DNA of 64,000 nt from a virus. Of this stretch, positions 1 through 64,000 are shown in pieces. Location: positions 1 through 64,000 of IMG/VR virus record IMGVR_UViG_3300031851_000013, one strand, 5' to 3'. Every line of letters starts with the position of its first letter. Position 1 is the first letter of the stretch. The position numbers and the translations under genes are program-made. Below the pieces are notes generated by a model that saw nothing but the letters and a program-made list of their open reading frames with translations, searched no databases and was not told the DNA's origin.

Positions 1-1955
1 ATATACTGTTGAATCGTGTCTATCTGGGTTATTAAAATCTAGGTAGTTCTTTTTGACCGATACTGATCTATAACTATCTTTAATCTCGTGTGTAACTCCG
101 TCACCGTAAAGATTAATTTTAATAAGCTCATCACCTACACCAAAACAACGCAGCAGGTTTCTAAAAGATTTTTCCGTACCCTTCGCCTTGTAGATACCAG
201 TAATGTTATTATAAATGTTCTGATAAATCAGATTCTTTACATCGTGAAGCTTCTCCTCAAAAACCCTCTCTTCATTTCTATCAGAAAGAGCCTCAAGGAC
301 AGTCGTGTCAACAAAAATTTCAGGAGCAACAAAGCCTACCGACTCAAGCAAGTGTTTTGCGAATGGTAGTGGCTTCTCGCCGTCCTGCACATAATGTGTG
401 TTTGTGATTGAAGGCAGTGCCTCAATCTGCAAGTGCAGTGTATCAAAATAACTTGATACCACCTGCGTGAGATCTAATAAGTTTTGACCGGCAGACTCTT
501 CATCTGCGGTAGTAATCCACTCTGGCATTGTGTTGTATATTGCAGAGTTGTTGGACATGTCGTGAGTTGAGCCCTCAAGCTTCTTCTCGTCAATAAGACT
601 TTGTACATCTGGGTGTGTTCTATATACGATAGGATCTTTATTTTCTGTATTGTTAATACCCTGCTTTTCATCAATAGCAGAGCCCAACGAACGAACGCTT
701 AAAGAATAGTTAACGATTGCGCCGTTGGACACACGACCTGAATAATCTAAAACTTGACGATCAAACCCTGTAACCTTTTCAGTGTTATAAATCCCTTCGT
801 TGAATTTAAAATAAACTCCCAAATCAAGATTAGATTCGTCGGTGTTGTTTCCTCCGTTTACTTGAGTAAACCAAGAGCGACCAATCTGTTCGGATGTGCG
901 GGACGATTTCCAAAACCTAAATTCGTCAAGGGAGCCACGGATCGCACCGGTGCCGTACATATCATTATAATGCATAGAGCCAATAGTTGCCGAGAGATGA
1001 TTTGTCTCCCCTACAAAAGAACTTACTGGAGTTCCTGAAACGACCTCTTCAATGAGCTTGCCATTTAAGTAAAACCTAGTAGCAACAGAATCGTTTGTGT
1101 TGTACACAGAAACTGCATAATGGTTCCAAGCGGAAAAATCAAAATCTTCTGGGAGGTTGTCTCTGTCGCCGATGGATACAGAATCAACCCCAGCCGAACC
1201 AGACACATATGTTACCTGTAACAAGTGGTTTGAAGATGTCTTATCTTCTGGCAATTCTACCGCAAAACGAGCGAACTGTTCTGTTCCTTCCAAGTGATTG
1301 TTCCACAAATCAAACAAACAAAGATTTCCGTCCACCGCTTCACGGTCTTCGGTCATCTTAAACCACACCTCAACGGTGTTACCTTCGGCACCATCACAAT
1401 AAAGATTTGATTCTCTTTTAAGATCCGGGTTCCAGATGTTAGACTTACCCAAACCTTCGGGGTATTCTTTTCGCAACTCTCCCGTTGCATTGTGGGGGGT
1501 TGGGTTGGGACCACCCTTAACATAAATTAATTGTGCGTCTTCCAAGACCCGATATTGAATCCCGTCAAGTGCCGAAAAACCAGAAGATGGGTGTTCATCT
1601 ATTTCATTTAGAGAGACGTAACCCGTAGTGCGAGGATACTCGTTTTCAAAAATATAATTATCAACATAAGTTGAACCGTTGTGCCAAGATGTTTTCTCCG
1701 ATAAAGAACCATCATAGGGATAAGTATTCAGAATAGAATTGATCGCATCTGTGTAATACTTTTCAGCAGAACCATATCTTGCAAAAGTCTTGGGATCGTC
1801 AAAATCAACAGATGCACGAGGGATAAACCGACTTTGCAGTTCAGTTCTTTCCTCAATTTGTTCTATGGACTCGCCATTACGCTCAACAGTTTTTTCGTAT
1901 TCTTCAACAGTTAAAATCTGATTTGACCGTTTTCCAAAAAGGTCTTTAATGCTCA
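1..1955 (-). CDS. LamG-domain virion structural protein (3' end outside window)
   Basis: An open frame of 651 codons starts at an ATG three bases after the stop of the upstream gene and runs off the left edge, so the C-terminus is missing. The N-terminus begins MSIKDLFGKRSNQ. The middle carries a concanavalin/laminin-G-like sandwich: a strand reading VEVWFKMTED, then a strand reading FSAWNHYAVSVY followed by RFYLNGKLIEE and an SATIGSM strand. This is the usual LamG pattern, probably glycan or surface binding. The region after it (YNNITGIYKAKGTEKSFRNL) looks like a phage structural tail section. It closes the baseplate operon with gp25 and gp6 upstream, so a virion location is inferred. No strong ribosome site is seen; an AGGG lies about 14 bases upstream, which suggests translational coupling. 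Confidence 0.8.
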
Positions 1956-1958
1956 TAC

Positions 1959-3407
1959 TTATTCTACCCTAAACTTAAACGTCTCGGGTTGTTGTTGTGG
2001 ATTTCCTTCAATATCGTACTGGAGTTCTATTCTATATGCATAATCAGGTTCTAAAAGTTCCATGTTTAGATCAAAATAGTTTCCTGATTTATCATAAGAT
2101 AACATTGTGTGCTCTCCGTAATCTATTACAACTTCCTCATCAACGACCCGGACGATTCTAAAATATGCCGTTTCAATAACGTCACTTTCTATCTCTTTAC
2201 TCGCCACAGTATAAATAGTTGGATTCCAATCTTTTAATCGGCAATATAATTTAAACCTTGCCGTTTCATCGCTAGAATATACACTTTTCATATTCGTTAC
2301 GTTTGTAACGTATACAGGAAGCGTTTCTGAAGCCACCTCTCTCGTAAGCACTTTAATTTCTTCGGAATGATACGTGTTTTCATCATCTTGCCAATCTACA
2401 TAAATAAGCTCAGTATCGGTGTCTATAACCAGAGAAGCTTTATAGTTTCCGGCTGATTCTCGTACGACCTCATTAAGATCTGGTGTGATTTCATCTGTTT
2501 TGTCTTCATCAGAATATACTTTTACAACCATTGAACCAGTCAGTGGGATGTCCTTACTAGAACCCGCAACAATATTTTTTAAATAAAGAATGTTTGTGTT
2601 GTCATCTTCTGAACGTAAATTACTCTTCTTGTAAAATTTCCCACGATCATCTTTTTTAGAGGAGTTCCACAATGCCTCAATGGAAGGTTTTTTGAAAAAG
2701 TATTCAGTCCCTCTGGCGAAGAACCTCTTTGTATAATAAGATTCCCTAGAGTCGCAATCTTCAGCCGACTGGGAGAGCATAAGGACAAGTCCGTAATTGG
2801 GGATCGTTTCTGCGATCCAAGCCTCAACTATATTTGTAATGTCAAGGTCCAGATCTTCAGTTCCTTTTTCAAAAGAGGCTGTTTTTGTATATCCGTCTGC
2901 AATATAATCAGCACCGGGTGTTGTCCAGACTGCGCTTGAACTTGCTCTATTCCAATCTGCACCCTTACCTCCAGATGAAGCACCGTGATCTAAGTATTCT
3001 TCCATATCCAAACCAACACCTTCCACCCATTCAGTAGAGACTGGCTTCACCGTCACATCAAATGAAGAAGGAAGAGTAAATGCGTGCACAGCGTTATATA
3101 ACTTTAATTTAAATTCAACACTTCCGGCTGAAGGGATATTCCCGTTTGTGCGAGCATCAGCAATGTCAGAAGAAGAGAAAGATAAAAGTACACGGGCTTT
3201 TTCAACTGTATTAACAATTAAACCATCTTCGTCTCTTTCAAAATCTCCGTTCTCATCAAGTGGTGGTACTCCTTGAGCATATACAGAAAATACCTCTAGC
3301 GTATCCGATGCTCCCATGTTTGCGTCAACACCTCTCGTCTGAAGGTCTGCCTTGAACGCATTTGTAATGGTTGTGTCTTTTTCTGCAATAAACTTTTTAA
3401 TTGACAT
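1959..3407 (-). CDS. Virion structural protein with DNRLRE-like domain
   Basis: 482 aa, beginning MSIKKFIAEKD. Residues about 60-260 look like the DNRLRE-type beta domain common in marine T4-like phage structural proteins: a segment LDLDITNIVEAWIA, then YGLVLMLSQ, then YYTKRFFARGTEYFFKKPSIEALW. The C-terminal half is beta-rich with no catalytic motif. It overlaps the gp6-like gene by one base and lies immediately upstream of the LamG gene, so it is part of the baseplate/tail operon. The family assignment is from pattern memory and not from a search. The virion role is inferred from context. Confidence 0.75.
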   Translation of the reverse strand: MSIKKFIAEKDTTITNAFKADLQTRGVDANMGASDTLEVFSVYAQGVPPLDENGDFERDEDGLIVNTVEKARVLLSFSSSDIADARTNGNIPSAGSVEFKLKLYNAVHAFTLPSSFDVTVKPVSTEWVEGVGLDMEEYLDHGASSGGKGADWNRASSSAVWTTPGADYIADGYTKTASFEKGTEDLDLDITNIVEAWIAETIPNYGLVLMLSQSAEDCDSRESYYTKRFFARGTEYFFKKPSIEALWNSSKKDDRGKFYKKSNLRSEDDNTNILYLKNIVAGSSKDIPLTGSMVVKVYSDEDKTDEITPDLNEVVRESAGNYKASLVIDTDTELIYVDWQDDENTYHSEEIKVLTREVASETLPVYVTNVTNMKSVYSSDETARFKLYCRLKDWNPTIYTVASKEIESDVIETAYFRIVRVVDEEVVIDYGEHTMLSYDKSGNYFDLNMELLEPDYAYRIELQYDIEGNPQQQPETFKFRVE

Positions 3408-5215
3408 TATCTAATCACTCCATTGATATCTCTTTTCAAATAACGAACTTCCCAAATACAATTCTTTGGAATTTCAATATATCTCCCATCCGGAGATGTG
3501 TTTGATCGTACGTTAAACCTGATATCAGAATAGTTGCCTCCCGCTTTCAGAGAAATGTTCACGTTTGTAACATCAACAATCCCATCAATGTTCTTAAGAA
3601 CCTTGTAGATATCTGTAATGAAAAATGGTTCGCCGATGGACGGGTGTCTCTTTAAGTGTTGTTTTAGTGCTAAATTAGCCTTTTGTAAAATTTCAAACTT
3701 CTCCATGTCTTGACGACCGATGGCTTCAAAATCCACAGCTAAATTAATCACCTTTGCATCAAGGATGTCAATAGTATCGTTGACCATCTTGTTTTTTGTT
3801 AGCCAAGTTTTTAAATTTGTTTTAATTGTATCATTACTTCTCTCAAGGTTCCCGGACTGCGCTTCGGAGACAATATACATATTTAAATTTCTTTTCATAG
3901 AATCAGCGTCTCGGTAAATACGACACCTTTTAATAGCACCAAACTTTGGAGGCATTGAATATGTCATAGCCTCATAATCCTTGGCGGTAACTGCTCGGTT
4001 TTGCGTTGCAAATGTGTTTAAAATTCTTGTCTTAAGCTCTGCACTTGTTGGGAGAGATACATCACCAACAATAGGTTCCTCATTGACACACTCCAACGAT
4101 CTCATGACCGCACCGACTTCAGTGGAATTGAGAGATGTCCTCTCCTTAAACTCAAAGAAAGGAGATGATGTTTTGGTAATCGTACCCGAGAAAGCATTAG
4201 TGTCGGCTGCACTGTTTATTCTATATATAACGTGTAAAGTCGTGTTTGACGGTGCAACACCGAATTCGTCAGATTCAACAAGTTTGTGCGGGTCAAATGA
4301 TGCATCCGAAATATATGGAGCACCGTGCCTTCTCAACACTACGTTCGCTGGGTCTACTACCGAAGCGTTTACAACGTTATCTGTATCAAGCTCTAGATCG
4401 GAACCTCCTCCGAACTGCAACTCCATCTTATTTCTTGTTCGTTCCGTAACGAACCTTCTAGAAACCTGAAATGGTTTTAAAACTTCCGGAGCATCAAACC
4501 TGTCCTCGTTTCTGTTTGTAACCGGTCTGTAGATAACGTCTTGAGATAGATACTCAACCTCGTAATAATCGTGCCCTTCGTCATCAACAACAGAGACAAC
4601 TTCTGCAACGTCGGATGCGTCAAGAACGATTTTTCTAAATTTTTTATAATTGCCAACTTTAATATATTGTTCAGTCAGTCTTCCAGAAACAACTCTACCG
4701 TGAGCCTTTACCGCATATGCAGTTGGGACACCGGTCGTTTCGTTAACTCGTGCAACACGTACTTCGTTGGTCGGGTGATCAAAATGGATGTCTTCATCCA
4801 ACATATAATATGCACCACCTGTTGATTGAAATTGTGATTTTCTTTTTAAAACCGGCATATATGACATATCAGGTGCAGTACCTGTGTTGTTTGCTGGGCA
4901 TAAAATATAAAACGTAACCATGCCATAAGAGGAAGGGTTTCCTCTAAACTTGTAGCCCAACTGTTTCCCCAGCTTTAATATATTATCATATTCTGTAGCC
5001 GTGTCAAGAAAACTCTCATTAGCTTGATAATCTAGATAAAATGACAATACGTCGCCGACGTAAGCTACCGTGTCAAGCATAAGAGCACCAAAAGATGCTT
5101 CACTGAAGTCTCTAAAGGTTTCTGGATAATATCTCTTTACATAATCCACCAATGATGACTTGATAGAATCAAAGTCCCTACTGGTATATTTAATTGGTAC
5201 AATTTTCTTTGGCAT
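3407..5215 (-). CDS. gp6: Baseplate wedge protein, T4 gp6-like (baseplate J family)
   Basis: 602 aa. The N-terminus has the typical wedge signature: TSRDFDSIKSSLVDYVKRYYPE, then SFGALMLDTVAYVGDVLSFYLDYQANESFL. In this family the protein forms the inner ring of the contractile-tail baseplate and links the wedges. The C-terminal section (AVTAKDYEAMTYSMPPKFG, then about 130 residues ending in ISLKAGGNYSDIRF) matches the conserved baseplate-J tail. The length is close to T4 gp6 (660 aa). It overlaps the gp25-like gene by one base, the usual T4-like neighbour. Strong call. Confidence 0.93.
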   Translation of the reverse strand: MPKKIVPIKYTSRDFDSIKSSLVDYVKRYYPETFRDFSEASFGALMLDTVAYVGDVLSFYLDYQANESFLDTATEYDNILKLGKQLGYKFRGNPSSYGMVTFYILCPANNTGTAPDMSYMPVLKRKSQFQSTGGAYYMLDEDIHFDHPTNEVRVARVNETTGVPTAYAVKAHGRVVSGRLTEQYIKVGNYKKFRKIVLDASDVAEVVSVVDDEGHDYYEVEYLSQDVIYRPVTNRNEDRFDAPEVLKPFQVSRRFVTERTRNKMELQFGGGSDLELDTDNVVNASVVDPANVVLRRHGAPYISDASFDPHKLVESDEFGVAPSNTTLHVIYRINSAADTNAFSGTITKTSSPFFEFKERTSLNSTEVGAVMRSLECVNEEPIVGDVSLPTSAELKTRILNTFATQNRAVTAKDYEAMTYSMPPKFGAIKRCRIYRDADSMKRNLNMYIVSEAQSGNLERSNDTIKTNLKTWLTKNKMVNDTIDILDAKVINLAVDFEAIGRQDMEKFEILQKANLALKQHLKRHPSIGEPFFITDIYKVLKNIDGIVDVTNVNISLKAGGNYSDIRFNVRSNTSPDGRYIEIPKNCIWEVRYLKRDINGVIR

Positions 5216-5661
5216 TATTTCAATTTACTCCCCTTAACGTGTCCATCAGTAAATAGTCCCTTGTTGGAATCAAACAACAAATCCAGCGTTGAACTTGACT
5301 CAAGGGGCTTGATGTAGAACGAGACCACAATATGCAAATAATTATCTGGCATATCGGCAGTGTTTTCTGAGTTATAAAAGTCAACAGCAGTCACATCAAT
5401 TGATGGAATGTATTTTTGTGCTTGACGCTTAATCTTAGCACTAATTGTTCCATGTACCTTGCTCACATTTTGCTCAAAAAGAAAGGTTTTAAGACCAACA
5501 CCGAAGTCGGGCTCCATAATCCTTTCTCCCGGTATTGTCAGAATTAACATCTTTAAATTCTGTACGACAAGCTCCACAAAGCCGGTGTTCATCCTATAAC
5601 CTTGTTGCTCATCGTATGTTAGGGGCAATTTGGGAGATAAACTCCTTACTTTCATTTTCAT
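5215..5661 (-). CDS. gp25: Baseplate wedge protein, T4 gp25-like
   Basis: 148 aa, close to the length of T4 gp25 (132 aa). The diagnostic segment is NLKMLILTIPGERIMEPDFGVGLKTFLFE, followed by the helix ISAKIKRQAQKYIPSI and a beta strand. This is the GPW/gp25 fold of contractile tails, phage and type VI secretion alike; it sits between gp6 and the sheath/hub. An AGGAAATGAAAATG ribosome site precedes the start. It overlaps the gp6-like gene by one base, so the pair is translationally coupled. Confidence 0.93.
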   Translation of the reverse strand: MKMKVRSLSPKLPLTYDEQQGYRMNTGFVELVVQNLKMLILTIPGERIMEPDFGVGLKTFLFEQNVSKVHGTISAKIKRQAQKYIPSIDVTAVDFYNSENTADMPDNYLHIVVSFYIKPLESSSTLDLLFDSNKGLFTDGHVKGSKLK

Positions 5662-5700
5662 TTCCTCGTACTGTAATTATCAACAATATATCTTTATTGC

Positions 5701-8700
5701 TTATTTCTGTGTTGCTGCAAGGATTTTTTCTTTTAAAGCTTTAATCTTTTGCTGCTTCTTGTCTCTTTCCTCGTTGCACTGTTCCTCTGATACGTCATTT
5801 TCGTCCTCATTGCCGTCATCTGCAAACGGGTTACCAATCGGAATTTCAAACCCAAGAGCCAAATATCCGAAGCCGAGCGGAGTCAATAAAGGTCCAATAC
5901 CAAACCCGAATGGCGGAAAGCCGAAGACGGTTGGTGGAAGGAGTCCTAGAGATACCACTGGCATCGGCAAACAAATTCCAATAAACTTAGCTAAATCAAT
6001 AATCCACTTAGCAATCTTAATGTTGGGGTCTATCATTTCAACCACAGCCTTAAAGATCAACAATGGTGTCTTAACAGCCAGTTTGAGAACCAGATCCATT
6101 CCAAGACCCTTGAATCCCGGCATACCGCCCATGCCCCAAGAGAACGAGAAACACGGAGTGGTGAGACCACCAAAGTGCTCGTGAAACTTCGCAATGTCAC
6201 CATTGCTCGGACCCTCGGGTGCCTTCCAATCTGGATTAGATAAAGCCATAAATGTCCTCATCAACTCGTCTTTCGTTCCCTCAAAGATTGCTTCTACTCT
6301 CGGTGATGCCGACACAGACATCATCGTATATACGGTGAGCATACCAAGAAACCTTTCCGTGGGTACAGAGAATTTAAACAACGCTGCGTATTCAGGGGAG
6401 TCTTTTATCTTTTGTTTCATCTTGCCTACCTGCTCACTGTTATAGTGGGTGCTAGACCAAGTTGAACCACCGACAGTGCCGGGTAACCCCAAGACACTCA
6501 AGTCTAAAAGACTCATTCCCGCAAGCTGATCATTAATAGACGAATCCCTAACTTCAATAAGAGGAGTGGCGTAAACCTTTCTTTCTTTGATGTTGAGCGA
6601 GATACGACCGTCCCCCATAGTTTGATCTTGCAGGTCAAGCTGTTCTTCTATCATAAAAGATCTATATTTCTTATTCAGTGTGCCATACAAGCCAGCACTG
6701 CCGAGTCCTTCAAACTCTTGTGCTCCATACAGGTCTTCAAGAACCTTGGACTCTAGGGGGTTGTTGGCGATGGGGGAAACATAACACAACCTCATGCCCG
6801 TTTCAATAGTAAAGAAATTATCAAATTTCCAAACCTGTTCACCCACATCTCCGAATATCGCATCATCAACACCCTGAAAAACACCAACGCCTGCACCGGC
6901 AACAATAGATGCAGAACCATCAACGTGCGGGGTTATTTTAACCGAATATTCCGTCGTGGAAGAAGCAACAAGACCAACAAACTCGTCAACTAAGCGATCT
7001 ATTTCTCTAACGCCGACGTAAACCTCGCCGTCAACCCCGAGATGACCAAACGTTTGATTCCAACTGTTGTCTAAGATATCAACCAATCCGGTGGTCGCAA
7101 TATGATCATAACTTGATTGAAGCATCTCAACCCAAGTGTTTATCATATTTTGAGCTTCATTGTTATCACCAATATCATCTCCAAAATATTCGTCTTTAAC
7201 ATATTGTTCCACAATTGCTCTTAAGCCGGAGATACTTGGTAAAATCTTCTCAACCATATCAGAGCGGTTCCAATCTTTTTTAACCACCTTAAAGAAGGTC
7301 TCTAAAAACATATTCCCATTTGATAAGTCAAAATCTAAACCATTATCAAAAGAACTTACACTTGAAACTTGTGAAACATCTTGAGCGTTTTCAATGTCAG
7401 AAAACCTATTTTCTTTCTCACTGTTTGGTAAGTCTATTACTGGAATCCATCCGCCATCTTTGTCACCTATCAGAAGATCATGTACGTTGATTGAGTTGTC
7501 AAAAGATATTTCATCTTCAAGGGTCTTATCTGACCTCTGGATTAAGTCTTTTAGTTCCACCGCAACGACTGCGAATTCGTCAACAAACAACTTTTTAAGA
7601 TTGCTGATTACAACCTCTTCGGGATCTGAATCAGTATCAAATTCTTCGTCAACGACGGTGCCGTCGTCAGAGATTGGAGCTTCTTTGTCAAGCTGTGAAC
7701 TTGCATCAGGCTGCTTTGGTGAAATTGAATTTATATATTCAAGAAACATTTCTGAATATTCACCCTCGTAGGATCTCATTTCTTCAATCATCTTCTTGAT
7801 CATAAACTCAAGAACGTAATCATCAAGTGTCTCTTCAATAGAGAACGTAGTGAATGCAAAAACTCCACGAAGAAAATAATCTATAACATAAGCTCGGATG
7901 GTCATCTGTGCGACCGACTTCAACATAGCTGCTCGCATAGGATCTTGCTTCTTGGCATCTGCGACACCTTCAATCAAAGAACAAAATCCTCCGCCACCTT
8001 GAAATTCATCCTTGGCTTGTTTTTTATATTCTTCCACCGTTAAAGGGTGTGGGTCAATATTACAAGCTTTTTCAATCTTTGTGGGCTCTCTTAAAAACAC
8101 CACCTTTTCTAAATAAGGAGTTGATGTCGGAGTGTCCATACCCGGAACTGTAATATCATGTGACTGAAACAAGGTTGAATTCGCAATGCGCTTGGCAATC
8201 ATAGATACTACATCATTGGTGACTTGTGGGTGCACGTATGATGCGTAGTATTTTCTAATTCTACCCAATAGTTCGTCGTCTGAAGTGTTAACACCAGATA
8301 AAGCCTCTGACCACATCTTTTCTGCTTGCCTACCAAACACTTCTGCTTGTGGTGGCATGTGCTTCACCGCACCGGCGTGAAAATACCCACTGATACAATC
8401 CCAGTTGTCCTCAAAACGGGTTCTAATTCTCTCATCTTCCACAAATTCTGTACCAAGCAAAGGAATAAGAATTTCACAAACTGCTTTTGGATCACCCGAT
8501 GCGGCATCTAAGGAATTTAATATATCTTGCAAGTTTGTTGGCTTGTCTGGACAGGCTGCAAGTGTGAACATCGGGACGGTAGAAGTTGGGTTACAGGGAT
8601 CCTCTATCTTTTGTTCTACAGTTGTAGTTCCACTTTCTTCGTCACAGACTGTCATAAAGTTTTGGAGAGCATATGCTGCATCAAATGGCACAGACGTAGG

Positions 8701-11700
8701 CTCTTCAAAGACACTGCCGGTCGCTTCTGGGTATAGTTCTTGGATATAAGCTCTTGCACTGTCATTGACGGGAGCACTAATCTCTCTTCTCAGGGATAAA
8801 TCTGTAGCCTCCGGATCTTCTCCGGGAAAGATTTCAATAACATATTCGTCGTCTACAAGTCTTCCCTTGTCTTCGGAAGTCTGGTATGGAATCTTATATC
8901 TAATTCTCCAATCAGGAATAGTCTGCATGAGACTTTCCCAATCAATGTCGTTTACTTGGACATCTCCCATTCCACCTATGTCACCAAGAGCAGCAAGCTG
9001 CTCCTTAAGTTGTTCTATCGCCATTCTTGTATCTGGATCTGGTGGGAGTACCATTTCATAATAAACCCCCTCGGTGTCAAGTTTTGTAACAAATGCACCT
9101 GTACCTTCAAGATTGTTTAATAGCTTCTGGGTTGTGGTGTTTACTTTTCTTACACCATCTTGGACTTGGATTTTATCTGTTAAATTATTAAATTCTGCGT
9201 CGCCGCCATCATAGAAATCAAATTGCACACCTTGAGCGTTTTGTCTCAATACTTCAGGGTGCCACATATAACCATCTTCCGGCGCAGGCTTTGCCGCTGC
9301 AACCTCGGTCGTAACATTTGTATTCGTAATCATCACGTCCTTATAAGATGAAACATCTCTATTGAATGCCATGAAAATTGGTTCAAATACGACATCCATA
9401 ACCTTATCCATCATAAAGTCAATTGATTCGTGTTTAAGCTCTATAAGCCCCGGCTTTGGTGAACCGTCTGGGTTTGTGCCACAGAACAGTGGAGGCATTG
9501 CATCTTGGAATGGATTTGCCCTACCTGATTGCAAATCTGCCAATTTTGTGAGAATATCAGCTAAATCATTAGCTCTTTTTTCTTTTCTCTTTCTCCCACG
9601 GTCAAGCTGCTCAAGGATCTGATCCTCTGTGATGTCGTCGCCCTTGGAGCGAATGCGCTCGGCTTCTGGTGTACCTAAGTCATCAATAGTCGTATCACAC
9701 AGAGTTCCTACGCCGTATTTGGTCTGCGGTGCTTTAGCAAGCTGCTCACAGAAGCTACTATCAACCATACGTCCAATAAGAATCATAAAATCTTTGATAG
9801 AGGTTTTCGTTTTTAATTTATTTTTAAAATTTGGATATTTTCTATTGACAAGTGACCGAACTATTGTTAAAGTTCTAGTAGAGGAGCGACCATACAATAA
9901 CCTACACAGTTCCGAGGGTGAAACCAAAAGGGAAATATCTCCCAAGAGAAGACTCAAGTCGGACAACCTGTCAGCCTTATCCTCTTCAGATAAGGGAGCA
10001 CTAAAAGGACCGCCCAAGAGACCTGCTGCTGCAAGAACATCTTTTTTCTTCTGATTTGCCAAGGCTATTGCCTCGTCTTGATTCATAGCTGCTGCTTCAG
10101 TAGCCTCCTCAATTGCATCGTTTATATTTGCGACTGTATCCTCGGATTCTTCCTTGCAAAGATCAAGCAAGGACACAACCAAGTCTTTAATCATCGCCAC
10201 GAAAGCTTGAGTTAGGGCATCAACAATAGCATTAAAAATTTCCTTTGGGAGATCCGCCATGATGTCCATCGTTGGAAGATCATCAGGAAGCTTAATCGTT
10301 GGAATTGTTGGCAACGTTAAACAATCTAACCTCAACGGTAGAGGAAGATTCAAATCAATGTCTAGTTTAAAATCTACATTGAAGCAAGCCATAATAGCAC
10401 CGACTAAATCCATCAAGGAGATTTTATTTAATACTACCTCAAAGACATCATCCAACTCATTAATCTTAGACATTTGATTATTAATATCGGACAAGAGTGG
10501 CTCACCGACGAAATCAACAGTAGCCTTTGCCTCTTTACGAATGCTCTTTCTAATATCCGCAGACCCAAAAATTAAATCCTCTTTCAGCTTATCTTTGGCA
10601 CTCTTAAGAGACTTTCCTTTGCGGATAATACCATTAGCCAGACCCTTAACACTGACGTTTTCAAAACAACTGTCTCCGGCTGTCTCGGGTGGGCTAACTT
10701 TCTTATCAACCTTGTCTGCTGCGGTCTGACCAGATGAAGAAGGGTTTTCCTCATTGCCCATTCCAGATACATCAGATACAGAATCGGCGGCGGAAGCCGA
10801 CGGAAAAATTTCTACCAATTCATAGTCTGTAAACCTGCCTACGAACTCAATCCAATCCATATTCTCGTCTACGGCTTGCTCCATATCCCACAGGTAGAAC
10901 AAATATCTAATTGATCTTTGTGAGTCAGCAGGCTCACTATCTTTAAACGCATCCCAACCAGCAGGCATTGCTTTATAAAAGCCCGATGCATTTTGAGATG
11001 CATATGTAGGGATAAAGTCTTGATTCATTCCAAGCTCAATTGAGTGTGCTCCTTCCTTCGGGGCACTATTGGCGGATAACAATGTGTTAAACGACTCAAT
11101 GAACTTCTCAAAACGATCTGCTTCTTTTCTAAAATCTAAATTCTTAACTTCTCCGTCAAAGTTATCTACCTGTGTAGCGTATGTTCGCATACCTTCAGAG
11201 ACTCGTTTTACTCTATCTTTATAGGAGGCAGAAGGATCAAGATATAAAATGGTTTGTCTTGTTGTTCCCTTTCTAACGTCGGACTTTTCACTGTATACTT
11301 CGCCAGTAAATACCTGTCCTTCTTCGGACTGGATGATAGGATTTTGAGCCTCCAGATGATTTACGTATTTGATTGGGAGAGTTACGAGAACTCTCATGTT
11401 CTCTCCGGGTCTATCAGACACATAATAATCTTCTGCTCTAATCGCAGCTACTGCTTCACAGATGGTGGATGCATATTCATCAGTGTTGTTTTTACCCAGT
11501 TCAGATAAAATAACTTTGGTCGCAGGGATGCGAACTTCTAGCATCCTATTATGTAATTCTGCTCCACCCGTAGATGCGTGTGAGGTTTCATAAGGAACGC
11601 ACCATTTACCTACACTCTTATCCTCGTAAGCTTTATTTAATTCTTTTGTTGTCCAATCAGGAGAAATATTAAATGGTGAATCATAAGGCGACTCACAGTC

Positions 11701-12441
11701 ATACTCAAGATATACTTCTTCACAATCTGGAACCTCTTCTGTAAATTTGTTGTACACATATCCAATAGAGGAGCCGTGTTTAATGTAATGCCACTCACAC
11801 TGATATCCGACACCGGGATCTAAGACGGTGAAACCAGATGAGTTCTCAAGCATTTCAATAAGTTCACCTTTCTTATCCTCGTCTTGGGTCGCAATTTCAG
11901 ATACAGACACAGAGCTTGGTTCCTTGCGGAATGCTAATCTACTTCCTGAAGTTTTAACCTTGTGCGTCGTGACTGTTGGTGGCTCTGGCAATTCAGGAGT
12001 CGTTGTCAAAGACTCTGTTGGCTCTGTTTCTTCTGGTTGCGGGGTTGCCGGAGGTTCCGAAGGTGTTTCGTCCGGAGTTGCCTCTGGCTCTACAGGTATT
12101 TCTTCTGGGGAGTGTGTTCCACCGTTTTTGATTTTTAATATTGCTGCGTCTCGCTGGCTACCTGTACGACAGACTTGTGGATATCGGGCACAATAAGCAT
12201 CACGGTCTTCAGCAGAAACAATAAAATTAAAACCATTGACAGAATAGCTTCCGGGAGTTGGTGCCAACGACTTCTCACCGGAGAAAGATTCTATACCCAG
12301 TTCAACCTCACCGAGCACTACTTTGTGGATATTTTCCTGAACAACGCTGTTTGCGGAGTAATCATATCCATACTGTGAAGCCCAGTAATCTTTATAATTT
12401 GTGTCTTCGTATTGAAGATCTTGTTTAGTTAAATATGCCAT
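5701..12441 (-). CDS. 2246-aa tail/baseplate-associated protein of unknown fold with SH3b-like domain
   Basis: A single uninterrupted frame. Residues 110-157 are a Pro/Glu/Thr linker. Residues 160-235 look like a bacterial SH3-type domain (SGSRLAFRKEPS, then YQCEWHYIKHGSSIGYVYNKF), which often binds cell-wall material. The remaining about 2000 residues are largely helical with several CxxxC pairs and no recognised enzyme. Near the C-terminus lies a long hydrophobic Pro/Gly/Phe stretch (PVVSLGLLPPTVFGFPPFGFG), then an acidic patch and a basic coiled end. It lies between the gp25-like gene and the spike and hub genes, so a large baseplate or tail-tip component is likely. Tape-measure function is possible but unsupported. 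Confidence 0.7.
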   Translation of the reverse strand: MAYLTKQDLQYEDTNYKDYWASQYGYDYSANSVVQENIHKVVLGEVELGIESFSGEKSLAPTPGSYSVNGFNFIVSAEDRDAYCARYPQVCRTGSQRDAAILKIKNGGTHSPEEIPVEPEATPDETPSEPPATPQPEETEPTESLTTTPELPEPPTVTTHKVKTSGSRLAFRKEPSSVSVSEIATQDEDKKGELIEMLENSSGFTVLDPGVGYQCEWHYIKHGSSIGYVYNKFTEEVPDCEEVYLEYDCESPYDSPFNISPDWTTKELNKAYEDKSVGKWCVPYETSHASTGGAELHNRMLEVRIPATKVILSELGKNNTDEYASTICEAVAAIRAEDYYVSDRPGENMRVLVTLPIKYVNHLEAQNPIIQSEEGQVFTGEVYSEKSDVRKGTTRQTILYLDPSASYKDRVKRVSEGMRTYATQVDNFDGEVKNLDFRKEADRFEKFIESFNTLLSANSAPKEGAHSIELGMNQDFIPTYASQNASGFYKAMPAGWDAFKDSEPADSQRSIRYLFYLWDMEQAVDENMDWIEFVGRFTDYELVEIFPSASAADSVSDVSGMGNEENPSSSGQTAADKVDKKVSPPETAGDSCFENVSVKGLANGIIRKGKSLKSAKDKLKEDLIFGSADIRKSIRKEAKATVDFVGEPLLSDINNQMSKINELDDVFEVVLNKISLMDLVGAIMACFNVDFKLDIDLNLPLPLRLDCLTLPTIPTIKLPDDLPTMDIMADLPKEIFNAIVDALTQAFVAMIKDLVVSLLDLCKEESEDTVANINDAIEEATEAAAMNQDEAIALANQKKKDVLAAAGLLGGPFSAPLSEEDKADRLSDLSLLLGDISLLVSPSELCRLLYGRSSTRTLTIVRSLVNRKYPNFKNKLKTKTSIKDFMILIGRMVDSSFCEQLAKAPQTKYGVGTLCDTTIDDLGTPEAERIRSKGDDITEDQILEQLDRGRKRKEKRANDLADILTKLADLQSGRANPFQDAMPPLFCGTNPDGSPKPGLIELKHESIDFMMDKVMDVVFEPIFMAFNRDVSSYKDVMITNTNVTTEVAAAKPAPEDGYMWHPEVLRQNAQGVQFDFYDGGDAEFNNLTDKIQVQDGVRKVNTTTQKLLNNLEGTGAFVTKLDTEGVYYEMVLPPDPDTRMAIEQLKEQLAALGDIGGMGDVQVNDIDWESLMQTIPDWRIRYKIPYQTSEDKGRLVDDEYVIEIFPGEDPEATDLSLRREISAPVNDSARAYIQELYPEATGSVFEEPTSVPFDAAYALQNFMTVCDEESGTTTVEQKIEDPCNPTSTVPMFTLAACPDKPTNLQDILNSLDAASGDPKAVCEILIPLLGTEFVEDERIRTRFEDNWDCISGYFHAGAVKHMPPQAEVFGRQAEKMWSEALSGVNTSDDELLGRIRKYYASYVHPQVTNDVVSMIAKRIANSTLFQSHDITVPGMDTPTSTPYLEKVVFLREPTKIEKACNIDPHPLTVEEYKKQAKDEFQGGGGFCSLIEGVADAKKQDPMRAAMLKSVAQMTIRAYVIDYFLRGVFAFTTFSIEETLDDYVLEFMIKKMIEEMRSYEGEYSEMFLEYINSISPKQPDASSQLDKEAPISDDGTVVDEEFDTDSDPEEVVISNLKKLFVDEFAVVAVELKDLIQRSDKTLEDEISFDNSINVHDLLIGDKDGGWIPVIDLPNSEKENRFSDIENAQDVSQVSSVSSFDNGLDFDLSNGNMFLETFFKVVKKDWNRSDMVEKILPSISGLRAIVEQYVKDEYFGDDIGDNNEAQNMINTWVEMLQSSYDHIATTGLVDILDNSWNQTFGHLGVDGEVYVGVREIDRLVDEFVGLVASSTTEYSVKITPHVDGSASIVAGAGVGVFQGVDDAIFGDVGEQVWKFDNFFTIETGMRLCYVSPIANNPLESKVLEDLYGAQEFEGLGSAGLYGTLNKKYRSFMIEEQLDLQDQTMGDGRISLNIKERKVYATPLIEVRDSSINDQLAGMSLLDLSVLGLPGTVGGSTWSSTHYNSEQVGKMKQKIKDSPEYAALFKFSVPTERFLGMLTVYTMMSVSASPRVEAIFEGTKDELMRTFMALSNPDWKAPEGPSNGDIAKFHEHFGGLTTPCFSFSWGMGGMPGFKGLGMDLVLKLAVKTPLLIFKAVVEMIDPNIKIAKWIIDLAKFIGICLPMPVVSLGLLPPTVFGFPPFGFGIGPLLTPLGFGYLALGFEIPIGNPFADDGNEDENDVSEEQCNEERDKKQQKIKALKEKILAATQK

Positions 12442-12455
12442 ATGCCCTTTTCACC

Positions 12456-13403
12456 TTAATTCACATTATTATATCTTGAGCAAATCCAGTCCGGGCTGTG
12501 CCCTGCTGTTATATAATTTGCCTTGAACGTTTGCAAGTTGATCTTGTTCATCACCAGAGAAACCTTTGTCTGCACCAGATGATTAATCATAGTTGAAATC
12601 CCTGTAGGGATTAAAGGTATTGATGGAGAAGTCGGTATACCAAAGAGTGGAGACTGATGGAAGTGAGTTGTGAGGACTGCATTAAACTGCATTTGAATCA
12701 TCAGCATATTATCAACAATGCCGTTGAGCTTATCAACATGGCTTACCAACTGCTGCATTGCAGCGACCATCTTCTTACCCTTAACGATTGGTTCAAGACC
12801 GGAATCATCATTACCAGCGATTAAATCAACCCCGTACACAGAAGCACTCTTGCTTCCTTGTGAGTTTTCTGGATCTGTTCTTGTTACTAATTTTATCCCT
12901 TCTCTACCGATAATTCTAACCGCATCAGCTTTAATACCAATTGCAGATTTTGCCTTTGATCTGGGGATTGAACCGGGAACTAAATTAAAATTCGTATCAA
13001 TATCTGTTTTTTGACTTAAATGGATTCTCGCTGAATCTCTCATGAAGTCAGGGTCGCACATCATACGAGTACCTTCTTCCGGATGCCCCTCCGGATATCT
13101 TTCTCCCGCTCTGCGTCCCATTCTGCCGACAACAAGATCAATAGATCCTGCGTGTGTATGACCCTTACCTCCGTACCCCGAGGCTCTACTGCCGGGTCTA
13201 TCTCTGCCCAAGACCAACCAGTTGTTGTTGCCGCCCTTAATAACGTGTTCACACCCACCATTGATATATTGAGGCACACCTTCACGCATAGCTTCACACA
13301 AGATACCACTAGCATCAGTTGCCGTTGGCTCCGCATTCTCAATTCTTTGACGTACAGCCGGATCAACCGTACTTATGTTTATGCCTTCTACTCTATCTGC
13401 CAT
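12456..13403 (-). CDS. Putative baseplate spike/hub-associated structural protein
   Basis: 315 aa. The first half is Gly/Arg-rich with an HTHAGSIDLVVGRMGRR segment and an HLSQKTDIDTNF stretch; beta turns dominate. The C-terminal half is helical (MVAAMQQLVSHVDKLNGIVDNMLMIQMQFNAVL) followed by a THFHQSP motif that could bind a metal. The gene sits directly before the hub protein carrying cell-wall hydrolase domains and after the 2246-aa protein, so a central spike or hub partner is plausible. No enzyme motif is visible. The family is not firmly recognised. Confidence 0.65.
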   Translation of the reverse strand: MADRVEGINISTVDPAVRQRIENAEPTATDASGILCEAMREGVPQYINGGCEHVIKGGNNNWLVLGRDRPGSRASGYGGKGHTHAGSIDLVVGRMGRRAGERYPEGHPEEGTRMMCDPDFMRDSARIHLSQKTDIDTNFNLVPGSIPRSKAKSAIGIKADAVRIIGREGIKLVTRTDPENSQGSKSASVYGVDLIAGNDDSGLEPIVKGKKMVAAMQQLVSHVDKLNGIVDNMLMIQMQFNAVLTTHFHQSPLFGIPTSPSIPLIPTGISTMINHLVQTKVSLVMNKINLQTFKANYITAGHSPDWICSRYNNVN

Positions 13404-13413
13404 CTTTCATCTC

Positions 13414-16400
13414 CTAGCAAGGGCTCCAAGGTACATCTACACTTCTACCAGAGAAGCCTAAATTCCTATAAACCCTGCGCCTATGTTTTGCAACGGGAGA
13501 GCAATTAAAGGCTCGGTCGCTGTGTATTGATTTCATCGTTGCTTCCCAAGTATGACCTGCACTAATGTTACCGGAGTACTGAAAGTGCCACCATTCTGAA
13601 CCCATCGTGTTTCTGGAACAGTTTTGAAAATAAGACGTTCTGCCGCCGATTGGTTTAAAGTTAAAAGCTCTCATAAGTTGGGTTAAGTTAATAAAGTTTC
13701 CTGTTGTTGGTCTAACAACCGGTTGTCCGTTTGTACCTCTCGGACAAACTCTCGCATCCAATGTTAATCTTTCTACTCGGTGACCCTCAAATTCGGTTCC
13801 CGGCTCTTTATCTGAACGTGCCCAAACCACCCACATTCTGTTTCCGGGGTATCCCCCTTCGGGGTCATATGTGATCACGAACTCACATTCATCGGGATTT
13901 GAGGTTGGATACAGACTGCCTGCGTGTGTATAAATATCGTACGCTAAATATGTATAGTGAAACGAAGTAGTGCTTCTATTGGTGTTGCTAGGATCATAAT
14001 TACCAAGACCACGACCTGTACCACCATTTGGCAAAATGCCGCCCAGTTCATTAACGACTCTCTTCACTCCTATCATGTCATTCGCAGCATCTTCTCGCAA
14101 GGAAGCCTTGGTACCTCCGTTGCCAGCGCAAAAGTCTGTACGGATAGCATCAAATTGTATTCTAACCTTGTTTGCCTTTGGTTCTGTTAATGGAACGCCG
14201 TCGCCCTGATAAGCAGGGTTTGGTGTGGATGGACCGCCAGAGTGACCTCCTCCTCCACCGCCGCCTCCGGAACCTCCGGAGCCGCCACGACCGCCTGCGC
14301 CACGAGAGCCACCTGCGGAACACCCACCTCTTGCTGCTGGAGTTGGTCCACCTGTCCCAACTTGCCCAGTGGGTGGTGATGTATTTGGTTGGGCTGATGT
14401 GTTTCCTGATGACACTGTTGTATCCGCTGGCTGTTCAGAAGGAGATGATTCACTCGGTGGCTGTGGGTGTACCGCCGTGGATCCTTCCGGTAGATTACCA
14501 CCGGTTGTTGGAGCCGGTGAGGTTCCCTCTGTAGCTTCCTGCACAGCCTGCTGAATTCCGTCTTCTGCCGGTGCTGGTGTCGGTTGCGGGTTTGTTCTAA
14601 CAACCTCTGTTGATGCTTCACCTGTTTCCGGGTTTATTGCTTCACTAATGTCTCCGCTCATAACGGGTGCAGATGAAATTGGTTCAGAACTAGAACCTTC
14701 TGCTGATGCCGATTCCACAGATTCGGTAGCTGCTTCGGTTTGTTCTGACCACCCCTCTGGCTGGAGTTGGGCATACAATGTTGGAGCGAGCTTTTTTGCA
14801 ATATCCGGGGTCCACGGAACTAATGGTCTTCCATTTGCGTGTGGGATGTTGTGCTGAACACATAAAGCCTCGCAAGACTCCCAAGCTCTTCTCATCTCTT
14901 CCGTCTCGTATAAAAAGACTCCATAATTGCCCCTAACACGAGAGTGCCACTCGTGGAACAATTTAGTTTTAACGCCGGAACTTCCAGACGCTTCTACGGT
15001 TCTTAGTAGCCCTCCCGGACCAGAAAAAATTGTAACAATATGAGTAGATGCATGTGGTTGACCGTGTGGTCTTCTTCTTGGAGTAACAGAAGATGTTGCA
15101 CTTGGAATTTGTTTTGCTTCAGTGATGCTCGTCCTGCGACCCATTAATATTAAATCACCGGGCATGGCAGGAGCGTGTGACGAATCAGATCCCCATTCTA
15201 TGTTTGGATCAGTCGTTTCATTATTAATCGTAACCAAGCACCTACCCAATCCTCTTCGGTAAGACGCATAAGCACTGTGCATTGGAGACCCAACCAAACC
15301 GTTTCCAAAATAATCACGAGTCCAGCGACCAGAAATACCACGGTTCTTCATAGCCTCGCCCCAAAGGGCAGGACTGCCGTATTCAACTGCGTGCCACGGT
15401 AAATCAATTCGTGAGCCAGCAGGGATAACGTCGGCAGCGGTGTTGTTTCCCTCTGATTTAAACCCCTTACCAGTCCATCCTTGAAACCTGTTGTTCTGTA
15501 AACCATTAAGATTAGAATCTGAACTCATCATCAGTTCAACCATGCTTCTGGATAGGTGTGTGAACCCAGAACAGTCAATACCGCCACGCTCATGCATCCA
15601 ATGTTTACAGCCCCATCCATAAGGTCTTCCGACCTGATCTTCAGCTACAAGCCTCTGTGCTAATAGAATTCTCTCTAAATAATTCTCCATGTGGTTAACA
15701 CAACCAATACCGATGCGTCCTGAAACGCTCACACTTCTACCGCCTCGTTCAACATACCTAACAAATTGTTCACGATACATATGTGGTCTTCCGTTGTCGG
15801 AACCAGAGCGAACTGGGTATGTTGGAGTTTGAGTCTGAAAACAGTTCTCACAATTTGCTGATGTTGACCCTCTAAAACTTCTCTGTGGGGGTATTGTTCT
15901 ACTTCTCTTCGGATGAGAAATACAAACACGTTCTTGTTCTGATAACGGTGCATACGCTAAGTTTGGAAACTGCAAGTGAACAGATTCTGCGTTGGTTGCA
16001 GCAAGCTGTTGGTATTCTCTATTAAATTCTAATGCTTCGCCAGATGCAGGGTTCGGACCTGTTGTGTTTCCACCAAAGACCGAAGCCACTGCACCACGTA
16101 CAGCGTTAGCCACGGCTCCTAAGACACCGCCGACGGAACCAGTGGCTGCGTCACGAGCACATGTACTATCACCCGGTTGGGGGCTCGGTTCAGAGAAAAC
16201 CTTTCCAATATAATAAGGATCTTCAAACGTCTCGTTATTTCCAAAATTTACCCAAACGAGGTCGCCAGCCTCGGCATCTTCAGTAGCCGAGTCACGAGCA
16301 ATGAATGTTGGGTACATTCCTATTTTTTTATATTCAGGATCATCGCCGCCGCCATCAATGTATGGCAAATACTTCTCAACTCTGGGCAAGTCTATGTGTA

Positions 16401-16740
16401 ATTCGGGAATATAAACTTTAAATTGCTTTAGAGGATAAGGCATCTGTTCTTGGTTTTCACCTTCTGCCGTATCATAAAAATAACTACTCAACCACGAATC
16501 TCTTGGAAGCATTTCTGGTGCCTCTCCCGTGATTTCAGGGAGCTTCATTAAAACAATTCCACGATACGGACCTGTGCCGGACCTTGCGTTTGGGGTATAA
16601 GCCTTCATTGCCGCATTTTTAATTGCACGCATAGAACCACCGACCGCAAGGTCTGGTGCTCCAGATGTCGGTGAAGGACGAACTCCGGGGTTCAATACCC
16701 CGTACCCTATCTTTTTAGCTTCTCCATCAGTTAAACTCAT
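13414..16740 (-). CDS. Baseplate hub protein with NlpC/P60 and M15 peptidase domains (tail lysin)
   Basis: 1108 aa. Residues about 145-185 (ARDSATEDAEAGDLVWVNFG, then YYIGKVF) resemble the gp5-type OB fold of tail hubs. Residues about 345-580 are NlpC/P60-like: IDCSGF with Cys390, then MPGDLILMG and STHIVTIFSG with His567. A low-complexity Pro/Ser/Thr region (670-800) and a Gly-rich linker (805-836) follow. Residues about 855-1108 match peptidase M15: SFHYTYLAYD with His928 and Asp935, and EWWHF with Glu1049 and His1052, which fit the zinc ligands and catalytic base. It should therefore cut peptidoglycan stem peptides during DNA entry. Two different hydrolases in one hub protein is unusual; T4 gp5 has only a lysozyme. 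Confidence 0.88.
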   Translation of the reverse strand: MSLTDGEAKKIGYGVLNPGVRPSPTSGAPDLAVGGSMRAIKNAAMKAYTPNARSGTGPYRGIVLMKLPEITGEAPEMLPRDSWLSSYFYDTAEGENQEQMPYPLKQFKVYIPELHIDLPRVEKYLPYIDGGGDDPEYKKIGMYPTFIARDSATEDAEAGDLVWVNFGNNETFEDPYYIGKVFSEPSPQPGDSTCARDAATGSVGGVLGAVANAVRGAVASVFGGNTTGPNPASGEALEFNREYQQLAATNAESVHLQFPNLAYAPLSEQERVCISHPKRSRTIPPQRSFRGSTSANCENCFQTQTPTYPVRSGSDNGRPHMYREQFVRYVERGGRSVSVSGRIGIGCVNHMENYLERILLAQRLVAEDQVGRPYGWGCKHWMHERGGIDCSGFTHLSRSMVELMMSSDSNLNGLQNNRFQGWTGKGFKSEGNNTAADVIPAGSRIDLPWHAVEYGSPALWGEAMKNRGISGRWTRDYFGNGLVGSPMHSAYASYRRGLGRCLVTINNETTDPNIEWGSDSSHAPAMPGDLILMGRRTSITEAKQIPSATSSVTPRRRPHGQPHASTHIVTIFSGPGGLLRTVEASGSSGVKTKLFHEWHSRVRGNYGVFLYETEEMRRAWESCEALCVQHNIPHANGRPLVPWTPDIAKKLAPTLYAQLQPEGWSEQTEAATESVESASAEGSSSEPISSAPVMSGDISEAINPETGEASTEVVRTNPQPTPAPAEDGIQQAVQEATEGTSPAPTTGGNLPEGSTAVHPQPPSESSPSEQPADTTVSSGNTSAQPNTSPPTGQVGTGGPTPAARGGCSAGGSRGAGGRGGSGGSGGGGGGGGHSGGPSTPNPAYQGDGVPLTEPKANKVRIQFDAIRTDFCAGNGGTKASLREDAANDMIGVKRVVNELGGILPNGGTGRGLGNYDPSNTNRSTTSFHYTYLAYDIYTHAGSLYPTSNPDECEFVITYDPEGGYPGNRMWVVWARSDKEPGTEFEGHRVERLTLDARVCPRGTNGQPVVRPTTGNFINLTQLMRAFNFKPIGGRTSYFQNCSRNTMGSEWWHFQYSGNISAGHTWEATMKSIHSDRAFNCSPVAKHRRRVYRNLGFSGRSVDVPWSPC

Positions 16741-16750
16741 TCATTCTTTG

Positions 16751-17050
16751 TCAACCGTCCTTGGGCTGATCGCCTCCCTTGATAATGTCATAAATTTCTT
16801 CTTTAAGATCAGAAGAAATCTCTGCTTTTGAGTCACTATCACGGTTGACAATTGAGGTGATTTTAACTAACTGTTCATTAGAACGCTGAAGCGTTTCTAA
16901 ATACTTAGCAGCAATCAGACCAACCGATTGGTGGTCTGATTGCCCAGTCATATTAGTAATAAGATCTGTCAGAAGTTTAGAAGCGAGTGCACGATCATCA
17001 CGAATGTTATTTGTCGCCTCATCAACATACGCTTTTAATTTTTTATCCAC
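16751..17050 (-). CDS. Small helical protein of unknown function
   Basis: 99 aa, predicted to be helical and without cysteine. It starts MDKKLKAYVDEATNNIRDD and contains ALASKLLTDLI and VGLIAAKYLETLQRSNEQLVKITSIV; the tail is Gly/Asp/Lys rich. It lies between the hub protein and the late sigma factor with gaps of 10 and 18 bases, so it is co-transcribed. I do not recognise the family. A structural-assembly or transcription partner role cannot be told apart from the sequence. Confidence 0.7.
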   Translation of the reverse strand: MDKKLKAYVDEATNNIRDDRALASKLLTDLITNMTGQSDHQSVGLIAAKYLETLQRSNEQLVKITSIVNRDSDSKAEISSDLKEEIYDIIKGGDQPKDG

Positions 17051-17068
17051 TCTCTTCTCCCCGCTGTT

Positions 17069-17803
17069 TTATAGGTTACCTTCATTCCAATCAGACATAA
17101 AGACTCTATATTTTACTCTTAATTTGTTTAGATTGTTAACCACCTGTTTTGTATTCAACCCTGTTAACTCTCTTATGTACAAATAAATAGCTTTCTTGTT
17201 GAAAATTTCAATATCATCTGGGTTTTCCATCAAAACACAAATTGCTTTATAGACCTTTTCTTCATTAGCCTTCATCGGCATCCTACCCCAGTCCTTTATT
17301 TCACCCCAAAGGGCGTTCCAGAACTCATTTTCTTCACGAGCTTTGAGATATGGGTTTAGGGTGGACATGTGCTTTTCTTCAATAGATTTTGGTAATTCAT
17401 CAAAAGTAATTTCTTTTTTATTACGGTAAGAGTTTTTCTTAACCTTGTGAATAAACCAATTTTTTGTAATAACACTAAAATATGAAAAAGCTTTAGAGCC
17501 CTTATCGGGATTAAACTTATCCAGAATAGTGGTTAACCACACTTTACACTCATCCTTTAGGTCGTCCACGTTTGGCAGAGTCGTAAATTTATAAGTGTAA
17601 ACAATTTTGTCAACCATTTCGTTGAAAACGGGCTGAATAAAGTCTCTATAGAGCACTTCCCTCTCTGCCTTATCCAATGCTTTTGTGTAAGCAACGATAG
17701 CGTCTTCATGTTCTTGCCTGAAATAGTGCTTCCCACTACCACGTCTTCTTCGTCTCCGAACTTTCTTTTTTGGGATTTCGGCTGCGACTGTTTTATCCGA
17801 CAT
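17069..17803 (-). CDS. gp55: Late-transcription sigma factor, T4 gp55-like
   Basis: 244 aa. The N-terminus is basic (KKKVRRRRRRGSGKHYFRQEH). The central part has the sigma region-2 pattern: LPNVDDLKDECKVWLTTILDKFNPDKGSKAFSYFSVITKNWFIHKVKK, where the aromatic-rich helix would melt the -10 DNA. A C-terminal helical section (YLYIRELTGLNTKQVVNNLNKLRVKY) looks like a short helix-turn-helix. In T4 this small sigma directs host RNA polymerase to late promoters with the sliding clamp. It overlaps the upstream membrane-protein gene by 11 bases. No TATAAATA box on the minus strand was found upstream of structural genes here, so its target motif may differ. Confidence 0.85.
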   Translation of the reverse strand: MSDKTVAAEIPKKKVRRRRRRGSGKHYFRQEHEDAIVAYTKALDKAEREVLYRDFIQPVFNEMVDKIVYTYKFTTLPNVDDLKDECKVWLTTILDKFNPDKGSKAFSYFSVITKNWFIHKVKKNSYRNKKEITFDELPKSIEEKHMSTLNPYLKAREENEFWNALWGEIKDWGRMPMKANEEKVYKAICVLMENPDDIEIFNKKAIYLYIRELTGLNTKQVVNNLNKLRVKYRVFMSDWNEGNL

Positions 17804-18116
17804 TTTCTTGTTCCTCTTCTTCTAATATGTCTTCAATAAAGCTCACGCTGGATACTTTATCTTGTAGAGAATCTGATAAATTCCCTGTGTGTTCAAGAAG
17901 ACCTCGGAGTGTCTCGTCACCATAAAACGTTTCCATTTCATAAACAGTCTTGAGATGTTCTGAAAACTCCTCAATTTCAGTTATTGTTTCTTTTTGTAGT
18001 TCTGTTAGTAAAGTCATTTTAACCAACAATTTTCTAACGTACCACACCATCACGCCTGCGGTTGCTAATGAACCCAAGGCGAGCAGAACTAATGCAACAT
18101 CTATAGCAATATTCAC
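17793..18116 (-). CDS. Small single-pass membrane protein
   Basis: 107 aa. Residues 4-29 form one hydrophobic helix (IAIDVALVLLALGSLATAGVMVWYV), followed by a basic RKLLVK and then an acidic, probably coiled-coil cytoplasmic tail ending in EDILEEEEQENVG. It lies between the zinc-ribbon gene (4-base overlap) and the sigma factor (11-base overlap), so it belongs to the same operon. I do not recognise a function. Confidence 0.75.
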   Translation of the reverse strand: MNIAIDVALVLLALGSLATAGVMVWYVRKLLVKMTLLTELQKETITEIEEFSEHLKTVYEMETFYGDETLRGLLEHTGNLSDSLQDKVSSVSFIEDILEEEEQENVG

Positions 18117-18361
18117 GGTTTGTACTCCTTTGAAGTATTCTTCTTTTCTTCTTTAATTTCTCGCCTCGCCTCTTCTATTGATGCTTTAACAATAGAACCG
18201 GTTGCGGCTTTCTTTTCTTGATTGTCATAACGAACGTGAGGTAGAATACGAACCAAAGATTCTTCTCCGCACTCGGGACACTCTTCTACAGTGTGCCCCA
18301 TTGAATGACGAACTTTATATTCGTATTTACACTCTTCACACTCGTAATGATACCTTGGCAT
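18113..18361 (-). CDS. FmdB-like zinc-ribbon protein
   Basis: 82 aa. It starts MPRYHYECEECKYEY and has a second CPECG knuckle, giving the two CxxC pairs of the FmdB-type zinc ribbon. After residue about 45 it is a charged helix rich in Lys and Glu. FmdB proteins are proposed regulators, but their molecular role is unsettled. Its position right next to the gp55-like sigma factor makes a transcription accessory role conceivable; this is inference only. Confidence 0.8.
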   Translation of the reverse strand: MPRYHYECEECKYEYKVRHSMGHTVEECPECGEESLVRILPHVRYDNQEKKAATGSIVKASIEEARREIKEEKKNTSKEYKP

Positions 18362-18559
18362 TTAATCTTCGTCCACTTCAGTAATAACTGTGCCGACCGA
18401 TGATGTTCGGACGGATGGTGGATTTGCGACTACCAACTCTGCCCCATCAGTAGGCTCAAACTTAAACGCTCGGAGCACAGGAACGATATCCGTTTGTTCC
18501 ATAAGGCTGTTTTGTAACGCCATCATAATGGCACCCATAGCTTGATCTGACAATTTCAT
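18362..18559 (-). CDS. Conserved small phage protein, possible gp33-like factor
   Basis: 65 aa. A helix KLSDQAMGAIMMALQNSLMEQTDIVPVLRAFKF is followed by a short beta segment and an acidic end ITEVDED. The pattern is familiar from marine T4-like phages as a conserved hypothetical protein. It abuts the zinc ribbon gene with no gap and overlaps the glycosyltransferase gene start by one base. A late-transcription coactivator role is possible from context, but nothing in the sequence proves it. Confidence 0.7.
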   Translation of the reverse strand: MKLSDQAMGAIMMALQNSLMEQTDIVPVLRAFKFEPTDGAELVVANPPSVRTSSVGTVITEVDED

Positions 18560-19770
18560 TATAATACCTCCTTGATTGAATCAATCATTAATTTATATTG
18601 TCTTTCTTCTGAAAAATTATTCAGAATATGTTTTTGTAATTTTTTAGCTTGACTGTTATACTTCTTTGTGTCAGTATAAACAGAACGCATTTTAACCTTC
18701 AAATCTGCAACATCAGTGAAACACCAATTACTGCTCTTTTCAATAACTCCTGACCACACTGCTTCATCTTGTACGGGAGCAACTTTGTAATTTACTCCCA
18801 CCAAGTGTGATTTGTTATTCTTAGAGCGTGTAGTTGGTTTGAATGTTGTATAATCAACATATCCGCCCCAATTAGGTGCGACGATTGGCAAGGCATGGCT
18901 TGCCGCCTCAAACACCGGCAGTGCAAAACCCTCACCATGTGAAGCAGTCAAGTAGCAATCAATTTTATCACTGTTGTATAGACCGGACATTTCCTGTTCA
19001 GTAAAGTTGCCGTGAGTTAGATAAACCTTACACTTTCGTTCTGGGAAGTTTTGTAGTAAGCTTCCTAACGCTACCCGAGTGTTGTCTAAATCAACAATAG
19101 AGTTGTTTCTAATGTTGACCTTAAGAACATAACCAACATTATTTTCATTGTGGAACTCTTCCAGAAACGCAACTAAAGATGTCTCTAGGTTTTTCCTTGG
19201 GCTCATTTGAGCAACTGATAAGAAATTAAATTCCGTATTGATTGATTCTTCTAAACGTGAAAGGTTGACAGGCGCAACTGGCTTATGTGGGAAAGAAACA
19301 ACATCAATCGGCGTGTCAACTGTAATGTCCCTAGCTGCCCCAGACAATGGATCCTTGACACTTGTTTGGGCTCCGAGGAATCCGCTTTTAGAATGTTCTG
19401 ACGGGACAATAATTTTATCAACCATGTGAGTACCTCGTACCCAAGCGTCTGAAACTCTATCAGATTCAATTCCCGCAGTAACTCCAATGTTTTTGTGACA
19501 AATGCGAACCCACTCGTTAGGTACGGTAACCTGCAAAGAAAAATCTGCTTGAAGGGTCGTTCCAGCATCAATTGTTTTTAGGAGAAGTGAATCAATCCAC
19601 TCTCGTTCCTTGTTGTCTTCATACATCCAACTAGTGCCACCCCAAGGGGTGTTAATCAGATATGTATCAAACTCGTCTCCATACTCACGTAATGCACGTA
19701 ACACAAAACGAGTGTGTTCTCCATATCCGGACCTAGACAAAGCTGGTCCTCTCACTAAGACTTTTTTCAT
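18559..19770 (-). CDS. GT-B glycosyltransferase (GT4-like)
   Basis: 403 aa. The N-terminal Rossmann domain begins KKVLVRGPALSRSGYGEHTRFVL, with the Gly-rich donor/acceptor loop. The C-terminal nucleotide-sugar site shows FLSVAQMSPRKNLETSLVAFLEEF and HGEGFALPVFEAASHALPIVAPNWGG with the E-x7-E pattern of GT4-type retaining enzymes. It overlaps by four bases with a second, diverged GT-B gene. Substrates may be modified phage DNA bases, virion glycoproteins or host surface sugars; the sequence does not decide. Confidence 0.88.
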   Translation of the reverse strand: MKKVLVRGPALSRSGYGEHTRFVLRALREYGDEFDTYLINTPWGGTSWMYEDNKEREWIDSLLLKTIDAGTTLQADFSLQVTVPNEWVRICHKNIGVTAGIESDRVSDAWVRGTHMVDKIIVPSEHSKSGFLGAQTSVKDPLSGAARDITVDTPIDVVSFPHKPVAPVNLSRLEESINTEFNFLSVAQMSPRKNLETSLVAFLEEFHNENNVGYVLKVNIRNNSIVDLDNTRVALGSLLQNFPERKCKVYLTHGNFTEQEMSGLYNSDKIDCYLTASHGEGFALPVFEAASHALPIVAPNWGGYVDYTTFKPTTRSKNNKSHLVGVNYKVAPVQDEAVWSGVIEKSSNWCFTDVADLKVKMRSVYTDTKKYNSQAKKLQKHILNNFSEERQYKLMIDSIKEVL

Positions 19771-21038
19771 AATTCTTCCACTCTCCAGCTACTATAGTTC
19801 TTTCTATTTTCCCAAGAACCATTTGTTTCATAAACTTCAGTTATAATTTTGTCCCATTGCTGACTGAACTTGTCAAAATTATAATTATTAAGGACATGTT
19901 CACGACCAGCACGACCAAGGGCATCTCGGTCTTCTTGTGACATATTATAAATTTTCTCAAGACTGGAAACAAAGTCTTCCTTTGATACCCGGTCCTCGTA
20001 AATATAAGGAACACCTTGTGAACTATTGACAGATTTTGAAGAAGGTTCAACACCTATCCCAAACCATTGCGTACCATCAGTAACTTGTTCTTGCAAGCCC
20101 CCAGTCATGTTCACAATAATCGGAGTCTCACAAGCTAACGACTCCAACGTAGACATACCGAAACCTTCAGCATCTGAAACATTGATTGTACAATCTGCCA
20201 TACTATAAATCATAGCCAACTCGTTTGGTGGATATTTAGCGGTTGAAATCAAGACCTGACCATCTGTAGAGTCAGTTGCAGACAACAAGTGTGATAAATC
20301 AGCACCATACGGGTCATTTGGATCAGTGTGCATAATCAGACAAACATTTTCCTTACCCACAGATTTGGCGAAGTCGCAAAACCACCACAGAACCGAAGCA
20401 CTCATCTTGCGACGGGCGTTTCTGTTGTTCCAAAAGAAAACAAACTTGTTTTCATCTCCGAGAGAGTTCTTTTTAAATTCAATCATCTCATCAGTGCCGT
20501 GCTTCTTAAATACTTCGGTGTCAACCGTGTGTGGAAGATAATAATTCTTAACTTGGGGAGCAACGGTATTCACGACATCGTGAGTTAGCTTAGAAATTGA
20601 CACGATAGCATCGTTTGATAAATAAGCGTTCTTATTAAAGTGCGGTACAGGGTAATTGTCCCAAACGTGATAATAAACAATTGGAGCTACGGGTCTAATT
20701 TCATCCTCTATCTGCCAAAGCCACTTATACCACTTGGGGTCAGTCATCAACCAAACAACATCTGGCTTTTCTGTTCTCAAGACAGAACGGACGATTTCAG
20801 GTGTTCCAAAATACTCTTCCGGTTTACCCTCGCCACCCACTGGGAAGATCTTCCAATCGTCACCCCATTGTTCTGTCACTACTGGGTTCTTATTAACGTG
20901 TTTAACTGCTCCGCCGAGGCTTACGACCGAATATTTACCTGTACGTAAAAGACCTTCAATCGTATATCTTGACTGAATACCAACGCCGGTTGGAGAAAAC
21001 GGGTGGTCACCCAATGTTAAAATTTTAATCTTACTCAT
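19767..21038 (-). CDS. GT-B glycosyltransferase (second copy, diverged)
   Basis: 423 aa. The N-terminus is KIKILTLGDHPFSPTGVGIQSRYTIEGLL and the C-terminal domain has FFWNNRNARRKMSASVLWWF, then SDAEGFGMSTLESLACETPIIVNMTGG with the E-x7-E pattern. It differs enough from its neighbour that a recent duplication is unlikely. It lies two bases upstream of a Cas4-like nuclease frame in the same operon. As for its partner, the acceptor is unknown. Confidence 0.88.
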   Translation of the reverse strand: MSKIKILTLGDHPFSPTGVGIQSRYTIEGLLRTGKYSVVSLGGAVKHVNKNPVVTEQWGDDWKIFPVGGEGKPEEYFGTPEIVRSVLRTEKPDVVWLMTDPKWYKWLWQIEDEIRPVAPIVYYHVWDNYPVPHFNKNAYLSNDAIVSISKLTHDVVNTVAPQVKNYYLPHTVDTEVFKKHGTDEMIEFKKNSLGDENKFVFFWNNRNARRKMSASVLWWFCDFAKSVGKENVCLIMHTDPNDPYGADLSHLLSATDSTDGQVLISTAKYPPNELAMIYSMADCTINVSDAEGFGMSTLESLACETPIIVNMTGGLQEQVTDGTQWFGIGVEPSSKSVNSSQGVPYIYEDRVSKEDFVSSLEKIYNMSQEDRDALGRAGREHVLNNYNFDKFSQQWDKIITEVYETNGSWENRKNYSSWRVEEL

Positions 21039-21040
21039 CT

Positions 21041-21832
21041 CTAATTCCTTTTACAGTGTTCCGTGTTATAAAATTCGCACGTCCCATATTGACCATGACA
21101 CGAAAGGCGATTTTTAACATAGTTTTTATTCTTTATATTATAAAGGGCTTTGTCCAAAAGGTTAAGGGCGTTGCTCATCTTTTTTGTACCAGAACTAACA
21201 ACAAAAAATTCTACGTGATTCTTCTTGGCTGTTCTCTTTAATAGGGCAAAGTGTGTGTCAATCATTGATGGGTCAACGTTGTGTTTCTTCGCATAAAAGT
21301 TTTTATATAAAGTCAACTGATATGTCGTCATAGGTTCGGAACGCCGACGGGCATCCCAACCCCACGAACAGGTTTTCCAGTCAATAATATGAACCCTACT
21401 ATCAGGTGTCTTTACAACTAAGTCAATAAACCCCTTAAACATATAATTTTCGTGCTCATCAATGTCAACCATCAAATCTTCTTCAGTTTTTAGAACTTCG
21501 TATCCATCCTGAAAATATTGATCAAGTGCTGGGATGATCTTCGGTGATAAAGTCTTTCCCGAGACTCTCATATCTTCAACTCTTTTCCTATCTAATCCTT
21601 GGACGATCTCTTGAGGCAATTTCTTCAATTCTTCTAAAAAAGAATGTTCAAATAATTGAATTTCATCAATAGAAGGATCAAGAAGCTTTTGCTCGGCAAC
21701 TTCATGAAGAGCAGTACCAAAAGCAGTGTATTCATTACCCTTAAACAATTTAATCTTATCAAGATTAACTAGCTTGTGATAATGGGGGCAAGTGTTCCAA
21801 TTTTTTAGCTCTGAAAAGGATATGTGGGGCAT
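21041..21832 (-). CDS. PD-(D/E)XK nuclease, Cas4/RecB-like with four-cysteine cluster
   Basis: 263 aa. His43 in GTALHEVAE, Asp137 in KGFIDLVV, and Asp151-x-Lys153 in HIIDWKT build the RecB-type nuclease centre. One cysteine near the N-terminus (Cys15, NTCPHY) and three near the C-terminus (Cys245, Cys252, Cys260) match the spacing logic of the iron-sulfur cluster in Cas4 and AddB nucleases. It likely resects or processes DNA ends in phage replication or recombination. No CRISPR array or other cas gene is present in the window. The start abuts the next upstream gene. Confidence 0.87.
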   Translation of the reverse strand: MPHISFSELKNWNTCPHYHKLVNLDKIKLFKGNEYTAFGTALHEVAEQKLLDPSIDEIQLFEHSFLEELKKLPQEIVQGLDRKRVEDMRVSGKTLSPKIIPALDQYFQDGYEVLKTEEDLMVDIDEHENYMFKGFIDLVVKTPDSRVHIIDWKTCSWGWDARRRSEPMTTYQLTLYKNFYAKKHNVDPSMIDTHFALLKRTAKKNHVEFFVVSSGTKKMSNALNLLDKALYNIKNKNYVKNRLSCHGQYGTCEFYNTEHCKRN

Positions 21833-22168
21833 TTATTCTCCCGTCTTTTCAGTTTTTGCTTTCTTGGTCTTTCTAGTTCTTTTTCTTTTATTAAGAACAT
21901 CCATTGTGGAACCTTCAGGGTGCTTTGTTGGAATCTTAACCAACCACGTTCCAGTAACTTCCCCATAGCGATTACTAATAGAGTTACCAGAAACAACCTC
22001 TAAAACCTCGGCTCCGCCCAATTCGCCAATCTCCTTGACTTCCTTAAAACCAATCTTGGTGGGGTAATCTTTAACATTTCTAGAATATAAAGTTACTGTA
22101 ATGTGTGCCTCGCCGACATCTCGGTCAACAAGCACTTCTTTAGTTTTAATCATTCTCATGTATGACAT
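21833..22168 (-). CDS. Hypothetical protein with basic tail
   Basis: 111 aa. The first about 85 residues are a compact alternating beta/alpha region (EVLVDRDVGEAHITVTLYSRN, then EVLEVVSGNSISNRYGEVTGTWLVKIPT). The last 20 residues are a Lys/Arg/Thr-rich tail (NKRKRTRKTKKAKTEK), probably a nucleic-acid contact. A GGAGAAATT ribosome site precedes the ATG. It lies between the metallopeptidase and nuclease genes. Not recognised. Confidence 0.65.
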   Translation of the reverse strand: MSYMRMIKTKEVLVDRDVGEAHITVTLYSRNVKDYPTKIGFKEVKEIGELGGAEVLEVVSGNSISNRYGEVTGTWLVKIPTKHPEGSTMDVLNKRKRTRKTKKAKTEKTGE

Positions 22169-22182
22169 AATTTCTCCAAGGG

Positions 22183-22869
22183 CTATGAACAGTGACTAAT
22201 AATATCAGTTATTTTTTGATATAAGGTAGGGCTCACTGTTTCTAGTGATGCTCTATCCCCGTAGAGATATTCTTCAAAACCCACTGCAAAGTACTCTCTT
22301 AGAGATGTTGCAGAGTAAGGTGTTGGAAAAATATCAATACATAAAATAGCCATTTTGTCGTATCCCACTCCTTTATAAAAAAAATAATCCAATTCCTTAG
22401 AATACTCTGTATCAAGAAACTGTATTACATCTATATTATAACCCTGATTGTGCAATATGTCAAGTAGTTTTTTTCTTTTTTCTATGAATTCTCTCTCTAA
22501 AAACCCATCGGAGTATATTTCCATACCCGCAAAAGATTCTACAGAGTGTGCAATTTCGTGAATAATGTCATCTATGATCTCCTCGTCGCTTTCTTGTTCG
22601 TTCGTCATATAAATTGTTGCGTCTTTATATACAGCCTTTACTTCACGATCTACGAGTTCTGGGAACTGTCCAATATAAACAGCTTCAAGTTCTTGCACCA
22701 AACCCGGCGGCACGATTTGTTCCACCTGTGCAATTACCATAGTCATGTCTATTTCTTGAGGTAAGGGATCTTTTATGAAAACATGCACCGAACCAAACAT
22801 TTGATATTCTTTCCTCTCGGAAAGGACTGTCTTCGCTCGGGCTGCGACATTGTTTCTAATCTTGTCCAT
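22183..22869 (-). CDS. Zinc metallopeptidase-like protein (HEIAH)
   Basis: 228 aa from the ATG at 22869, chosen because GGAG lies seven bases upstream; a longer frame from 22887 has no ribosome site. The motif DDIIHEIAHSVESF (His104, Glu105, His108) is a zincin active site, and REYFAVGFEEYL about 85 residues later supplies a plausible third ligand Glu192, as in gluzincins such as the lethal-factor-like group. The N-terminal 90 residues are alpha/beta. The frame overlaps the upstream gene by 14 bases. Target unknown; it could act on host proteins or in capsid maturation. Confidence 0.75.
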   Translation of the reverse strand: MDKIRNNVAARAKTVLSERKEYQMFGSVHVFIKDPLPQEIDMTMVIAQVEQIVPPGLVQELEAVYIGQFPELVDREVKAVYKDATIYMTNEQESDEEIIDDIIHEIAHSVESFAGMEIYSDGFLEREFIEKRKKLLDILHNQGYNIDVIQFLDTEYSKELDYFFYKGVGYDKMAILCIDIFPTPYSATSLREYFAVGFEEYLYGDRASLETVSPTLYQKITDIISHCS

Positions 22870-23104
22870 TTTGAACTCCAGTGGCATCGTCTAAACCTTG
22901 TTTATAACCACGGACCCAATTTTCCTCTGCAACAACCATTAACATTTCTGGAAACTCTGACGCAACTATATCAATAATCATTTCAACTGTCACGTTTCCA
23001 TCTTCCGGATTTTTTGTTTCCCCAACATAATCAACAATCATTGATTTTAGTTTTGTTTCGGGATTTATAACCTTAACCATTTCAGGGTTTACGATTTCGC
23101 TCAT
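22856..23104 (-). CDS. Conserved hypothetical protein
   Basis: 82 aa. The middle section is KSMIVDYVGETKNPEDGNVTVEMIIDIVASEFPEMLMVVAEENWVRGYKQGLDD, predicted as two helices. AAGGAGAAAATA precedes the ATG. It lies 21 bases downstream of phoH and overlaps the metallopeptidase start. I see no catalytic residues and do not recognise a function. Confidence 0.7.
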   Translation of the reverse strand: MSEIVNPEMVKVINPETKLKSMIVDYVGETKNPEDGNVTVEMIIDIVASEFPEMLMVVAEENWVRGYKQGLDDATGVQNGQD

Positions 23105-23125
23105 TATTTTCTCCTTACTGAAAAT

Positions 23126-24484
23126 TTATAACACTTTAGCAGCTAAGGAGGCAACCTCTGAACGCTCACCCTTCAAGAGAGTTACGTGACCGGTAATTTG
23201 ATATGATTTTAACTTTTCAACAGCATAAGTTAAGCCATTTGAAGTTTCATCAAGATAGATATTATCAATTTGTTCAATATCACCAGTCAAAACGATTTTG
23301 GTTCCTTCCCCAACTCTTGTTATTATAGTCTTTAATTCGTGTTTTGTTAAATTTTGTGCTTCATCAACAATAATATAAGCGTTTGCGATGGAACGACCAC
23401 GAATATAGGTCAGTGCCTCAATCTCAATTGTACCAGCCTCCATATACATTTCTAAAGTAGCCTTATCGTCTCCGAGAAGGAACTGAAGGTTGTCTTGAAC
23501 AGGCATCAACCAAGGAGCCATTTTTTCTTCTAAGGTTCCCGGAAGAAAGCCAATATCTTTACCCAGAGGTTGAACAGGTCTTGTCACGATCAAACGCTTG
23601 TAGAACGTCTCTGAAGCGTTTTCCTGTTTGCTCCTGCCTTTTCCCCGGCTAGGTTCTAGGACTTGCTGTAGCCCCGCTGCGAGCGCACAGAGGGTCTTTC
23701 CTGAACCGGCTTTACCTATTAGAGAAACAATCGGTACTCTTTTATCAAGAAGAAGGTCTAAACCAAAATGTTGTTCCTTGTTTCTAGGTGTTACACCCCA
23801 AATTCCTCCAGTGCTTTCTGCATGAATTCTTTTTAACGGGAGTGTATAACTTATAAATCTAGCCAAGGCAGTCTTTTTATTGTTTGTACTTGACACCAAC
23901 ATTAAAAACTGATTAGGTTGAAGATGATAATCTTGATCAGAAATCATAATAGGCTCACCATCATAGAAGTCGTCAATTATATCATCATCAAGTAATAACT
24001 CGCCATAACCAGTATAAATTTCTCCGGCGTTGCGGATAACCTTGCCAACAATATAGTCTTCGGCTGGAATTCCTAGTGCATCGCACTTTACTCTCATATT
24101 GATGTCACGAGATACTATTGATACCTTCTTAGTCGGGTTTGCAATAGATTCTGTTAATGCCGTTGCAATAATTTGATTATCAGGATCTTCTCTTGGAAAC
24201 TCCTCTGGTAATAGTTTTCCGTTATAACCTTTTACGGTCAGGACACCCTTACCTTTATCAATACGAACTCCAGACTCTAGTGAACCTTTTGAGCGCAAGT
24301 CATCAAGAATTTTAATAATTCTCCTTGCGTTGGAACCAACAGAGTCCTGTCTTTTTTTATGCTTGTCAATCTCCTCAAGAACCTTGAGGGGGACAACGAT
24401 GTCGTTGTTTTTAAATGCGTAAACTGAATTAAAATCTGTCAAATATACGCTCGTGTCTAACACGTAAGTTTTTTTTCTTGCCAC
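23126..24484 (-). CDS. phoH: PhoH-like ATPase with N-terminal PIN domain
   Basis: 452 aa starting at GTG, with AGGTGG six bases upstream. Residues 1-140 are a PIN nuclease domain (YVLDTSVYLTD with Asp10, PDNQIIATAL, SIVSRD). Residues about 235-452 are the PhoH P-loop ATPase: GKAGSGKT at 257-264, Walker B IIVDEAQN with Asp374 and Glu375. PIN-PhoH proteins are RNA-unwinding and RNA-cutting enzymes in bacteria; phoH is a frequent marine phage gene, sometimes phosphate-linked. Upstream lies a strong terminator, so this gene probably has its own promoter in the 136-base gap, which I could not identify. Confidence 0.92.
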   Translation of the reverse strand: MARKKTYVLDTSVYLTDFNSVYAFKNNDIVVPLKVLEEIDKHKKRQDSVGSNARRIIKILDDLRSKGSLESGVRIDKGKGVLTVKGYNGKLLPEEFPREDPDNQIIATALTESIANPTKKVSIVSRDINMRVKCDALGIPAEDYIVGKVIRNAGEIYTGYGELLLDDDIIDDFYDGEPIMISDQDYHLQPNQFLMLVSSTNNKKTALARFISYTLPLKRIHAESTGGIWGVTPRNKEQHFGLDLLLDKRVPIVSLIGKAGSGKTLCALAAGLQQVLEPSRGKGRSKQENASETFYKRLIVTRPVQPLGKDIGFLPGTLEEKMAPWLMPVQDNLQFLLGDDKATLEMYMEAGTIEIEALTYIRGRSIANAYIIVDEAQNLTKHELKTIITRVGEGTKIVLTGDIEQIDNIYLDETSNGLTYAVEKLKSYQITGHVTLLKGERSEVASLAAKVL

Positions 24485-24550
24485 TTGATACCACCTTTAT
24501 ATTATTTAGTTTAAGGGCTTTACTGTAATTAGTTAAACAAAAAATAAACA

Positions 24551-24579
24551 AAAAAAAACCCCCCTCACGAGGAGGGGGG
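24551..24579 (-). terminator. Intrinsic terminator after fibre gene
   Basis: On the minus strand an eight-base-pair GC-rich stem (24559-24566 with 24572-24579) and a five-base loop are followed by eight T residues. It lies 42 bases after the stop of the 907-aa fibre gene and isolates the phoH operon from the fibre transcript. Confidence 0.9.
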
Positions 24580-24620
24580 CTAAACATTAGTTAATGTTTA
24601 TATTATTTTGTGCTTTAGCT

Positions 24621-27344
24621 TTAAATCATCCGAACAGTGAGTGTTGCAGAAACGCCGTCTGTACTTTCCCACCATAGGTTCTGATTTGGTATTTCAAGCT
24701 TATTGCCACCTTGCAGGTTATAGTCGCCAGCCCCCAAATTAAAGGATGTGTACGTACCATTGTCCGTCTCAACCTCGATATAGAGAGTGCCGCCACTAAC
24801 TTCCATGTGATCTACTGCTGTACTGCGATCCTGACCAGAATCAAACTTAATCGTAAGACCAGCTACACCGGCAGTATAATCATCGCCAGAATAACTTGCT
24901 GGTACTGAACCATTGTTACATTGAATTGACGCATAATTAGTATGCTTGGCTTTAAATTGATGCTGCGAATCATAAGTATCATACCCCGGATCCATACAAC
25001 CAACAGAAGGCTCATATGTGGTAAAGAGCCCTAGTCGACCAGTCTGACCCGTTAATGGGTTGCTTGCTGTACCATTTACGGATGGATATGGAACCACCAT
25101 ACCCGGACTAACGAAATCAAACGTAAGTGTTCTATTTCCTTCAGAGTCAATATCACTAATAGTCATATTATTTAATTCTCCTTCAGTCGTAGTCCACCAC
25201 TGACTGTCGTGACCATCTTCCCAGTTTTGGAAGTGGACATGTGTCACATCACCAGTGCCGGATCCACCTAGTCCATGAACCTCTATAGCTTGAGCACTAG
25301 GTAGTGTAACCACGACCTGTGTTGCATACAACATAGGCATACTACCTGCGGGTACCTCTGTTATTGTAGAAGTAATTGCACTGTATAGCAAATCACCGTG
25401 AGAAGGCTGTTCAAAACCATAAATACAACTGTTGTCGGACACATCAGCATTCACATCATAATTCATTGCTGTTGGATCCATACATCCTGTCTGGGGATAT
25501 ATACAACTTCCATCCTCCATCGTCGCATTGTAATCATAGTTAGATGCAGATGGATCAGTACAACCATAAATTTGAGATCCGCTGGATGAACCGCCGGATG
25601 AACCGCCGCCTGATTCGCCACTGCTGCCGGAACCCGAGCCGCTGCTTATGATGCATGAACCATCATCAACATTAGCCATTGAATTATAGTTAGATGCAGC
25701 CGGGTCAGTACAACCCAAAGAGAACTGCCCCTGTTCGCCAAGCGAGAAGCTCATTTCGTAGGTGAATCCGTACGATGTGGCTCCACTATAATCTACACGA
25801 GCTTGAATTCTATCGCCGACATTCAACGTACCAAGATTTAGCATTGCTGCTTTTCCAGTAAGAGCGTGTGATGATACACCATTAATTTGCAAAAGCGAAC
25901 CATTGATAAAGATTTGAATGGTGATACCATCCCATCCATCACCATAATCGTCAAGAAGGAACATTTCAACCGTGCCTGACGGTGCGCCGTTAATAAAACC
26001 GGTAATCTCATACTCTCTCGGGAGCCAATCCTCGGTCAAATATCCATCTACTACATCTATCGTCGCACCATAAAATGGGGCACCAGCGAAGTCCACCTGT
26101 ACAATTTGAGGTGGCTGGTTAAACGGGCTTAGGGTTGCCTTATAAACCGGAGCACCGGAGTCAGAGTCAGCCCATGGGTACTGTTCAATTCCATAAACCA
26201 AGCTAGTCCCATCTTCATTGTAGGTGTGACCCCTATAAGATGAGTACCGGTCGGTATGCGGTAACGTAAAACCTCTATCACCGACAAATGTACCACTGAC
26301 AATTATTTCATCAGATGATGTCATGGCACCACAATCAGCAACCTGAATATGAACCTGAAGCTGTGAAACGCCGTTGGGTTCGTCGTTTACAATCTTGGCA
26401 TTGTTCCAAACCTCTTCCCCACGGATTTCCACTCCCTGACTACCAGTACGCTTAATAACTGTACGAATAATCCAGTTTGAAATGTCTCCCCTAGAGGCTG
26501 TATTACCACTCAAGTCTCCACTCACGCCGTAAGCCGAGAGTTGGTTCAGGTCGTGAGCAAGCTCAAATCCGTCTAGCTGATTCATGACTGCATTAGCAAC
26601 AGTAGAATAATTAAGAACATGATGGAAATTATCCAACACGGACTCGGCTTGAACGTTGAACGCTTCTGCTGCGATATTTGTTTCCATTGTTGTAGCAATG
26701 TCATCATCAAGCATGTCAGCGTGTAAGCGAACAGCAAGTTCCATGCGGTCCAACGTAACCCGAAGATCAATAATCCACTCGCCGAGGGCACCTTCAAGCT
26801 CATCAACATCCTGTTGTCTAGCAGCTTCTTCAGCAGCTAACGCAACATCAATCATATCAGAAAGTTGATTAATCTGCTGCACAACTTCCGCTAGGGATTC
26901 AATAATACCGTCGTTATCAATATGAGACTCAAGTCTATTGATCCCATCAGCTTCTTTGTATGTTAGGGAGCCGTCGGGTCTAGAAATTTTAAGCCAAGCT
27001 TTTCTCTCTAGAACAACGCCATTTCCTGCATGGTAAGCACCGGGAACTGAGTTTCCGTCGCCGTCTATGTAATCATCGCCACCCTGTGAGACAAGTGAAG
27101 CATCAATAAATGCACCAGATGGCTCTTGAAAGCGATATTCGAGATCTAAATCTTTAACAAGACTCTTACCAGCAGTGCCGTCTTGAAGAAAAATCTCCCC
27201 GCCGGGGGCTAATTGTAGATCCCCGCAGATTTTAACTCCTTTAGCTTCCATCGCATAAAGAAATTTCTTAATTGGTCCTTGAAGTTGACTCACGCTAGGA
27301 TCGCTCAAGTCATTTTCAAAAGGTGTTTCATTATTTGTACTCAT
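24621..27344 (-). CDS. Tail fibre/adhesin with GCTDP cysteine repeats
   Basis: 907 aa with strong ribosome site AAGGAGGAATAAAAA. Residues about 20-60 carry a module (KKFLYAMEAKGVKICGDLQL, then FLQDGTAGKSLVKDL) that recurs in the neighbouring 785-aa fibre. A coiled-coil of about 100 residues follows (INQLSDMIDVALAAEEAARQQDVDELEGAL). Three copies of the motif GC-T/M-DP-A-NY-D-DGSC lie at about 545-645, and a degenerate fourth copy at about 780. Gly/Ser linkers separate the repeats. Such repeats look calcium- or disulfide-stabilised and are typical of surface adhesins. Predicted role: host recognition. Terminator follows. Confidence 0.82.
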   Translation of the reverse strand: MSTNNETPFENDLSDPSVSQLQGPIKKFLYAMEAKGVKICGDLQLAPGGEIFLQDGTAGKSLVKDLDLEYRFQEPSGAFIDASLVSQGGDDYIDGDGNSVPGAYHAGNGVVLERKAWLKISRPDGSLTYKEADGINRLESHIDNDGIIESLAEVVQQINQLSDMIDVALAAEEAARQQDVDELEGALGEWIIDLRVTLDRMELAVRLHADMLDDDIATTMETNIAAEAFNVQAESVLDNFHHVLNYSTVANAVMNQLDGFELAHDLNQLSAYGVSGDLSGNTASRGDISNWIIRTVIKRTGSQGVEIRGEEVWNNAKIVNDEPNGVSQLQVHIQVADCGAMTSSDEIIVSGTFVGDRGFTLPHTDRYSSYRGHTYNEDGTSLVYGIEQYPWADSDSGAPVYKATLSPFNQPPQIVQVDFAGAPFYGATIDVVDGYLTEDWLPREYEITGFINGAPSGTVEMFLLDDYGDGWDGITIQIFINGSLLQINGVSSHALTGKAAMLNLGTLNVGDRIQARVDYSGATSYGFTYEMSFSLGEQGQFSLGCTDPAASNYNSMANVDDGSCIISSGSGSGSSGESGGGSSGGSSSGSQIYGCTDPSASNYDYNATMEDGSCIYPQTGCMDPTAMNYDVNADVSDNSCIYGFEQPSHGDLLYSAITSTITEVPAGSMPMLYATQVVVTLPSAQAIEVHGLGGSGTGDVTHVHFQNWEDGHDSQWWTTTEGELNNMTISDIDSEGNRTLTFDFVSPGMVVPYPSVNGTASNPLTGQTGRLGLFTTYEPSVGCMDPGYDTYDSQHQFKAKHTNYASIQCNNGSVPASYSGDDYTAGVAGLTIKFDSGQDRSTAVDHMEVSGGTLYIEVETDNGTYTSFNLGAGDYNLQGGNKLEIPNQNLWWESTDGVSATLTVRMI

Positions 27345-27389
27345 TTTTTATTCCTCCTTTTTGTTTAAAAATGATATAATAAACTTTCA

Positions 27390-29747
27390 TTATGGTTGTG
27401 CCACAATTCTAGTTTGAGCCGGTGCGCCATCAGAAACTAGCGAAGCTGCTACTGAAGAATCAGAATCTGCTCCATCTGGATCCAGTGGAAGTGGCTTTGC
27501 AACATAAGCAGGATTAGTAAAAACATCACCGTTTGCATTACTCTCAATCACAGGTTGAGCAGCACCAGTGTAAATTGCATTAAACACAAATTTAGCACCA
27601 TCTAGCTCCGAAGATTCGCATTCCATTGCATCAAGCTTGATCTTGCTCTCGGCTGGATGGATTGTGAACAACGCTTCAAGATCTTGTCTCATAACACCGT
27701 CAGAAGCAATAATATCAACTCCCCACAACCACTGCTCTTCTGGTCTTGACGCAATGAACTTAGAAGCATCATATGTAAATTCAAGAACCGGGCATGGACC
27801 TGTTACACCATTGTTAAGGTTGGCAACGGTTGCTTCGGCGTGGAATCTTGTCTCAGAGTAAGCATCTTCCACTGAAAGAACCATTTCTGTCAATCTCGCT
27901 TCAACAAATGTCTTAACAGCTAAATCACCTGCATCAATATGATCCTTAAGGGAACTTTCTAAGATGGTAAGATGTTGTGCAAGGTGAACAATTTCAAGAT
28001 CTAATCTTGCTTCAAGAGCATCAACATCGTCTTTAGATGCAATAGCTTTGAGTTCCATTGCTGCGTGAACAGCGGCTTGAAGATCTTCAACTTCCTGCAT
28101 TGCCTCAAGAATACTCTGAACACGACCGTCCATATTAGAGAAGGTTAGAAGGTTATTAACCGCTTCCATCTCTTTGAACGTGGCGGAGCCACTTGGACGA
28201 AGTAGTTTAAGGAACCACTTACCTTCACCCTGTACTGCAACAGCAGCGGGTACTTCTACATTTTCAGAACCATATTCCGAATCACCAAGACCGGTGGTGG
28301 GCTCTGTTGCAATCGGATCGCCGGTTGGGGTAATGCCCAAGTCCTCTGGGTTCATAGCGATGAACTGTCCAACGACTAGTCCCAGTGGTTCTGAAAGAGC
28401 AGCATCTGCATCCGCTTCAGCTTGATCAACAAGGCGACCAAAACACATGGACACTTCCTTGATTAAACTGCTTGCAGCAGTTCCGTCTTGAAGAAAAAGT
28501 TCTCCATCTTGTAGTTTAACGTCGCCGCAAACTCTCATTCCTTTTGCTTCAACAGCACTTAGGAATTTTTTAACTCGGCAGTTGTTTTCTTCAAATCCAA
28601 CTGTTGCCGTTCCTGCTTCAGTGACATCACCTGTGCAGCTAATTTCTGTTGGGTGTGTTCCACCCGACAAATCGTTTGTAAAACTGTAACTCATAATAAT
28701 TTCCTCCATTGGTTGAGTTTCATTTGTATCTCCATTATTGGAGTTGCTATCGTCCTCATTGGACGTATCTGGGGCTTCTGGTGAAGACCCCTCTAAATCA
28801 GAATAAATTTCACCTTCTGCGTAAATTTCAAAAAAGGGCGAATTTTCGTAGCTATCATTAGAAAACGAAAAACCCACGTCATCTGCAACTTTGACACCAG
28901 TGGCTGTCCCAATGGCATCATATTCACCAATGAGTTGACCCATAACGGACATGATTCTTAGTTTATAAGTGTTTCCAACAATATCAACATCGCCACCGTT
29001 ACCTATCAATTTAGCTGACGCTTGAATCTTTTCGTCTGGTGTGTGGGTTCTTGCCAATGCATTGCGACCGAGAGTGTCACCATACCAATTAACGGCGTTG
29101 TCATCATTAATATAAATCCACCCATCTCCTGCTGTGTCATCAGGATCTAAGAAGTCAGCACCTTGTTTCTGACCGCTAACCCACCTGTGGCTTGCTACAA
29201 CAAAGTCGTTGTCTACAAACAACCTGTTTGAAAAGCCGTATACGTGCGTATATGGTACTTCCACTAACTCTAAAACTTCTTCTGCTGTCGCTGCACCTTC
29301 AAAAACTCTGAAGTTTGCGACATCCGGGGCTAAGTGGTGACCACCTCCGGACCACCCATTAATTGTCTCAATATCAGATGGTAAATTACTGTGCGTAATT
29401 GAACCATAATTGGTTCCATTGACATAATAGGTTAGCAAGTTTCCTACTCTCGTTATTGTAATCGTAGCCCACTCATCTTCACCTAATGCCTCTAATTCTG
29501 GTATTGGAAAATAATCTTGTTGGAAAGCACCAAATACTCGTCCATGTGTAGGGTCAGTATCTGAATCAAAAATGTAATTTGCTCCATCTTGAAACAGATT
29601 TCCATATTGTGAACCATCTAAAGTTCCTTTAACCTGAATGGATAAGGTCCAATCGTTATTTGGAAGAGTGAAATTGAGTATAGGCACCTCATTGTCCACA
29701 TCTCCCGATAAATCAACATTATATTGATTTGTAATTTCTGTTATCAT
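27390..29747 (-). CDS. LamG-containing tail fibre, apparent fusion with an internal start
   Basis: 785 aa from the ATG at 29747, chosen because AGGAGG is seven bases upstream; the longer frame from 29774 lacks a site. Residues about 15-150 form a LamG/concanavalin sandwich (WTLSIQVKGTLDG, then WATITITRVGNLLTYYVNGTNYG, then VANFRVFEGAATAEEVLELV). An acidic Asn/Asp/Ser linker (about 325-350) leads to an internal Met (MSYSFTNDLSGG) preceded by its own Shine-Dalgarno. From there the protein resembles the 907-aa fibre: KKFLSAVEAKGMRVCGDVKL, FLQDGTAASSLIKEV, a coiled coil and a beta C-terminus. Likely a surface-binding fibre. Confidence 0.82.
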   Translation of the reverse strand: MITEITNQYNVDLSGDVDNEVPILNFTLPNNDWTLSIQVKGTLDGSQYGNLFQDGANYIFDSDTDPTHGRVFGAFQQDYFPIPELEALGEDEWATITITRVGNLLTYYVNGTNYGSITHSNLPSDIETINGWSGGGHHLAPDVANFRVFEGAATAEEVLELVEVPYTHVYGFSNRLFVDNDFVVASHRWVSGQKQGADFLDPDDTAGDGWIYINDDNAVNWYGDTLGRNALARTHTPDEKIQASAKLIGNGGDVDIVGNTYKLRIMSVMGQLIGEYDAIGTATGVKVADDVGFSFSNDSYENSPFFEIYAEGEIYSDLEGSSPEAPDTSNEDDSNSNNGDTNETQPMEEIIMSYSFTNDLSGGTHPTEISCTGDVTEAGTATVGFEENNCRVKKFLSAVEAKGMRVCGDVKLQDGELFLQDGTAASSLIKEVSMCFGRLVDQAEADADAALSEPLGLVVGQFIAMNPEDLGITPTGDPIATEPTTGLGDSEYGSENVEVPAAVAVQGEGKWFLKLLRPSGSATFKEMEAVNNLLTFSNMDGRVQSILEAMQEVEDLQAAVHAAMELKAIASKDDVDALEARLDLEIVHLAQHLTILESSLKDHIDAGDLAVKTFVEARLTEMVLSVEDAYSETRFHAEATVANLNNGVTGPCPVLEFTYDASKFIASRPEEQWLWGVDIIASDGVMRQDLEALFTIHPAESKIKLDAMECESSELDGAKFVFNAIYTGAAQPVIESNANGDVFTNPAYVAKPLPLDPDGADSDSSVAASLVSDGAPAQTRIVAQP
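28692..28707 (-). promoter_or_regulatory. Internal ribosome site and ATG inside the fibre gene
   Basis: On the minus strand GGAGG (28707-28703) is followed eight bases later by an in-frame ATG (28694-28692). The spacing and sequence match the true starts of the two neighbouring fibre genes. A 434-aa C-terminal product could be made, or this is a relic of gene fusion. Confidence 0.6.
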
Positions 29748-29761
29748 ATTATTTCCTCCTA

Positions 29762-29776
29762 TATTGTATAACAATA
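29762..29776 (-). promoter_or_regulatory. Inverted repeat abutting the fibre ribosome site
   Basis: A perfect 6+3+6 inverted repeat, TATTGT-ATA-ACAATA, ends two bases before the AGGAGG site of the 785-aa fibre gene. It could be a repressor operator or a small RNA hairpin affecting translation. No protein partner is known. Confidence 0.4.
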
Positions 29777-29786
29777 CATCCTGTTA

Positions 29787-29835
29787 CAAGGCGCACTAAC
29801 GCCTTGAACAAACATGATATTTTTTGTGATGTTTG
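29787..29835 (-). other. Two hairpins in the fibre leader
   Basis: Two seven-base-pair stems lie in the non-coding leader. One pairs 29787-29793 with 29800-29806 (six-base loop); the other pairs 29809-29815 with 29829-29835 (13-base loop rich in T). No T tract follows on the minus strand, so they are not terminators. They may stabilise or regulate the mRNA. Confidence 0.45.
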
Positions 29836-29899
29836 CTATCTGCGTTGCACGTTCTATAGGGAAGAAATGTGTGCGTTTTCTCTGCTATCCATCGTCGCT

Positions 29900-29911
29900 T
29901 ATAAATAGTAT
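29900..29911 (-). promoter_or_regulatory. Candidate phage promoter motif ATACTATTTATA
   Basis: The motif lies just after a terminator-like hairpin and 153 bases before the fibre start at 29747. The same 11 bases recur at 59742-59752, and a near copy lies at 48882-48892, each upstream of a minus-strand structural-type gene. The plus strand reads TATAAATA, the T4 late box, but facing away from the gene. Confidence 0.35.
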
Positions 29912-29915
29912 GTGG

Positions 29916-29941
29916 AAAAATGTAGCTCCCGATCGGGAAGC
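29916..29941 (-). terminator. Probable terminator after small fibre gene
   Basis: The minus strand has GCTTCCC-GATC-GGGAGC (six pairs with one bulged T) followed by TACATTTTT. The core TCCCGATCGGGA is a perfect 12-base palindrome at 29927-29938. It lies 14 bases after the stop of the upstream gene. Confidence 0.5.
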
Positions 29942-29954
29942 AGAAACTTAACGA

Positions 29955-30488
29955 TCACCCCATCAGGATGACCCGATATTGCCCTTTAACATCACAGTGC
30001 GCCAAATATAAAGTTATTTTTTCTTCAGAGATTTCTGTTGATACTCCAACGATCTCGTCATCATTGGATTCATCCACTACTTGGACGATTACATCGCTAT
30101 CACTAAAAGGATTATTGACTTCCCACACGTCCTGATCATTTTCATCAAGTGTATAAGAAATAATACCTTCACCGGATTCTTCTAGGAGGTACGAGAATTT
30201 GGTCAATGCTGTTTCAATAAGCCCGGTTATAGCAGCCTCAACTTCATCAAGTGCTGTCTGCAAACCATCAGTGATACCCTGAAACATTGTAATCTGTTGT
30301 ACTATACCTGAAATAGTCACAGCAATAGAACCCAAACTTCCTTGTACAGCATTAACCTTGTTTGTTAACTCTTGCAAGTCACCCACGGCTCCACCGAGAG
30401 ATACAGCAGAGATCTGTTTCTTCAACTTCTTCTCAATAAGTTGTCTGGTGATCGCCGAATGTACAATTCCGTGGTTTCTTGTTCCCAT
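29955..30488 (-). CDS. Short tail-fibre-like structural protein
   Basis: 177 aa from MGTRNHGIVHSAI; an alternative start 21 bases upstream (30509) has a GGAGG 13 bases away, so the start is uncertain. The N-terminal half is a helical bundle or coiled coil (LTNKVNAVQGSLGSIAVTISGIVQQI). The C-terminus (DSDVIVQVVDESNDDEIVG, then KITLYLAHCDVKGQYRVILMG) matches the terminal beta module common at the ends of marine phage fibres. It is the first gene of the fibre cluster and is divergent from the plus-strand operon. Role inferred. Confidence 0.72.
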   Translation of the reverse strand: MGTRNHGIVHSAITRQLIEKKLKKQISAVSLGGAVGDLQELTNKVNAVQGSLGSIAVTISGIVQQITMFQGITDGLQTALDEVEAAITGLIETALTKFSYLLEESGEGIISYTLDENDQDVWEVNNPFSDSDVIVQVVDESNDDEIVGVSTEISEEKITLYLAHCDVKGQYRVILMG

Positions 30489-30590
30489 TTTTAATACTTC
30501 CTCTGTCATATAATTAGTTGTACCTCCAAGTAAAAGAAAATTAATATTTTTCTTCTTTTTAATTTTCTGACAGATAGTTAATTTATAAGA

Positions 30591-30603
30591 GCTTGATTCA
30601 AGC
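30591..30603 (+). promoter_or_regulatory. Inverted repeat upstream of the plus-strand operon
   Basis: GCTTGA-T-TCAAGC, a perfect 6+1+6 repeat, ends 13 bases before the ATG of the protease gene and next to its AGGTGA ribosome site. An operator role is possible. No convincing -35/-10 pair was found in the 128-base divergent gap. Confidence 0.35.
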
Positions 30604-30616
30604 AGGTGAATTATGA

Positions 30617-31540
30617 ATGGAGAGAAGACTTAGAAATACCATCAGCTTTTTAGCGATGGCGATGCTCGCAGCAAGTATGAATGTTGCTTGTGCCGGGATT
30701 AACAAACGAGTTGTTGCCCCAACGGATTCCTTCACCCTATTATCATCAAATCACATAGTTGAAATTTGTGCAAGTCAAGAGACTCAAGAAGATCCAGAGT
30801 TTCAATCTTCTGGATTACCTGTTTGTGCTTCTTTTGAATCTAAGAGTCTTGCTAGTGGTTCTATAATTAGACATTACAGGGAACCTACGGAAAGAGAAGA
30901 AAGAAGTCTTGTACTAAGTGTGGCTCACTGGTGTCAACCTCCGACTGGTAATGATGTTTTACAAATGATTCCTCGGGGTGGACCTAGAGAAATGGTAATG
31001 GCTGGAATTTATACTATTAGCAGGCACGCAGCTATTGAGTATGCAATTGATAATCTTGGCGTACAACATAATGTAACTAGGAAGGTTTCCATTGACAACG
31101 ATGTTGATGTTTGTCTCATAGAAGTTGAGAGAATTGATATGCCAGCTTTAAGAATCTTACCGGAAAACCCAAACCACGGTGATCGGGTTTTAAATATGGC
31201 TGCGCCTTGGGGATATTTCAATCCTCCAAACATTTTTATTGATGAAGGTTTATACCTCGGAGAGTGCAGAAACCCGGAGGTTTGTAGAATCGTCGGTGAG
31301 TTTAGCATTTCAGGAATTTATGCTGGACAAGGTAGTTCAGGTTCACCAATATTAATTAGAAGAGGAGGACGTTGGCACATTGCTGGTATTATCCACGCAG
31401 TACGTGTCGCACCGTTCGGAGGTGCTTACTTACCGATGGGTGCATCAGTTGAACAAATCAACAATGTTATTCGTAGAGATTTTATTCCGTACCTTACAGG
31501 TCAGGGACAATCAAACCCCAAGGAACCTAACATGAAGTGA
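30617..31540 (+). CDS. Exported trypsin-like serine protease
   Basis: 307 aa. Residues 1-25 form a signal peptide (TISFLAMAMLAASMNVAC) ending in a weak lipobox-like cysteine, so the product is secreted or a lipoprotein. The chymotrypsin-fold triad can be read as His104 (SVAHWC), Asp164 (DVDVCLIEV) and Ser241 (GQGSSGSPI). Extra cysteines suggest disulfides and so a periplasmic or outer-surface location. It is the first of three overlapping plus-strand genes, against the direction of all others. Phage trypsin-like proteases with a signal peptide are rare. It may process host surface proteins or block superinfection; both are inference. Confidence 0.85.
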   Translation: MERRLRNTISFLAMAMLAASMNVACAGINKRVVAPTDSFTLLSSNHIVEICASQETQEDPEFQSSGLPVCASFESKSLASGSIIRHYREPTEREERSLVLSVAHWCQPPTGNDVLQMIPRGGPREMVMAGIYTISRHAAIEYAIDNLGVQHNVTRKVSIDNDVDVCLIEVERIDMPALRILPENPNHGDRVLNMAAPWGYFNPPNIFIDEGLYLGECRNPEVCRIVGEFSISGIYAGQGSSGSPILIRRGGRWHIAGIIHAVRVAPFGGAYLPMGASVEQINNVIRRDFIPYLTGQGQSNPKEPNMK

Positions 31541-32553
31541 ACAAATCCATAGCCAATGTCGCACTTTTAACCCTACTCTCTTTTACAGGGTGTGTGACTG
31601 ACTATGGTATACACGCACCAAAAGAATATATTGAGGTCGTAGTCGAAGTAGAGGTGCCCGCCGAAGACGGATGGAGTGGTGATGTATGGGTTGATCACTT
31701 TTATCAATCAGCGACCATGAATGGAATTGATATTTTGTGGGTTATTGATAGATCCGGTTCCATGAGCACTCACAACACACGTCTATTATTAGGCATTGAA
31801 TCAATGCTTAACGTTTTAAATAGCTTACCCATGACAACACAGTGGAGATTGGCAATGATGAGTGCAGATGGTACCAAGAGTATCAACGAAGTCCAATTTC
31901 CCCTAACATATGGTGCTGACATTATTGATGCGACGAACATGTTCAACGCAACTCTTAAGGGTGGGTATGAGGAAGGCTTTGATGCATCATATGAATATAT
32001 TACAAACAATGCATATTCCAGCACTTGGATGAGGAATGATGCTGCACTATTAATTGTTTTTGTTTCTGATGAGCAAGAACAAAGTTCGGGCTTTACAGGA
32101 GCTTCAGATTATGTTAGTTGGTTAAGTTCTCTAGGAAGACCACAAGTTTACGTATCCAGTATTGTAAATATAAACCCAACGTATTCAATCTGCAACGGCT
32201 CCATGACCAATGTTGGAGCCGACTATATTGATGCAACGAACCTATTGGGCGGAGTGGTTGTTGATATTTGTTCCGAAGATTGGAGTGCCGGTATGACAGA
32301 TGCCGCCAATCAATTAGAGCCAGTTATAGAATATGAGTTAACCCATGAACCAATACCAGAATCCATTGAAGTGTTTGTAAACGGTCAAGTTTATGACAAT
32401 TCGTTGTGGTATTATGAAGGTACAATCAACAGCGTCATATTTACTGAAACAGATGCGAGCGGTGCTATTGTCGGACCACCGGCAAGTACTTTAGTGGAAA
32501 TCGGATATGTTTATGAATCAGATGAAGGAGATACGGGTGATACGGGTATTTAA
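31537..32553 (+). CDS. Exported von Willebrand factor A domain lipoprotein
   Basis: 338 aa starting at GTG that overlaps the protease stop by three bases. The signal peptide IANVALLTLLSFTGC ends at Cys19 with a weak lipobox. A vWA domain follows (about 60-270): MIDAS motif DRSGSM (Asp71, Ser73, Ser75), TLKGGYEEGFDA supplying the Thr/Asp positions, and IVFVSDEQEQ. The last 65 residues are a small beta domain ending EGDTGDTGI. vWA domains bind proteins through a metal ion. Translational coupling to the protease suggests that they work together at the cell envelope. Confidence 0.85.
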   Translation: MNKSIANVALLTLLSFTGCVTDYGIHAPKEYIEVVVEVEVPAEDGWSGDVWVDHFYQSATMNGIDILWVIDRSGSMSTHNTRLLLGIESMLNVLNSLPMTTQWRLAMMSADGTKSINEVQFPLTYGADIIDATNMFNATLKGGYEEGFDASYEYITNNAYSSTWMRNDAALLIVFVSDEQEQSSGFTGASDYVSWLSSLGRPQVYVSSIVNINPTYSICNGSMTNVGADYIDATNLLGGVVVDICSEDWSAGMTDAANQLEPVIEYELTHEPIPESIEVFVNGQVYDNSLWYYEGTINSVIFTETDASGAIVGPPASTLVEIGYVYESDEGDTGDTGI

Positions 32554-32644
32554 AAAAATAGGAGCTTTTTCTGCGGGTATGTTTTGTGGAACAGTTTATG
32601 GTTCTGTAATTGCGACCTTGACAGCATATATGTTATTAAGATAA
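32522..32644 (+). CDS. 40-aa membrane peptide overlapping the vWA gene
   Basis: An ATG inside the last codons of the vWA gene opens a frame reading MKEIRVIRVFKKIGAFSAG, followed by a hydrophobic MFCGTVYGSVIATLTAYMLL and a final Arg. A basic N-terminus and one 20-residue helix look like a small inner-membrane protein. Its stop is three bases before the encoded CCA of the convergent tRNA-Thr. It could be a holin-like, toxin-like or anchoring peptide, or chance; an internal ATG at residue 20 is an alternative start. No clear ribosome site beyond coupling. Confidence 0.45.
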   Translation: MKEIRVIRVFKKIGAFSAGMFCGTVYGSVIATLTAYMLLR

Positions 32645-32646
32645 CA

Positions 32647-32722
32647 TGGAGCCGATGATAGGAATTGAACCTACAACCTACTGATTACAAATCAGTTGCT
32701 CTGCCAGTTGAGCTACATCGGC
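32647..32722 (-). tRNA. trnT(ugu): tRNA-Thr (anticodon TGT)
   Basis: A complete cloverleaf on the minus strand: acceptor GCCGATG/CATCGGC, D-arm GCTC/GAGC, anticodon stem ACTGA/TCAGT with loop TTTGTAA, T-arm GTAGG/CCTAT closing with a wobble and loop TTCAATT. Discriminator T and CCA are encoded. It directly follows the HNH gene stop. Confidence 0.95.
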
Positions 32723-33244
32723 TTAGAGTTTATACCCAATAAGATATGGCAACCATTTTTCGTGAATCTTCTTTCTCTCTAGAACATGAAATGTTTCAGA
32801 AGAAGGTTGAACAGGTTGTCGTAAAGGTTGCATATTAACCTGAAATGGAAGTTTGTCTCCCTTTATTTGGTTACATCGCTTACAGCAGGTTACTATATTC
32901 TCCCAAGTCTTTGGTCCACCTCTACTCCTTGGAGTTACGTGATCCAAAGTAAGTAAATCAGTAGAAAATATGTTTCCACAATATTGGCAGGTATTACTAT
33001 CTCTCCAAAATACATTTTTTCTATTACACTTTAAAGTTAATTTGTCTCTTCTTATATATCTGTTTAGTGAAATAACACTAGGTACTGGAAATTTCTTATA
33101 AGCTGAACAAATAAATTCCTTATCATAGGCTTCTACTAGATTAGCCCTTTTCATATAAATCATACAAAATGCTTCAAACGCTGTTATAATCTGCACTGGT
33201 CTATAAGACGAATCCAGCTTCAGCGTTCTACGCTCTTCTGACAA
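32723..33244 (-). CDS. HNH endonuclease
   Basis: 173 aa. The C-terminal half has the zinc-knuckle HNH pattern: CQYCG, then LTLDHVTPRSRGGPKTWENIVTCCKRCNQIKGD, with His in LDHV, Asn in WEN and the CxxCN end. Upstream helices LDSSYRPVQIITAFEAFCMIYMKRANLVEAY match the widespread stand-alone HNH family of phages and bacteria. It may be a homing or restriction-type enzyme, or act in packaging. It sits between tRNA-Asn and tRNA-Thr, a common place for mobile HNH genes. No intron or flanking repeat is seen. Confidence 0.88.
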   Translation of the reverse strand: MSEERRTLKLDSSYRPVQIITAFEAFCMIYMKRANLVEAYDKEFICSAYKKFPVPSVISLNRYIRRDKLTLKCNRKNVFWRDSNTCQYCGNIFSTDLLTLDHVTPRSRGGPKTWENIVTCCKRCNQIKGDKLPFQVNMQPLRQPVQPSSETFHVLERKKIHEKWLPYLIGYKL

Positions 33245-33245
33245 T

Positions 33246-33497
33246 TTATTCTCCTCTAACTATCAACTCTACATCAACTGATTCTGTATCTAGTTCAATC
33301 CAAACACGAGCACCACAACTTAACGGCTTGTGTGTACTGTATATTACACGAGCTATTTCTTCCCCGTCTTTTTTAATTATTGCTTCATGAGCATAATTGT
33401 TTTCTTTGTATGTCTTGATGGTCAAAACAGGTTCGTCAGTGTTATTCTTTGTGTTTGAGCGAATCTTGTGTTGATTGACATGAATGATCTTCTTCAT
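33246..33497 (-). CDS. Conserved hypothetical protein
   Basis: 83 aa from MKKIIHVNQHKI. A longer frame exists upstream, but its first 32 codons are a translation through tRNA-Asn (SSIGRASDCYSESCWFKSSRP is the classic tRNA artefact), so the start at 33497 is chosen. The protein is a small beta sheet (VLTIKTYKENNYAHEAIIKKDGEEIARVIY, then GARVWIELDTESVDVELIV). A single base separates it from the HNH gene. Function not recognised. Confidence 0.65.
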   Translation of the reverse strand: MKKIIHVNQHKIRSNTKNNTDEPVLTIKTYKENNYAHEAIIKKDGEEIARVIYSTHKPLSCGARVWIELDTESVDVELIVRGE

Positions 33498-33519
33498 ATT
33501 TTTATTTTTTCTTAAAAGG

Positions 33520-33592
33520 CTGGGACGGCTGGATTTGAACCAACAACTTTCGGAGTAACAATCCGATGCTCTGCCAATTGAACTACATCCCA
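33520..33592 (-). tRNA. trnN(guu): tRNA-Asn (anticodon GTT)
   Basis: Cloverleaf on the minus strand: acceptor TGGGATG/CGTCCCA (one wobble), D-arm GTTC/GAGC, anticodon stem TCGGA/TCCGA with loop TTGTTAC, T-arm GTTGG/CCAGC with loop TTCAAAT, discriminator G. CCA is not encoded; CCT follows. Confidence 0.93.
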
Positions 33593-33598
33593 ACTATA

Positions 33599-33880
33599 TT
33601 AAAGAGGCTTGTACCCCTTGTGATAATAATTTTCACCTTCTATTTTCATAAATGAATCATAATCCTCATGAAGATGAAAATAACCTAAAACCTCTGGAAT
33701 GTCTTGACAATCTTCTGGTAATGGGTAAATCTTACCAAATGGTAGAGAAGAAGCTGGGTTGAAGAAGAAGGGGTCCACAGTTTCAAGTGAAGACCACCAA
33801 GCAATCATCTCCTTACGAGATTTACTTGTTTCCCAAACCCAGTGGCGGTAGCCATATTCTTCATCTACTAAAAATTTCAT
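33599..33880 (-). CDS. Hypothetical protein rich in aromatic residues
   Basis: 93 aa starting at the TAATG overlap with clpP. The sequence is rich in Trp, Tyr and Phe (YGYRHWVWETSKSRKEMIAWWSSLETVDPFFFNPAS, then EVLGYFHLHEDYDSF). It is translationally coupled to clpP, so a ClpP-related role such as an adaptor cannot be excluded, but nothing in the sequence shows this. Family not recognised. Confidence 0.65.
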   Translation of the reverse strand: MKFLVDEEYGYRHWVWETSKSRKEMIAWWSSLETVDPFFFNPASSLPFGKIYPLPEDCQDIPEVLGYFHLHEDYDSFMKIEGENYYHKGYKPL

Positions 33881-34497
33881 TAAATGATCTCGTCAATCAA
33901 ACCATACTTGAGACACTTCTCTGCGTCCCACCATAGATCGTGTTTTAAAATCTTATCAAGTTCTTTTTTGGGAACTTGAGTGTGCTCTTCGTAAATCTCT
34001 TTAATAACTTTCATAAAGTTATCACAGTTCTCCATGTCATCTTGAAGTTCTTCATACTTCCCCCATAACCCAGAAGATAACTGGTGGATTAACATATAAG
34101 CATGACGATTCATCTGACGATGACTGGCAGTGACACTCATCATAGTTGCAGCACTAGCTGCACAACCATCAATTACAGAAACCACTGGGACTTTAGATTT
34201 AATAATATAGTCAACAGAAGATAACCCAGCAAAAACACTACCACCATATGAATTAATATGAAGATAGATCTTACCGGGATCAGTATTCAGCGTGACCGAA
34301 CGATTCTGAAGGTTAATATCTAAATTAACCAAAGACTTATTTAGTTCTAAATTCTTGGTCCTTGAGACCTCTGAATAAAAGTAAATCCTGTTATTAACAG
34401 TCTCTACTTTATTGTTATCATCAGAAGAAGCTGCTTCTGAACCACATATGGCGGTAGGATCTTTCTTCTCACCTAACCAATAAATATCTTTTCTCAT
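33880..34497 (-). CDS. clpP: ClpP-like serine protease
   Basis: 205 aa, typical length for ClpP. The catalytic Ser115 lies in GCAASAATMM, His138 in YMLIHQLSSGLWG, and an Asp in the KHDLWW region completes the triad; INSYGGSVFAGLSSVDYI is the oxyanion/handle strand. The first 35 residues are a variable extension with Ser/Asp. A good ribosome site (AGGAG) precedes the ATG. ClpP needs an unfoldase (ClpX or ClpA), not seen here, so host unfoldase would be used. It lies about 420 bases downstream of a phage tmRNA whose tag ends in LALAA, a host ClpXP-type signal. It could also mature the capsid. Confidence 0.9.
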   Translation of the reverse strand: MRKDIYWLGEKKDPTAICGSEAASSDDNNKVETVNNRIYFYSEVSRTKNLELNKSLVNLDINLQNRSVTLNTDPGKIYLHINSYGGSVFAGLSSVDYIIKSKVPVVSVIDGCAASAATMMSVTASHRQMNRHAYMLIHQLSSGLWGKYEELQDDMENCDNFMKVIKEIYEEHTQVPKKELDKILKHDLWWDAEKCLKYGLIDEII

Positions 34498-34524
34498 TGT
34501 TTGTTACTCCTAATTTAAGATATA

Positions 34525-34601
34525 TGGCACGCCCGAGAGGACTTGAACCTCTAACCCTCCGCTTAGAAGGCGGATGCTCTATCCAGTTGAGCTACGGGCG
34601 C
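34525..34601 (-). tRNA. trnR(ucu): tRNA-Arg (anticodon TCT)
   Basis: Cloverleaf on the minus strand: acceptor GCGCCCG/CGGGCGT (first pair G-U), D-arm GCTC/GAGC, anticodon stem TCCGC/GCGGA with loop CTTCTAA, T-arm AGAGG/CCTCT with loop TTCAAGT. Discriminator G and CCA are encoded. It reads AGA codons. It is first in the transcript that also carries clpP. Confidence 0.95.
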
Positions 34602-34620
34602 ATAAAACTTTCACTATACT

Positions 34621-34649
34621 AATATAACACAGCTTTACTGCTTTGTCAA
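34621..34649 (-). promoter_or_regulatory. Sigma70-type promoter for tRNA-Arg/clpP
   Basis: TTGACA (34649-34644), 17-base spacer, TATATT (34626-34621) on the minus strand. Expected start is about ten bases upstream of tRNA-Arg. It begins two bases after a terminator, so it opens a separate unit. Confidence 0.75.
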
Positions 34650-34651
34650 AT

Positions 34652-34690
34652 AAAAAAAGCCGGTACAAGTAAAAAAACTCATACCGGCTT
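34652..34690 (-). terminator. Intrinsic terminator after the 56-aa gene
   Basis: Nine-base-pair stem AAGCCGGTA (34657-34665) with TACCGGCTT (34682-34690), 16-base loop; on the minus strand it is followed by a T run. It ends the transcript with the tmRNA. Confidence 0.85.
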
Positions 34691-34709
34691 TGAAACTTAA
34701 TATGTTTAT

Positions 34710-34880
34710 TTATTTTTCTGAAACTGCGTCTTCAGCTTTTCCGAGTAGAGAAGCGAGCTTTACTCTAATTCTCTTTACAGGTGTGGTAACGTTTTCCACG
34801 ATAAGACCTGTAGCTACGCCAATACCCAGTGCGAGCGCATGTGTTCCTACGAACTGTACTATTTGTTGTAATGTTTCCAT
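34710..34880 (-). CDS. 56-aa membrane protein next to tmRNA
   Basis: Too short for usual gene finders. The frame begins METLQQIVQFVG and carries a hydrophobic THALALGIGVATGLIV helix, then a charged amphipathic KRIRVKLASLLGKAEDAVSEK tail. GGAG is eight bases before the ATG, and a terminator starts 20 bases after the stop, so it looks like a real gene. It sits 39 bases after the tmRNA 3' end in the same unit. Function unknown. Confidence 0.7.
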   Translation of the reverse strand: METLQQIVQFVGTHALALGIGVATGLIVENVTTPVKRIRVKLASLLGKAEDAVSEK

Positions 34881-34919
34881 TTTGTTTTTCTCCTTTTGGT
34901 GTTAAACACCTTGTTGAAA

Positions 34920-35281
34920 TGGTGGAGGTGGGGAGAGTCGAACTCCCGTCCACAATAGCTTTAATATTAAGTCATTCACAAGCTTGTTCGGTTTACTATC
35001 AGAAACCGACAAAGATAGATAGACAACCCTGCGCTTACTATCCTGTTGCGCTCCACCTATAAATAGGGAACCATTGTGGTTTTGTTTATTTTAGTGGAAC
35101 CAACCACTTATCCTAAATTGGTAAGATGGCTTTAGGAAACCACCCGATTAAGCTGCTAGAGCTAGTTCGTAATTGTTATTGTTATTGGCAATTAAAATTT
35201 TGTAACGCTGTCAAGCCATGTGTTACCGTTGGCTACTTGCACTCTCTACCTCTACTACCCTGTCGAATCCATTTCACCCCC
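34920..35281 (-). ncRNA. ssrA: tmRNA (one-piece transfer-messenger RNA)
   Basis: 362 nt. The 5' end GGGGGTG pairs with CACCTCC next to discriminator A and an encoded CCA (34922-34920); the third pair is G-U, the alanine identity element. The 5' region has the conserved GGATTCGACAGGG and the 3' region has the T-arm GGGAG/CTCCC with loop TTCGACT. An internal open frame supplies the tag (see next entry). It frees stalled ribosomes and tags their peptides for proteolysis. Its 5' end overlaps the HTH gene, so maturation by RNase P from the operon transcript is implied. Phage-borne tmRNA is rare. Confidence 0.96.
35148..35189 (-). other. tmRNA tag reading frame (ANNNNNYELALAA)
   Basis: The resume codon GCC at 35189-35187 is followed by five Asn codons, then Tyr-Glu-Leu-Ala-Leu-Ala-Ala and TAA at 35150-35148. 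The sequence ends in LALAA like the ALAA ends of bacterial tags seen by ClpXP; the poly-Asn spacer is unusual. Confidence 0.9.
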
Positions 35282-35608
35282 ATTAATATATTGTTCTGAT
35301 TTGAACTTCTTATATAGTTGTCTAAATGCTTTCGGAGTAATCCCCAAAAACCTACTTGCTTCACCTTTAGTTTTAGTTGCTGTTAATGCAAATGTAAAAA
35401 TAGATTCTTTAATAATATCTTGAAGTGAGAACCATAATGGTAAACCATATAATTTACCGCCTGCTGCTTTAGCAGCTAGTTCTAACTTTAATGAAATTAT
35501 TTCCTCTAGTGTTAGACTATTGAGAAGGACTTCTAAATCATATGACAGTCTCTTCTCTTTTTTTAGTCTTCTTAATAGTGAGAATTCTTTGTTACCTATT
35601 TTCTTCAT
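35255..35608 (-). CDS. Fis-type helix-turn-helix protein
   Basis: 117 aa from the ATG at 35608 (a TTG 15 bases upstream is possible). N-terminal helices (FSLLRRLKKEKRLSYDLEVLLNSLTLEEIISLKLELAAKAAGGKLYG) lead to a C-terminal DNA-binding helix-turn-helix (TKTKGEASRFLGITPKAFRQLYKKF), like Fis/NtrC-type HTH. The last eight codons and stop lie in the 5' strand of the tmRNA acceptor region. It may regulate this early unit. Overlaps the upstream gene by 17 bases. Confidence 0.78.
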   Translation of the reverse strand: MKKIGNKEFSLLRRLKKEKRLSYDLEVLLNSLTLEEIISLKLELAAKAAGGKLYGLPLWFSLQDIIKESIFTFALTATKTKGEASRFLGITPKAFRQLYKKFKSEQYINGGEMDSTG

Positions 35609-35882
35609 TTGAATCTTTTGCAACTCCTAAAATAGCATAACCACAAATATCTTTCCAAGGACTTTCTCCAAAAGCATCTTTGTTATTAGCTACTCTAAAT
35701 AATTTATCAATGACTCTTACTAATGTTAACATATCTTGATATTGATCTACGCTAACACCATTAGGATAAAGTACTTGTAGGATTTTTTGAGCTTGTGAAA
35801 ATGAATCACCATAAGCTTCGTTCTTAGATTGAACTAGCTTACCAATATCACTTCCAATTGTTTCAAAGATCTTGTTATTCAA
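35592..35882 (-). CDS. Nucleotide-modification-associated/MazG-like protein
   Basis: 96 aa. KNEAYGDSFSQAQKIL, then VRVIDKLFRVANNKDAFGESPWKDICGYAILG follow the all-alpha pattern of the DUF1599 group (nucleotide-modification-associated domain) found in phages and related to MazG-type helical pyrophosphatases. The Glu/Asp pattern suits magnesium binding. It is the first gene of the tmRNA unit, starting at a TTG/ATG near 35882. Activity unproven. Promoter at 35911-35938 lies directly upstream. Confidence 0.65.
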   Translation of the reverse strand: MNNKIFETIGSDIGKLVQSKNEAYGDSFSQAQKILQVLYPNGVSVDQYQDMLTLVRVIDKLFRVANNKDAFGESPWKDICGYAILGVAKDSNEENR

Positions 35883-35910
35883 TAGATTACTCTCTTTCAG
35901 ATTTACCTAT

Positions 35911-35938
35911 ATAATAACACATCTTACATATTTGTCAA
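35911..35938 (-). promoter_or_regulatory. Sigma70-type promoter for the tmRNA unit
   Basis: Minus strand: TTGACA (35938-35933), 16-base spacer, extended TGT-TATTAT (-10 at 35916-35911). It drives the DUF1599-like gene, HTH gene, tmRNA and the 56-aa gene up to the terminator at 34652-34690. Confidence 0.7.
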
Positions 35939-35941
35939 GTA

Positions 35942-36193
35942 CTATTCTTCAGATTCTTGACTTTTAGATGCTCGCTTAGATTTCTTCTTAGAACTAGTGC
36001 GTTTTGGTGCAGGCTTCTCTTCAGCCTCAACTTCCTCTGCAATTTCTTCTGTTTCTACAGACTCAACTACTTCGGGTGCTGATTCTTCTAATTGAATTTC
36101 AATCTTCTCTTCAACTACCACAGGAGCACTACCTGCATTCTTTTTAGCTAATCTAGCAGCTTTCTTTTCTCTTCTTCTTCTTGGGCTTGGCAT
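35942..36193 (-). CDS. Low-complexity charged protein
   Basis: 83 aa. The first 20 residues are basic (SPRRRREKKAARLAKKN), the middle 45 acidic (VEEKIEIQLEESAPEVVESVETEEIAEEVEAEE), and the end is basic and Ser-rich. A strong AAGGAG site precedes the ATG, and a sigma70-like promoter is upstream. This charge pattern suits a nucleic-acid or histone-like binding protein, but no family is recognised. Confidence 0.65.
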   Translation of the reverse strand: MPSPRRRREKKAARLAKKNAGSAPVVVEEKIEIQLEESAPEVVESVETEEIAEEVEAEEKPAPKRTSSKKKSKRASKSQESEE

Positions 36194-36242
36194 TTTCTTT
36201 GTTCTCCTTGTTTATTTGTTATTTACTTTGTTTTATATTAAC

Positions 36243-36271
36243 ATTGTATCATACTTTTTTTCAAATGTTAA
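36243..36271 (-). promoter_or_regulatory. Sigma70-type promoter
   Basis: Minus strand: TTAACA (36271-36266), 17-base spacer, TACAAT (36248-36243). One mismatch in each box. It lies 50 bases before the start of the 83-aa gene. Confidence 0.55.
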
Positions 36272-36297
36272 GTAAAAAATGAAATTTTGACCATATT

Positions 36298-37137
36298 TTA
36301 CAGTTCTAACTCATCTCCGCCTTCAGCATCATCTTCAAGATCTAGTGAATCACCCCCTTCATCAGATGCTGCTTCCTCACCGGCTTCGTTGTCTGCCTCT
36401 TGACTATCCTTTTCATTTTCGTACTCTGCCGTAGTTGGCTCCGGTAAAACGTTCGCCAACTCATCCTCAAACTTATCAAAATAAAGCTTAAGGTTCGTTA
36501 GTAAGTAGTCATAAAATAATTCTCTGTCCTCATCTGCGGAAAGAAGATTATATGCGTCTACAATACTCTTTTCAATTCTCTCAAAAGCTTGGAACGCCAT
36601 GTTACGACCTGTTTCGTCACCATTGGCACCAATACCAAACTGTTCCTCATCACTAATCTCTTCTTCTTCGCTTGAACCGTCAATGTCAATGAAAGCTTCA
36701 TCGTCTGGGGATTCTACTGAATCTTCCTCTCCGACATTCATCTCAATATCTTCTTGTTCATAAATATCAATAGCACGTTCTTTCTCTTCGTCGCTCTCCG
36801 CTTCGTGAGAAGCCTTTGTCGGAGCGAGTGCGTTCTGAACAGCATTAACAATATGAGTTCTAAAAGACTCCCTCTGTTCTTCCGAGGTGGTCAACTTTTT
36901 ATAAGCTGATTCAAGCTGTGGGACAATCTTTTTTAGTAAGTCCTCAAGTACGTTAATACCCGTTGAAGTATGAGGTGCTTTTTCAATATCGGATTCCAAG
37001 AGTTTCCTAACGATTCCTCGCAATTGATTTTCTTGGGCTTTTTCCCTTTCTTGAGATTCATAAACTTTTTTAATAGTTTTTCTGATTTCCATCCTCAAGC
37101 GATATTCTTCAATTAATTCGTTTCTATCAATAATCAT
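36298..37137 (-). CDS. Acidic helical protein, possible virion-associated
   Basis: 279 aa with a basic coiled N-terminus (DRNELIEEYRLRMEIRKTIKKVYESQEREKA) then LRGIVRKLLESDIEK, and strongly acidic Asp/Glu stretches at about 130-175 and 235-279. A helical middle (AFQAFERIEKSIVDAYNLLSADEDRELFYDYLLTNL) is compact. It lies three bases downstream of the 981-aa fusion gene, so they are co-transcribed. The LLESD site resembles the L/I-x-E cut sites of T4-like prohead proteases; function not recognised. Confidence 0.65.
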   Translation of the reverse strand: MIIDRNELIEEYRLRMEIRKTIKKVYESQEREKAQENQLRGIVRKLLESDIEKAPHTSTGINVLEDLLKKIVPQLESAYKKLTTSEEQRESFRTHIVNAVQNALAPTKASHEAESDEEKERAIDIYEQEDIEMNVGEEDSVESPDDEAFIDIDGSSEEEEISDEEQFGIGANGDETGRNMAFQAFERIEKSIVDAYNLLSADEDRELFYDYLLTNLKLYFDKFEDELANVLPEPTTAEYENEKDSQEADNEAGEEAASDEGGDSLDLEDDAEGGDELEL

Positions 37138-37140
37138 AAT

Positions 37141-40086
37141 TTACATTCCCACATTGTAAGTCTTCTGGCTTCCGCCGCCGAAGTTATCTGTTTTAAAATC
37201 ATCTTTTCGCATCACGGTGATGATTTTAATAGTGTCTGGTCCTTTCTGCATATCCAACGCTGCAATAACGTTGAGTGCTGGAACCTGTCGTGATTTACCT
37301 TTCATACGAATATGGAAAGCTTCACCGTTTTCAATTTCTCCGTTAGCATAGTCATTCATAATTAGTCCCAAAGAACGGTCAACAGCCGAAACGATAGCAT
37401 CTTTTGAGATTTTATGACCGCCACGCTTATCTGTATGTCTAAACCTTCTCTCTTCACCATGCTTTGAAGGCATTAATTCCATATCCTCAATGTCCAGCCT
37501 GACCGAGCCCACTTTGAGCATTTTTGTCTGACCGCCAAAATTTTCATATCCTTTTTCGTTTAGAATTTCGTCTAGAATTCTTGAAACTACACTCTCGTCA
37601 ACCATTGATTTATAGCTGACCTTTGGATATTCACGAGCAATGCTTAAAAATTCCTCTAGAGGTAAATTTACACGAATTACACTAATTGAATTTTTTGGTT
37701 CATCAACGTATAGAGCAAACCATCGGTGGTGCCCGTCTACTAGAAAATTATCTGATGTAACTAACACAGGTTTGGAACTAGCCAACTCATCTATAGATTT
37801 CTTGGCAAGCATTCCCTTGACCTTGTTTGTATTGATTTTTTTCTGTGTAGGTTTTAAATCATCAACCATTATCTGCATCTGCTTTGAATCAATTTGCTTG
37901 TCCGACTTTAACCACTGTACAAAATTTTGCATATCGGTGGATTTAATCTGTGGCATTTCTTCTCGTGGAATACCAACATCTGTTTCTAAGTCCATTTCAA
38001 AGCTTCCGTGGTCCGAGTCTTCTTTTTCGTAAAGCTCTTCTTCATCATCGTTCCAAGGATTGTATTTTTTAGTTTTACCGCAAGCTGATTTGTTCACAGC
38101 AACAGCAATACCACCAGCAGCAGCAGTGTTCTCTCTCATGCTTTCTTTGATGAGGTCGATAATTAAAGATGATGATTCGTTAACATCTTTCTTTTCAGGT
38201 GTCAAGTCTTTCATAAGTCTTTCTGCATCTGATTTAAGAGCATCGGGCAAATATTCAGTGAAAGTTTCTAAATCTCCCGAAGAAATAGCAGATCTCATTG
38301 TAGATGCACTAAGGGCTTCACCAGTTCTAGTATCAGTAAAAGCATCTCCAGAGACATTAACAGTATATTCAGGTCCAGCTAAAACTGTAACCCCTTCTGC
38401 TGCATATTTTTGAGCCTTGTCGCTAAATCTACTATCATCTCCACCCTTATTTGATACACCTAAAACCACTGATTCTCCGGGCTGTGCATAATCTGGCTCG
38501 TTTTCTTCGTTTGCAACAAATTTAAATGTTGCACCGACAGGAGAGTTTACTGGGGATTCAAGAACTTTTACGTTGTTCAGCCCTGCTGATTTGAGATATG
38601 GTTGCCATAACTGGTAAGCCATGTCAAACCCCATTTCTCTACCATCGTCTAATTTTCTAGGGAGGGGGCTCATGAATACGATTACACGCTTTGCCATTTT
38701 AGAATATTCAGCAACCATTGCAAGGTGACCTCTATGTGGAGGCTTGAATGCACCCGGAACAACTGCTACATCTACAGTTGCACCATCTTCACTAATAGTT
38801 CCAAAATATCTATCAGTGTCTCTCTGATCTACGTCTTCTTCTTTCATCATTGCCGGTATATCGCCTCTTCCATACTTAAATAGTCCCAAAATCTGATTTA
38901 TTGGGGCAAAATTGCCGGTAAATTTGTAAGTCTGCCCATCATAATCAAATACAAAACCTTCAGAAGCTGTAGATACGTTTTCTAGGTCTTTTAGTTTCTC
39001 CATTTGCTTTTTCAGCATAGCTAGAGCACCTTCGTGGCTAGAACCGCCAATTGCATCAATTGCAGTCTTCACTTCACCACGAAGTCTTTGAATTTCTTTA
39101 CTGTTATCTAAAATAAAAGCACTCTGCAAACCACGAAGCATTTCTACCGAAAAATCGTGCACAATAACCTCTAAAGGCTGAATCGCAGCTTTCATTAGGT
39201 TCTTTTCATCCTTAATGAGTGCCCTGATCGTTTCTTTGTGTTCTTTTTCAAGACCCTTTACCACTTGGGTGAATTTAACGCCTGCTTTCATCAATCTTTT
39301 GAGAATAAGGTTGTGGACATCCTCTCCAACCTCCGGAACAGTGCTTTGTACGTGAGGCGCAAGCCTCGCAATCATATAGTCGTTTATAGTTGCCTTATCA
39401 GCGAGCCCTGTGGACGCTAAGAGAGCGTCAAGCGAATCAAACGCATCTTGAAGCGCAACATCGTCTTCAAGAGCCTCTAGCCGCCTCACAGCGTTAATCT
39501 GGACAGTATAATCATCTTCAGCCGTAGCTTGTTGCATGGATTCCAATGCTGACTGTAAAACCTTGGCATTTGCGGAGACATCTTTGTCTGTTTTGCTTCC
39601 CGTCGCCTTATCATACTCTCCGTGACCGACTTGGTGGATTACAAGGCTTTTTGTGTCATAACTTACAACATTGGGAGAGCGAGGATCCATAATTTCTGCA
39701 TTATAATAAACTTCTGCATCGTTTCCGAAGATTTCAATCTGTGTTTGTGGATCTAGTGAACGAACTGCCTTCTCAAATGTTTGGAATGATTCTACAAAAG
39801 CTTCAGTCAACCCTCCACGACCTTCAAACTTAGCTGCAAGTTCTTCAGCAGTTAAACCACCCTGTTTGATGTTTCCTTTGTTTCTAGCTGCACGAGCATT
39901 ACCATTTTTAACAGAATATGAAATAAAAAGGTTTTGCCCGTCGGTCTTCTCTGTGCCTTCAAGCTCACCATTAGATGCTGCGGAGAATATTTCTTTAATT
40001 TTGGAAAAAGTCAGTTCACCGTTATCATATAGATGTGCCATATGACCAGCGACTCCGCCTTCTGTCAATAGTAATCTCGTACCCAT
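37141..40086 (-). CDS. 981-aa fusion: ligase-like, nucleotidyltransferase and ParB-like modules
   Basis: N-terminal residues 1-400 look like the covalent-nucleotidyltransferase (RNA/DNA ligase) fold: motif I K47-T-D-G50, EIFG near 118-121, EGFVF at 376-380, and a Lys388 in YKFTG, with a long helical insertion. Residues about 438-605 are a cytidylyltransferase-like domain: GAFKPPHRGHLAMV with H451-RGH454 and SASTMR near 592-597. Residues about 715-810 have VDGHHRWFALY (Asp784, His786, His787, Arg788), as in ParB/Srx-type domains. The C-terminal 120 residues (RHTDKRGGHKISKDAI, then IKIITVMRKDDF) might be a BECR-type nuclease fold. RNA repair, cofactor or nucleotide modification are options; none is proven. 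Confidence 0.7.
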   Translation of the reverse strand: MGTRLLLTEGGVAGHMAHLYDNGELTFSKIKEIFSAASNGELEGTEKTDGQNLFISYSVKNGNARAARNKGNIKQGGLTAEELAAKFEGRGGLTEAFVESFQTFEKAVRSLDPQTQIEIFGNDAEVYYNAEIMDPRSPNVVSYDTKSLVIHQVGHGEYDKATGSKTDKDVSANAKVLQSALESMQQATAEDDYTVQINAVRRLEALEDDVALQDAFDSLDALLASTGLADKATINDYMIARLAPHVQSTVPEVGEDVHNLILKRLMKAGVKFTQVVKGLEKEHKETIRALIKDEKNLMKAAIQPLEVIVHDFSVEMLRGLQSAFILDNSKEIQRLRGEVKTAIDAIGGSSHEGALAMLKKQMEKLKDLENVSTASEGFVFDYDGQTYKFTGNFAPINQILGLFKYGRGDIPAMMKEEDVDQRDTDRYFGTISEDGATVDVAVVPGAFKPPHRGHLAMVAEYSKMAKRVIVFMSPLPRKLDDGREMGFDMAYQLWQPYLKSAGLNNVKVLESPVNSPVGATFKFVANEENEPDYAQPGESVVLGVSNKGGDDSRFSDKAQKYAAEGVTVLAGPEYTVNVSGDAFTDTRTGEALSASTMRSAISSGDLETFTEYLPDALKSDAERLMKDLTPEKKDVNESSSLIIDLIKESMRENTAAAGGIAVAVNKSACGKTKKYNPWNDDEEELYEKEDSDHGSFEMDLETDVGIPREEMPQIKSTDMQNFVQWLKSDKQIDSKQMQIMVDDLKPTQKKINTNKVKGMLAKKSIDELASSKPVLVTSDNFLVDGHHRWFALYVDEPKNSISVIRVNLPLEEFLSIAREYPKVSYKSMVDESVVSRILDEILNEKGYENFGGQTKMLKVGSVRLDIEDMELMPSKHGEERRFRHTDKRGGHKISKDAIVSAVDRSLGLIMNDYANGEIENGEAFHIRMKGKSRQVPALNVIAALDMQKGPDTIKIITVMRKDDFKTDNFGGGSQKTYNVGM

Positions 40087-40087
40087 A

Positions 40088-40333
40088 TTATCTACCGCCC
40101 TTAGATTCTAGAAGTTGTTCTTCAAGCATTTGAACTTTCTCTTCTAACTTTCTAACATGTTTTTTAACTTCACGCAAGTGATTTTTTGCAATTTCTACTC
40201 TGCGTCTCTCTGTTTGTGTCTTGGGAGATAAACTTAAAATAATTTCTTGGAGCGATTGAATATAGCTCGCCAAAGAAGGAGGGTTGTGCCCCTCGCTTAA
40301 AATAAATCTCCTTGTAATATCATTTAAATTCAT
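40088..40333 (-). CDS. Small coiled-coil protein
   Basis: 81 aa. The N-terminus is MNLNDITRRFILSEG, then a helix IQSLQEIILSLSPKTQTERRRVEIAKNHLREVKKHVRKLEEKVQMLEEQLLESK, a clear coiled coil. ILSE is an L-x-E sequence of the kind cut by T4-like prohead proteases near the N-terminus. AAGGAGATGAGG precedes the ATG. It lies one base upstream of the 981-aa fusion gene, so it might be co-packaged; inference. Confidence 0.65.
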   Translation of the reverse strand: MNLNDITRRFILSEGHNPPSLASYIQSLQEIILSLSPKTQTERRRVEIAKNHLREVKKHVRKLEEKVQMLEEQLLESKGGR

Positions 40334-40350
40334 AATTTCCTCATCTCCTT

Positions 40351-40379
40351 ATTATAACACATAATAAAATATTGTTTAA
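40351..40379 (-). promoter_or_regulatory. Sigma70-type promoter
   Basis: Minus strand: TTAAAC (40379-40374), 17-base spacer ending TGTGT, perfect TATAAT (40356-40351). The -35 is weak. It is 18 bases before the 81-aa gene and would drive the fusion and acidic-protein genes. Confidence 0.55.
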
Positions 40380-40384
40380 GTTAT

Positions 40385-43300
40385 TCAGTCGCCGTCATTG
40401 CTATAGCCGTTGTTGCCGTTTGGATTCTGTTCAAAACTATAGCCACTACCGCTACCACTAGAACCATTTCCGCCACTGCTGTCCGTAAGGGCAAAGGAAC
40501 CGCCGCCTAAGTCAAGGTTGTGAACCGGCATATCGGTATCATCATGGTTGTTGCCGCCGCAGACGTAACCCTCATCGTCAAGCGAATTCGCATTTCCACA
40601 ATCATCAATACGAATTTTACCTAGTTCTAGAAGAGTTTTTATGTATGGAGCCGTGGGAGCCCCTTCCGTCCCTTCCACCCAAGCATTAAATACAGTTACA
40701 TCAAAAGTGTATCTTTGTTTTGGAGGATTACTAACAGCGTTAGGGTCACCTGAATTACACTTCAAGGCTGCCCACTGTGCATCTGTAGTGTTATCCACTG
40801 CAACGGTTTCTGCAATGGTTTCTCCGTTTTCTTGGACAACATCTTGGACAACATAAATTTCAGGAACATGCCAGCAGGAGATGTCCTCATCATTGATAAT
40901 ACCATTTCCGTCGCTATCTGTAACGGGGTTACGATAAACTGCTTTTGGCATAAGTTCAACCATTTTACCAGCAAGGTCAGTTATATCGCTCTCAAAATCA
41001 GCCATTTTTTGACTATAAGATTCCAAAGTCGGGTCTGCACACCAATCAGAGAAGAGACCATCAAGTGCTCCCTTTAGTGTATAGTGTGAGGTCACATATT
41101 CTGAAAAAGAACCGTCGGACTTTCTAGCAGACTCGTTAGAAAGAAGAAGATCAAACCAGTTGCCTGAAAAGTTATTACCATTCCAGTTAGAACCACCGCT
41201 GACTGCATCTTCCTTAATAAGCTGACCAGCTTTTTCCGTAAACTTGGTATAACTCCAACAGTAAGCTGGCAGTACGCAACTATCATCATCAATTTGATAT
41301 TCTGCGTTTTCATCGTAATTTATAGCTTCTTGGTTCATACACCCGACAAGATAATTGTGAGTTTCTAATCTAGATATAATTCCAAATTGTAGTTGATCAT
41401 CACACCCATCAATATCTACTGTGATGTCATAACGAACTTCTTCAAACTCTGCTATGTGGTTAGTATATGTATCGCCCAAATATTGATAAGTATCGTCAGG
41501 CGTTGACTCTAATTTTTGTCTACTGTCTGAATATTTGCCAAACCGAATATTCAAATATCCATCAGGCAGTGAAATATCTTGTTCACCTTCTGCTACTCTA
41601 CTGTTACTGCCAATATCACATGTTATTGTGTAAGACTGACCTTTTGAATCAATAATAGCGTCTAAATTAACCCTGATAATACCACCTGAATTTTGATTAG
41701 CGACTGCTCCGTTACTATTGTTTGCTCTAGGGAATGTCAAGGAACCCGCAGGTATAGTAATAAGAAAATCGCCAGCACTATCTGTAACGCTTATGCCCCC
41801 ATTCACAACATTGTTATAAATAGAATATTGAACATCATCAATGTTCCCCTGTAGTTCACTTAGGGCATTTGACACACTAACTAATTCCGGTTCATAACAA
41901 CAATCATCATTGGTAGGTGTGTTTACTGATGCATCGTAGTTAGATGCAGCCGGATCATTACAACCAGTAATTACCGGTATGCAGCTTTCGTCGTCGGTGT
42001 TTACATCAACATTGACATCATTAATGGGGTTAATGTAGTTGAATGCCGTCGGATCCATACAACCTTCAATAACAGGGTAGCAGGTTCCGTCATCCACATT
42101 TGCCTGTGCATTATAATTAAATGCTGCATTATCTGTACAACCTAAAACCACAGGTTGGCAATCTAAGTTGGCGGGTTGGATGTTCGCACCTGCGAAGTAA
42201 TCAACAGTATCTGGTGTTACACAACCGGCAATTAATGGCACAGATACGGTAAATTCAACATTGCACCCTTCTGTCACAGCATCAGCGTACGTTAAAAATC
42301 GCTCTTTGTTCCAAGCACCGACCGTAGCAACGACAGTTTTTGTAAAACCTTTAGCTATAGAAGCACTGGAAGATATACGAAGAGTTCCCTCGCCGGGTAA
42401 TGGACTTTCATCATTCAACACATTTACTTCAAAATCACTGACATCTCCGTTTGAAGATATAAGAGTATATTCATAGTCTCTTGTACTTTCTTCATCAAAC
42501 TCAAGTTCAAGGAACTGGTGGAGTTCAACATCTAAAATGTCACTTGCCACAGCTTGCGGCGTGTGTGTTATTTCATCACTATTAGTTCCTGACCAAGTAA
42601 GTGAAGAATTAAGTTCTGGGATTACACAAGGACAACCAGTTGGTTGACCATCGCCTTCTTGCCCCTCGGAAAGAACCCATTGACCGTCATGGCACTCTCT
42701 ATAATCTGGAGAGTTTAGAGAAATCCAGCCTATTTTGGAATCGTATGGCAAACTTGCGTCATACGATAATTCATTGTCCGTTGCGGTAAGCCAAAGACCA
42801 ATGAGTCCAATCTGCGGCGATGGATTTCCGCCTGATTGCACAGGATAATTAAATGTTTGTTCAAATGTTGCAGAAATGGTTCTAGTTGAATCATCCCAAG
42901 CATAATTTCCAACAACGGTTGCAGCATCCCAAGCAGGGGATTGCGATCCATCTGGTTCATATCCACGATACCTAAAATCTACAAAAGGTGGGTTTGTTGG
43001 GTTGTCGGAAAATCCGCACTCTTCGTGAAGTAACCAAGAGGCATCAAACCTCATCGTTACAGGTACTCTGTCCGGGCTGTCGTCGTTTGCGACAGGAGCG
43101 TTTATAATAACCCAGCTATCCGCAGCCACAGTTAGGGAAATTAAATCGCAAGGATCATTCGCCACATCAAAACTAACATTAACTGGGTTTGTTTCCAATA
43201 ACGTTCCATCTTGAGCAACGCTCTTCACATTCACAGGTTGTGTAATACTACCGTGAAAGTTTTGGCTAGGTATAAATTCTCCGTTTCCTGACGGAAGGGT

Positions 43301-46300
43301 AGAAATTGAGTTTACTCCTACCTCCAAAGGGAGCACCGTTTCAAACTGAAGAGATCTTGTTCCATGATGTTTGCTGTTTTGGAATGGACCAATGGTATTA
43401 ATTCCAGAAGATACTGTTTCATCTAAGTTTGGAATCGCTTCAAGAGAAACTGAATATGTAAAACCGTCTCCAATCATTGAAGGTGGTAGTTCCAAACTTA
43501 AGCTTGGTACCCTGCCCTTAACGTTGTAAGTGCTGGTGGTGACTAGTGCAGGTTCATCTACAGTAATTTGCTCACCTTGTGAACTCATAACGGTCCACCT
43601 AAAGGTATATTTATCATCTTCCACAGCCAACCACTTCTCATCAGTTTCATCTGGGGTATGACTGGAATATATACTGTATGTTCCACCGTTGTTATCGGTT
43701 GTGATGCCTAAAGAAAACGGTGTCTGTGTGTTGTCACCATTGTTCTCACCAACAACTCCGGCGTGAGAATAATCATTAGCAACTACCGCACCGTATGTTG
43801 TAGACGAGAACCTGTTGTCAGAAAAATCGTGAGTAAGGTCTAATCTTGGGCACGAGGGTGTAGTAAATGTTTGACTAAAAACGCCCCCTGATACAGTCGG
43901 GTCTACAATACTCGTCCAAAGTAGGACAATTTGATAACCCATACCAGCGTTCAATGGTATTCCAATTTGACTTAAAGCTTCGGTACCAATTCCAGCCGAG
44001 ATGCTCTGCGTGTTTCCGTTTCCTCCGAGTTCCTGTAATTCCCATCGCCACTGAACCTCACACTCATTTAGTTCGTTTGTATGAGATAAATCAACAATAG
44101 ATATAGTGTCATTTTGAGGATCACATCCGTACGGTTCTAAATTTACAATTCCGCCTCGGGGTGAACAGGGGCAATTAATAAAAATTGCTCGCTCACAAAC
44201 ACAAATACTTTCTGGGGTGAAATGTTCAATCCAGAACTGCCCATTCCAGTCGTTAACTGCACTTTGTACATAATCGTCACAAGTTGCTGGATAAGAATAC
44301 AACAATACACTTACTGGAGTTTCTCCGAATTCGTTCGGATTTCTAATTGCGCAAGCAACAGTTTCGTCGGGTAATTTACCTACTCCTCCATAATATGGGA
44401 TTGGTGCTCCGATACCTGTATCAACAGTCCATACCCAAGACATATCACAAACGTTTTCTTCAGAGGTGGGTTGTAAAACGACGCAGCAGCATTCTGAAGT
44501 TCCGGCATAAATACCGTATTGTATAACATCACTAACTACAGTGGATCTTATAACCATTAATACTTCAATTCCGCCCTTAGAATCATCTTCCGAAAATCTT
44601 GTCTCTGCGTCAGAAATGCCGGAATATAAACCGCCTATATCATAGTCGTTTGGTAGACCGTTTACAACTGCGAGCGCATCAACCATTGCGGTATAAGCGG
44701 TAACTAAAACACTAGATTGTGTAGGGGTTAAGTCATAAATATCATTTGTGTCCACCCAAGCAAGAAGGTTTTCAAGCTTTTGATTTACGTTTTCTATCGC
44801 ATCTCCGAGGGCGGAGTCGGGCGCACCTTGTCTTTGACCTTCTGGGTTTTCTCCCCCAATTTCATCACACCAACCATATGCTTCTGCTTTTGCGGCATCT
44901 AAATCATCCCACAGGACAATTTGAAATTCACACCCCGTGTTGAACTCAATACTATCAGAGACACACTGTGACAAAACATCATCGGAAATTGAACTTCTAG
45001 CTTCTAGGGTGAAGGACCAGACATTTGGATTTGGCGTATCTTCGTCACACTGAACTGGTAAGAGTGGTAATGTTATTTCAGACCAAGGGGTAGTTGGAGT
45101 TTTACCGAAACTTTCTACCGAGACTGTGGCTAGTTCCGGAATATTAACATTTGTGGCTGTAAAAATCCATCTATAATCGCATAGGTTTGGTGTTGGTTGA
45201 TCATCATATTGCAGAGCAACAGAAACCGCTGCGTCGCAACCGTCAGGCGAGCAGTTATAATTATTGCTTACGCTAAAATCACATGGCGGCACCTCGTTTT
45301 CACAATCAGGAGTGCACCTAAACCAAATTTCACTAGACCCTTCCGAACCGGGAATTGGATTACAATCACCCGCACAAATATCTTTCAGAGCTTCATAACA
45401 GTGTTCACCACTAAGACCTGTAACAATGTCACCTGTCAAATATGAGCAATCTCTATTCCATCGTCCACAAGATGATTCACAACAATCTTCAAAAGTATCA
45501 AGAATATCACAATCTGAATTTAAAACATCATCACAGCACTCAACACAATTCTCGTCGGTTGCAGGGTAACTAATTTCTGGAGAGTTGGAGTTTTTACCAA
45601 CCATCCAATTTCCAAAGTTAAACTTTGTTCTTGAAGGACTTTCTTTCAAGAGTAGGGGAAGGACGTTTAGTTGTCTTGTCATATCTGACCAAGCACTAAA
45701 TCCGTTTGAAACAACCATAGGGGTTGAATTAAAATACCTTACAATTAAATCAATAATGGCTTTAGCAACTAAGATTTGCTCATCCATTGTGTAGCGCATC
45801 GGATCTCCGATGTATCTCTTATCATAAGGAAGTTTGAGAATTAGATAATCTCGGTGCTCTTCGTACCAATCCCTAAACCATTGTGGGATTGTTACACCAC
45901 CGCACTCACCAATGTCTAGACAATCGGGCAGATCTGGGTTTCTACAGCAAGCATCTTCTATACACTCTTCAGGCTCGCTATCATCACAGGGATCTCCCTG
46001 AAAGAATCGCCCGATTGGATATGGTAAAACTTCGTGTCTTTTTAATTCATTTCTTAAATTGTTCGGATCACCCTCTAAAATACTATAGCCTTCTTGCATA
46101 ACGTGGAATATTCTTTTATTTCCAACATACTTTGGGTGAATCAATAATGGCGACAAGTTGGGGTCAAACAAAGATACAAACGAAGTATTGGCGAGACCGC
46201 AAAGAGCGACCCTTGCAACTTTTACACCATCGGCGTAAATATCACCAGACTTATCAATAAGGAGATTATTCGGTTTTGAGGAAAGTGAGATTGTACCTGC

Positions 46301-48826
46301 ACCGTATGCTGGTTTTGTCTCATCAATAATAATGTCGCCCTCATTTGAATAATCCCAACCAATCAAACATTCAGCGGTATATTCAGATGCATCAGTACCT
46401 TGTCTGATAATTTTCCAAGGTCCATTCGTGCAATCTTCACATTCGCAATCTTCAAGTTGCGCAAGTAAAACACTTTTCTCTAATACGGCTGCTGCTTTTT
46501 CCTCCTCATATTGTTCAAGAAATGCGCCTGCGTCAATGATCTGTGTTACAATACCTGCAATATCGGCTTCTAGTGTGGTCTTTTCTTGATAAAATTGCGA
46601 AACGTTCGCCGCCCAATCAGATTCAATCTGTGCAATGTCGGCTTCTATAATTGGGCAATCATCTGTTGCATCTTGTGTACCACAAAAATTATCATCATAA
46701 TCTTGCAGCAGTTGCGCCCTATCTGTCTGATACTGTGCCTCATCCGCAGCGTGCTGTTCTATAAGGACAGCTAAATCTTGTTCTAAGGCTCCTTTGACCT
46801 GCACTTTTGTTGCAATGAATTCTGTTTGTATTGTAATTTGATCAGCTAGATCGGATATTGCGTCGTCAACTTGAGCAATTAACTGATTTATGTCATCAAT
46901 CATGTCCGGAGTACAGCCCTGATTGCCACATTCGGCGCAATCAACAACACACAAAGATATTCCGGCTTCAGAACTGTGAGAAACAACTTCTTCTGTCTTT
47001 GCAAAGAGAATACCGGCTTCTTCGGCAGCATTGGTGCCTATCGTTGATTGCGAAAGCATTGTTACGATTGATTCTATACCATCTGGGCATTTTGCAGACC
47101 ACTTCATTGAACTACAATCAAATGTGCCACAAGATGATTCAATTTTAATCTTTACACAGTCTTCTTCCACCGTATTAAAGTAATCTGCGAACAATTGTTC
47201 AATATATGGTCCACACATTGACTCTGGGTGTAGAAAACCTGCGAAATCAGATCCTTTTCTATTCATCCAACCAATTGACTGCAATGCAACATAGGCATCG
47301 TTAAAATCTGGCTGTAAATTGCGAGAATGCCAATCAATTAGATAATTTACACAATCGGTAAATGTATCATCTCCAGTATCCATAGCCCATCGCATAAAAT
47401 CAGAGAAAGTCGGACCAGAAGAAGCACCTTCTTTGGCAACTACTCTTCTTGCTCCGTCTGGAGCCCAATTTTGCGTCCAAGCGGGAGACTTATCAACATC
47501 TCCAGTGTCGTTGTATATATCTGGCTGTGCGTCAGCACCAATTCTGATTTTTAAAATATAATCCGTTCCATAATCACCGTCAAGCAGTGCCGTATCTGGG
47601 ACATCTAAAATTAACTGAACCTTGTCATGTTCTGACGGATGAGCAGATACACTTATATTACAAACTGTTGTGCTTTCGGGATCTATGCGCTTTAGTGAAA
47701 CATCATAAGCGGCTTGGTCGGACAGTGATGCGTGATTGAAATCAAATTCTGCGTTAGTGACCTCTTCATTAAACTGTACAATAACCGGTCCATATCCATC
47801 ATTTTCAACATACACATTTTTAACGGAAAAGCCACTAAATGGACTTCTCGTGTCAAGAAATAAATGAGAAAAGTCTGAACTATCTGTATCTTTCAGTCCG
47901 AAGCTTGGTACCCACTTTACAGAACCGTCGGTTTTCTTACCGAATTTACCTCGGGCACCCGAAATTAAGAAACTTCCAACAACGGCTAAAACAGTGTTTA
48001 CAATAACCCACAAAACACCGGGATAACTGGGGAACTTAACACCGTACTCGGTAGAACAATCATCCTTCTCTTCCGACTGGTTGAGACAACTTTGTAGGTT
48101 TGTTAACCCCCAAGAGACGAGTTCATATACGTTCTCTTCTGTGATGGAGATATTGGCTGTTTGTCCTTCTGTGAGTTCTTTGGTAAGAGTCTCATTAACA
48201 CTTGCCAAAAAGCCCCTCCAATCATCTTGTTCAAGTGCAAATACATCTTTCACGAGGGAATTGAGTAAATCGTCTACACTATCTTCAGCAAGAAAACCTT
48301 CAGATGCTTTTAGCATCAATACTGGGTCTCCAAAAACAATATATAATAATGAAGTTACTAGGGAGTAAGATAAAACTTGGGTGTTGTCGTTTGTAGGTTT
48401 ATCCAATCTTAAAACATTTTCAAAAACCCAATCCACGACAGGTACAACATGTTCACCGATTAGTGCTCGTGACATATTGTTGTCAACAGAACCATACCAT
48501 TCTTTAAATTTTGCATTGGAGGGTATATTTGCAACACCAAGGTTTGACATATTGATGAGGAAGGAAACCTTTTCCAAAAGTTCTGGTGTGTTATACCCAC
48601 TCGGGGCATCAAAACAAATTTCCGCCTCACAAATGTCTTGACAACACCCATAATCACTGTTATTGTATGAGGTTAAGGAGTATTCTAAACTACTCAAGAG
48701 GGACGATAGTGCGCCTCTTTGGGCATCAGACAGTGTGCCCATTGTTGGTTCGGTATCGTTGAGTTCTGTTTTTAGTGTACCTAACCCTAAAAGTAAATTT
48801 TCTATATAATTGTTTGTGTCTGGCAT
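40385..48826 (-). CDS. 2813-aa giant cysteine-rich adhesin-like structural protein
   Basis: A single open frame. Residues 271-290 form one hydrophobic segment (LWVIVNTVLAVVGSFLISGA). Residues about 330-460 look Ig/beta-like (VKNVYVENDGYGPVIVQFNEEV). Residues about 640-800 are a long coiled coil (MIDDINQLIAQVDDAISDLADQI). A cysteine-dense middle (900-1500) with many CxxC and CC pairs follows. GCTDP-type repeats are seen at about 2229-2330 and about 2494-2515. The C-terminus is Gly/Ser rich. The composition and repeats point to a long fibre or surface adhesin, perhaps disulfide or calcium stabilised. No catalytic domain is recognised. Confidence 0.72.
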   Translation of the reverse strand: MPDTNNYIENLLLGLGTLKTELNDTEPTMGTLSDAQRGALSSLLSSLEYSLTSYNNSDYGCCQDICEAEICFDAPSGYNTPELLEKVSFLINMSNLGVANIPSNAKFKEWYGSVDNNMSRALIGEHVVPVVDWVFENVLRLDKPTNDNTQVLSYSLVTSLLYIVFGDPVLMLKASEGFLAEDSVDDLLNSLVKDVFALEQDDWRGFLASVNETLTKELTEGQTANISITEENVYELVSWGLTNLQSCLNQSEEKDDCSTEYGVKFPSYPGVLWVIVNTVLAVVGSFLISGARGKFGKKTDGSVKWVPSFGLKDTDSSDFSHLFLDTRSPFSGFSVKNVYVENDGYGPVIVQFNEEVTNAEFDFNHASLSDQAAYDVSLKRIDPESTTVCNISVSAHPSEHDKVQLILDVPDTALLDGDYGTDYILKIRIGADAQPDIYNDTGDVDKSPAWTQNWAPDGARRVVAKEGASSGPTFSDFMRWAMDTGDDTFTDCVNYLIDWHSRNLQPDFNDAYVALQSIGWMNRKGSDFAGFLHPESMCGPYIEQLFADYFNTVEEDCVKIKIESSCGTFDCSSMKWSAKCPDGIESIVTMLSQSTIGTNAAEEAGILFAKTEEVVSHSSEAGISLCVVDCAECGNQGCTPDMIDDINQLIAQVDDAISDLADQITIQTEFIATKVQVKGALEQDLAVLIEQHAADEAQYQTDRAQLLQDYDDNFCGTQDATDDCPIIEADIAQIESDWAANVSQFYQEKTTLEADIAGIVTQIIDAGAFLEQYEEEKAAAVLEKSVLLAQLEDCECEDCTNGPWKIIRQGTDASEYTAECLIGWDYSNEGDIIIDETKPAYGAGTISLSSKPNNLLIDKSGDIYADGVKVARVALCGLANTSFVSLFDPNLSPLLIHPKYVGNKRIFHVMQEGYSILEGDPNNLRNELKRHEVLPYPIGRFFQGDPCDDSEPEECIEDACCRNPDLPDCLDIGECGGVTIPQWFRDWYEEHRDYLILKLPYDKRYIGDPMRYTMDEQILVAKAIIDLIVRYFNSTPMVVSNGFSAWSDMTRQLNVLPLLLKESPSRTKFNFGNWMVGKNSNSPEISYPATDENCVECCDDVLNSDCDILDTFEDCCESSCGRWNRDCSYLTGDIVTGLSGEHCYEALKDICAGDCNPIPGSEGSSEIWFRCTPDCENEVPPCDFSVSNNYNCSPDGCDAAVSVALQYDDQPTPNLCDYRWIFTATNVNIPELATVSVESFGKTPTTPWSEITLPLLPVQCDEDTPNPNVWSFTLEARSSISDDVLSQCVSDSIEFNTGCEFQIVLWDDLDAAKAEAYGWCDEIGGENPEGQRQGAPDSALGDAIENVNQKLENLLAWVDTNDIYDLTPTQSSVLVTAYTAMVDALAVVNGLPNDYDIGGLYSGISDAETRFSEDDSKGGIEVLMVIRSTVVSDVIQYGIYAGTSECCCVVLQPTSEENVCDMSWVWTVDTGIGAPIPYYGGVGKLPDETVACAIRNPNEFGETPVSVLLYSYPATCDDYVQSAVNDWNGQFWIEHFTPESICVCERAIFINCPCSPRGGIVNLEPYGCDPQNDTISIVDLSHTNELNECEVQWRWELQELGGNGNTQSISAGIGTEALSQIGIPLNAGMGYQIVLLWTSIVDPTVSGGVFSQTFTTPSCPRLDLTHDFSDNRFSSTTYGAVVANDYSHAGVVGENNGDNTQTPFSLGITTDNNGGTYSIYSSHTPDETDEKWLAVEDDKYTFRWTVMSSQGEQITVDEPALVTTSTYNVKGRVPSLSLELPPSMIGDGFTYSVSLEAIPNLDETVSSGINTIGPFQNSKHHGTRSLQFETVLPLEVGVNSISTLPSGNGEFIPSQNFHGSITQPVNVKSVAQDGTLLETNPVNVSFDVANDPCDLISLTVAADSWVIINAPVANDDSPDRVPVTMRFDASWLLHEECGFSDNPTNPPFVDFRYRGYEPDGSQSPAWDAATVVGNYAWDDSTRTISATFEQTFNYPVQSGGNPSPQIGLIGLWLTATDNELSYDASLPYDSKIGWISLNSPDYRECHDGQWVLSEGQEGDGQPTGCPCVIPELNSSLTWSGTNSDEITHTPQAVASDILDVELHQFLELEFDEESTRDYEYTLISSNGDVSDFEVNVLNDESPLPGEGTLRISSSASIAKGFTKTVVATVGAWNKERFLTYADAVTEGCNVEFTVSVPLIAGCVTPDTVDYFAGANIQPANLDCQPVVLGCTDNAAFNYNAQANVDDGTCYPVIEGCMDPTAFNYINPINDVNVDVNTDDESCIPVITGCNDPAASNYDASVNTPTNDDCCYEPELVSVSNALSELQGNIDDVQYSIYNNVVNGGISVTDSAGDFLITIPAGSLTFPRANNSNGAVANQNSGGIIRVNLDAIIDSKGQSYTITCDIGSNSRVAEGEQDISLPDGYLNIRFGKYSDSRQKLESTPDDTYQYLGDTYTNHIAEFEEVRYDITVDIDGCDDQLQFGIISRLETHNYLVGCMNQEAINYDENAEYQIDDDSCVLPAYCWSYTKFTEKAGQLIKEDAVSGGSNWNGNNFSGNWFDLLLSNESARKSDGSFSEYVTSHYTLKGALDGLFSDWCADPTLESYSQKMADFESDITDLAGKMVELMPKAVYRNPVTDSDGNGIINDEDISCWHVPEIYVVQDVVQENGETIAETVAVDNTTDAQWAALKCNSGDPNAVSNPPKQRYTFDVTVFNAWVEGTEGAPTAPYIKTLLELGKIRIDDCGNANSLDDEGYVCGGNNHDDTDMPVHNLDLGGGSFALTDSSGGNGSSGSGSGYSFEQNPNGNNGYSNDGD

Positions 48827-48881
48827 GTCAATAAGTTCCCCTAAAATACTCTTTTAAAACTTTCTGCGTTTTTCTTCAAAT

Positions 48882-48892
48882 ATAAGTAGTAA
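48882..48892 (-). promoter_or_regulatory. Near copy of the ATACTATTTAT motif
   Basis: The minus strand reads TTACTACTTAT, two mismatches from the repeated 11-mer. It lies in the 105-base gap between the two giant structural genes, 56 bases before the start of the 2813-aa gene. Confidence 0.3.
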
Positions 48893-48931
48893 GAATCACG
48901 CAATAAAACCTAGCAAAATAATCATTATTCA

Positions 48932-51900
48932 TTATTCTCCGCTTGTTTCGTTCAAAACTACATCGGCTACACTCTCACTAGTACCTCCAGTGTTGCAATC
49001 GGAAAATGACAGTGGGGTGGAACAGGTTAAAACAGTGCTCGGAATACTCTCGGATGAGACCACACCAACGCACGAATTGAATGATATATCTTCTTCACAA
49101 ACAAGTGAGACTTCTGGTATAGTGATTGGTGTATCAAAATCATTAAACTTGACGAACAGACAACCTTCAGGTGGCAAGGCAAATACACTTGGATCAATTC
49201 CTTGTGTAATTGAGAACGCACCGCATCTTTTTCTCAAAGATGGTACACCCTTGTTGTTAAGGGAAAAAGGAACTTGAGGAATGTTGCTCTCTTTTATTCT
49301 TGTTCCTTCAGCGTCTTGTTGATCTGTTAGGTAGGAGATTGCAGCATTGCAAATAATATAATCATCTTCCTTACAATATTCCTGTCCCTTTATTAGCAGT
49401 GTAACAATAGCTGTGTCTTTGTTCCCGCAAGAGTCTACAACTTCCCATTCAAAAGAAGCTTGACCATAAAAAAGAGATGCTGGGGTAAAATTGAACGAAC
49501 CAGAGGTTTCCTCAAAGTTTGTTAAAGCTCCTGATAAAACATCAGGATGGCTTAACAGTGCATAGGAAATAATATCAGCGTCTTTGTCATACGCAAGAAG
49601 TTGTTTGGAGATTGGAAGCCCATCATTAATAATAAACGTTTGGTCTTTGGCTACTGGCTTGGTCTGACAACAATCAAACACTTCAGTTTTCACATTATCG
49701 CCAACGTTACCCTCTCCGGAAACAGTCACAGTTGTCACAGCATAGTCATATTGAATCTGGTGACATCCAGTACACCCCTTTATACTATCCTTAAATCTCA
49801 TAAACCCATCAGGATCTGGATCTCCAGAAAGTGACCCAATCAAATCCCACTCTGCCGGAACATCCCCGGTTGGATCATAGCCACCTTTTCTATAAATTCT
49901 GTAATTGTCATAATTTCCGAGGTCTCTCCAAAAAATAGTAACAACACCATCTTGTTGGCTCCCCGCTTCGTTACAAATATCAGCCTCTTTCCTGATAAAA
50001 ATTTCAGGATTAGTAATCGGTGGACAACAACTGATTGTAACTTTAAAATATTCTGTATTTGGGCTAAACTCCTGATTCTGATAAACAAACACAGACAACA
50101 CTGCGTACTCATAAACCGTGTCACTTTCACAGTCTTGAGACAGCGCAGCAACATCTTGATCAAAATACGATGTTTCAGATGGTTGAACTATAGCTATTTC
50201 CTCACCGTCTCTGAAAATTTTGTAATATGTTACGCCCGGAATTGAATCCCAACTAATGGTTGCCGTGCCTCTCGTCTCATCGTCAAAACAATCACCAGAT
50301 TTGCCCCAAGCTTTCGGATTGGGAGGGTAAACAAAAATGTTGACGTATCCTTCGTCAGAACACCACGCTTTCCAATTTTTTGTCCTACCTGATTCCAGAA
50401 CAGCAAAATATTTAATTTTGTCGGGTCCAAAATATGATCTTGGGGGCGAATACTTGTACCACAAGGAGTTTGCATTGCCGTGTTCATTGTTAGACGAGAA
50501 GGGAGCCCCTGAACCGACGATAAACTTACCGTCTCTTTCAGTATAATCAACTCGGTTGGAAATGTTTGTATAAACATAAACGTTACCAGTGTCATCTTTT
50601 GTCTTGACATCAAACTCTCCGGTATACGTTCTAATGGTTCCATCGCCTCTTGGTCCTTCAACAAGAAGGAATTCGTTTTCAGCCTTTGGAGCAAAATTAC
50701 AACAAGGTGTTGAGACTACGGAGACATCAGAAGATGTATCACCACACTCGTTTGTTGCAACTACAAAATAATCATAAGTCTGTTCAATTTCTTCGCATTC
50801 TTCGTCGTCGTCACACCAATCACAACAAATGTCAACCTTTGGTGGTGGGAAGTCTATCCACACAGTGGAATCTACTTGTTCTGGGCTGTTAATAATGGTA
50901 GATTGTACGCTATTGTCTGTTGAATTTTTAAACTCGTCCCTGTTTGCAATAACACCAACCTTGGAACCAATAACTGGCACTGCATTTTGTTGAGAACCTG
51001 AAGGTTTGCGATAAACAGTGTAATACTTTGCACCTTCCACCGGGGTCCATGCAATGACAACACCACCTTCGTAATTTCCGCCGCACCCAAAACTCTCAAC
51101 GGAGATTTTCCGGTCTTTTAGCCACCCCGAGATCTTCTTAAGTTCCAAATCTCCAGATAAGAAGCTTGCTGTAGCTATTTTTGGCTTTCCGGGCTTCTCA
51201 CATAGGCAGCAAGAGGTCGGAACAACTTCTGAATCGCTCATATTGAATTTTTCAGGATTTGCAATATGATAAGCTGTCTGAATGTCGGATAATGAAACTA
51301 TACCGTCCCCATCCGCATCATACTCTTCTCTATATAATCCTTCTGAAAGGATGTCTACAGCAACGTTGTGACTAGAGTTTTCAATATCATAATTTGCTAC
51401 GGGCTCTTCTAAAACACTGTTTGTCGTCATATCAAACGACTCTACCTTGATGCCAAACCTTTTATAAGCCAACATTTCAGACGTTCCTTGAAACGTAGCA
51501 TATAAAGACTCCATTGGATGAGAAGAGGAAACTCCAATAATATCAACCGTTGGGGATTGTAGCACAGAATAAGAATTTGTGTGTGTCAGGGTCGTTAGCG
51601 ACTCAGAAACCCCAAACTCTCCTAAAATGGAATCTGGACTTAATCTTAAATAAGTTAAAACACCAGTCCCAGCCGGAATGTAATTATTCCCAGACGTTGC
51701 GTAGGCAACAATGGTGTTTTTTGTATTAGTTGAGCCGGAAGAAACAATGTGATAATCCCAATCATATTCCTTCAGCGCAGTTGGTGCACCGGTGCCGTTG
51801 ACGCAAGATAAGATACCATCACCAGTCAAGCCACTTAGGGAAAGCCGAGCACCGGAGAGACTGTCGTCCCCATCACAGTTTGCAGCATATGACACCTCAA

Positions 51901-54900
51901 CAAGTATATCAGATACTCCACCCTCTTTAGATTTAATCGGAATAACGTCAGAAACCCACAACTTTGCAAAACATCCGGGCTCAAGACAAAATTTTGAACA
52001 TTCATCGGGAACATAGAATTCAAAGTCTAGAGCTTGTTTGATGGAACAAACTTCAGTGGGTACAATATCTTTTATTGTGCTGGCGATCTTTCTAGGGACA
52101 CTAGTTCTGCCGAGCTTGAGAAACATATTTCTAATAGTGACCACATCGGAGATATCAGCAACCCCATCGCCGTTAGCATCAAAAAAGTCTAAAACATATT
52201 CTTGAAAATCGTCATCGCCTCTTCCGATCCAAGTAGATGAATTATAACTAATGTTTGAGAGGTCATATGATGCCCCTCCGAAATATTTTGAACTGACCGT
52301 GTGACCATCTGGAAGGACAATGACTGTATCTGGGATCAAAAGGTCATCTTCGCCTCCTGTACACAAAATACAAGAAACCAAATAGTCCCTCACATTCACT
52401 TCTTGGGCTTGATCTACATTGTACCAATCACCATTCCATTTTCGTGCTGGATTGGTTCTAATCTTGTTTGTGACGAGTTTTGCTTCCAGTGGTAGCGGCT
52501 CTACAGAGCTATTATAGCTGAATATTCCGAACTGGTTTTTAACGACATCTAAGTCTGGTGGTGGACCGTCTCCCGACCACACAATCTGAAAACTTGTTAG
52601 CGTTGATGGAACATCTCTTCCCATTGTTGACAACAGAGATGCACCGTGAATCGGCTTACCCTCTAAGGAATAATCATAAACACATAAATATGCGCCGTTA
52701 TCTCCCAACACTTGAAGATATTTATTATTTTTAGCATCACCCAAGAGACCATTTCTTACAATTGTATAATCATCCGGTATATTTACCTGAAACTGAACGC
52801 CTGCCACTTCACCAATTGGAAATTCATACTTTATATCAACCTCATACGTACCGGGATTTTGTGTTCCTTCAATATTGAGGGCAATATAATTATCACACTG
52901 GGCTTGCCCTAAGCTGGCAATATTGTCTAGCTGTTTATTTATTTGTGCGCTTTTCGCAATTGAAATTGTGGAAAAAACACTAATCATTGCCATAAACAAC
53001 TGAATTGAATAGCCGATACTTACAACTTGTTCGGGTGTATATTCTTTAGATACTACAGGGTCGTTAATTTTGTCCAGAAAAGCCATATATGCTCTTCTCA
53101 AACATTCAACTAACTTTTTAAAACGTGGATCAATATTGTCTTCAATATTTTGCAACCCAGCGACAAGCATGTTTTCTTCGCTGCTTGAATATAGCATAGG
53201 TGCAACACTCGCCAGAGCAGCCGAAGTTTTCGCTTGTAACACATATGTTGAACCAGAGCTTTGTGACTGGACACTATTCTTGTTTTTACCATAGTTGTCT
53301 GCAATGGACTTCACACTTTCCCACAAGCCACCAAGTTTTAGAAAAAACGGGAAAACACAAACACAGGCTGATGTGTCCTCATTCGGTTGTCTTGATTGAT
53401 TATTTTTTATACGTAAAAGTGTTTCGTACCCTGACGAACTTATTGGGTTTGTTCCGTTGCCCATAACAACACTAATGCCGGGGGAAAGGTTTCTAAATGT
53501 AACGTTCCAGCCTGCACTTACTGCCTGACCGATAATTGGGTCTATCTCTTCAATTTCTGTTTGAAAGTCTGTATTGAGGACAACTAAAAAGAAAGTGTCA
53601 AACTCGTCACGACTTAAACAGAAGTTGACATCATATGTTTTTAGATCAATTCCGGCTAACTTAATAAGATAGTCGCCATACCCCATGTCAATTTCATCTG
53701 TACATAGAGATAACGGTGGACCGAGTTGCCAAAGTTTGTTTAAAGCTTCTACATTTTGAGAATTAACGCTCCAATCATATATCTCATCATCCAGAAACAG
53801 ATGACTTCCATCAGCACCCGTCTCAACGTTACCCTCTAGCACAAACTCAATTCTTTTAGAACCAAGTGGCTTGTCAATCTTTATTTTACATAGTGTTCCA
53901 AAAGACGGCTTTGCTGTCACCCAGTTGGAATCTGGCGAAATCACCCATTCGTTCTTGGTTACCCCAAATGAGAAGTCGTCGGTTACCGTGCATCCGTTAT
54001 CTGCATCAATAATTTGAAAACCATCTGGAAGCTTTAATCTTAAACTAAAATCAGTTACCCCGAAAGCACACTGTTGTTCTATACAATAGTTAATTTCAAA
54101 TGATGCATGTGGGTTGTCGCTGAAAGGATCTTCCGTGTAATTCTCCATCCATACAACAATTTCAGGATTTGTGTTTTTACGAATCCAACATTTTGTCTTA
54201 CAGTCTGTATCGCTGTCATCATCGCAGATGCATTCAACTATTTCGTGTGAAATTATATTGCTTGTAATAGTTTCTATCACCTCATCTGTGGATAGCGAAT
54301 TAATCACTGCTTCAACGCTGTACTCGTGAGTGAGATTAGACCCTTCATGTGAGACATTCTCATCCAGATAGGTTCTTATATCAACGTCAACAGCATCATA
54401 AGCTGTGTCTTTGTAAACCTTAAGGGAAGATAAATATGTGTTCGGTGGAAGAGTAATATTCCAAGATAATTCTAGCTCTCCGTATCTCTCTGTCCAACAC
54501 GCACCATCAAATGTTTTTTCTAGTACAATTTCAGCCCCATCACAAGAGGGTATTCCATATGTGTTAAACCCTGAAGGTAGCTTTGTTATTTCTGCCTCGG
54601 GGCTTGCAGTGCCTTCATCTGCCATCCAAGAAATAAAATACTTTGGATATCCCTGAACTCCTGTTTCAAGTTCGGATAAATCATCCTCGTAAGAAAAACT
54701 ATCTTGCCCCTCGTTTAAAACTTCTGCCAACTGTATAGCATCTTCACCTTCAGATCTGATAGAAGTAATCGTATAACTGTGAACAGTGAGATCCATATTT
54801 GCTGGTGTTACAGGTGACCATACAATGTTTGTGGAAAACCCTGTATCGCCCTCACAATCGCCCTGAAGGGTGGCTGTAGCGTCTTGTAAAGAAGAAAGCG

Positions 54901-55651
54901 ATTCTTCCCCCACTGCATAACTAAAAAGTGCGAGAACATCAATTCTATCACCCATCGCCCGATTGTCTACCTCATCAGATAAATTATATTCATCATTGAT
55001 GGCAATCCTTAGATCGTGATATTGGATGTCTTGGAAAGTCTTTTCAATCCCACCGTTCCATTGTCCGTCAGAATACTGTTCTTCTGGAATGTTTACAAAA
55101 TTATCTTCCAAAAAGACATTTTCAAAAAATTTCCAACCATAGACAGACTCTAAAATGCTTCTTAGTTCATCACTGATCCACCATCCACGGAATTTGCCAT
55201 CTTCATCTAAAGTGGGTGCGTAGTGGTGGTGAGGCTTATCACCTGTTGGTGCCTGTGGTTCTTCCAGCCCTTTGGTCATTCTGTCTTGAACAAGAACATA
55301 TACATTTCGTGGAATATTGTTTTCTTCAGGTTTGTCTATAGATAAAAACTCTTCATAGCCCGTGATCTCTTCCTGATAACAGACCCCATCCCAGTATTTT
55401 CTTATTTTTGGGTGTAAAGCGGTAGACCAATCTTCACAACCGAGCGTCTTGTTTATGACTGCATCAAAATTGTATACGTTGAGATAACTACCAAGCTTGT
55501 ATCCCGGTGCTGTTGATTCATTGACATGATATTGGTTATCAGGTCCGGGCTCTGGCAAAGCATAATCTAACCTCTGCGTTGGAGCGTGTCCAAAATACAT
55601 GTCTGGACCGACAACTAATAAATTATAAAACTTGTGTTTGTTACTTGCCAC
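48932..55651 (-). CDS. 2239-aa giant adhesin with cohesin-like and dockerin-like modules
   Basis: Starts at GTG with GAGGA ten bases upstream. Cohesin-like beta regions lie at about 515-620, 920-1035 and 1230-1350. Dockerin-type EF-hand loops are FDANGDGVADISDV (about 1156-1170) and YDADGDGIVSLSDI (about 1443-1456). FN3-like domains (VIAWTPVEGAKYYTVYRKP; ATISWDSIPGVTYYKIFRDG; VTIFWRDLGNYDNYRIYRKGG) span about 1525-2030. A cadherin-like segment (PVAKDQTFIINDGLPISKQLLAYD) lies near 2030-2130. One hydrophobic segment is at about 875-898. The domain mix indicates a surface-binding fibre that may self-associate. No enzyme is visible. Confidence 0.78.
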   Translation of the reverse strand: MASNKHKFYNLLVVGPDMYFGHAPTQRLDYALPEPGPDNQYHVNESTAPGYKLGSYLNVYNFDAVINKTLGCEDWSTALHPKIRKYWDGVCYQEEITGYEEFLSIDKPEENNIPRNVYVLVQDRMTKGLEEPQAPTGDKPHHHYAPTLDEDGKFRGWWISDELRSILESVYGWKFFENVFLEDNFVNIPEEQYSDGQWNGGIEKTFQDIQYHDLRIAINDEYNLSDEVDNRAMGDRIDVLALFSYAVGEESLSSLQDATATLQGDCEGDTGFSTNIVWSPVTPANMDLTVHSYTITSIRSEGEDAIQLAEVLNEGQDSFSYEDDLSELETGVQGYPKYFISWMADEGTASPEAEITKLPSGFNTYGIPSCDGAEIVLEKTFDGACWTERYGELELSWNITLPPNTYLSSLKVYKDTAYDAVDVDIRTYLDENVSHEGSNLTHEYSVEAVINSLSTDEVIETITSNIISHEIVECICDDDSDTDCKTKCWIRKNTNPEIVVWMENYTEDPFSDNPHASFEINYCIEQQCAFGVTDFSLRLKLPDGFQIIDADNGCTVTDDFSFGVTKNEWVISPDSNWVTAKPSFGTLCKIKIDKPLGSKRIEFVLEGNVETGADGSHLFLDDEIYDWSVNSQNVEALNKLWQLGPPLSLCTDEIDMGYGDYLIKLAGIDLKTYDVNFCLSRDEFDTFFLVVLNTDFQTEIEEIDPIIGQAVSAGWNVTFRNLSPGISVVMGNGTNPISSSGYETLLRIKNNQSRQPNEDTSACVCVFPFFLKLGGLWESVKSIADNYGKNKNSVQSQSSGSTYVLQAKTSAALASVAPMLYSSSEENMLVAGLQNIEDNIDPRFKKLVECLRRAYMAFLDKINDPVVSKEYTPEQVVSIGYSIQLFMAMISVFSTISIAKSAQINKQLDNIASLGQAQCDNYIALNIEGTQNPGTYEVDIKYEFPIGEVAGVQFQVNIPDDYTIVRNGLLGDAKNNKYLQVLGDNGAYLCVYDYSLEGKPIHGASLLSTMGRDVPSTLTSFQIVWSGDGPPPDLDVVKNQFGIFSYNSSVEPLPLEAKLVTNKIRTNPARKWNGDWYNVDQAQEVNVRDYLVSCILCTGGEDDLLIPDTVIVLPDGHTVSSKYFGGASYDLSNISYNSSTWIGRGDDDFQEYVLDFFDANGDGVADISDVVTIRNMFLKLGRTSVPRKIASTIKDIVPTEVCSIKQALDFEFYVPDECSKFCLEPGCFAKLWVSDVIPIKSKEGGVSDILVEVSYAANCDGDDSLSGARLSLSGLTGDGILSCVNGTGAPTALKEYDWDYHIVSSGSTNTKNTIVAYATSGNNYIPAGTGVLTYLRLSPDSILGEFGVSESLTTLTHTNSYSVLQSPTVDIIGVSSSHPMESLYATFQGTSEMLAYKRFGIKVESFDMTTNSVLEEPVANYDIENSSHNVAVDILSEGLYREEYDADGDGIVSLSDIQTAYHIANPEKFNMSDSEVVPTSCCLCEKPGKPKIATASFLSGDLELKKISGWLKDRKISVESFGCGGNYEGGVVIAWTPVEGAKYYTVYRKPSGSQQNAVPVIGSKVGVIANRDEFKNSTDNSVQSTIINSPEQVDSTVWIDFPPPKVDICCDWCDDDEECEEIEQTYDYFVVATNECGDTSSDVSVVSTPCCNFAPKAENEFLLVEGPRGDGTIRTYTGEFDVKTKDDTGNVYVYTNISNRVDYTERDGKFIVGSGAPFSSNNEHGNANSLWYKYSPPRSYFGPDKIKYFAVLESGRTKNWKAWCSDEGYVNIFVYPPNPKAWGKSGDCFDDETRGTATISWDSIPGVTYYKIFRDGEEIAIVQPSETSYFDQDVAALSQDCESDTVYEYAVLSVFVYQNQEFSPNTEYFKVTISCCPPITNPEIFIRKEADICNEAGSQQDGVVTIFWRDLGNYDNYRIYRKGGYDPTGDVPAEWDLIGSLSGDPDPDGFMRFKDSIKGCTGCHQIQYDYAVTTVTVSGEGNVGDNVKTEVFDCCQTKPVAKDQTFIINDGLPISKQLLAYDKDADIISYALLSHPDVLSGALTNFEETSGSFNFTPASLFYGQASFEWEVVDSCGNKDTAIVTLLIKGQEYCKEDDYIICNAAISYLTDQQDAEGTRIKESNIPQVPFSLNNKGVPSLRKRCGAFSITQGIDPSVFALPPEGCLFVKFNDFDTPITIPEVSLVCEEDISFNSCVGVVSSESIPSTVLTCSTPLSFSDCNTGGTSESVADVVLNETSGE

Positions 55652-55656
55652 GATTG

Positions 55657-55935
55657 CTATTTCCTCTTATCGCAAATTTGCTTTCCGATACCATTAACCC
55701 TAACAACCTTACTAATGTTTGTGTTATCTTTTTTTTCACTATCTTCTTCCACTTTGGCTGCTTCACAACTTACGCTGGTCTTGTGTGTTAAGCAGGAACA
55801 ACGGCTTTCAATAACTAAATAGTCATTTTTTAGGTTCTTGCTGTTATTAGTGTGAGCAAGAAATCCTAAAAAACTCAAAAAGCCAAACAAACCAATTACT
55901 ATTGCGCTGATGGCGACTATTTCAATACCACTCAT
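55657..55935 (-). CDS. Small membrane protein with cysteines
   Basis: 92 aa. Residues 5-27 are a transmembrane helix (IVAISAIVIGLFGFLSFLGFLAH). The following SRCSCLTHKTSVSCEAAK and a terminal CDKRK have conserved-looking cysteines. It precedes the 2239-aa gene by five bases and is co-transcribed. Function unknown. Confidence 0.65.
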   Translation of the reverse strand: MSGIEIVAISAIVIGLFGFLSFLGFLAHTNNSKNLKNDYLVIESRCSCLTHKTSVSCEAAKVEEDSEKKDNTNISKVVRVNGIGKQICDKRK

Positions 55936-55956
55936 AATATAATTATCATTTTTAAA

Positions 55957-55985
55957 AGAAAAAAGGCACCTTGACGGTGCCTTTT
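55957..55985 (-). terminator. Intrinsic terminator after the 1155-aa gene
   Basis: Ten-base-pair stem AAAAGGCACC (55961-55970) with GGTGCCTTTT (55976-55985), five-base loop. On the minus strand it ends in TTTTTTC; the plus strand has only a weak T run. It separates the metallopeptidase gene from the adhesin genes. Confidence 0.85.
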
Positions 55986-56017
55986 AAGAAAAATCCAATG
56001 GAGGTTGGTTTTCTTTC

Positions 56018-59000
56018 TTATTTAATAGCCCACTTCATCAGTGTTTCATTTAATCTTGTGTTTCTCTTGTTAGAGTGGAAGCGATCAAAAGACTCTTCTT
56101 TTTTCTCGTCATCTTCTTCGCCCGAAGCTTTCTTGATGGCTTTATCTTTTTTAGCCATGTAATCATCTGAGTCTACGTCACCGTCACCGTCTTCGTCGTT
56201 GCTCTCTGCCATCCGTGGTTGGTATGAACCGTCGTAATCTTCTTCTGCACCAACGTGGTCTTGAACATCCGCACCGGCATAGACAATTTTACCAGCAACA
56301 TCAGTAATATTTTCATCTGATCCAAGCTCGCCATATAACCAACTGTCTAATTCATCGTTCTGTTGACACTGTTTAACGTCTGCTGCGATATCGCCTGTGA
56401 ATTGAACGCCGGGTAAGATGTGCAGAGCACCATACTCGTCTTGAGTCGTTTTAATCCCTATGTGTGCATACTCGCCATCATCTTCTTTCATAACGGTCGC
56501 TCGTCTTGCTGGAATTTCTTCTTCTTCGTCTTCAACACCGCCGAACTCATCATCCATTTGTCTTTGGATGTCTGCTGGAGCCTCCTCGTCTGAAGCAGCA
56601 CCTTTATCTAGACCGTATTGTCTCAAGAGAGCTTCAATATCTTCATCTTCGGCACTGGAACCCAGTCCGTATTCTTCTTCATAATCGTCGTCTAATGTAG
56701 GGTCCATCGGGTCGTCAAAGAGACTGCCAGCGTCATAACCTCTTTCTTTGAGATTATTAACAACACCCTCTGCAAGCCGCTCGCCCATATTGCCGGTAAT
56801 TCTAGTTGACATCTGTTTCAACCCAGCAGCATCCAGACCGAGAGCTTTCGCCATCTCTCCCATAAACTCTGCTACCTCTACTTGGTCGCCTTTTATCTTC
56901 GCAAGAGCATTTCCCGTTTCCGGACTCTTAAACATATGCTTTAACAAGGCAACAACATCGGTCTTTTTGCCGCCCTCTTTAGCACGGTCTGCCACACCTT
57001 TTTCTTTTTCTTGTCCGGCAGCAGCATCGTCAATGCGATCCTGAACACCCTCTGTAGTTCTCGTCTTCATATCTTTGTTCTCCATTAATGTTTTAACACC
57101 GAGTTTGATGTTGTTGATAAATTCTTTATTCTCTGCAAGTTGCGGATGTTTCGCAAACACTTCTGATAGCTTTGCCTTAAGTGCAGCTTGTAGTTTAGCT
57201 TCTGGGAGAATATCACTCATTTCCTCATCACTAACAGGCATGTCGTTCATTACGTCTAGCCAAGTTCCTTCTTTCTTGTTGTACGCAAGAACACGACCGC
57301 CCCTGTAGGACTGTGCTGGCTCCCAAGTCATCTGCCGCATGTGATGATCACCCGCATTCTTATCGTTTAGCCAGTTATTAAAGGACTCAATTGCGTTAAT
57401 CTCATCAGGAGACATTTCTCTTTTACCACGATCCTGTGTTACATATTTGTAGTGATCGCTGGCTGACATCTTGGACATCATTTGCTCTTCCTCGTCAGAA
57501 CCCATAAAGTCAGGGCGAGCTTCACTCACGCTTCTTTTTGAAAAGTCGTTAGATAGATTGCCACTCTGTAGTGCATCAATATAAGCCTGATCGGGTTGCA
57601 CGATGGGCAGTGGTTCTTCACCTCTTGCTACGAGTACCGCATTATAAGACTCCATGTATTCTGGTGTTCCGTGACCAATCTTTGATGGAGGATTTCCATC
57701 TTCGGCATCAATCTTTCCATATTCAGCCATTGAACCTTCTCTCAAACCTCGCCGTTCGTCAATGTCGTAAAGCTCTGAACCGTCAAATGTGCCACCTGAC
57801 CGAATCTTGCTTGCACCAGCGATAACTTCATCGCCCTGCTTTCCGAAAACCTTTTTGTCGGCATCTGAATAAAGATGAATAACATAACCTTGTTCGCCTG
57901 TAACAAGAGTTGTTGGTTCTGCAATCTTGCCTGTGGCACCACGAAGACCGCCGTCAATAATGTAGACGAATTCGCCGACCTGAAAATCTCCACCCATTGG
58001 CATTTCGTTCAGTCCCTTTTGTTGTCTGTTGCGATTACCAATTTCAGATTCTACAGCCGTTTGATAAAACTCGTCGTGCTTCATTCTCTCCTGATCTACC
58101 GTTCCGTTGGTAACATGTTCTTCTGCATCTTTAACACACTGTCTCCAATGCTGGTCTACTTCATTTTGGTAAGGGTCGTTGTAATCGTCAAAATAGTTGT
58201 CTTCACCTCGGCGGTATTTGCCCCTATTGTATCCTTCCTGCATCACTCCACTATAGTCTGACAGGCTTTCATCATCATACATAGCCCTTCTTTCTTCGTC
58301 ACTCATATCGTGACCGGACTGAATACCGCCAGCCTTCTGTCTTTGTTGATCATTGATCTGTAGCAGTAATTCATTGGCTTCTGACATACCAAGCCCAGCA
58401 TCTCGGAGGGACATAAAAAACTTACCCTCATTGTCATACGAGTTCATCAATCCGTTGGTGTGCCTCCAGAAGTAATAGCCTCTTTTAAAACCTACGGATG
58501 CGACCTGACCGCTGCTTACAGGGATTTCCCCTTCACCCACGTAGGCTTCTTCTTTTAATTTATATCCAAAGCTCTCCATAAGCCTCTGGTTTAGTTTAAC
58601 ATCTCTTCTATCGAACATATTTAATTCCTCTTTGTGTTCCTGCATAGCAGCACGTCCCATACCGGACTGTTTTGGTAATTTATCATATTGAACATCATAT
58701 TCATTTGGCATAAGAGAGGCGATAAGTTCTTGGTTTTTTCTATACTCTTCCTCGGCTTGCGCATCAAGCTTTTGTTGTTCAACGGCGGCTTCCATTTCTC
58801 CATCAAGGCGATCAATTGCAGCCTCAACTTCTTCAATTGAAGCAAAAGACCTGCGAGGTCTTACGTTATGAATTGATTTGAACATATCACTATATGTTCC
58901 AGTTAGGATTTCAATCGCTAACTCTTCGCCGGTTCTAACTCCGACCTTCTCCCAATATGCCTGATCTGTATTCAGACGAATACCGGCTTGAGAATTGATT

Positions 59001-59485
59001 TTCTGTGCCTCTTCGCTGGCTGTTGCTGCGAACCGTGACTCTTTTAAATTTCTTTTTAGTGACTCGTACATGTTTGGATTCTCCGATTTAATTCCATCTT
59101 CCCAATCACGGAAACAGAGGTTTCCACGTTCGTAGGCTTCACGTTCCATTTCACGAAGGTGTTCGTTGTTCTGTGCGTACCCCTGTTCTCCAACGCCCTG
59201 TGTGCCAGCAAGATCACCCCGACCGTTTTGGGCGTGGTGTACAAGTTCATGAGATATAGATCTCATAATATCCTTGGGGTGGCGACCATCAATATAAATT
59301 GTAATACGACTGTGGTCTGGTTCGTAGTAACCAGTTTTACCTAGAGGGTTCTTGGCATTGTCTGGATCTTTAGCAAACCTGATGGTTGGTGTCTGTTCGT
59401 ACCCGTATTGCTCTTTAGCATAGGGTAAAAAGTCGTCTAAGAGATCTTCTAGAATTCTTAAACTTGATGGGTTAATAATACTCAT
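56018..59485 (-). CDS. 1155-aa protein with N-terminal zinc metallopeptidase domain
   Basis: Residues 1-125 form a peptidase domain: LGKTGYYEPDHSRITIYIDGRHPKDIMRSISHELVHHAQN with His79, Glu80 and His83, and EMEREAYERGN as candidate third ligand. The rest is acidic, disordered and helical with repeated short basic helices (SLKRNLKESRF, RLMESFGYKLKEE, TRLNETLMKWAIK at the end) and no other fold recognised. L-x-E sites recur and may be prohead protease sites. Translational coupling with the 75-aa upstream gene suggests a joint role, perhaps as an internal capsid cargo or processing protease. Terminator downstream. Confidence 0.72.
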   Translation of the reverse strand: MSIINPSSLRILEDLLDDFLPYAKEQYGYEQTPTIRFAKDPDNAKNPLGKTGYYEPDHSRITIYIDGRHPKDIMRSISHELVHHAQNGRGDLAGTQGVGEQGYAQNNEHLREMEREAYERGNLCFRDWEDGIKSENPNMYESLKRNLKESRFAATASEEAQKINSQAGIRLNTDQAYWEKVGVRTGEELAIEILTGTYSDMFKSIHNVRPRRSFASIEEVEAAIDRLDGEMEAAVEQQKLDAQAEEEYRKNQELIASLMPNEYDVQYDKLPKQSGMGRAAMQEHKEELNMFDRRDVKLNQRLMESFGYKLKEEAYVGEGEIPVSSGQVASVGFKRGYYFWRHTNGLMNSYDNEGKFFMSLRDAGLGMSEANELLLQINDQQRQKAGGIQSGHDMSDEERRAMYDDESLSDYSGVMQEGYNRGKYRRGEDNYFDDYNDPYQNEVDQHWRQCVKDAEEHVTNGTVDQERMKHDEFYQTAVESEIGNRNRQQKGLNEMPMGGDFQVGEFVYIIDGGLRGATGKIAEPTTLVTGEQGYVIHLYSDADKKVFGKQGDEVIAGASKIRSGGTFDGSELYDIDERRGLREGSMAEYGKIDAEDGNPPSKIGHGTPEYMESYNAVLVARGEEPLPIVQPDQAYIDALQSGNLSNDFSKRSVSEARPDFMGSDEEEQMMSKMSASDHYKYVTQDRGKREMSPDEINAIESFNNWLNDKNAGDHHMRQMTWEPAQSYRGGRVLAYNKKEGTWLDVMNDMPVSDEEMSDILPEAKLQAALKAKLSEVFAKHPQLAENKEFINNIKLGVKTLMENKDMKTRTTEGVQDRIDDAAAGQEKEKGVADRAKEGGKKTDVVALLKHMFKSPETGNALAKIKGDQVEVAEFMGEMAKALGLDAAGLKQMSTRITGNMGERLAEGVVNNLKERGYDAGSLFDDPMDPTLDDDYEEEYGLGSSAEDEDIEALLRQYGLDKGAASDEEAPADIQRQMDDEFGGVEDEEEEIPARRATVMKEDDGEYAHIGIKTTQDEYGALHILPGVQFTGDIAADVKQCQQNDELDSWLYGELGSDENITDVAGKIVYAGADVQDHVGAEEDYDGSYQPRMAESNDEDGDGDVDSDDYMAKKDKAIKKASGEEDDEKKEESFDRFHSNKRNTRLNETLMKWAIK

Positions 59486-59713
59486 TTAAAAACTTCCTTC
59501 TCCGGAAATGGGGTGAACTTTTAAAGCTTTCGCTACGTCGTGTTCCGTTGTGTTTGGATTGTCCTTTAAAAAAGACGTTACAGCCTGACTTAGATCAGAT
59601 TCACTTTCTAGCCTTTTAATAATATCTGACGAGATATACCCGTAATCAACTTCACCCTCTTCTCTCAAGGATTCCCGAATTGCTTTTTTAATTTCTCTGA
59701 TTGTAACTTTCAT
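59486..59713 (-). CDS. Small protein with amphipathic N-terminus
   Basis: 75 aa starting MKVTIREIKKAIRESLREEGEVDYGYI; the N-terminal helix is basic and ends in L-R-E, an L-x-E prohead-protease-like site. The rest is two helices (LESESDLSQAVTSFLKDNP, then EHDVAKALKVHP). Stop overlaps the start of the metallopeptidase gene. Could be a capsid-targeted small protein; inference. Confidence 0.6.
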   Translation of the reverse strand: MKVTIREIKKAIRESLREEGEVDYGYISSDIIKRLESESDLSQAVTSFLKDNPNTTEHDVAKALKVHPISGEGSF

Positions 59714-59741
59714 GACGTACCAATAGTGCTCCTATCAACAA

Positions 59742-59752
59742 ATAAATAGTAT
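59742..59752 (-). promoter_or_regulatory. ATACTATTTAT motif upstream of structural genes
   Basis: Exact 11-base copy of the motif at 29901-29911. It sits in the 62-base gap before the 75-aa gene and is 29 bases from its ATG. Confidence 0.35.
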
Positions 59753-59775
59753 ATTGAAGCTTAAAAATACTTTTT

Positions 59776-60075
59776 TTAAGACAAAAACAAATAAAAACCA
59801 ACCATAAGCGCAAGGTATGATATAAACGCAGTATACGTACCTACCAGTGCGAGTGGATTATTGCGATGAGACCACAAAACATAAACCCCCGTACTTACGA
59901 CGAGGGTTTTTAAAATTACGAACGGGACATCGCCGAAACTCATTAAAAATTCGGCAATTGGGTTTGCCTCTTCAAGTACGGCGAGATGTTTGATAAAGAC
60001 GAGGGAAGCTATAGCGTCTACTGCATTCATACACAGGACGGAACCAAGGATACATTTTATAATTTTGTCCCTCAT
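59776..60075 (-). CDS. DUF5658-like membrane protein
   Basis: 99 aa with three hydrophobic helices (IIKCILGSVLCMNAVDAIASLVFI; PFVILKTLVVSTGVYVLWS; LVGTYTAFISYLALMVGFYLFL). The EEANPIAEFLMSFG loop between the first two helices is the signature of the DUF5658 group. It lies 11 bases after the proline-rich gene. Function unknown. Confidence 0.72.
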   Translation of the reverse strand: MRDKIIKCILGSVLCMNAVDAIASLVFIKHLAVLEEANPIAEFLMSFGDVPFVILKTLVVSTGVYVLWSHRNNPLALVGTYTAFISYLALMVGFYLFLS

Positions 60076-60086
60076 CCAAAAAGCCT

Positions 60087-60317
60087 CTAGATGTCAATGA
60101 TGACGACACCTCTTTGTTCTTCATTCTCCTCTTTTGGTTCATCGTATACACTTGGTGGAGGTGGAGGCGGCTCTAACGGGATTTGAATTTGAGGTCGCTC
60201 CTGTTCTCTTCTTTGACGTTCCTCTTCCTTCATTCTTTCATGAATTATAAGATTGTTTAACTCTTCTTCCGTGAACAAGTCACGAATTCTTTCCCAAAGT
60301 TGCTCTAAAGCTCCCAT
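60087..60317 (-). CDS. Proline-rich small protein
   Basis: 76 aa from the ATG at 60317, which has GGAG seven bases upstream; a GTG three bases before is the other option. Helix ALEQLWERIRDLFTEEELNNLIIHERMKEEERQRREQERP, then a poly-Pro run and an acidic end. It overlaps the HAD gene by 38 bases in another frame. Not recognised. Confidence 0.6.
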   Translation of the reverse strand: MGALEQLWERIRDLFTEEELNNLIIHERMKEEERQRREQERPQIQIPLEPPPPPPSVYDEPKEENEEQRGVVIIDI

Positions 60318-61149
60318 CACAAATCTCCTCTAGACTTTTGATTGTCTCCTTGCTACACCCTTTATGTAAAACTCCGAAACCACCGTGCTCGTTAAATGGG
60401 TCTACCTTTCTGGGGTAGTCGTCAATCAGTACTGACGGTTCATCATTAAATTTAGCGAACTCGTATTTGTTGTGAGAGAAATTAATTCTTTCATCCCACC
60501 TAATATTATCTAGTAGATTCAAGTTCTTTTTCACCCATAAAATCTTACCCTTAGCGGATGCAGTCCCTCCGTTATGATCCATTGGTGAAGTAAGGAGCCT
60601 CGGCGACGGTTCAATTTTAGATATGACAGACCACAGTTTTCTACCCTCTGGCAAGAAAGGTAAATCAGCCCACCATTGCATATCGTTCTCAAATAATTCA
60701 CCTATGAGGATTTTCAACTCGTGAGGTCTTCTCTGCTTACCAACCTTGATGTCAACAAGGTCCACAGAATCTCCATAGAAGGCTCTCACAGCCTCACAGA
60801 GAGCTTCTGTCCCTTCAGGTGGGTTAGACAGTGCCTCATTGATAGATTTTGTGGCTGCTCCTTCAAAATCAACCAAGACTCCATCCATATCACAAAATAT
60901 CTGATATGGAAAATATTTTATTTTTCCTAACGACATAAGCCTCTCCTTATTCTCTGGGGATCTTCTAACTAACTGTAAATCTGATAGACGGTGCTTCTGG
61001 ACGAAGCCATCAGTGGCTACCTCGGCGGTGCCCATTAGGGAATCAAACGTGATAAGAATTCCCACTTTGTTAAAGGTGTCGTGTAATTCTCCGTTGGGCT
61101 TGTATCCCAACCTGAAGTCTCTTATTCTAACTAAATCGCCAACATTCAT
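60280..61149 (-). CDS. HAD-family nucleotidase with KOW-like N-terminus
   Basis: 289 aa. Residues 1-62 are a KOW-like beta segment (VGDLVRIRDFRLGYKPNG). The HAD core has FCDMDGVLVDF with Asp87 and Asp89 (motif I), LLTSPMD (motif II), KYEFAKFND and VLIDDYPRKVDPF (motifs III/IV). The pattern fits 5'(3')-deoxyribonucleotidases used in phage nucleotide metabolism. ATGA overlap with the upstream small KOW-like gene indicates coupling. Substrate not shown. Confidence 0.85.
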   Translation of the reverse strand: MNVGDLVRIRDFRLGYKPNGELHDTFNKVGILITFDSLMGTAEVATDGFVQKHRLSDLQLVRRSPENKERLMSLGKIKYFPYQIFCDMDGVLVDFEGAATKSINEALSNPPEGTEALCEAVRAFYGDSVDLVDIKVGKQRRPHELKILIGELFENDMQWWADLPFLPEGRKLWSVISKIEPSPRLLTSPMDHNGGTASAKGKILWVKKNLNLLDNIRWDERINFSHNKYEFAKFNDEPSVLIDDYPRKVDPFNEHGGFGVLHKGCSKETIKSLEEICDGSFRATLGKNS

Positions 61150-61382
61150 CCGCCACCTATACCACAGACTACTTCAAGCCTATTTGAAACAACGATTTCA
61201 CACTGGTTTCTCCCCTTCCCGAAAGAAATTTCGCTTGAGGGTTGCCACATAACTTTTGCGAAGTCATCGCCGAATTCGTCCGGCTGTGGCATCACTATTC
61301 CGTACCTATAAATATCTTTAGGTTCGGCAACTCCAGTATTTACTGTAAAGAGTTTTAGCTTAACAAGTGTACCTGTCTGCAT
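61146..61382 (-). CDS. Small KOW-like protein
   Basis: 78 aa: TGTLVKLKLFTVNTGVAEPKDIYRYGIVMPQPDEFGDDFAKVMW, with the strand order of the N-terminal domain of the HAD protein downstream. A strong AGGAGGT site seven bases before the ATG lies inside the preceding gene. It is related in pattern to the 79-aa gene at 62502-62741. Role unknown; KOW-like beta barrels often bind nucleic acid. Confidence 0.68.
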   Translation of the reverse strand: MQTGTLVKLKLFTVNTGVAEPKDIYRYGIVMPQPDEFGDDFAKVMWQPSSEISFGKGRNQCEIVVSNRLEVVCGIGGG

Positions 61383-61560
61383 CTGTGAGACCTCCTGCGG
61401 TTACAAGCCCTTCTTCAATCAGAGCTTCCGCTGTTCTTCCGTAGTGACCTTGCAGTGACCAAGCAAGACCGGTGTTAACAAGACCCTGAAAGAAGACAAT
61501 CTCTTCTTCTTCTGTCATGTCTCCATTCTCATAACGAATAATTTCATCAACCAATGTCAT
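61360..61560 (-). CDS. Conserved small phage protein
   Basis: 66 aa from MTLVDEIIRYENGDMTEEEEIVFFQGLVNTGLAWSLQGHYGRTAEALIEEGLV. The ATG at 61560 is preferred to the longer frame because GGAG lies eight bases upstream. The pattern (LVDEIIRYENG, TGLAWxLQG, YGRTA) is widespread in T4-like cyanophage genomes as a conserved hypothetical. A sigma70-like promoter is 23 bases upstream. Function unknown. Confidence 0.75.
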   Translation of the reverse strand: MTLVDEIIRYENGDMTEEEEIVFFQGLVNTGLAWSLQGHYGRTAEALIEEGLVTAGGLTDADRYTC

Positions 61561-61582
61561 AGTTCTATCTCCTTGTGTATAC

Positions 61583-61611
61583 AACATAACACACTAGGTT
61601 CTGTTTGTCAA
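61583..61611 (-). promoter_or_regulatory. Sigma70-type promoter
   Basis: Minus strand: TTGACA (61611-61606), 17-base spacer ending GTGTGT, TATGTT (61588-61583). Upstream of the 66-aa gene and the HAD operon; early-type. Confidence 0.65.
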
Positions 61612-61895
61612 CACGTTGGCATAATTTTATTTAATAATTTTTCACCCAACAGTGTGCATAAAACTGCAAAGCTTTGTTCGGTACAAGAGAACATAAGTTC
61701 CGTCATTATCTCTCTCTGTGCGTGCACAGATTTGCTACCTTTAATCACAGCCGCAGCCGTTTTTAGTTCTATACTGGTGAGTTCTAGTGGTTCAATATTC
61801 TCGTATTTGCGTATGTCAATCTTTTTCCATGTCATCGTATTGTAACTAGGAGTCATATCTTGGATCGTACGGACTTTCGTAAGAATAAATTTCAT
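61608..61895 (-). CDS. Hypothetical protein
   Basis: 95 aa from the ATG at 61895 (GGGGAC upstream). Begins MKFILTKVRTIQDM, then a helical core ELTSIELKTAAAVIKGSKSVHAQREIMTELMFSCTEQSFAVLCTLLGEKLLNKI. It overlaps the exonuclease end by 50 bases in another frame. Not recognised. Confidence 0.55.
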   Translation of the reverse strand: MKFILTKVRTIQDMTPSYNTMTWKKIDIRKYENIEPLELTSIELKTAAAVIKGSKSVHAQREIMTELMFSCTEQSFAVLCTLLGEKLLNKIMPTC

Positions 61896-62442
61896 AGTCC
61901 CCACATTCCTTGGTTAATTCATCAAAAACGGACATTGTGCGCTCACAGTCAGTCAAGGCTGTGTGAGCTTTCCCTGTAAAAGTTACATTATAGTGTTCGC
62001 AAAGATAATCCATCCCGCTCTTTTCAATAATCTTTTTCTTTCTCAACACATCAGCCATAGCCTTTGTATCAATATAGGGTGGAAAAGAAACTGTGTCCTC
62101 ATCTCCATATAACTTCTCACAAGCTTTACTGATAAACTGCAAATCAAAGATTAGATTTTGTCCAATAAGAAGATTGGAGTTTTCAATAATCTTTCTTACT
62201 TCTGGAAGAACTTCTCTGTGCGAGGGTGCATCAATATAATCCTCTTCACAATAGTGGTTGATTTCTAACGCCACCGGACTAGCAGTTTCAATGTGCACCG
62301 GCTTGATTTTTGAATTATATTTCTTTACGACAAACCGCTGTCCATCTTCAGAAATAACATATGATATTAGAGCAATATCAATAATTTCGTGTACTTCTTT
62401 TGAAAGACCAGTTGTTTCTGTATCAATAACTGTTAAGATCAT
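61846..62442 (-). CDS. DEDDh 3'-5' exonuclease (DnaQ-like)
   Basis: 198 aa from the ATG at 62442, with AGGAG five bases upstream. VIDTETTG carries Asp7 and Glu9 (ExoI); NLLIGQNLIFDLQFI is ExoII, and AHTALTDCERT is ExoIII with the conserved His and Asp. Small stand-alone proofreading or nucleic-acid processing enzyme. A sigma70-like promoter lies in the 59-base gap upstream, so it starts a new unit. Confidence 0.88.
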   Translation of the reverse strand: MILTVIDTETTGLSKEVHEIIDIALISYVISEDGQRFVVKKYNSKIKPVHIETASPVALEINHYCEEDYIDAPSHREVLPEVRKIIENSNLLIGQNLIFDLQFISKACEKLYGDEDTVSFPPYIDTKAMADVLRKKKIIEKSGMDYLCEHYNVTFTGKAHTALTDCERTMSVFDELTKECGDYEIYSYESPYDPRYDS

Positions 62443-62471
62443 TTTTTCTCCTGTTAAGTAAAACCTTGAAT

Positions 62472-62500
62472 ATAGTAACATATTCACAGGCTGTTGTCAA
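62472..62500 (-). promoter_or_regulatory. Sigma70-type promoter
   Basis: Minus strand: TTGACA (62500-62495), 17-base spacer, TACTAT (62477-62472). Upstream of the exonuclease gene. Confidence 0.7.
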
Positions 62501-62501
62501 G

Positions 62502-62741
62502 CTATTTCGGAAGTTTTAAATAGCACTCGTGTTCGTTTGTATATTTATCTTTACCCCACCAGACTTTATAAATAAAATTGGTAGGTTGATTTCCGGAAAG
62601 ACTAGTGTTGTAATTATATTTTGCTGATATCACTACACCAGCGTTCATATAATGATTGTTCCTCATCTTAAAATGTGAGCCACCAAAAGCTTCTGCCATA
62701 TCAAACATTACCAAATCACCTTTTTTAAACTTCGGGATCAA
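62502..62741 (-). CDS. Small KOW-like protein
   Basis: 79 aa with a TTG start overlapping the upstream stop (TTGA); an internal ATG at residue 12 is possible. Sequence IPKFKKGDLVMFDMAEAFGGSHFKMRN, then AGVVISAKYNYNTS and FIYKVWWG, follows the KOW/SH3-like barrel strand order. Function unknown. Confidence 0.6.
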   Translation of the reverse strand: MIPKFKKGDLVMFDMAEAFGGSHFKMRNNHYMNAGVVISAKYNYNTSLSGNQPTNFIYKVWWGKDKYTNEHECYLKLPK

Positions 62742-63286
62742 ATCTCACCCCCGCCAATTGCTGCCCACTCAATGTAGGTCATCACGTTCTCGCTAATAGC
62801 TTTGTCAAACTTCTCATTGTCTATGAAGTGACCGAGCTTGTTAGAGAGCCTACGCCCTCGCTTCCAAGCTTCTATCTCTTCCGCTACTATTGACACCTTA
62901 TATGCCCTGCTCTTTGCGACTCTCTTGTCGCAGGAGGATGCATACATGGGGTTATCTCTATCAAAGGCACGCCAATGCTTGTCAATTAGCAGGTGACCAC
63001 ACTCATGAAGCAAGGTATAATACCTTGATTCTGGACCAAGCCGTGAATTGATATAGATTGTCTTTTCACTGGGCTCATACCGGTCTTCAAATCCGGGTCC
63101 AAGCTCCACATCTACATTATACTTTGTAGCCCATCCTACGATATCTTCAAATTGTACGGAAAACTTTTTCAAACGATTCTCTCTTTCACTAAAACCACCC
63201 GATACAAGAAGGGCAGCAGAAACTATATTATAAACATAACATAGCATAAGCTCATTGTCAACAGTTAAATCGTCTTTTTTACTCAT
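62738..63286 (-). CDS. ImmA/IrrE-like zinc metallopeptidase
   Basis: 182 aa. YTLLHECGHLLIDKHW gives His94, Glu95 and His98; AEEIEAWKRG about 40 residues later supplies Glu136 or Glu137 as a third ligand. The preceding EPSEKTIYINSRL strand is the usual edge strand of this family. In bacteria such enzymes cleave repressors or regulators; the phage substrate is unknown. Overlaps the KOW-like gene by 4 bases. Confidence 0.8.
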   Translation of the reverse strand: MSKKDDLTVDNELMLCYVYNIVSAALLVSGGFSERENRLKKFSVQFEDIVGWATKYNVDVELGPGFEDRYEPSEKTIYINSRLGPESRYYTLLHECGHLLIDKHWRAFDRDNPMYASSCDKRVAKSRAYKVSIVAEEIEAWKRGRRLSNKLGHFIDNEKFDKAISENVMTYIEWAAIGGGEI

Positions 63287-63333
63287 TTACACACCAACAA
63301 AAACAGGTAGTTACAGTAGTTTGACGCATTGTG

Positions 63334-63552
63334 TCACCCGTACCACGACCAAAGAGTTCCAATAATTGCTCCGATCATAAAAGATCCCGACATAAATAGG
63401 AACAAGGTGAATGGGTATTCTATATTATCCCCACCTGTTATCTCTATTTCTTCTGCTTTTTGTTGTGATTCCTCATATTTCCGCTGGGCTTCTTTGGAAA
63501 CACTTACCCTATCACCCAAAGCAAGGTGTGGTGGAATTCGTCCATAATACAT
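63334..63552 (-). CDS. Small membrane protein
   Basis: 72 aa. N-terminal soluble part MYYGRIPPHLALGDRVSVSKEAQRKYEESQQKAEEI, then a C-terminal transmembrane helix (FTLFLFMSGSFMIGAIIGTLWSW). GGAG is seven bases upstream of the ATG. Tail-anchored topology likely. Function unknown. Confidence 0.65.
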   Translation of the reverse strand: MYYGRIPPHLALGDRVSVSKEAQRKYEESQQKAEEIEITGGDNIEYPFTLFLFMSGSFMIGAIIGTLWSWYG

Positions 63553-63830
63553 TCATCTCTCCTGTGCCGGTCTTCTAGAAAAAAACGAGGAGGCAATCTC
63601 TTGATCATGCCGTTCAAAGCCACTCTTCAAATTACACCCACAAAAGAATCCCTCCTTTTGGGTGGGGTTAAGGGTTCGTTATGGCGTGGAACCCAACCTC
63701 TATAAATATAACGTATATTACCCTCGTTTATTATTTTTCACACCTTCAACCTAACTCAATCTAATCTCCTTATCTTGACCCTTGGAATAGAGGCTACTAG
63801 TATAACTATGCCCTAACCCAAAGAAAAGAC
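63553..63830. other. Intergenic leader, no gene recognised
   Basis: 278 bases without a convincing frame. It holds an imperfect inverted repeat near 63635-63665 (CACCC-AAAAG pairing with CTTTT-GT-GGGTG on the minus strand) and a TATAAATA at 63701-63708 on the plus strand that faces no visible gene. No good terminator or sigma70 promoter was identified; the gap likely holds regulatory sequence for the minus-strand gene at 63552. Confidence 0.4.
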
Positions 63831-64000
63831 TCAACTTTGTTGATAATAGTCTTGATTAAGTTCCCCACACGCACAGCACTTGAAGATCGGAATGGGAACA
63901 ACTGCTGGTTTTTTGGTTGGAGACACATTTGCCGGGACTCTTTTGAGAGTCACGACTGTTTCAAAAACATTCGCACCACACTTCTTACATGGTACATCTT
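63831..64000 (-). CDS. Zinc-ribbon protein (5' end outside window)
   Basis: Partial: 56 codons up to the stop at 63831. Reads DVPCKKCGANVFETVVTLKRVPANVSPTKKPAVVPIPIFKCCACGELNQDYYQQS, with two CxxC knuckles spaced about 36 residues apart. This is a conserved marine T4-like phage zinc-ribbon pattern. Its start lies outside the window, so length and role stay open. Confidence 0.78.
   Translation of the reverse strand, partial: DVPCKKCGANVFETVVTLKRVPANVSPTKKPAVVPIPIFKCCACGELNQDYYQQS

Follow-up and report, generated by a model that had tools for sequence, protein, structure and literature searches.

A one-piece tmRNA gene in an uncultivated marine-type myovirus and the variable tag segment of its relatives

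The tmRNA locus

The DNA analyzed here (the window) comprises bases 1-64000, i.e., 64,000 nucleotides, of a 71,615-base IMG/VR record of an uncultivated virus. The record carries baseplate wedge, PhoH, late sigma-like and DNA polymerase exonuclease genes and is therefore regarded as that of a myovirus; it is a marine-type virus of bacteria. A real and intact one-piece tmRNA (ssrA) gene of 362 nt with an encoded CCA lies at 34920-35281 on the minus strand, as do the other features described below unless stated otherwise. A first-pass annotation had called a phage-encoded, one-piece tmRNA inside what is now seen as a myovirus record; ARAGORN returned exactly the same coordinates and supplied the strand, which that annotation did not give. 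The Rfam tmRNA covariance search that it had named as a check yielded a full-length match to RF00023, spanning model positions 1-374 and scoring 111.8 bits (gathering score 47; E 7.8e-43).

The structural details claimed for the RNA were also found. The acceptor stem pairs at 7/7 positions (GGGGGTG with CACCTCC) and contains the G3-U70 pair, with the 5' strand, including G3, at 35275-35281. The T-arm (5/5 pairs, loop TTCGACT), the 3' strand of the acceptor stem, the discriminator A and the encoded CCA at the 3' end together occupy 34920-34947, and the conserved 5' block TGGATTCGACAGG is present in the tmRNA. The tag reading frame is internal (35148-35189, tmRNA nt 93-134 by ARAGORN), reads ANNNNNYELALAA with a hydrophobic protease signal at its end and closes with the TAA that had been read there. 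The Rfam alignment spans the four-pseudoknot region, but posterior values are low in its central, PK2-PK3 part.

Upstream of the tmRNA, a sigma-70-like promoter match (35911-35938; TTGACA-16-TATTAT, 11/12, a consensus match only) precedes a conserved small gene at 35592-35882 (phrog_1485, E 4.9e-8), with homologues in L009, L040, L046, L047, L054 and L060, and a gene for a Fis-like HTH protein at 35255-35608, which is directly upstream of the tmRNA and ends in the stop codon TAG at 35255-35257. An alignment of the HTH protein family comprises 28 members; weak profile matches are to NtrC-family chains (E 0.043) and Fis chains (E 0.44), and the predicted model of the protein is all-helical at a mean pLDDT of 77.6. 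This gene stands ahead of the tmRNA in nearly all loci, mostly within 0.5 kb, and is also present where no tmRNA was called. On the other side, an open frame of 56 aa (34710-34880) separates the tmRNA from an intrinsic-terminator-like hairpin with a 15-bp stem and a T-run (34656-34691), and the 101-nt stretch around this hairpin has a folding z of -5.57. The hairpin is followed by a further sigma-70-like promoter match (34621-34649; TTGACA-17-TATATT, 11/12, likewise a consensus match only), tRNA-Arg(TCT) at 34525-34601 (ARAGORN), a gene for a ClpP-family peptidase of 205 aa at 33880-34497 (PF00574 E 4.5e-27; PDB ClpP E 5.6e-15), tRNA-Asn and tRNA-Thr.

Other features were seen at these loci. 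A G[T/A]TCTTT motif resembling boxA of antitermination occurs at nearly fixed spacing, 11-16 nt upstream, in 15 of 36 tmRNAs (L008, L011, L016, L018, L022, L024, L027, L028, L035, L039, L047, L053, L054, L116 and L135) against a background of 1.2% of 40-nt stretches, and the tmRNA of the window is without it. In L116 and L120, short open frames that look Flp-type-pilin-like by eye run up to the first base of the tmRNA and end precisely there. On the strand opposite the tmRNA (30617-32553, plus), the window encodes a trypsin-like peptidase (a weak match) and a VWA-domain protein, and a similar-sized pair is found in the sister phage described below.

Related phages and their tags

At least 377 stretches of viral contigs encode relatives of the PhoH protein. 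The search for a close isolate through PhoH returned identities of at most 38%, with none above 40%, and the baseplate protein is 30% identical to those of Flavobacterium phage immuto and Microcystis phage Mel-JY01, both of which are without a tmRNA over the cut-off. Host assignment by way of isolates failed, the nearest ones being too distant.

Phage tmRNAs had been described in the first-pass annotation as known but rare. This agrees with the literature, in which 402 of 18,146 phage genomes carry one (PMC9004378) and the tmRNA database lists 79 unique phage sequences (PMC11915505), yet in the present phage group they are common: 28 of the 50 related records have a one-piece tmRNA that scores above the curated RF00023 cut-off. 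Another 18 of the 50 are without a match at E<=0.001; most records are fragments, but the group may be able to do without the tmRNA. With the tmRNA alone as query, a DNA search of phage records returned short pieces only, mostly of the 3' end. Additionally, tmRNA matches over the cut-off were obtained in two uncultured-phage records, 462 and 484 kb long, one of which has the tag GNNAEMRMAA.

Conservation was assessed over 35 phage tmRNAs, 34 from the phage group and the tag searches and one from the 462-kb uncultured phage. G3-U70 is present in all 35, as are all 12 acceptor and T-arm pairs, with compensatory exchanges among G-C, A-U and C-G at several of them. The tags are open in 35/35 and all end in LAA or MAA, whereas their peptides vary among the relatives of the window (ANDNVEFDYALAA, ANDNVEVDYALAA, ANNNNHFDSVRLAA, ANNNNYELALAA, ANDNVDFALAA and others). 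The phage contig L116 encodes a tag peptide identical to that of the window despite five nucleotide differences, all of them silent: four fall at third codon positions and one turns TAA into TGA. Such silent-only divergence has a P of 0.00037 under random substitutions, so the tag peptide is probably under selection and the tag probably translated. CCA is encoded in 22 of the 35 tmRNAs; the other 13 (L065, L078, L116, L117, L121 and others) would therefore need a CCA-adding enzyme.

The view that the tag looks phage-specific held for the exact peptide and less so for its kind. The full tag ANNNNNYELALAA followed by TAA or TAG was absent from 84,980 bacterial and archaeal species genomes, and a second phage contig, L116, has it. 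The shorter NYELALAA with TAA or TAG gave three stretches in the genome collection, two of which ARAGORN calls as tmRNAs; these bacterial near relatives have the tags ADNYELALAA and ANNENYELALAA, both ending in NYELALAA. Viral contigs gave six matches, 6/6 of them tmRNAs. The exact tag is thus confined to phages within the collections searched, and tags of its kind are not absolutely so.

The tag of the window does not follow the relationships of the surrounding DNA. The sister phage in the PhoH tree (support 100/100; PhoH 85% identical) has the different tag ANDNVDFALAA in a tmRNA that is 86% identical to that of the window over aligned bases, and the genes on both flanks of the window tmRNA are closest to those of this phage (HTH 71%, ClpP 82%). 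L116, with the identical tag, belongs to a distant clade of the same tree. The divergence from the sister phage is concentrated in a segment of tag and PK2 (35102-35191) that resembles other phages instead, with switch points on either side of it, near nt 65-91 and 167-179. Permutation runs placed the segment at tmRNA nt 91-167 with L116 and at nt 65-179 with L118, signals reached in 0 of 10,000 shuffles, and an earlier test on the clustering of mosaic sites gave 0 of 20,000, in a procedure that treats sites as independent and whose signal may be inflated where substitution rates are uneven. The flanks argue against a simple assembly join inside the tmRNA: two joins would be needed, because both sides match the same sister phage. 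L105 itself gives a recombinant signal against L047 (4 of 10,000 shuffles), so any exchange may have run in either direction. L048 and L121, sisters in the PhoH tree with different tags, present a second possible tag switch.

These observations suggest that the mosaic arose by exchange of tag and PK2 as a cassette between related phages. Convergence, or an ancestral tag retained in scattered phages, seems a less probable origin, though one to be taken seriously, since tags are short and probably under selection and L118 has the 5' half, tag and PK2 in common with the window but not PK3/4, so that the window could hold the older form. Against such an origin, the likeness extends beyond the codons through PK2 (90% with L118), and the sister phage has the surroundings of the segment in common with the window. 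If tags do swap as cassettes, these phages would serve as a natural experiment, showing what such a tag has to contain for degradation and whether phages fit their tags to the proteases of the host.

Protein partners and proposed function

Phage tmRNAs as such are already established (PMC9004378, PMC4131195, PMC7162821), and a literature search with partial coverage returned no description of the tmRNAs of this phage group or of tag exchange. Mycobacteriophages of the Bxz1 type and Bacillus phage G likewise encode tmRNA genes (PMC4131195), but infect Mycobacterium and Bacillus. Methylophilales phage Melnitz and related pelagimyophages are, similarly, marine myophages in which ssrA has a transcription-related gene next to it; the Melnitz tmRNA, however, consists of two pieces, has alphaproteobacterial affinity and is linked to a glutamine riboswitch (PMC9004378), whereas that of the window is a single piece and the Rfam search of the window gave no riboswitch. 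Huge phages also have a tmRNA among translation genes, and some of them carry SmpB (PMC7162821), which was not found in the present group. With bacterial one-piece tmRNAs (RF00023) the window shares the full-length match, G3-U70, the T-arm, a tag frame with an alanine resume codon, the LAA end and the encoded CCA, and differs in a PK2-PK3 that fits the model poorly and in a tag absent from the bacterial genomes searched.

No SmpB gene was found in the 50 records, including that of the window (the records are mostly fragments), and no SspB gene in 35 records. Self-sufficient trans-translation would call for a phage-encoded SmpB; given these results, partners from the host would be needed. The gene is likely a working phage copy of ssrA that would carry out canonical trans-translation with host proteins; within the phage group, tag and PK2 behave like an exchangeable cassette and the tRNA-like ends stay fixed. 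During infection, the tmRNA would be cut out of a phage transcript, be aminoacylated with alanine by the host enzyme and, together with SmpB and EF-Tu of the host, enter ribosomes stalled on broken or stop-less messages. The ribosomes would be freed, and the tag (A)ANNNNNYELALAA would be added to the unfinished protein. An ALAA end is a ClpX/ClpA signal (PMC3985003), and the LAA end of the tag would pass the tagged protein to host ClpXP or ClpAP; a protease that includes the phage ClpP is a less likely recipient. The gain for the phage would be that ribosomes are kept available while messages are destroyed. It is possible that the phage tag re-tunes ribosome rescue, as had been proposed at the outset. 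In this large group of uncultivated myoviruses a phage-borne ribosome-rescue RNA is common; it is conserved where it has to fit the machinery of the host, and the label that it would put on proteins varies.

The ClpP of the window has the family domain and keeps the Ser/His/Asp positions (PF00574; alignment to PDB ClpP chains), and ClpP genes occur in 26 of the 50 records. That the tmRNA and the adjoining phage ClpP make up a dedicated tag-and-destroy pair is unlikely. ClpP does begin about 0.4 kb past the tmRNA, on its strand, and one related record, G009, combines a tmRNA with a zinc-finger ClpX and a full canonical ClpP (L145:4340-5731 and 13867-14487). Over the records, however, the two genes co-occur at chance (16/29 vs 10/21, p=0.77), ClpP lies near phoH whether or not a tmRNA is there, and just one of 35 records yielded a ClpX. 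In the window itself a terminator and a promoter match stand between the two, and in PHROG this ClpP matches head maturation proteases best, with no capsid genes beside ClpP in the places examined. The pair was dropped as the main explanation on the chance co-occurrence and on the position of ClpP near phoH irrespective of a tmRNA. In the tmRNA-bearing phage record G019, a second ClpP has an endolysin gene and a GroEL gene (L123:11276-12850) nearby, and in G053 a ClpP copy is near amidase and ribonucleotide reductase genes.

It is quite improbable that the RNA acts as a decoy that binds SmpB, EF-Tu or ribosomes and blocks host rescue. A short tRNA-like form from mycobacteriophage DS6A is reported to inhibit the endogenous tmRNA, perhaps by titrating SmpB (PMC4131195; PMC11915505), but a pure decoy has no need of a tag, and here the frame is open throughout the group, changes are silent where the peptide is the same and the protease signal is kept. 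Host ssrA genes serve as integration sites and prophages hold pieces of them (discussed in PMC9004378), which would allow the gene to be a passenger, acquired through imprecise excision or another transfer and unused by the phage. We consider this the least probable reading, as the gene is full-length and not an attachment-site fragment, keeps its place next to the same HTH gene and phoH even where the phages have diverged strongly, and shows compensatory pairing changes and silent-only tag divergence.

Overlap of the HTH gene and the tmRNA

The stop codon TAG of the HTH gene coincides with tmRNA nt 25-27, both in the window and in the sister phage. In most relatives the HTH gene ends ahead of the tmRNA, so the overlap is at best a derived feature. 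The 5' ends of tmRNAs are produced by RNase P (PMC3985003), and processing of a shared HTH-tmRNA transcript would therefore remove the stop codon. By analogy, and presupposing that both genes are on one transcript, maturation of the tmRNA might make its own substrate: RNase P, cutting at the first base of the tmRNA, would leave the HTH message stop-less, and the freshly released tmRNA would have its product tagged and destroyed in a self-limiting switch. We regard this as a doubtful, speculative reading of the overlap. In E. coli, the stop-less arfA message is made by RNase III, whereas the phage proposal invokes RNase P. The arfA message is a known case of a stop-less message under trans-translation control (PMC3989581; PMC10107115), and the HTH/tmRNA overlap would offer a simple test case for programmed stop-less messages in phages.

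Other upstream genes overlap the tmRNA in L015/L031 and in L065/L121 (the entry listed as L103 being the tmRNA of L065). In L121 and L065, it is a membrane-protein-like gene that enters the tmRNA, and its last residues (GDAFGFDK...) come from the tRNA-like 5' end.
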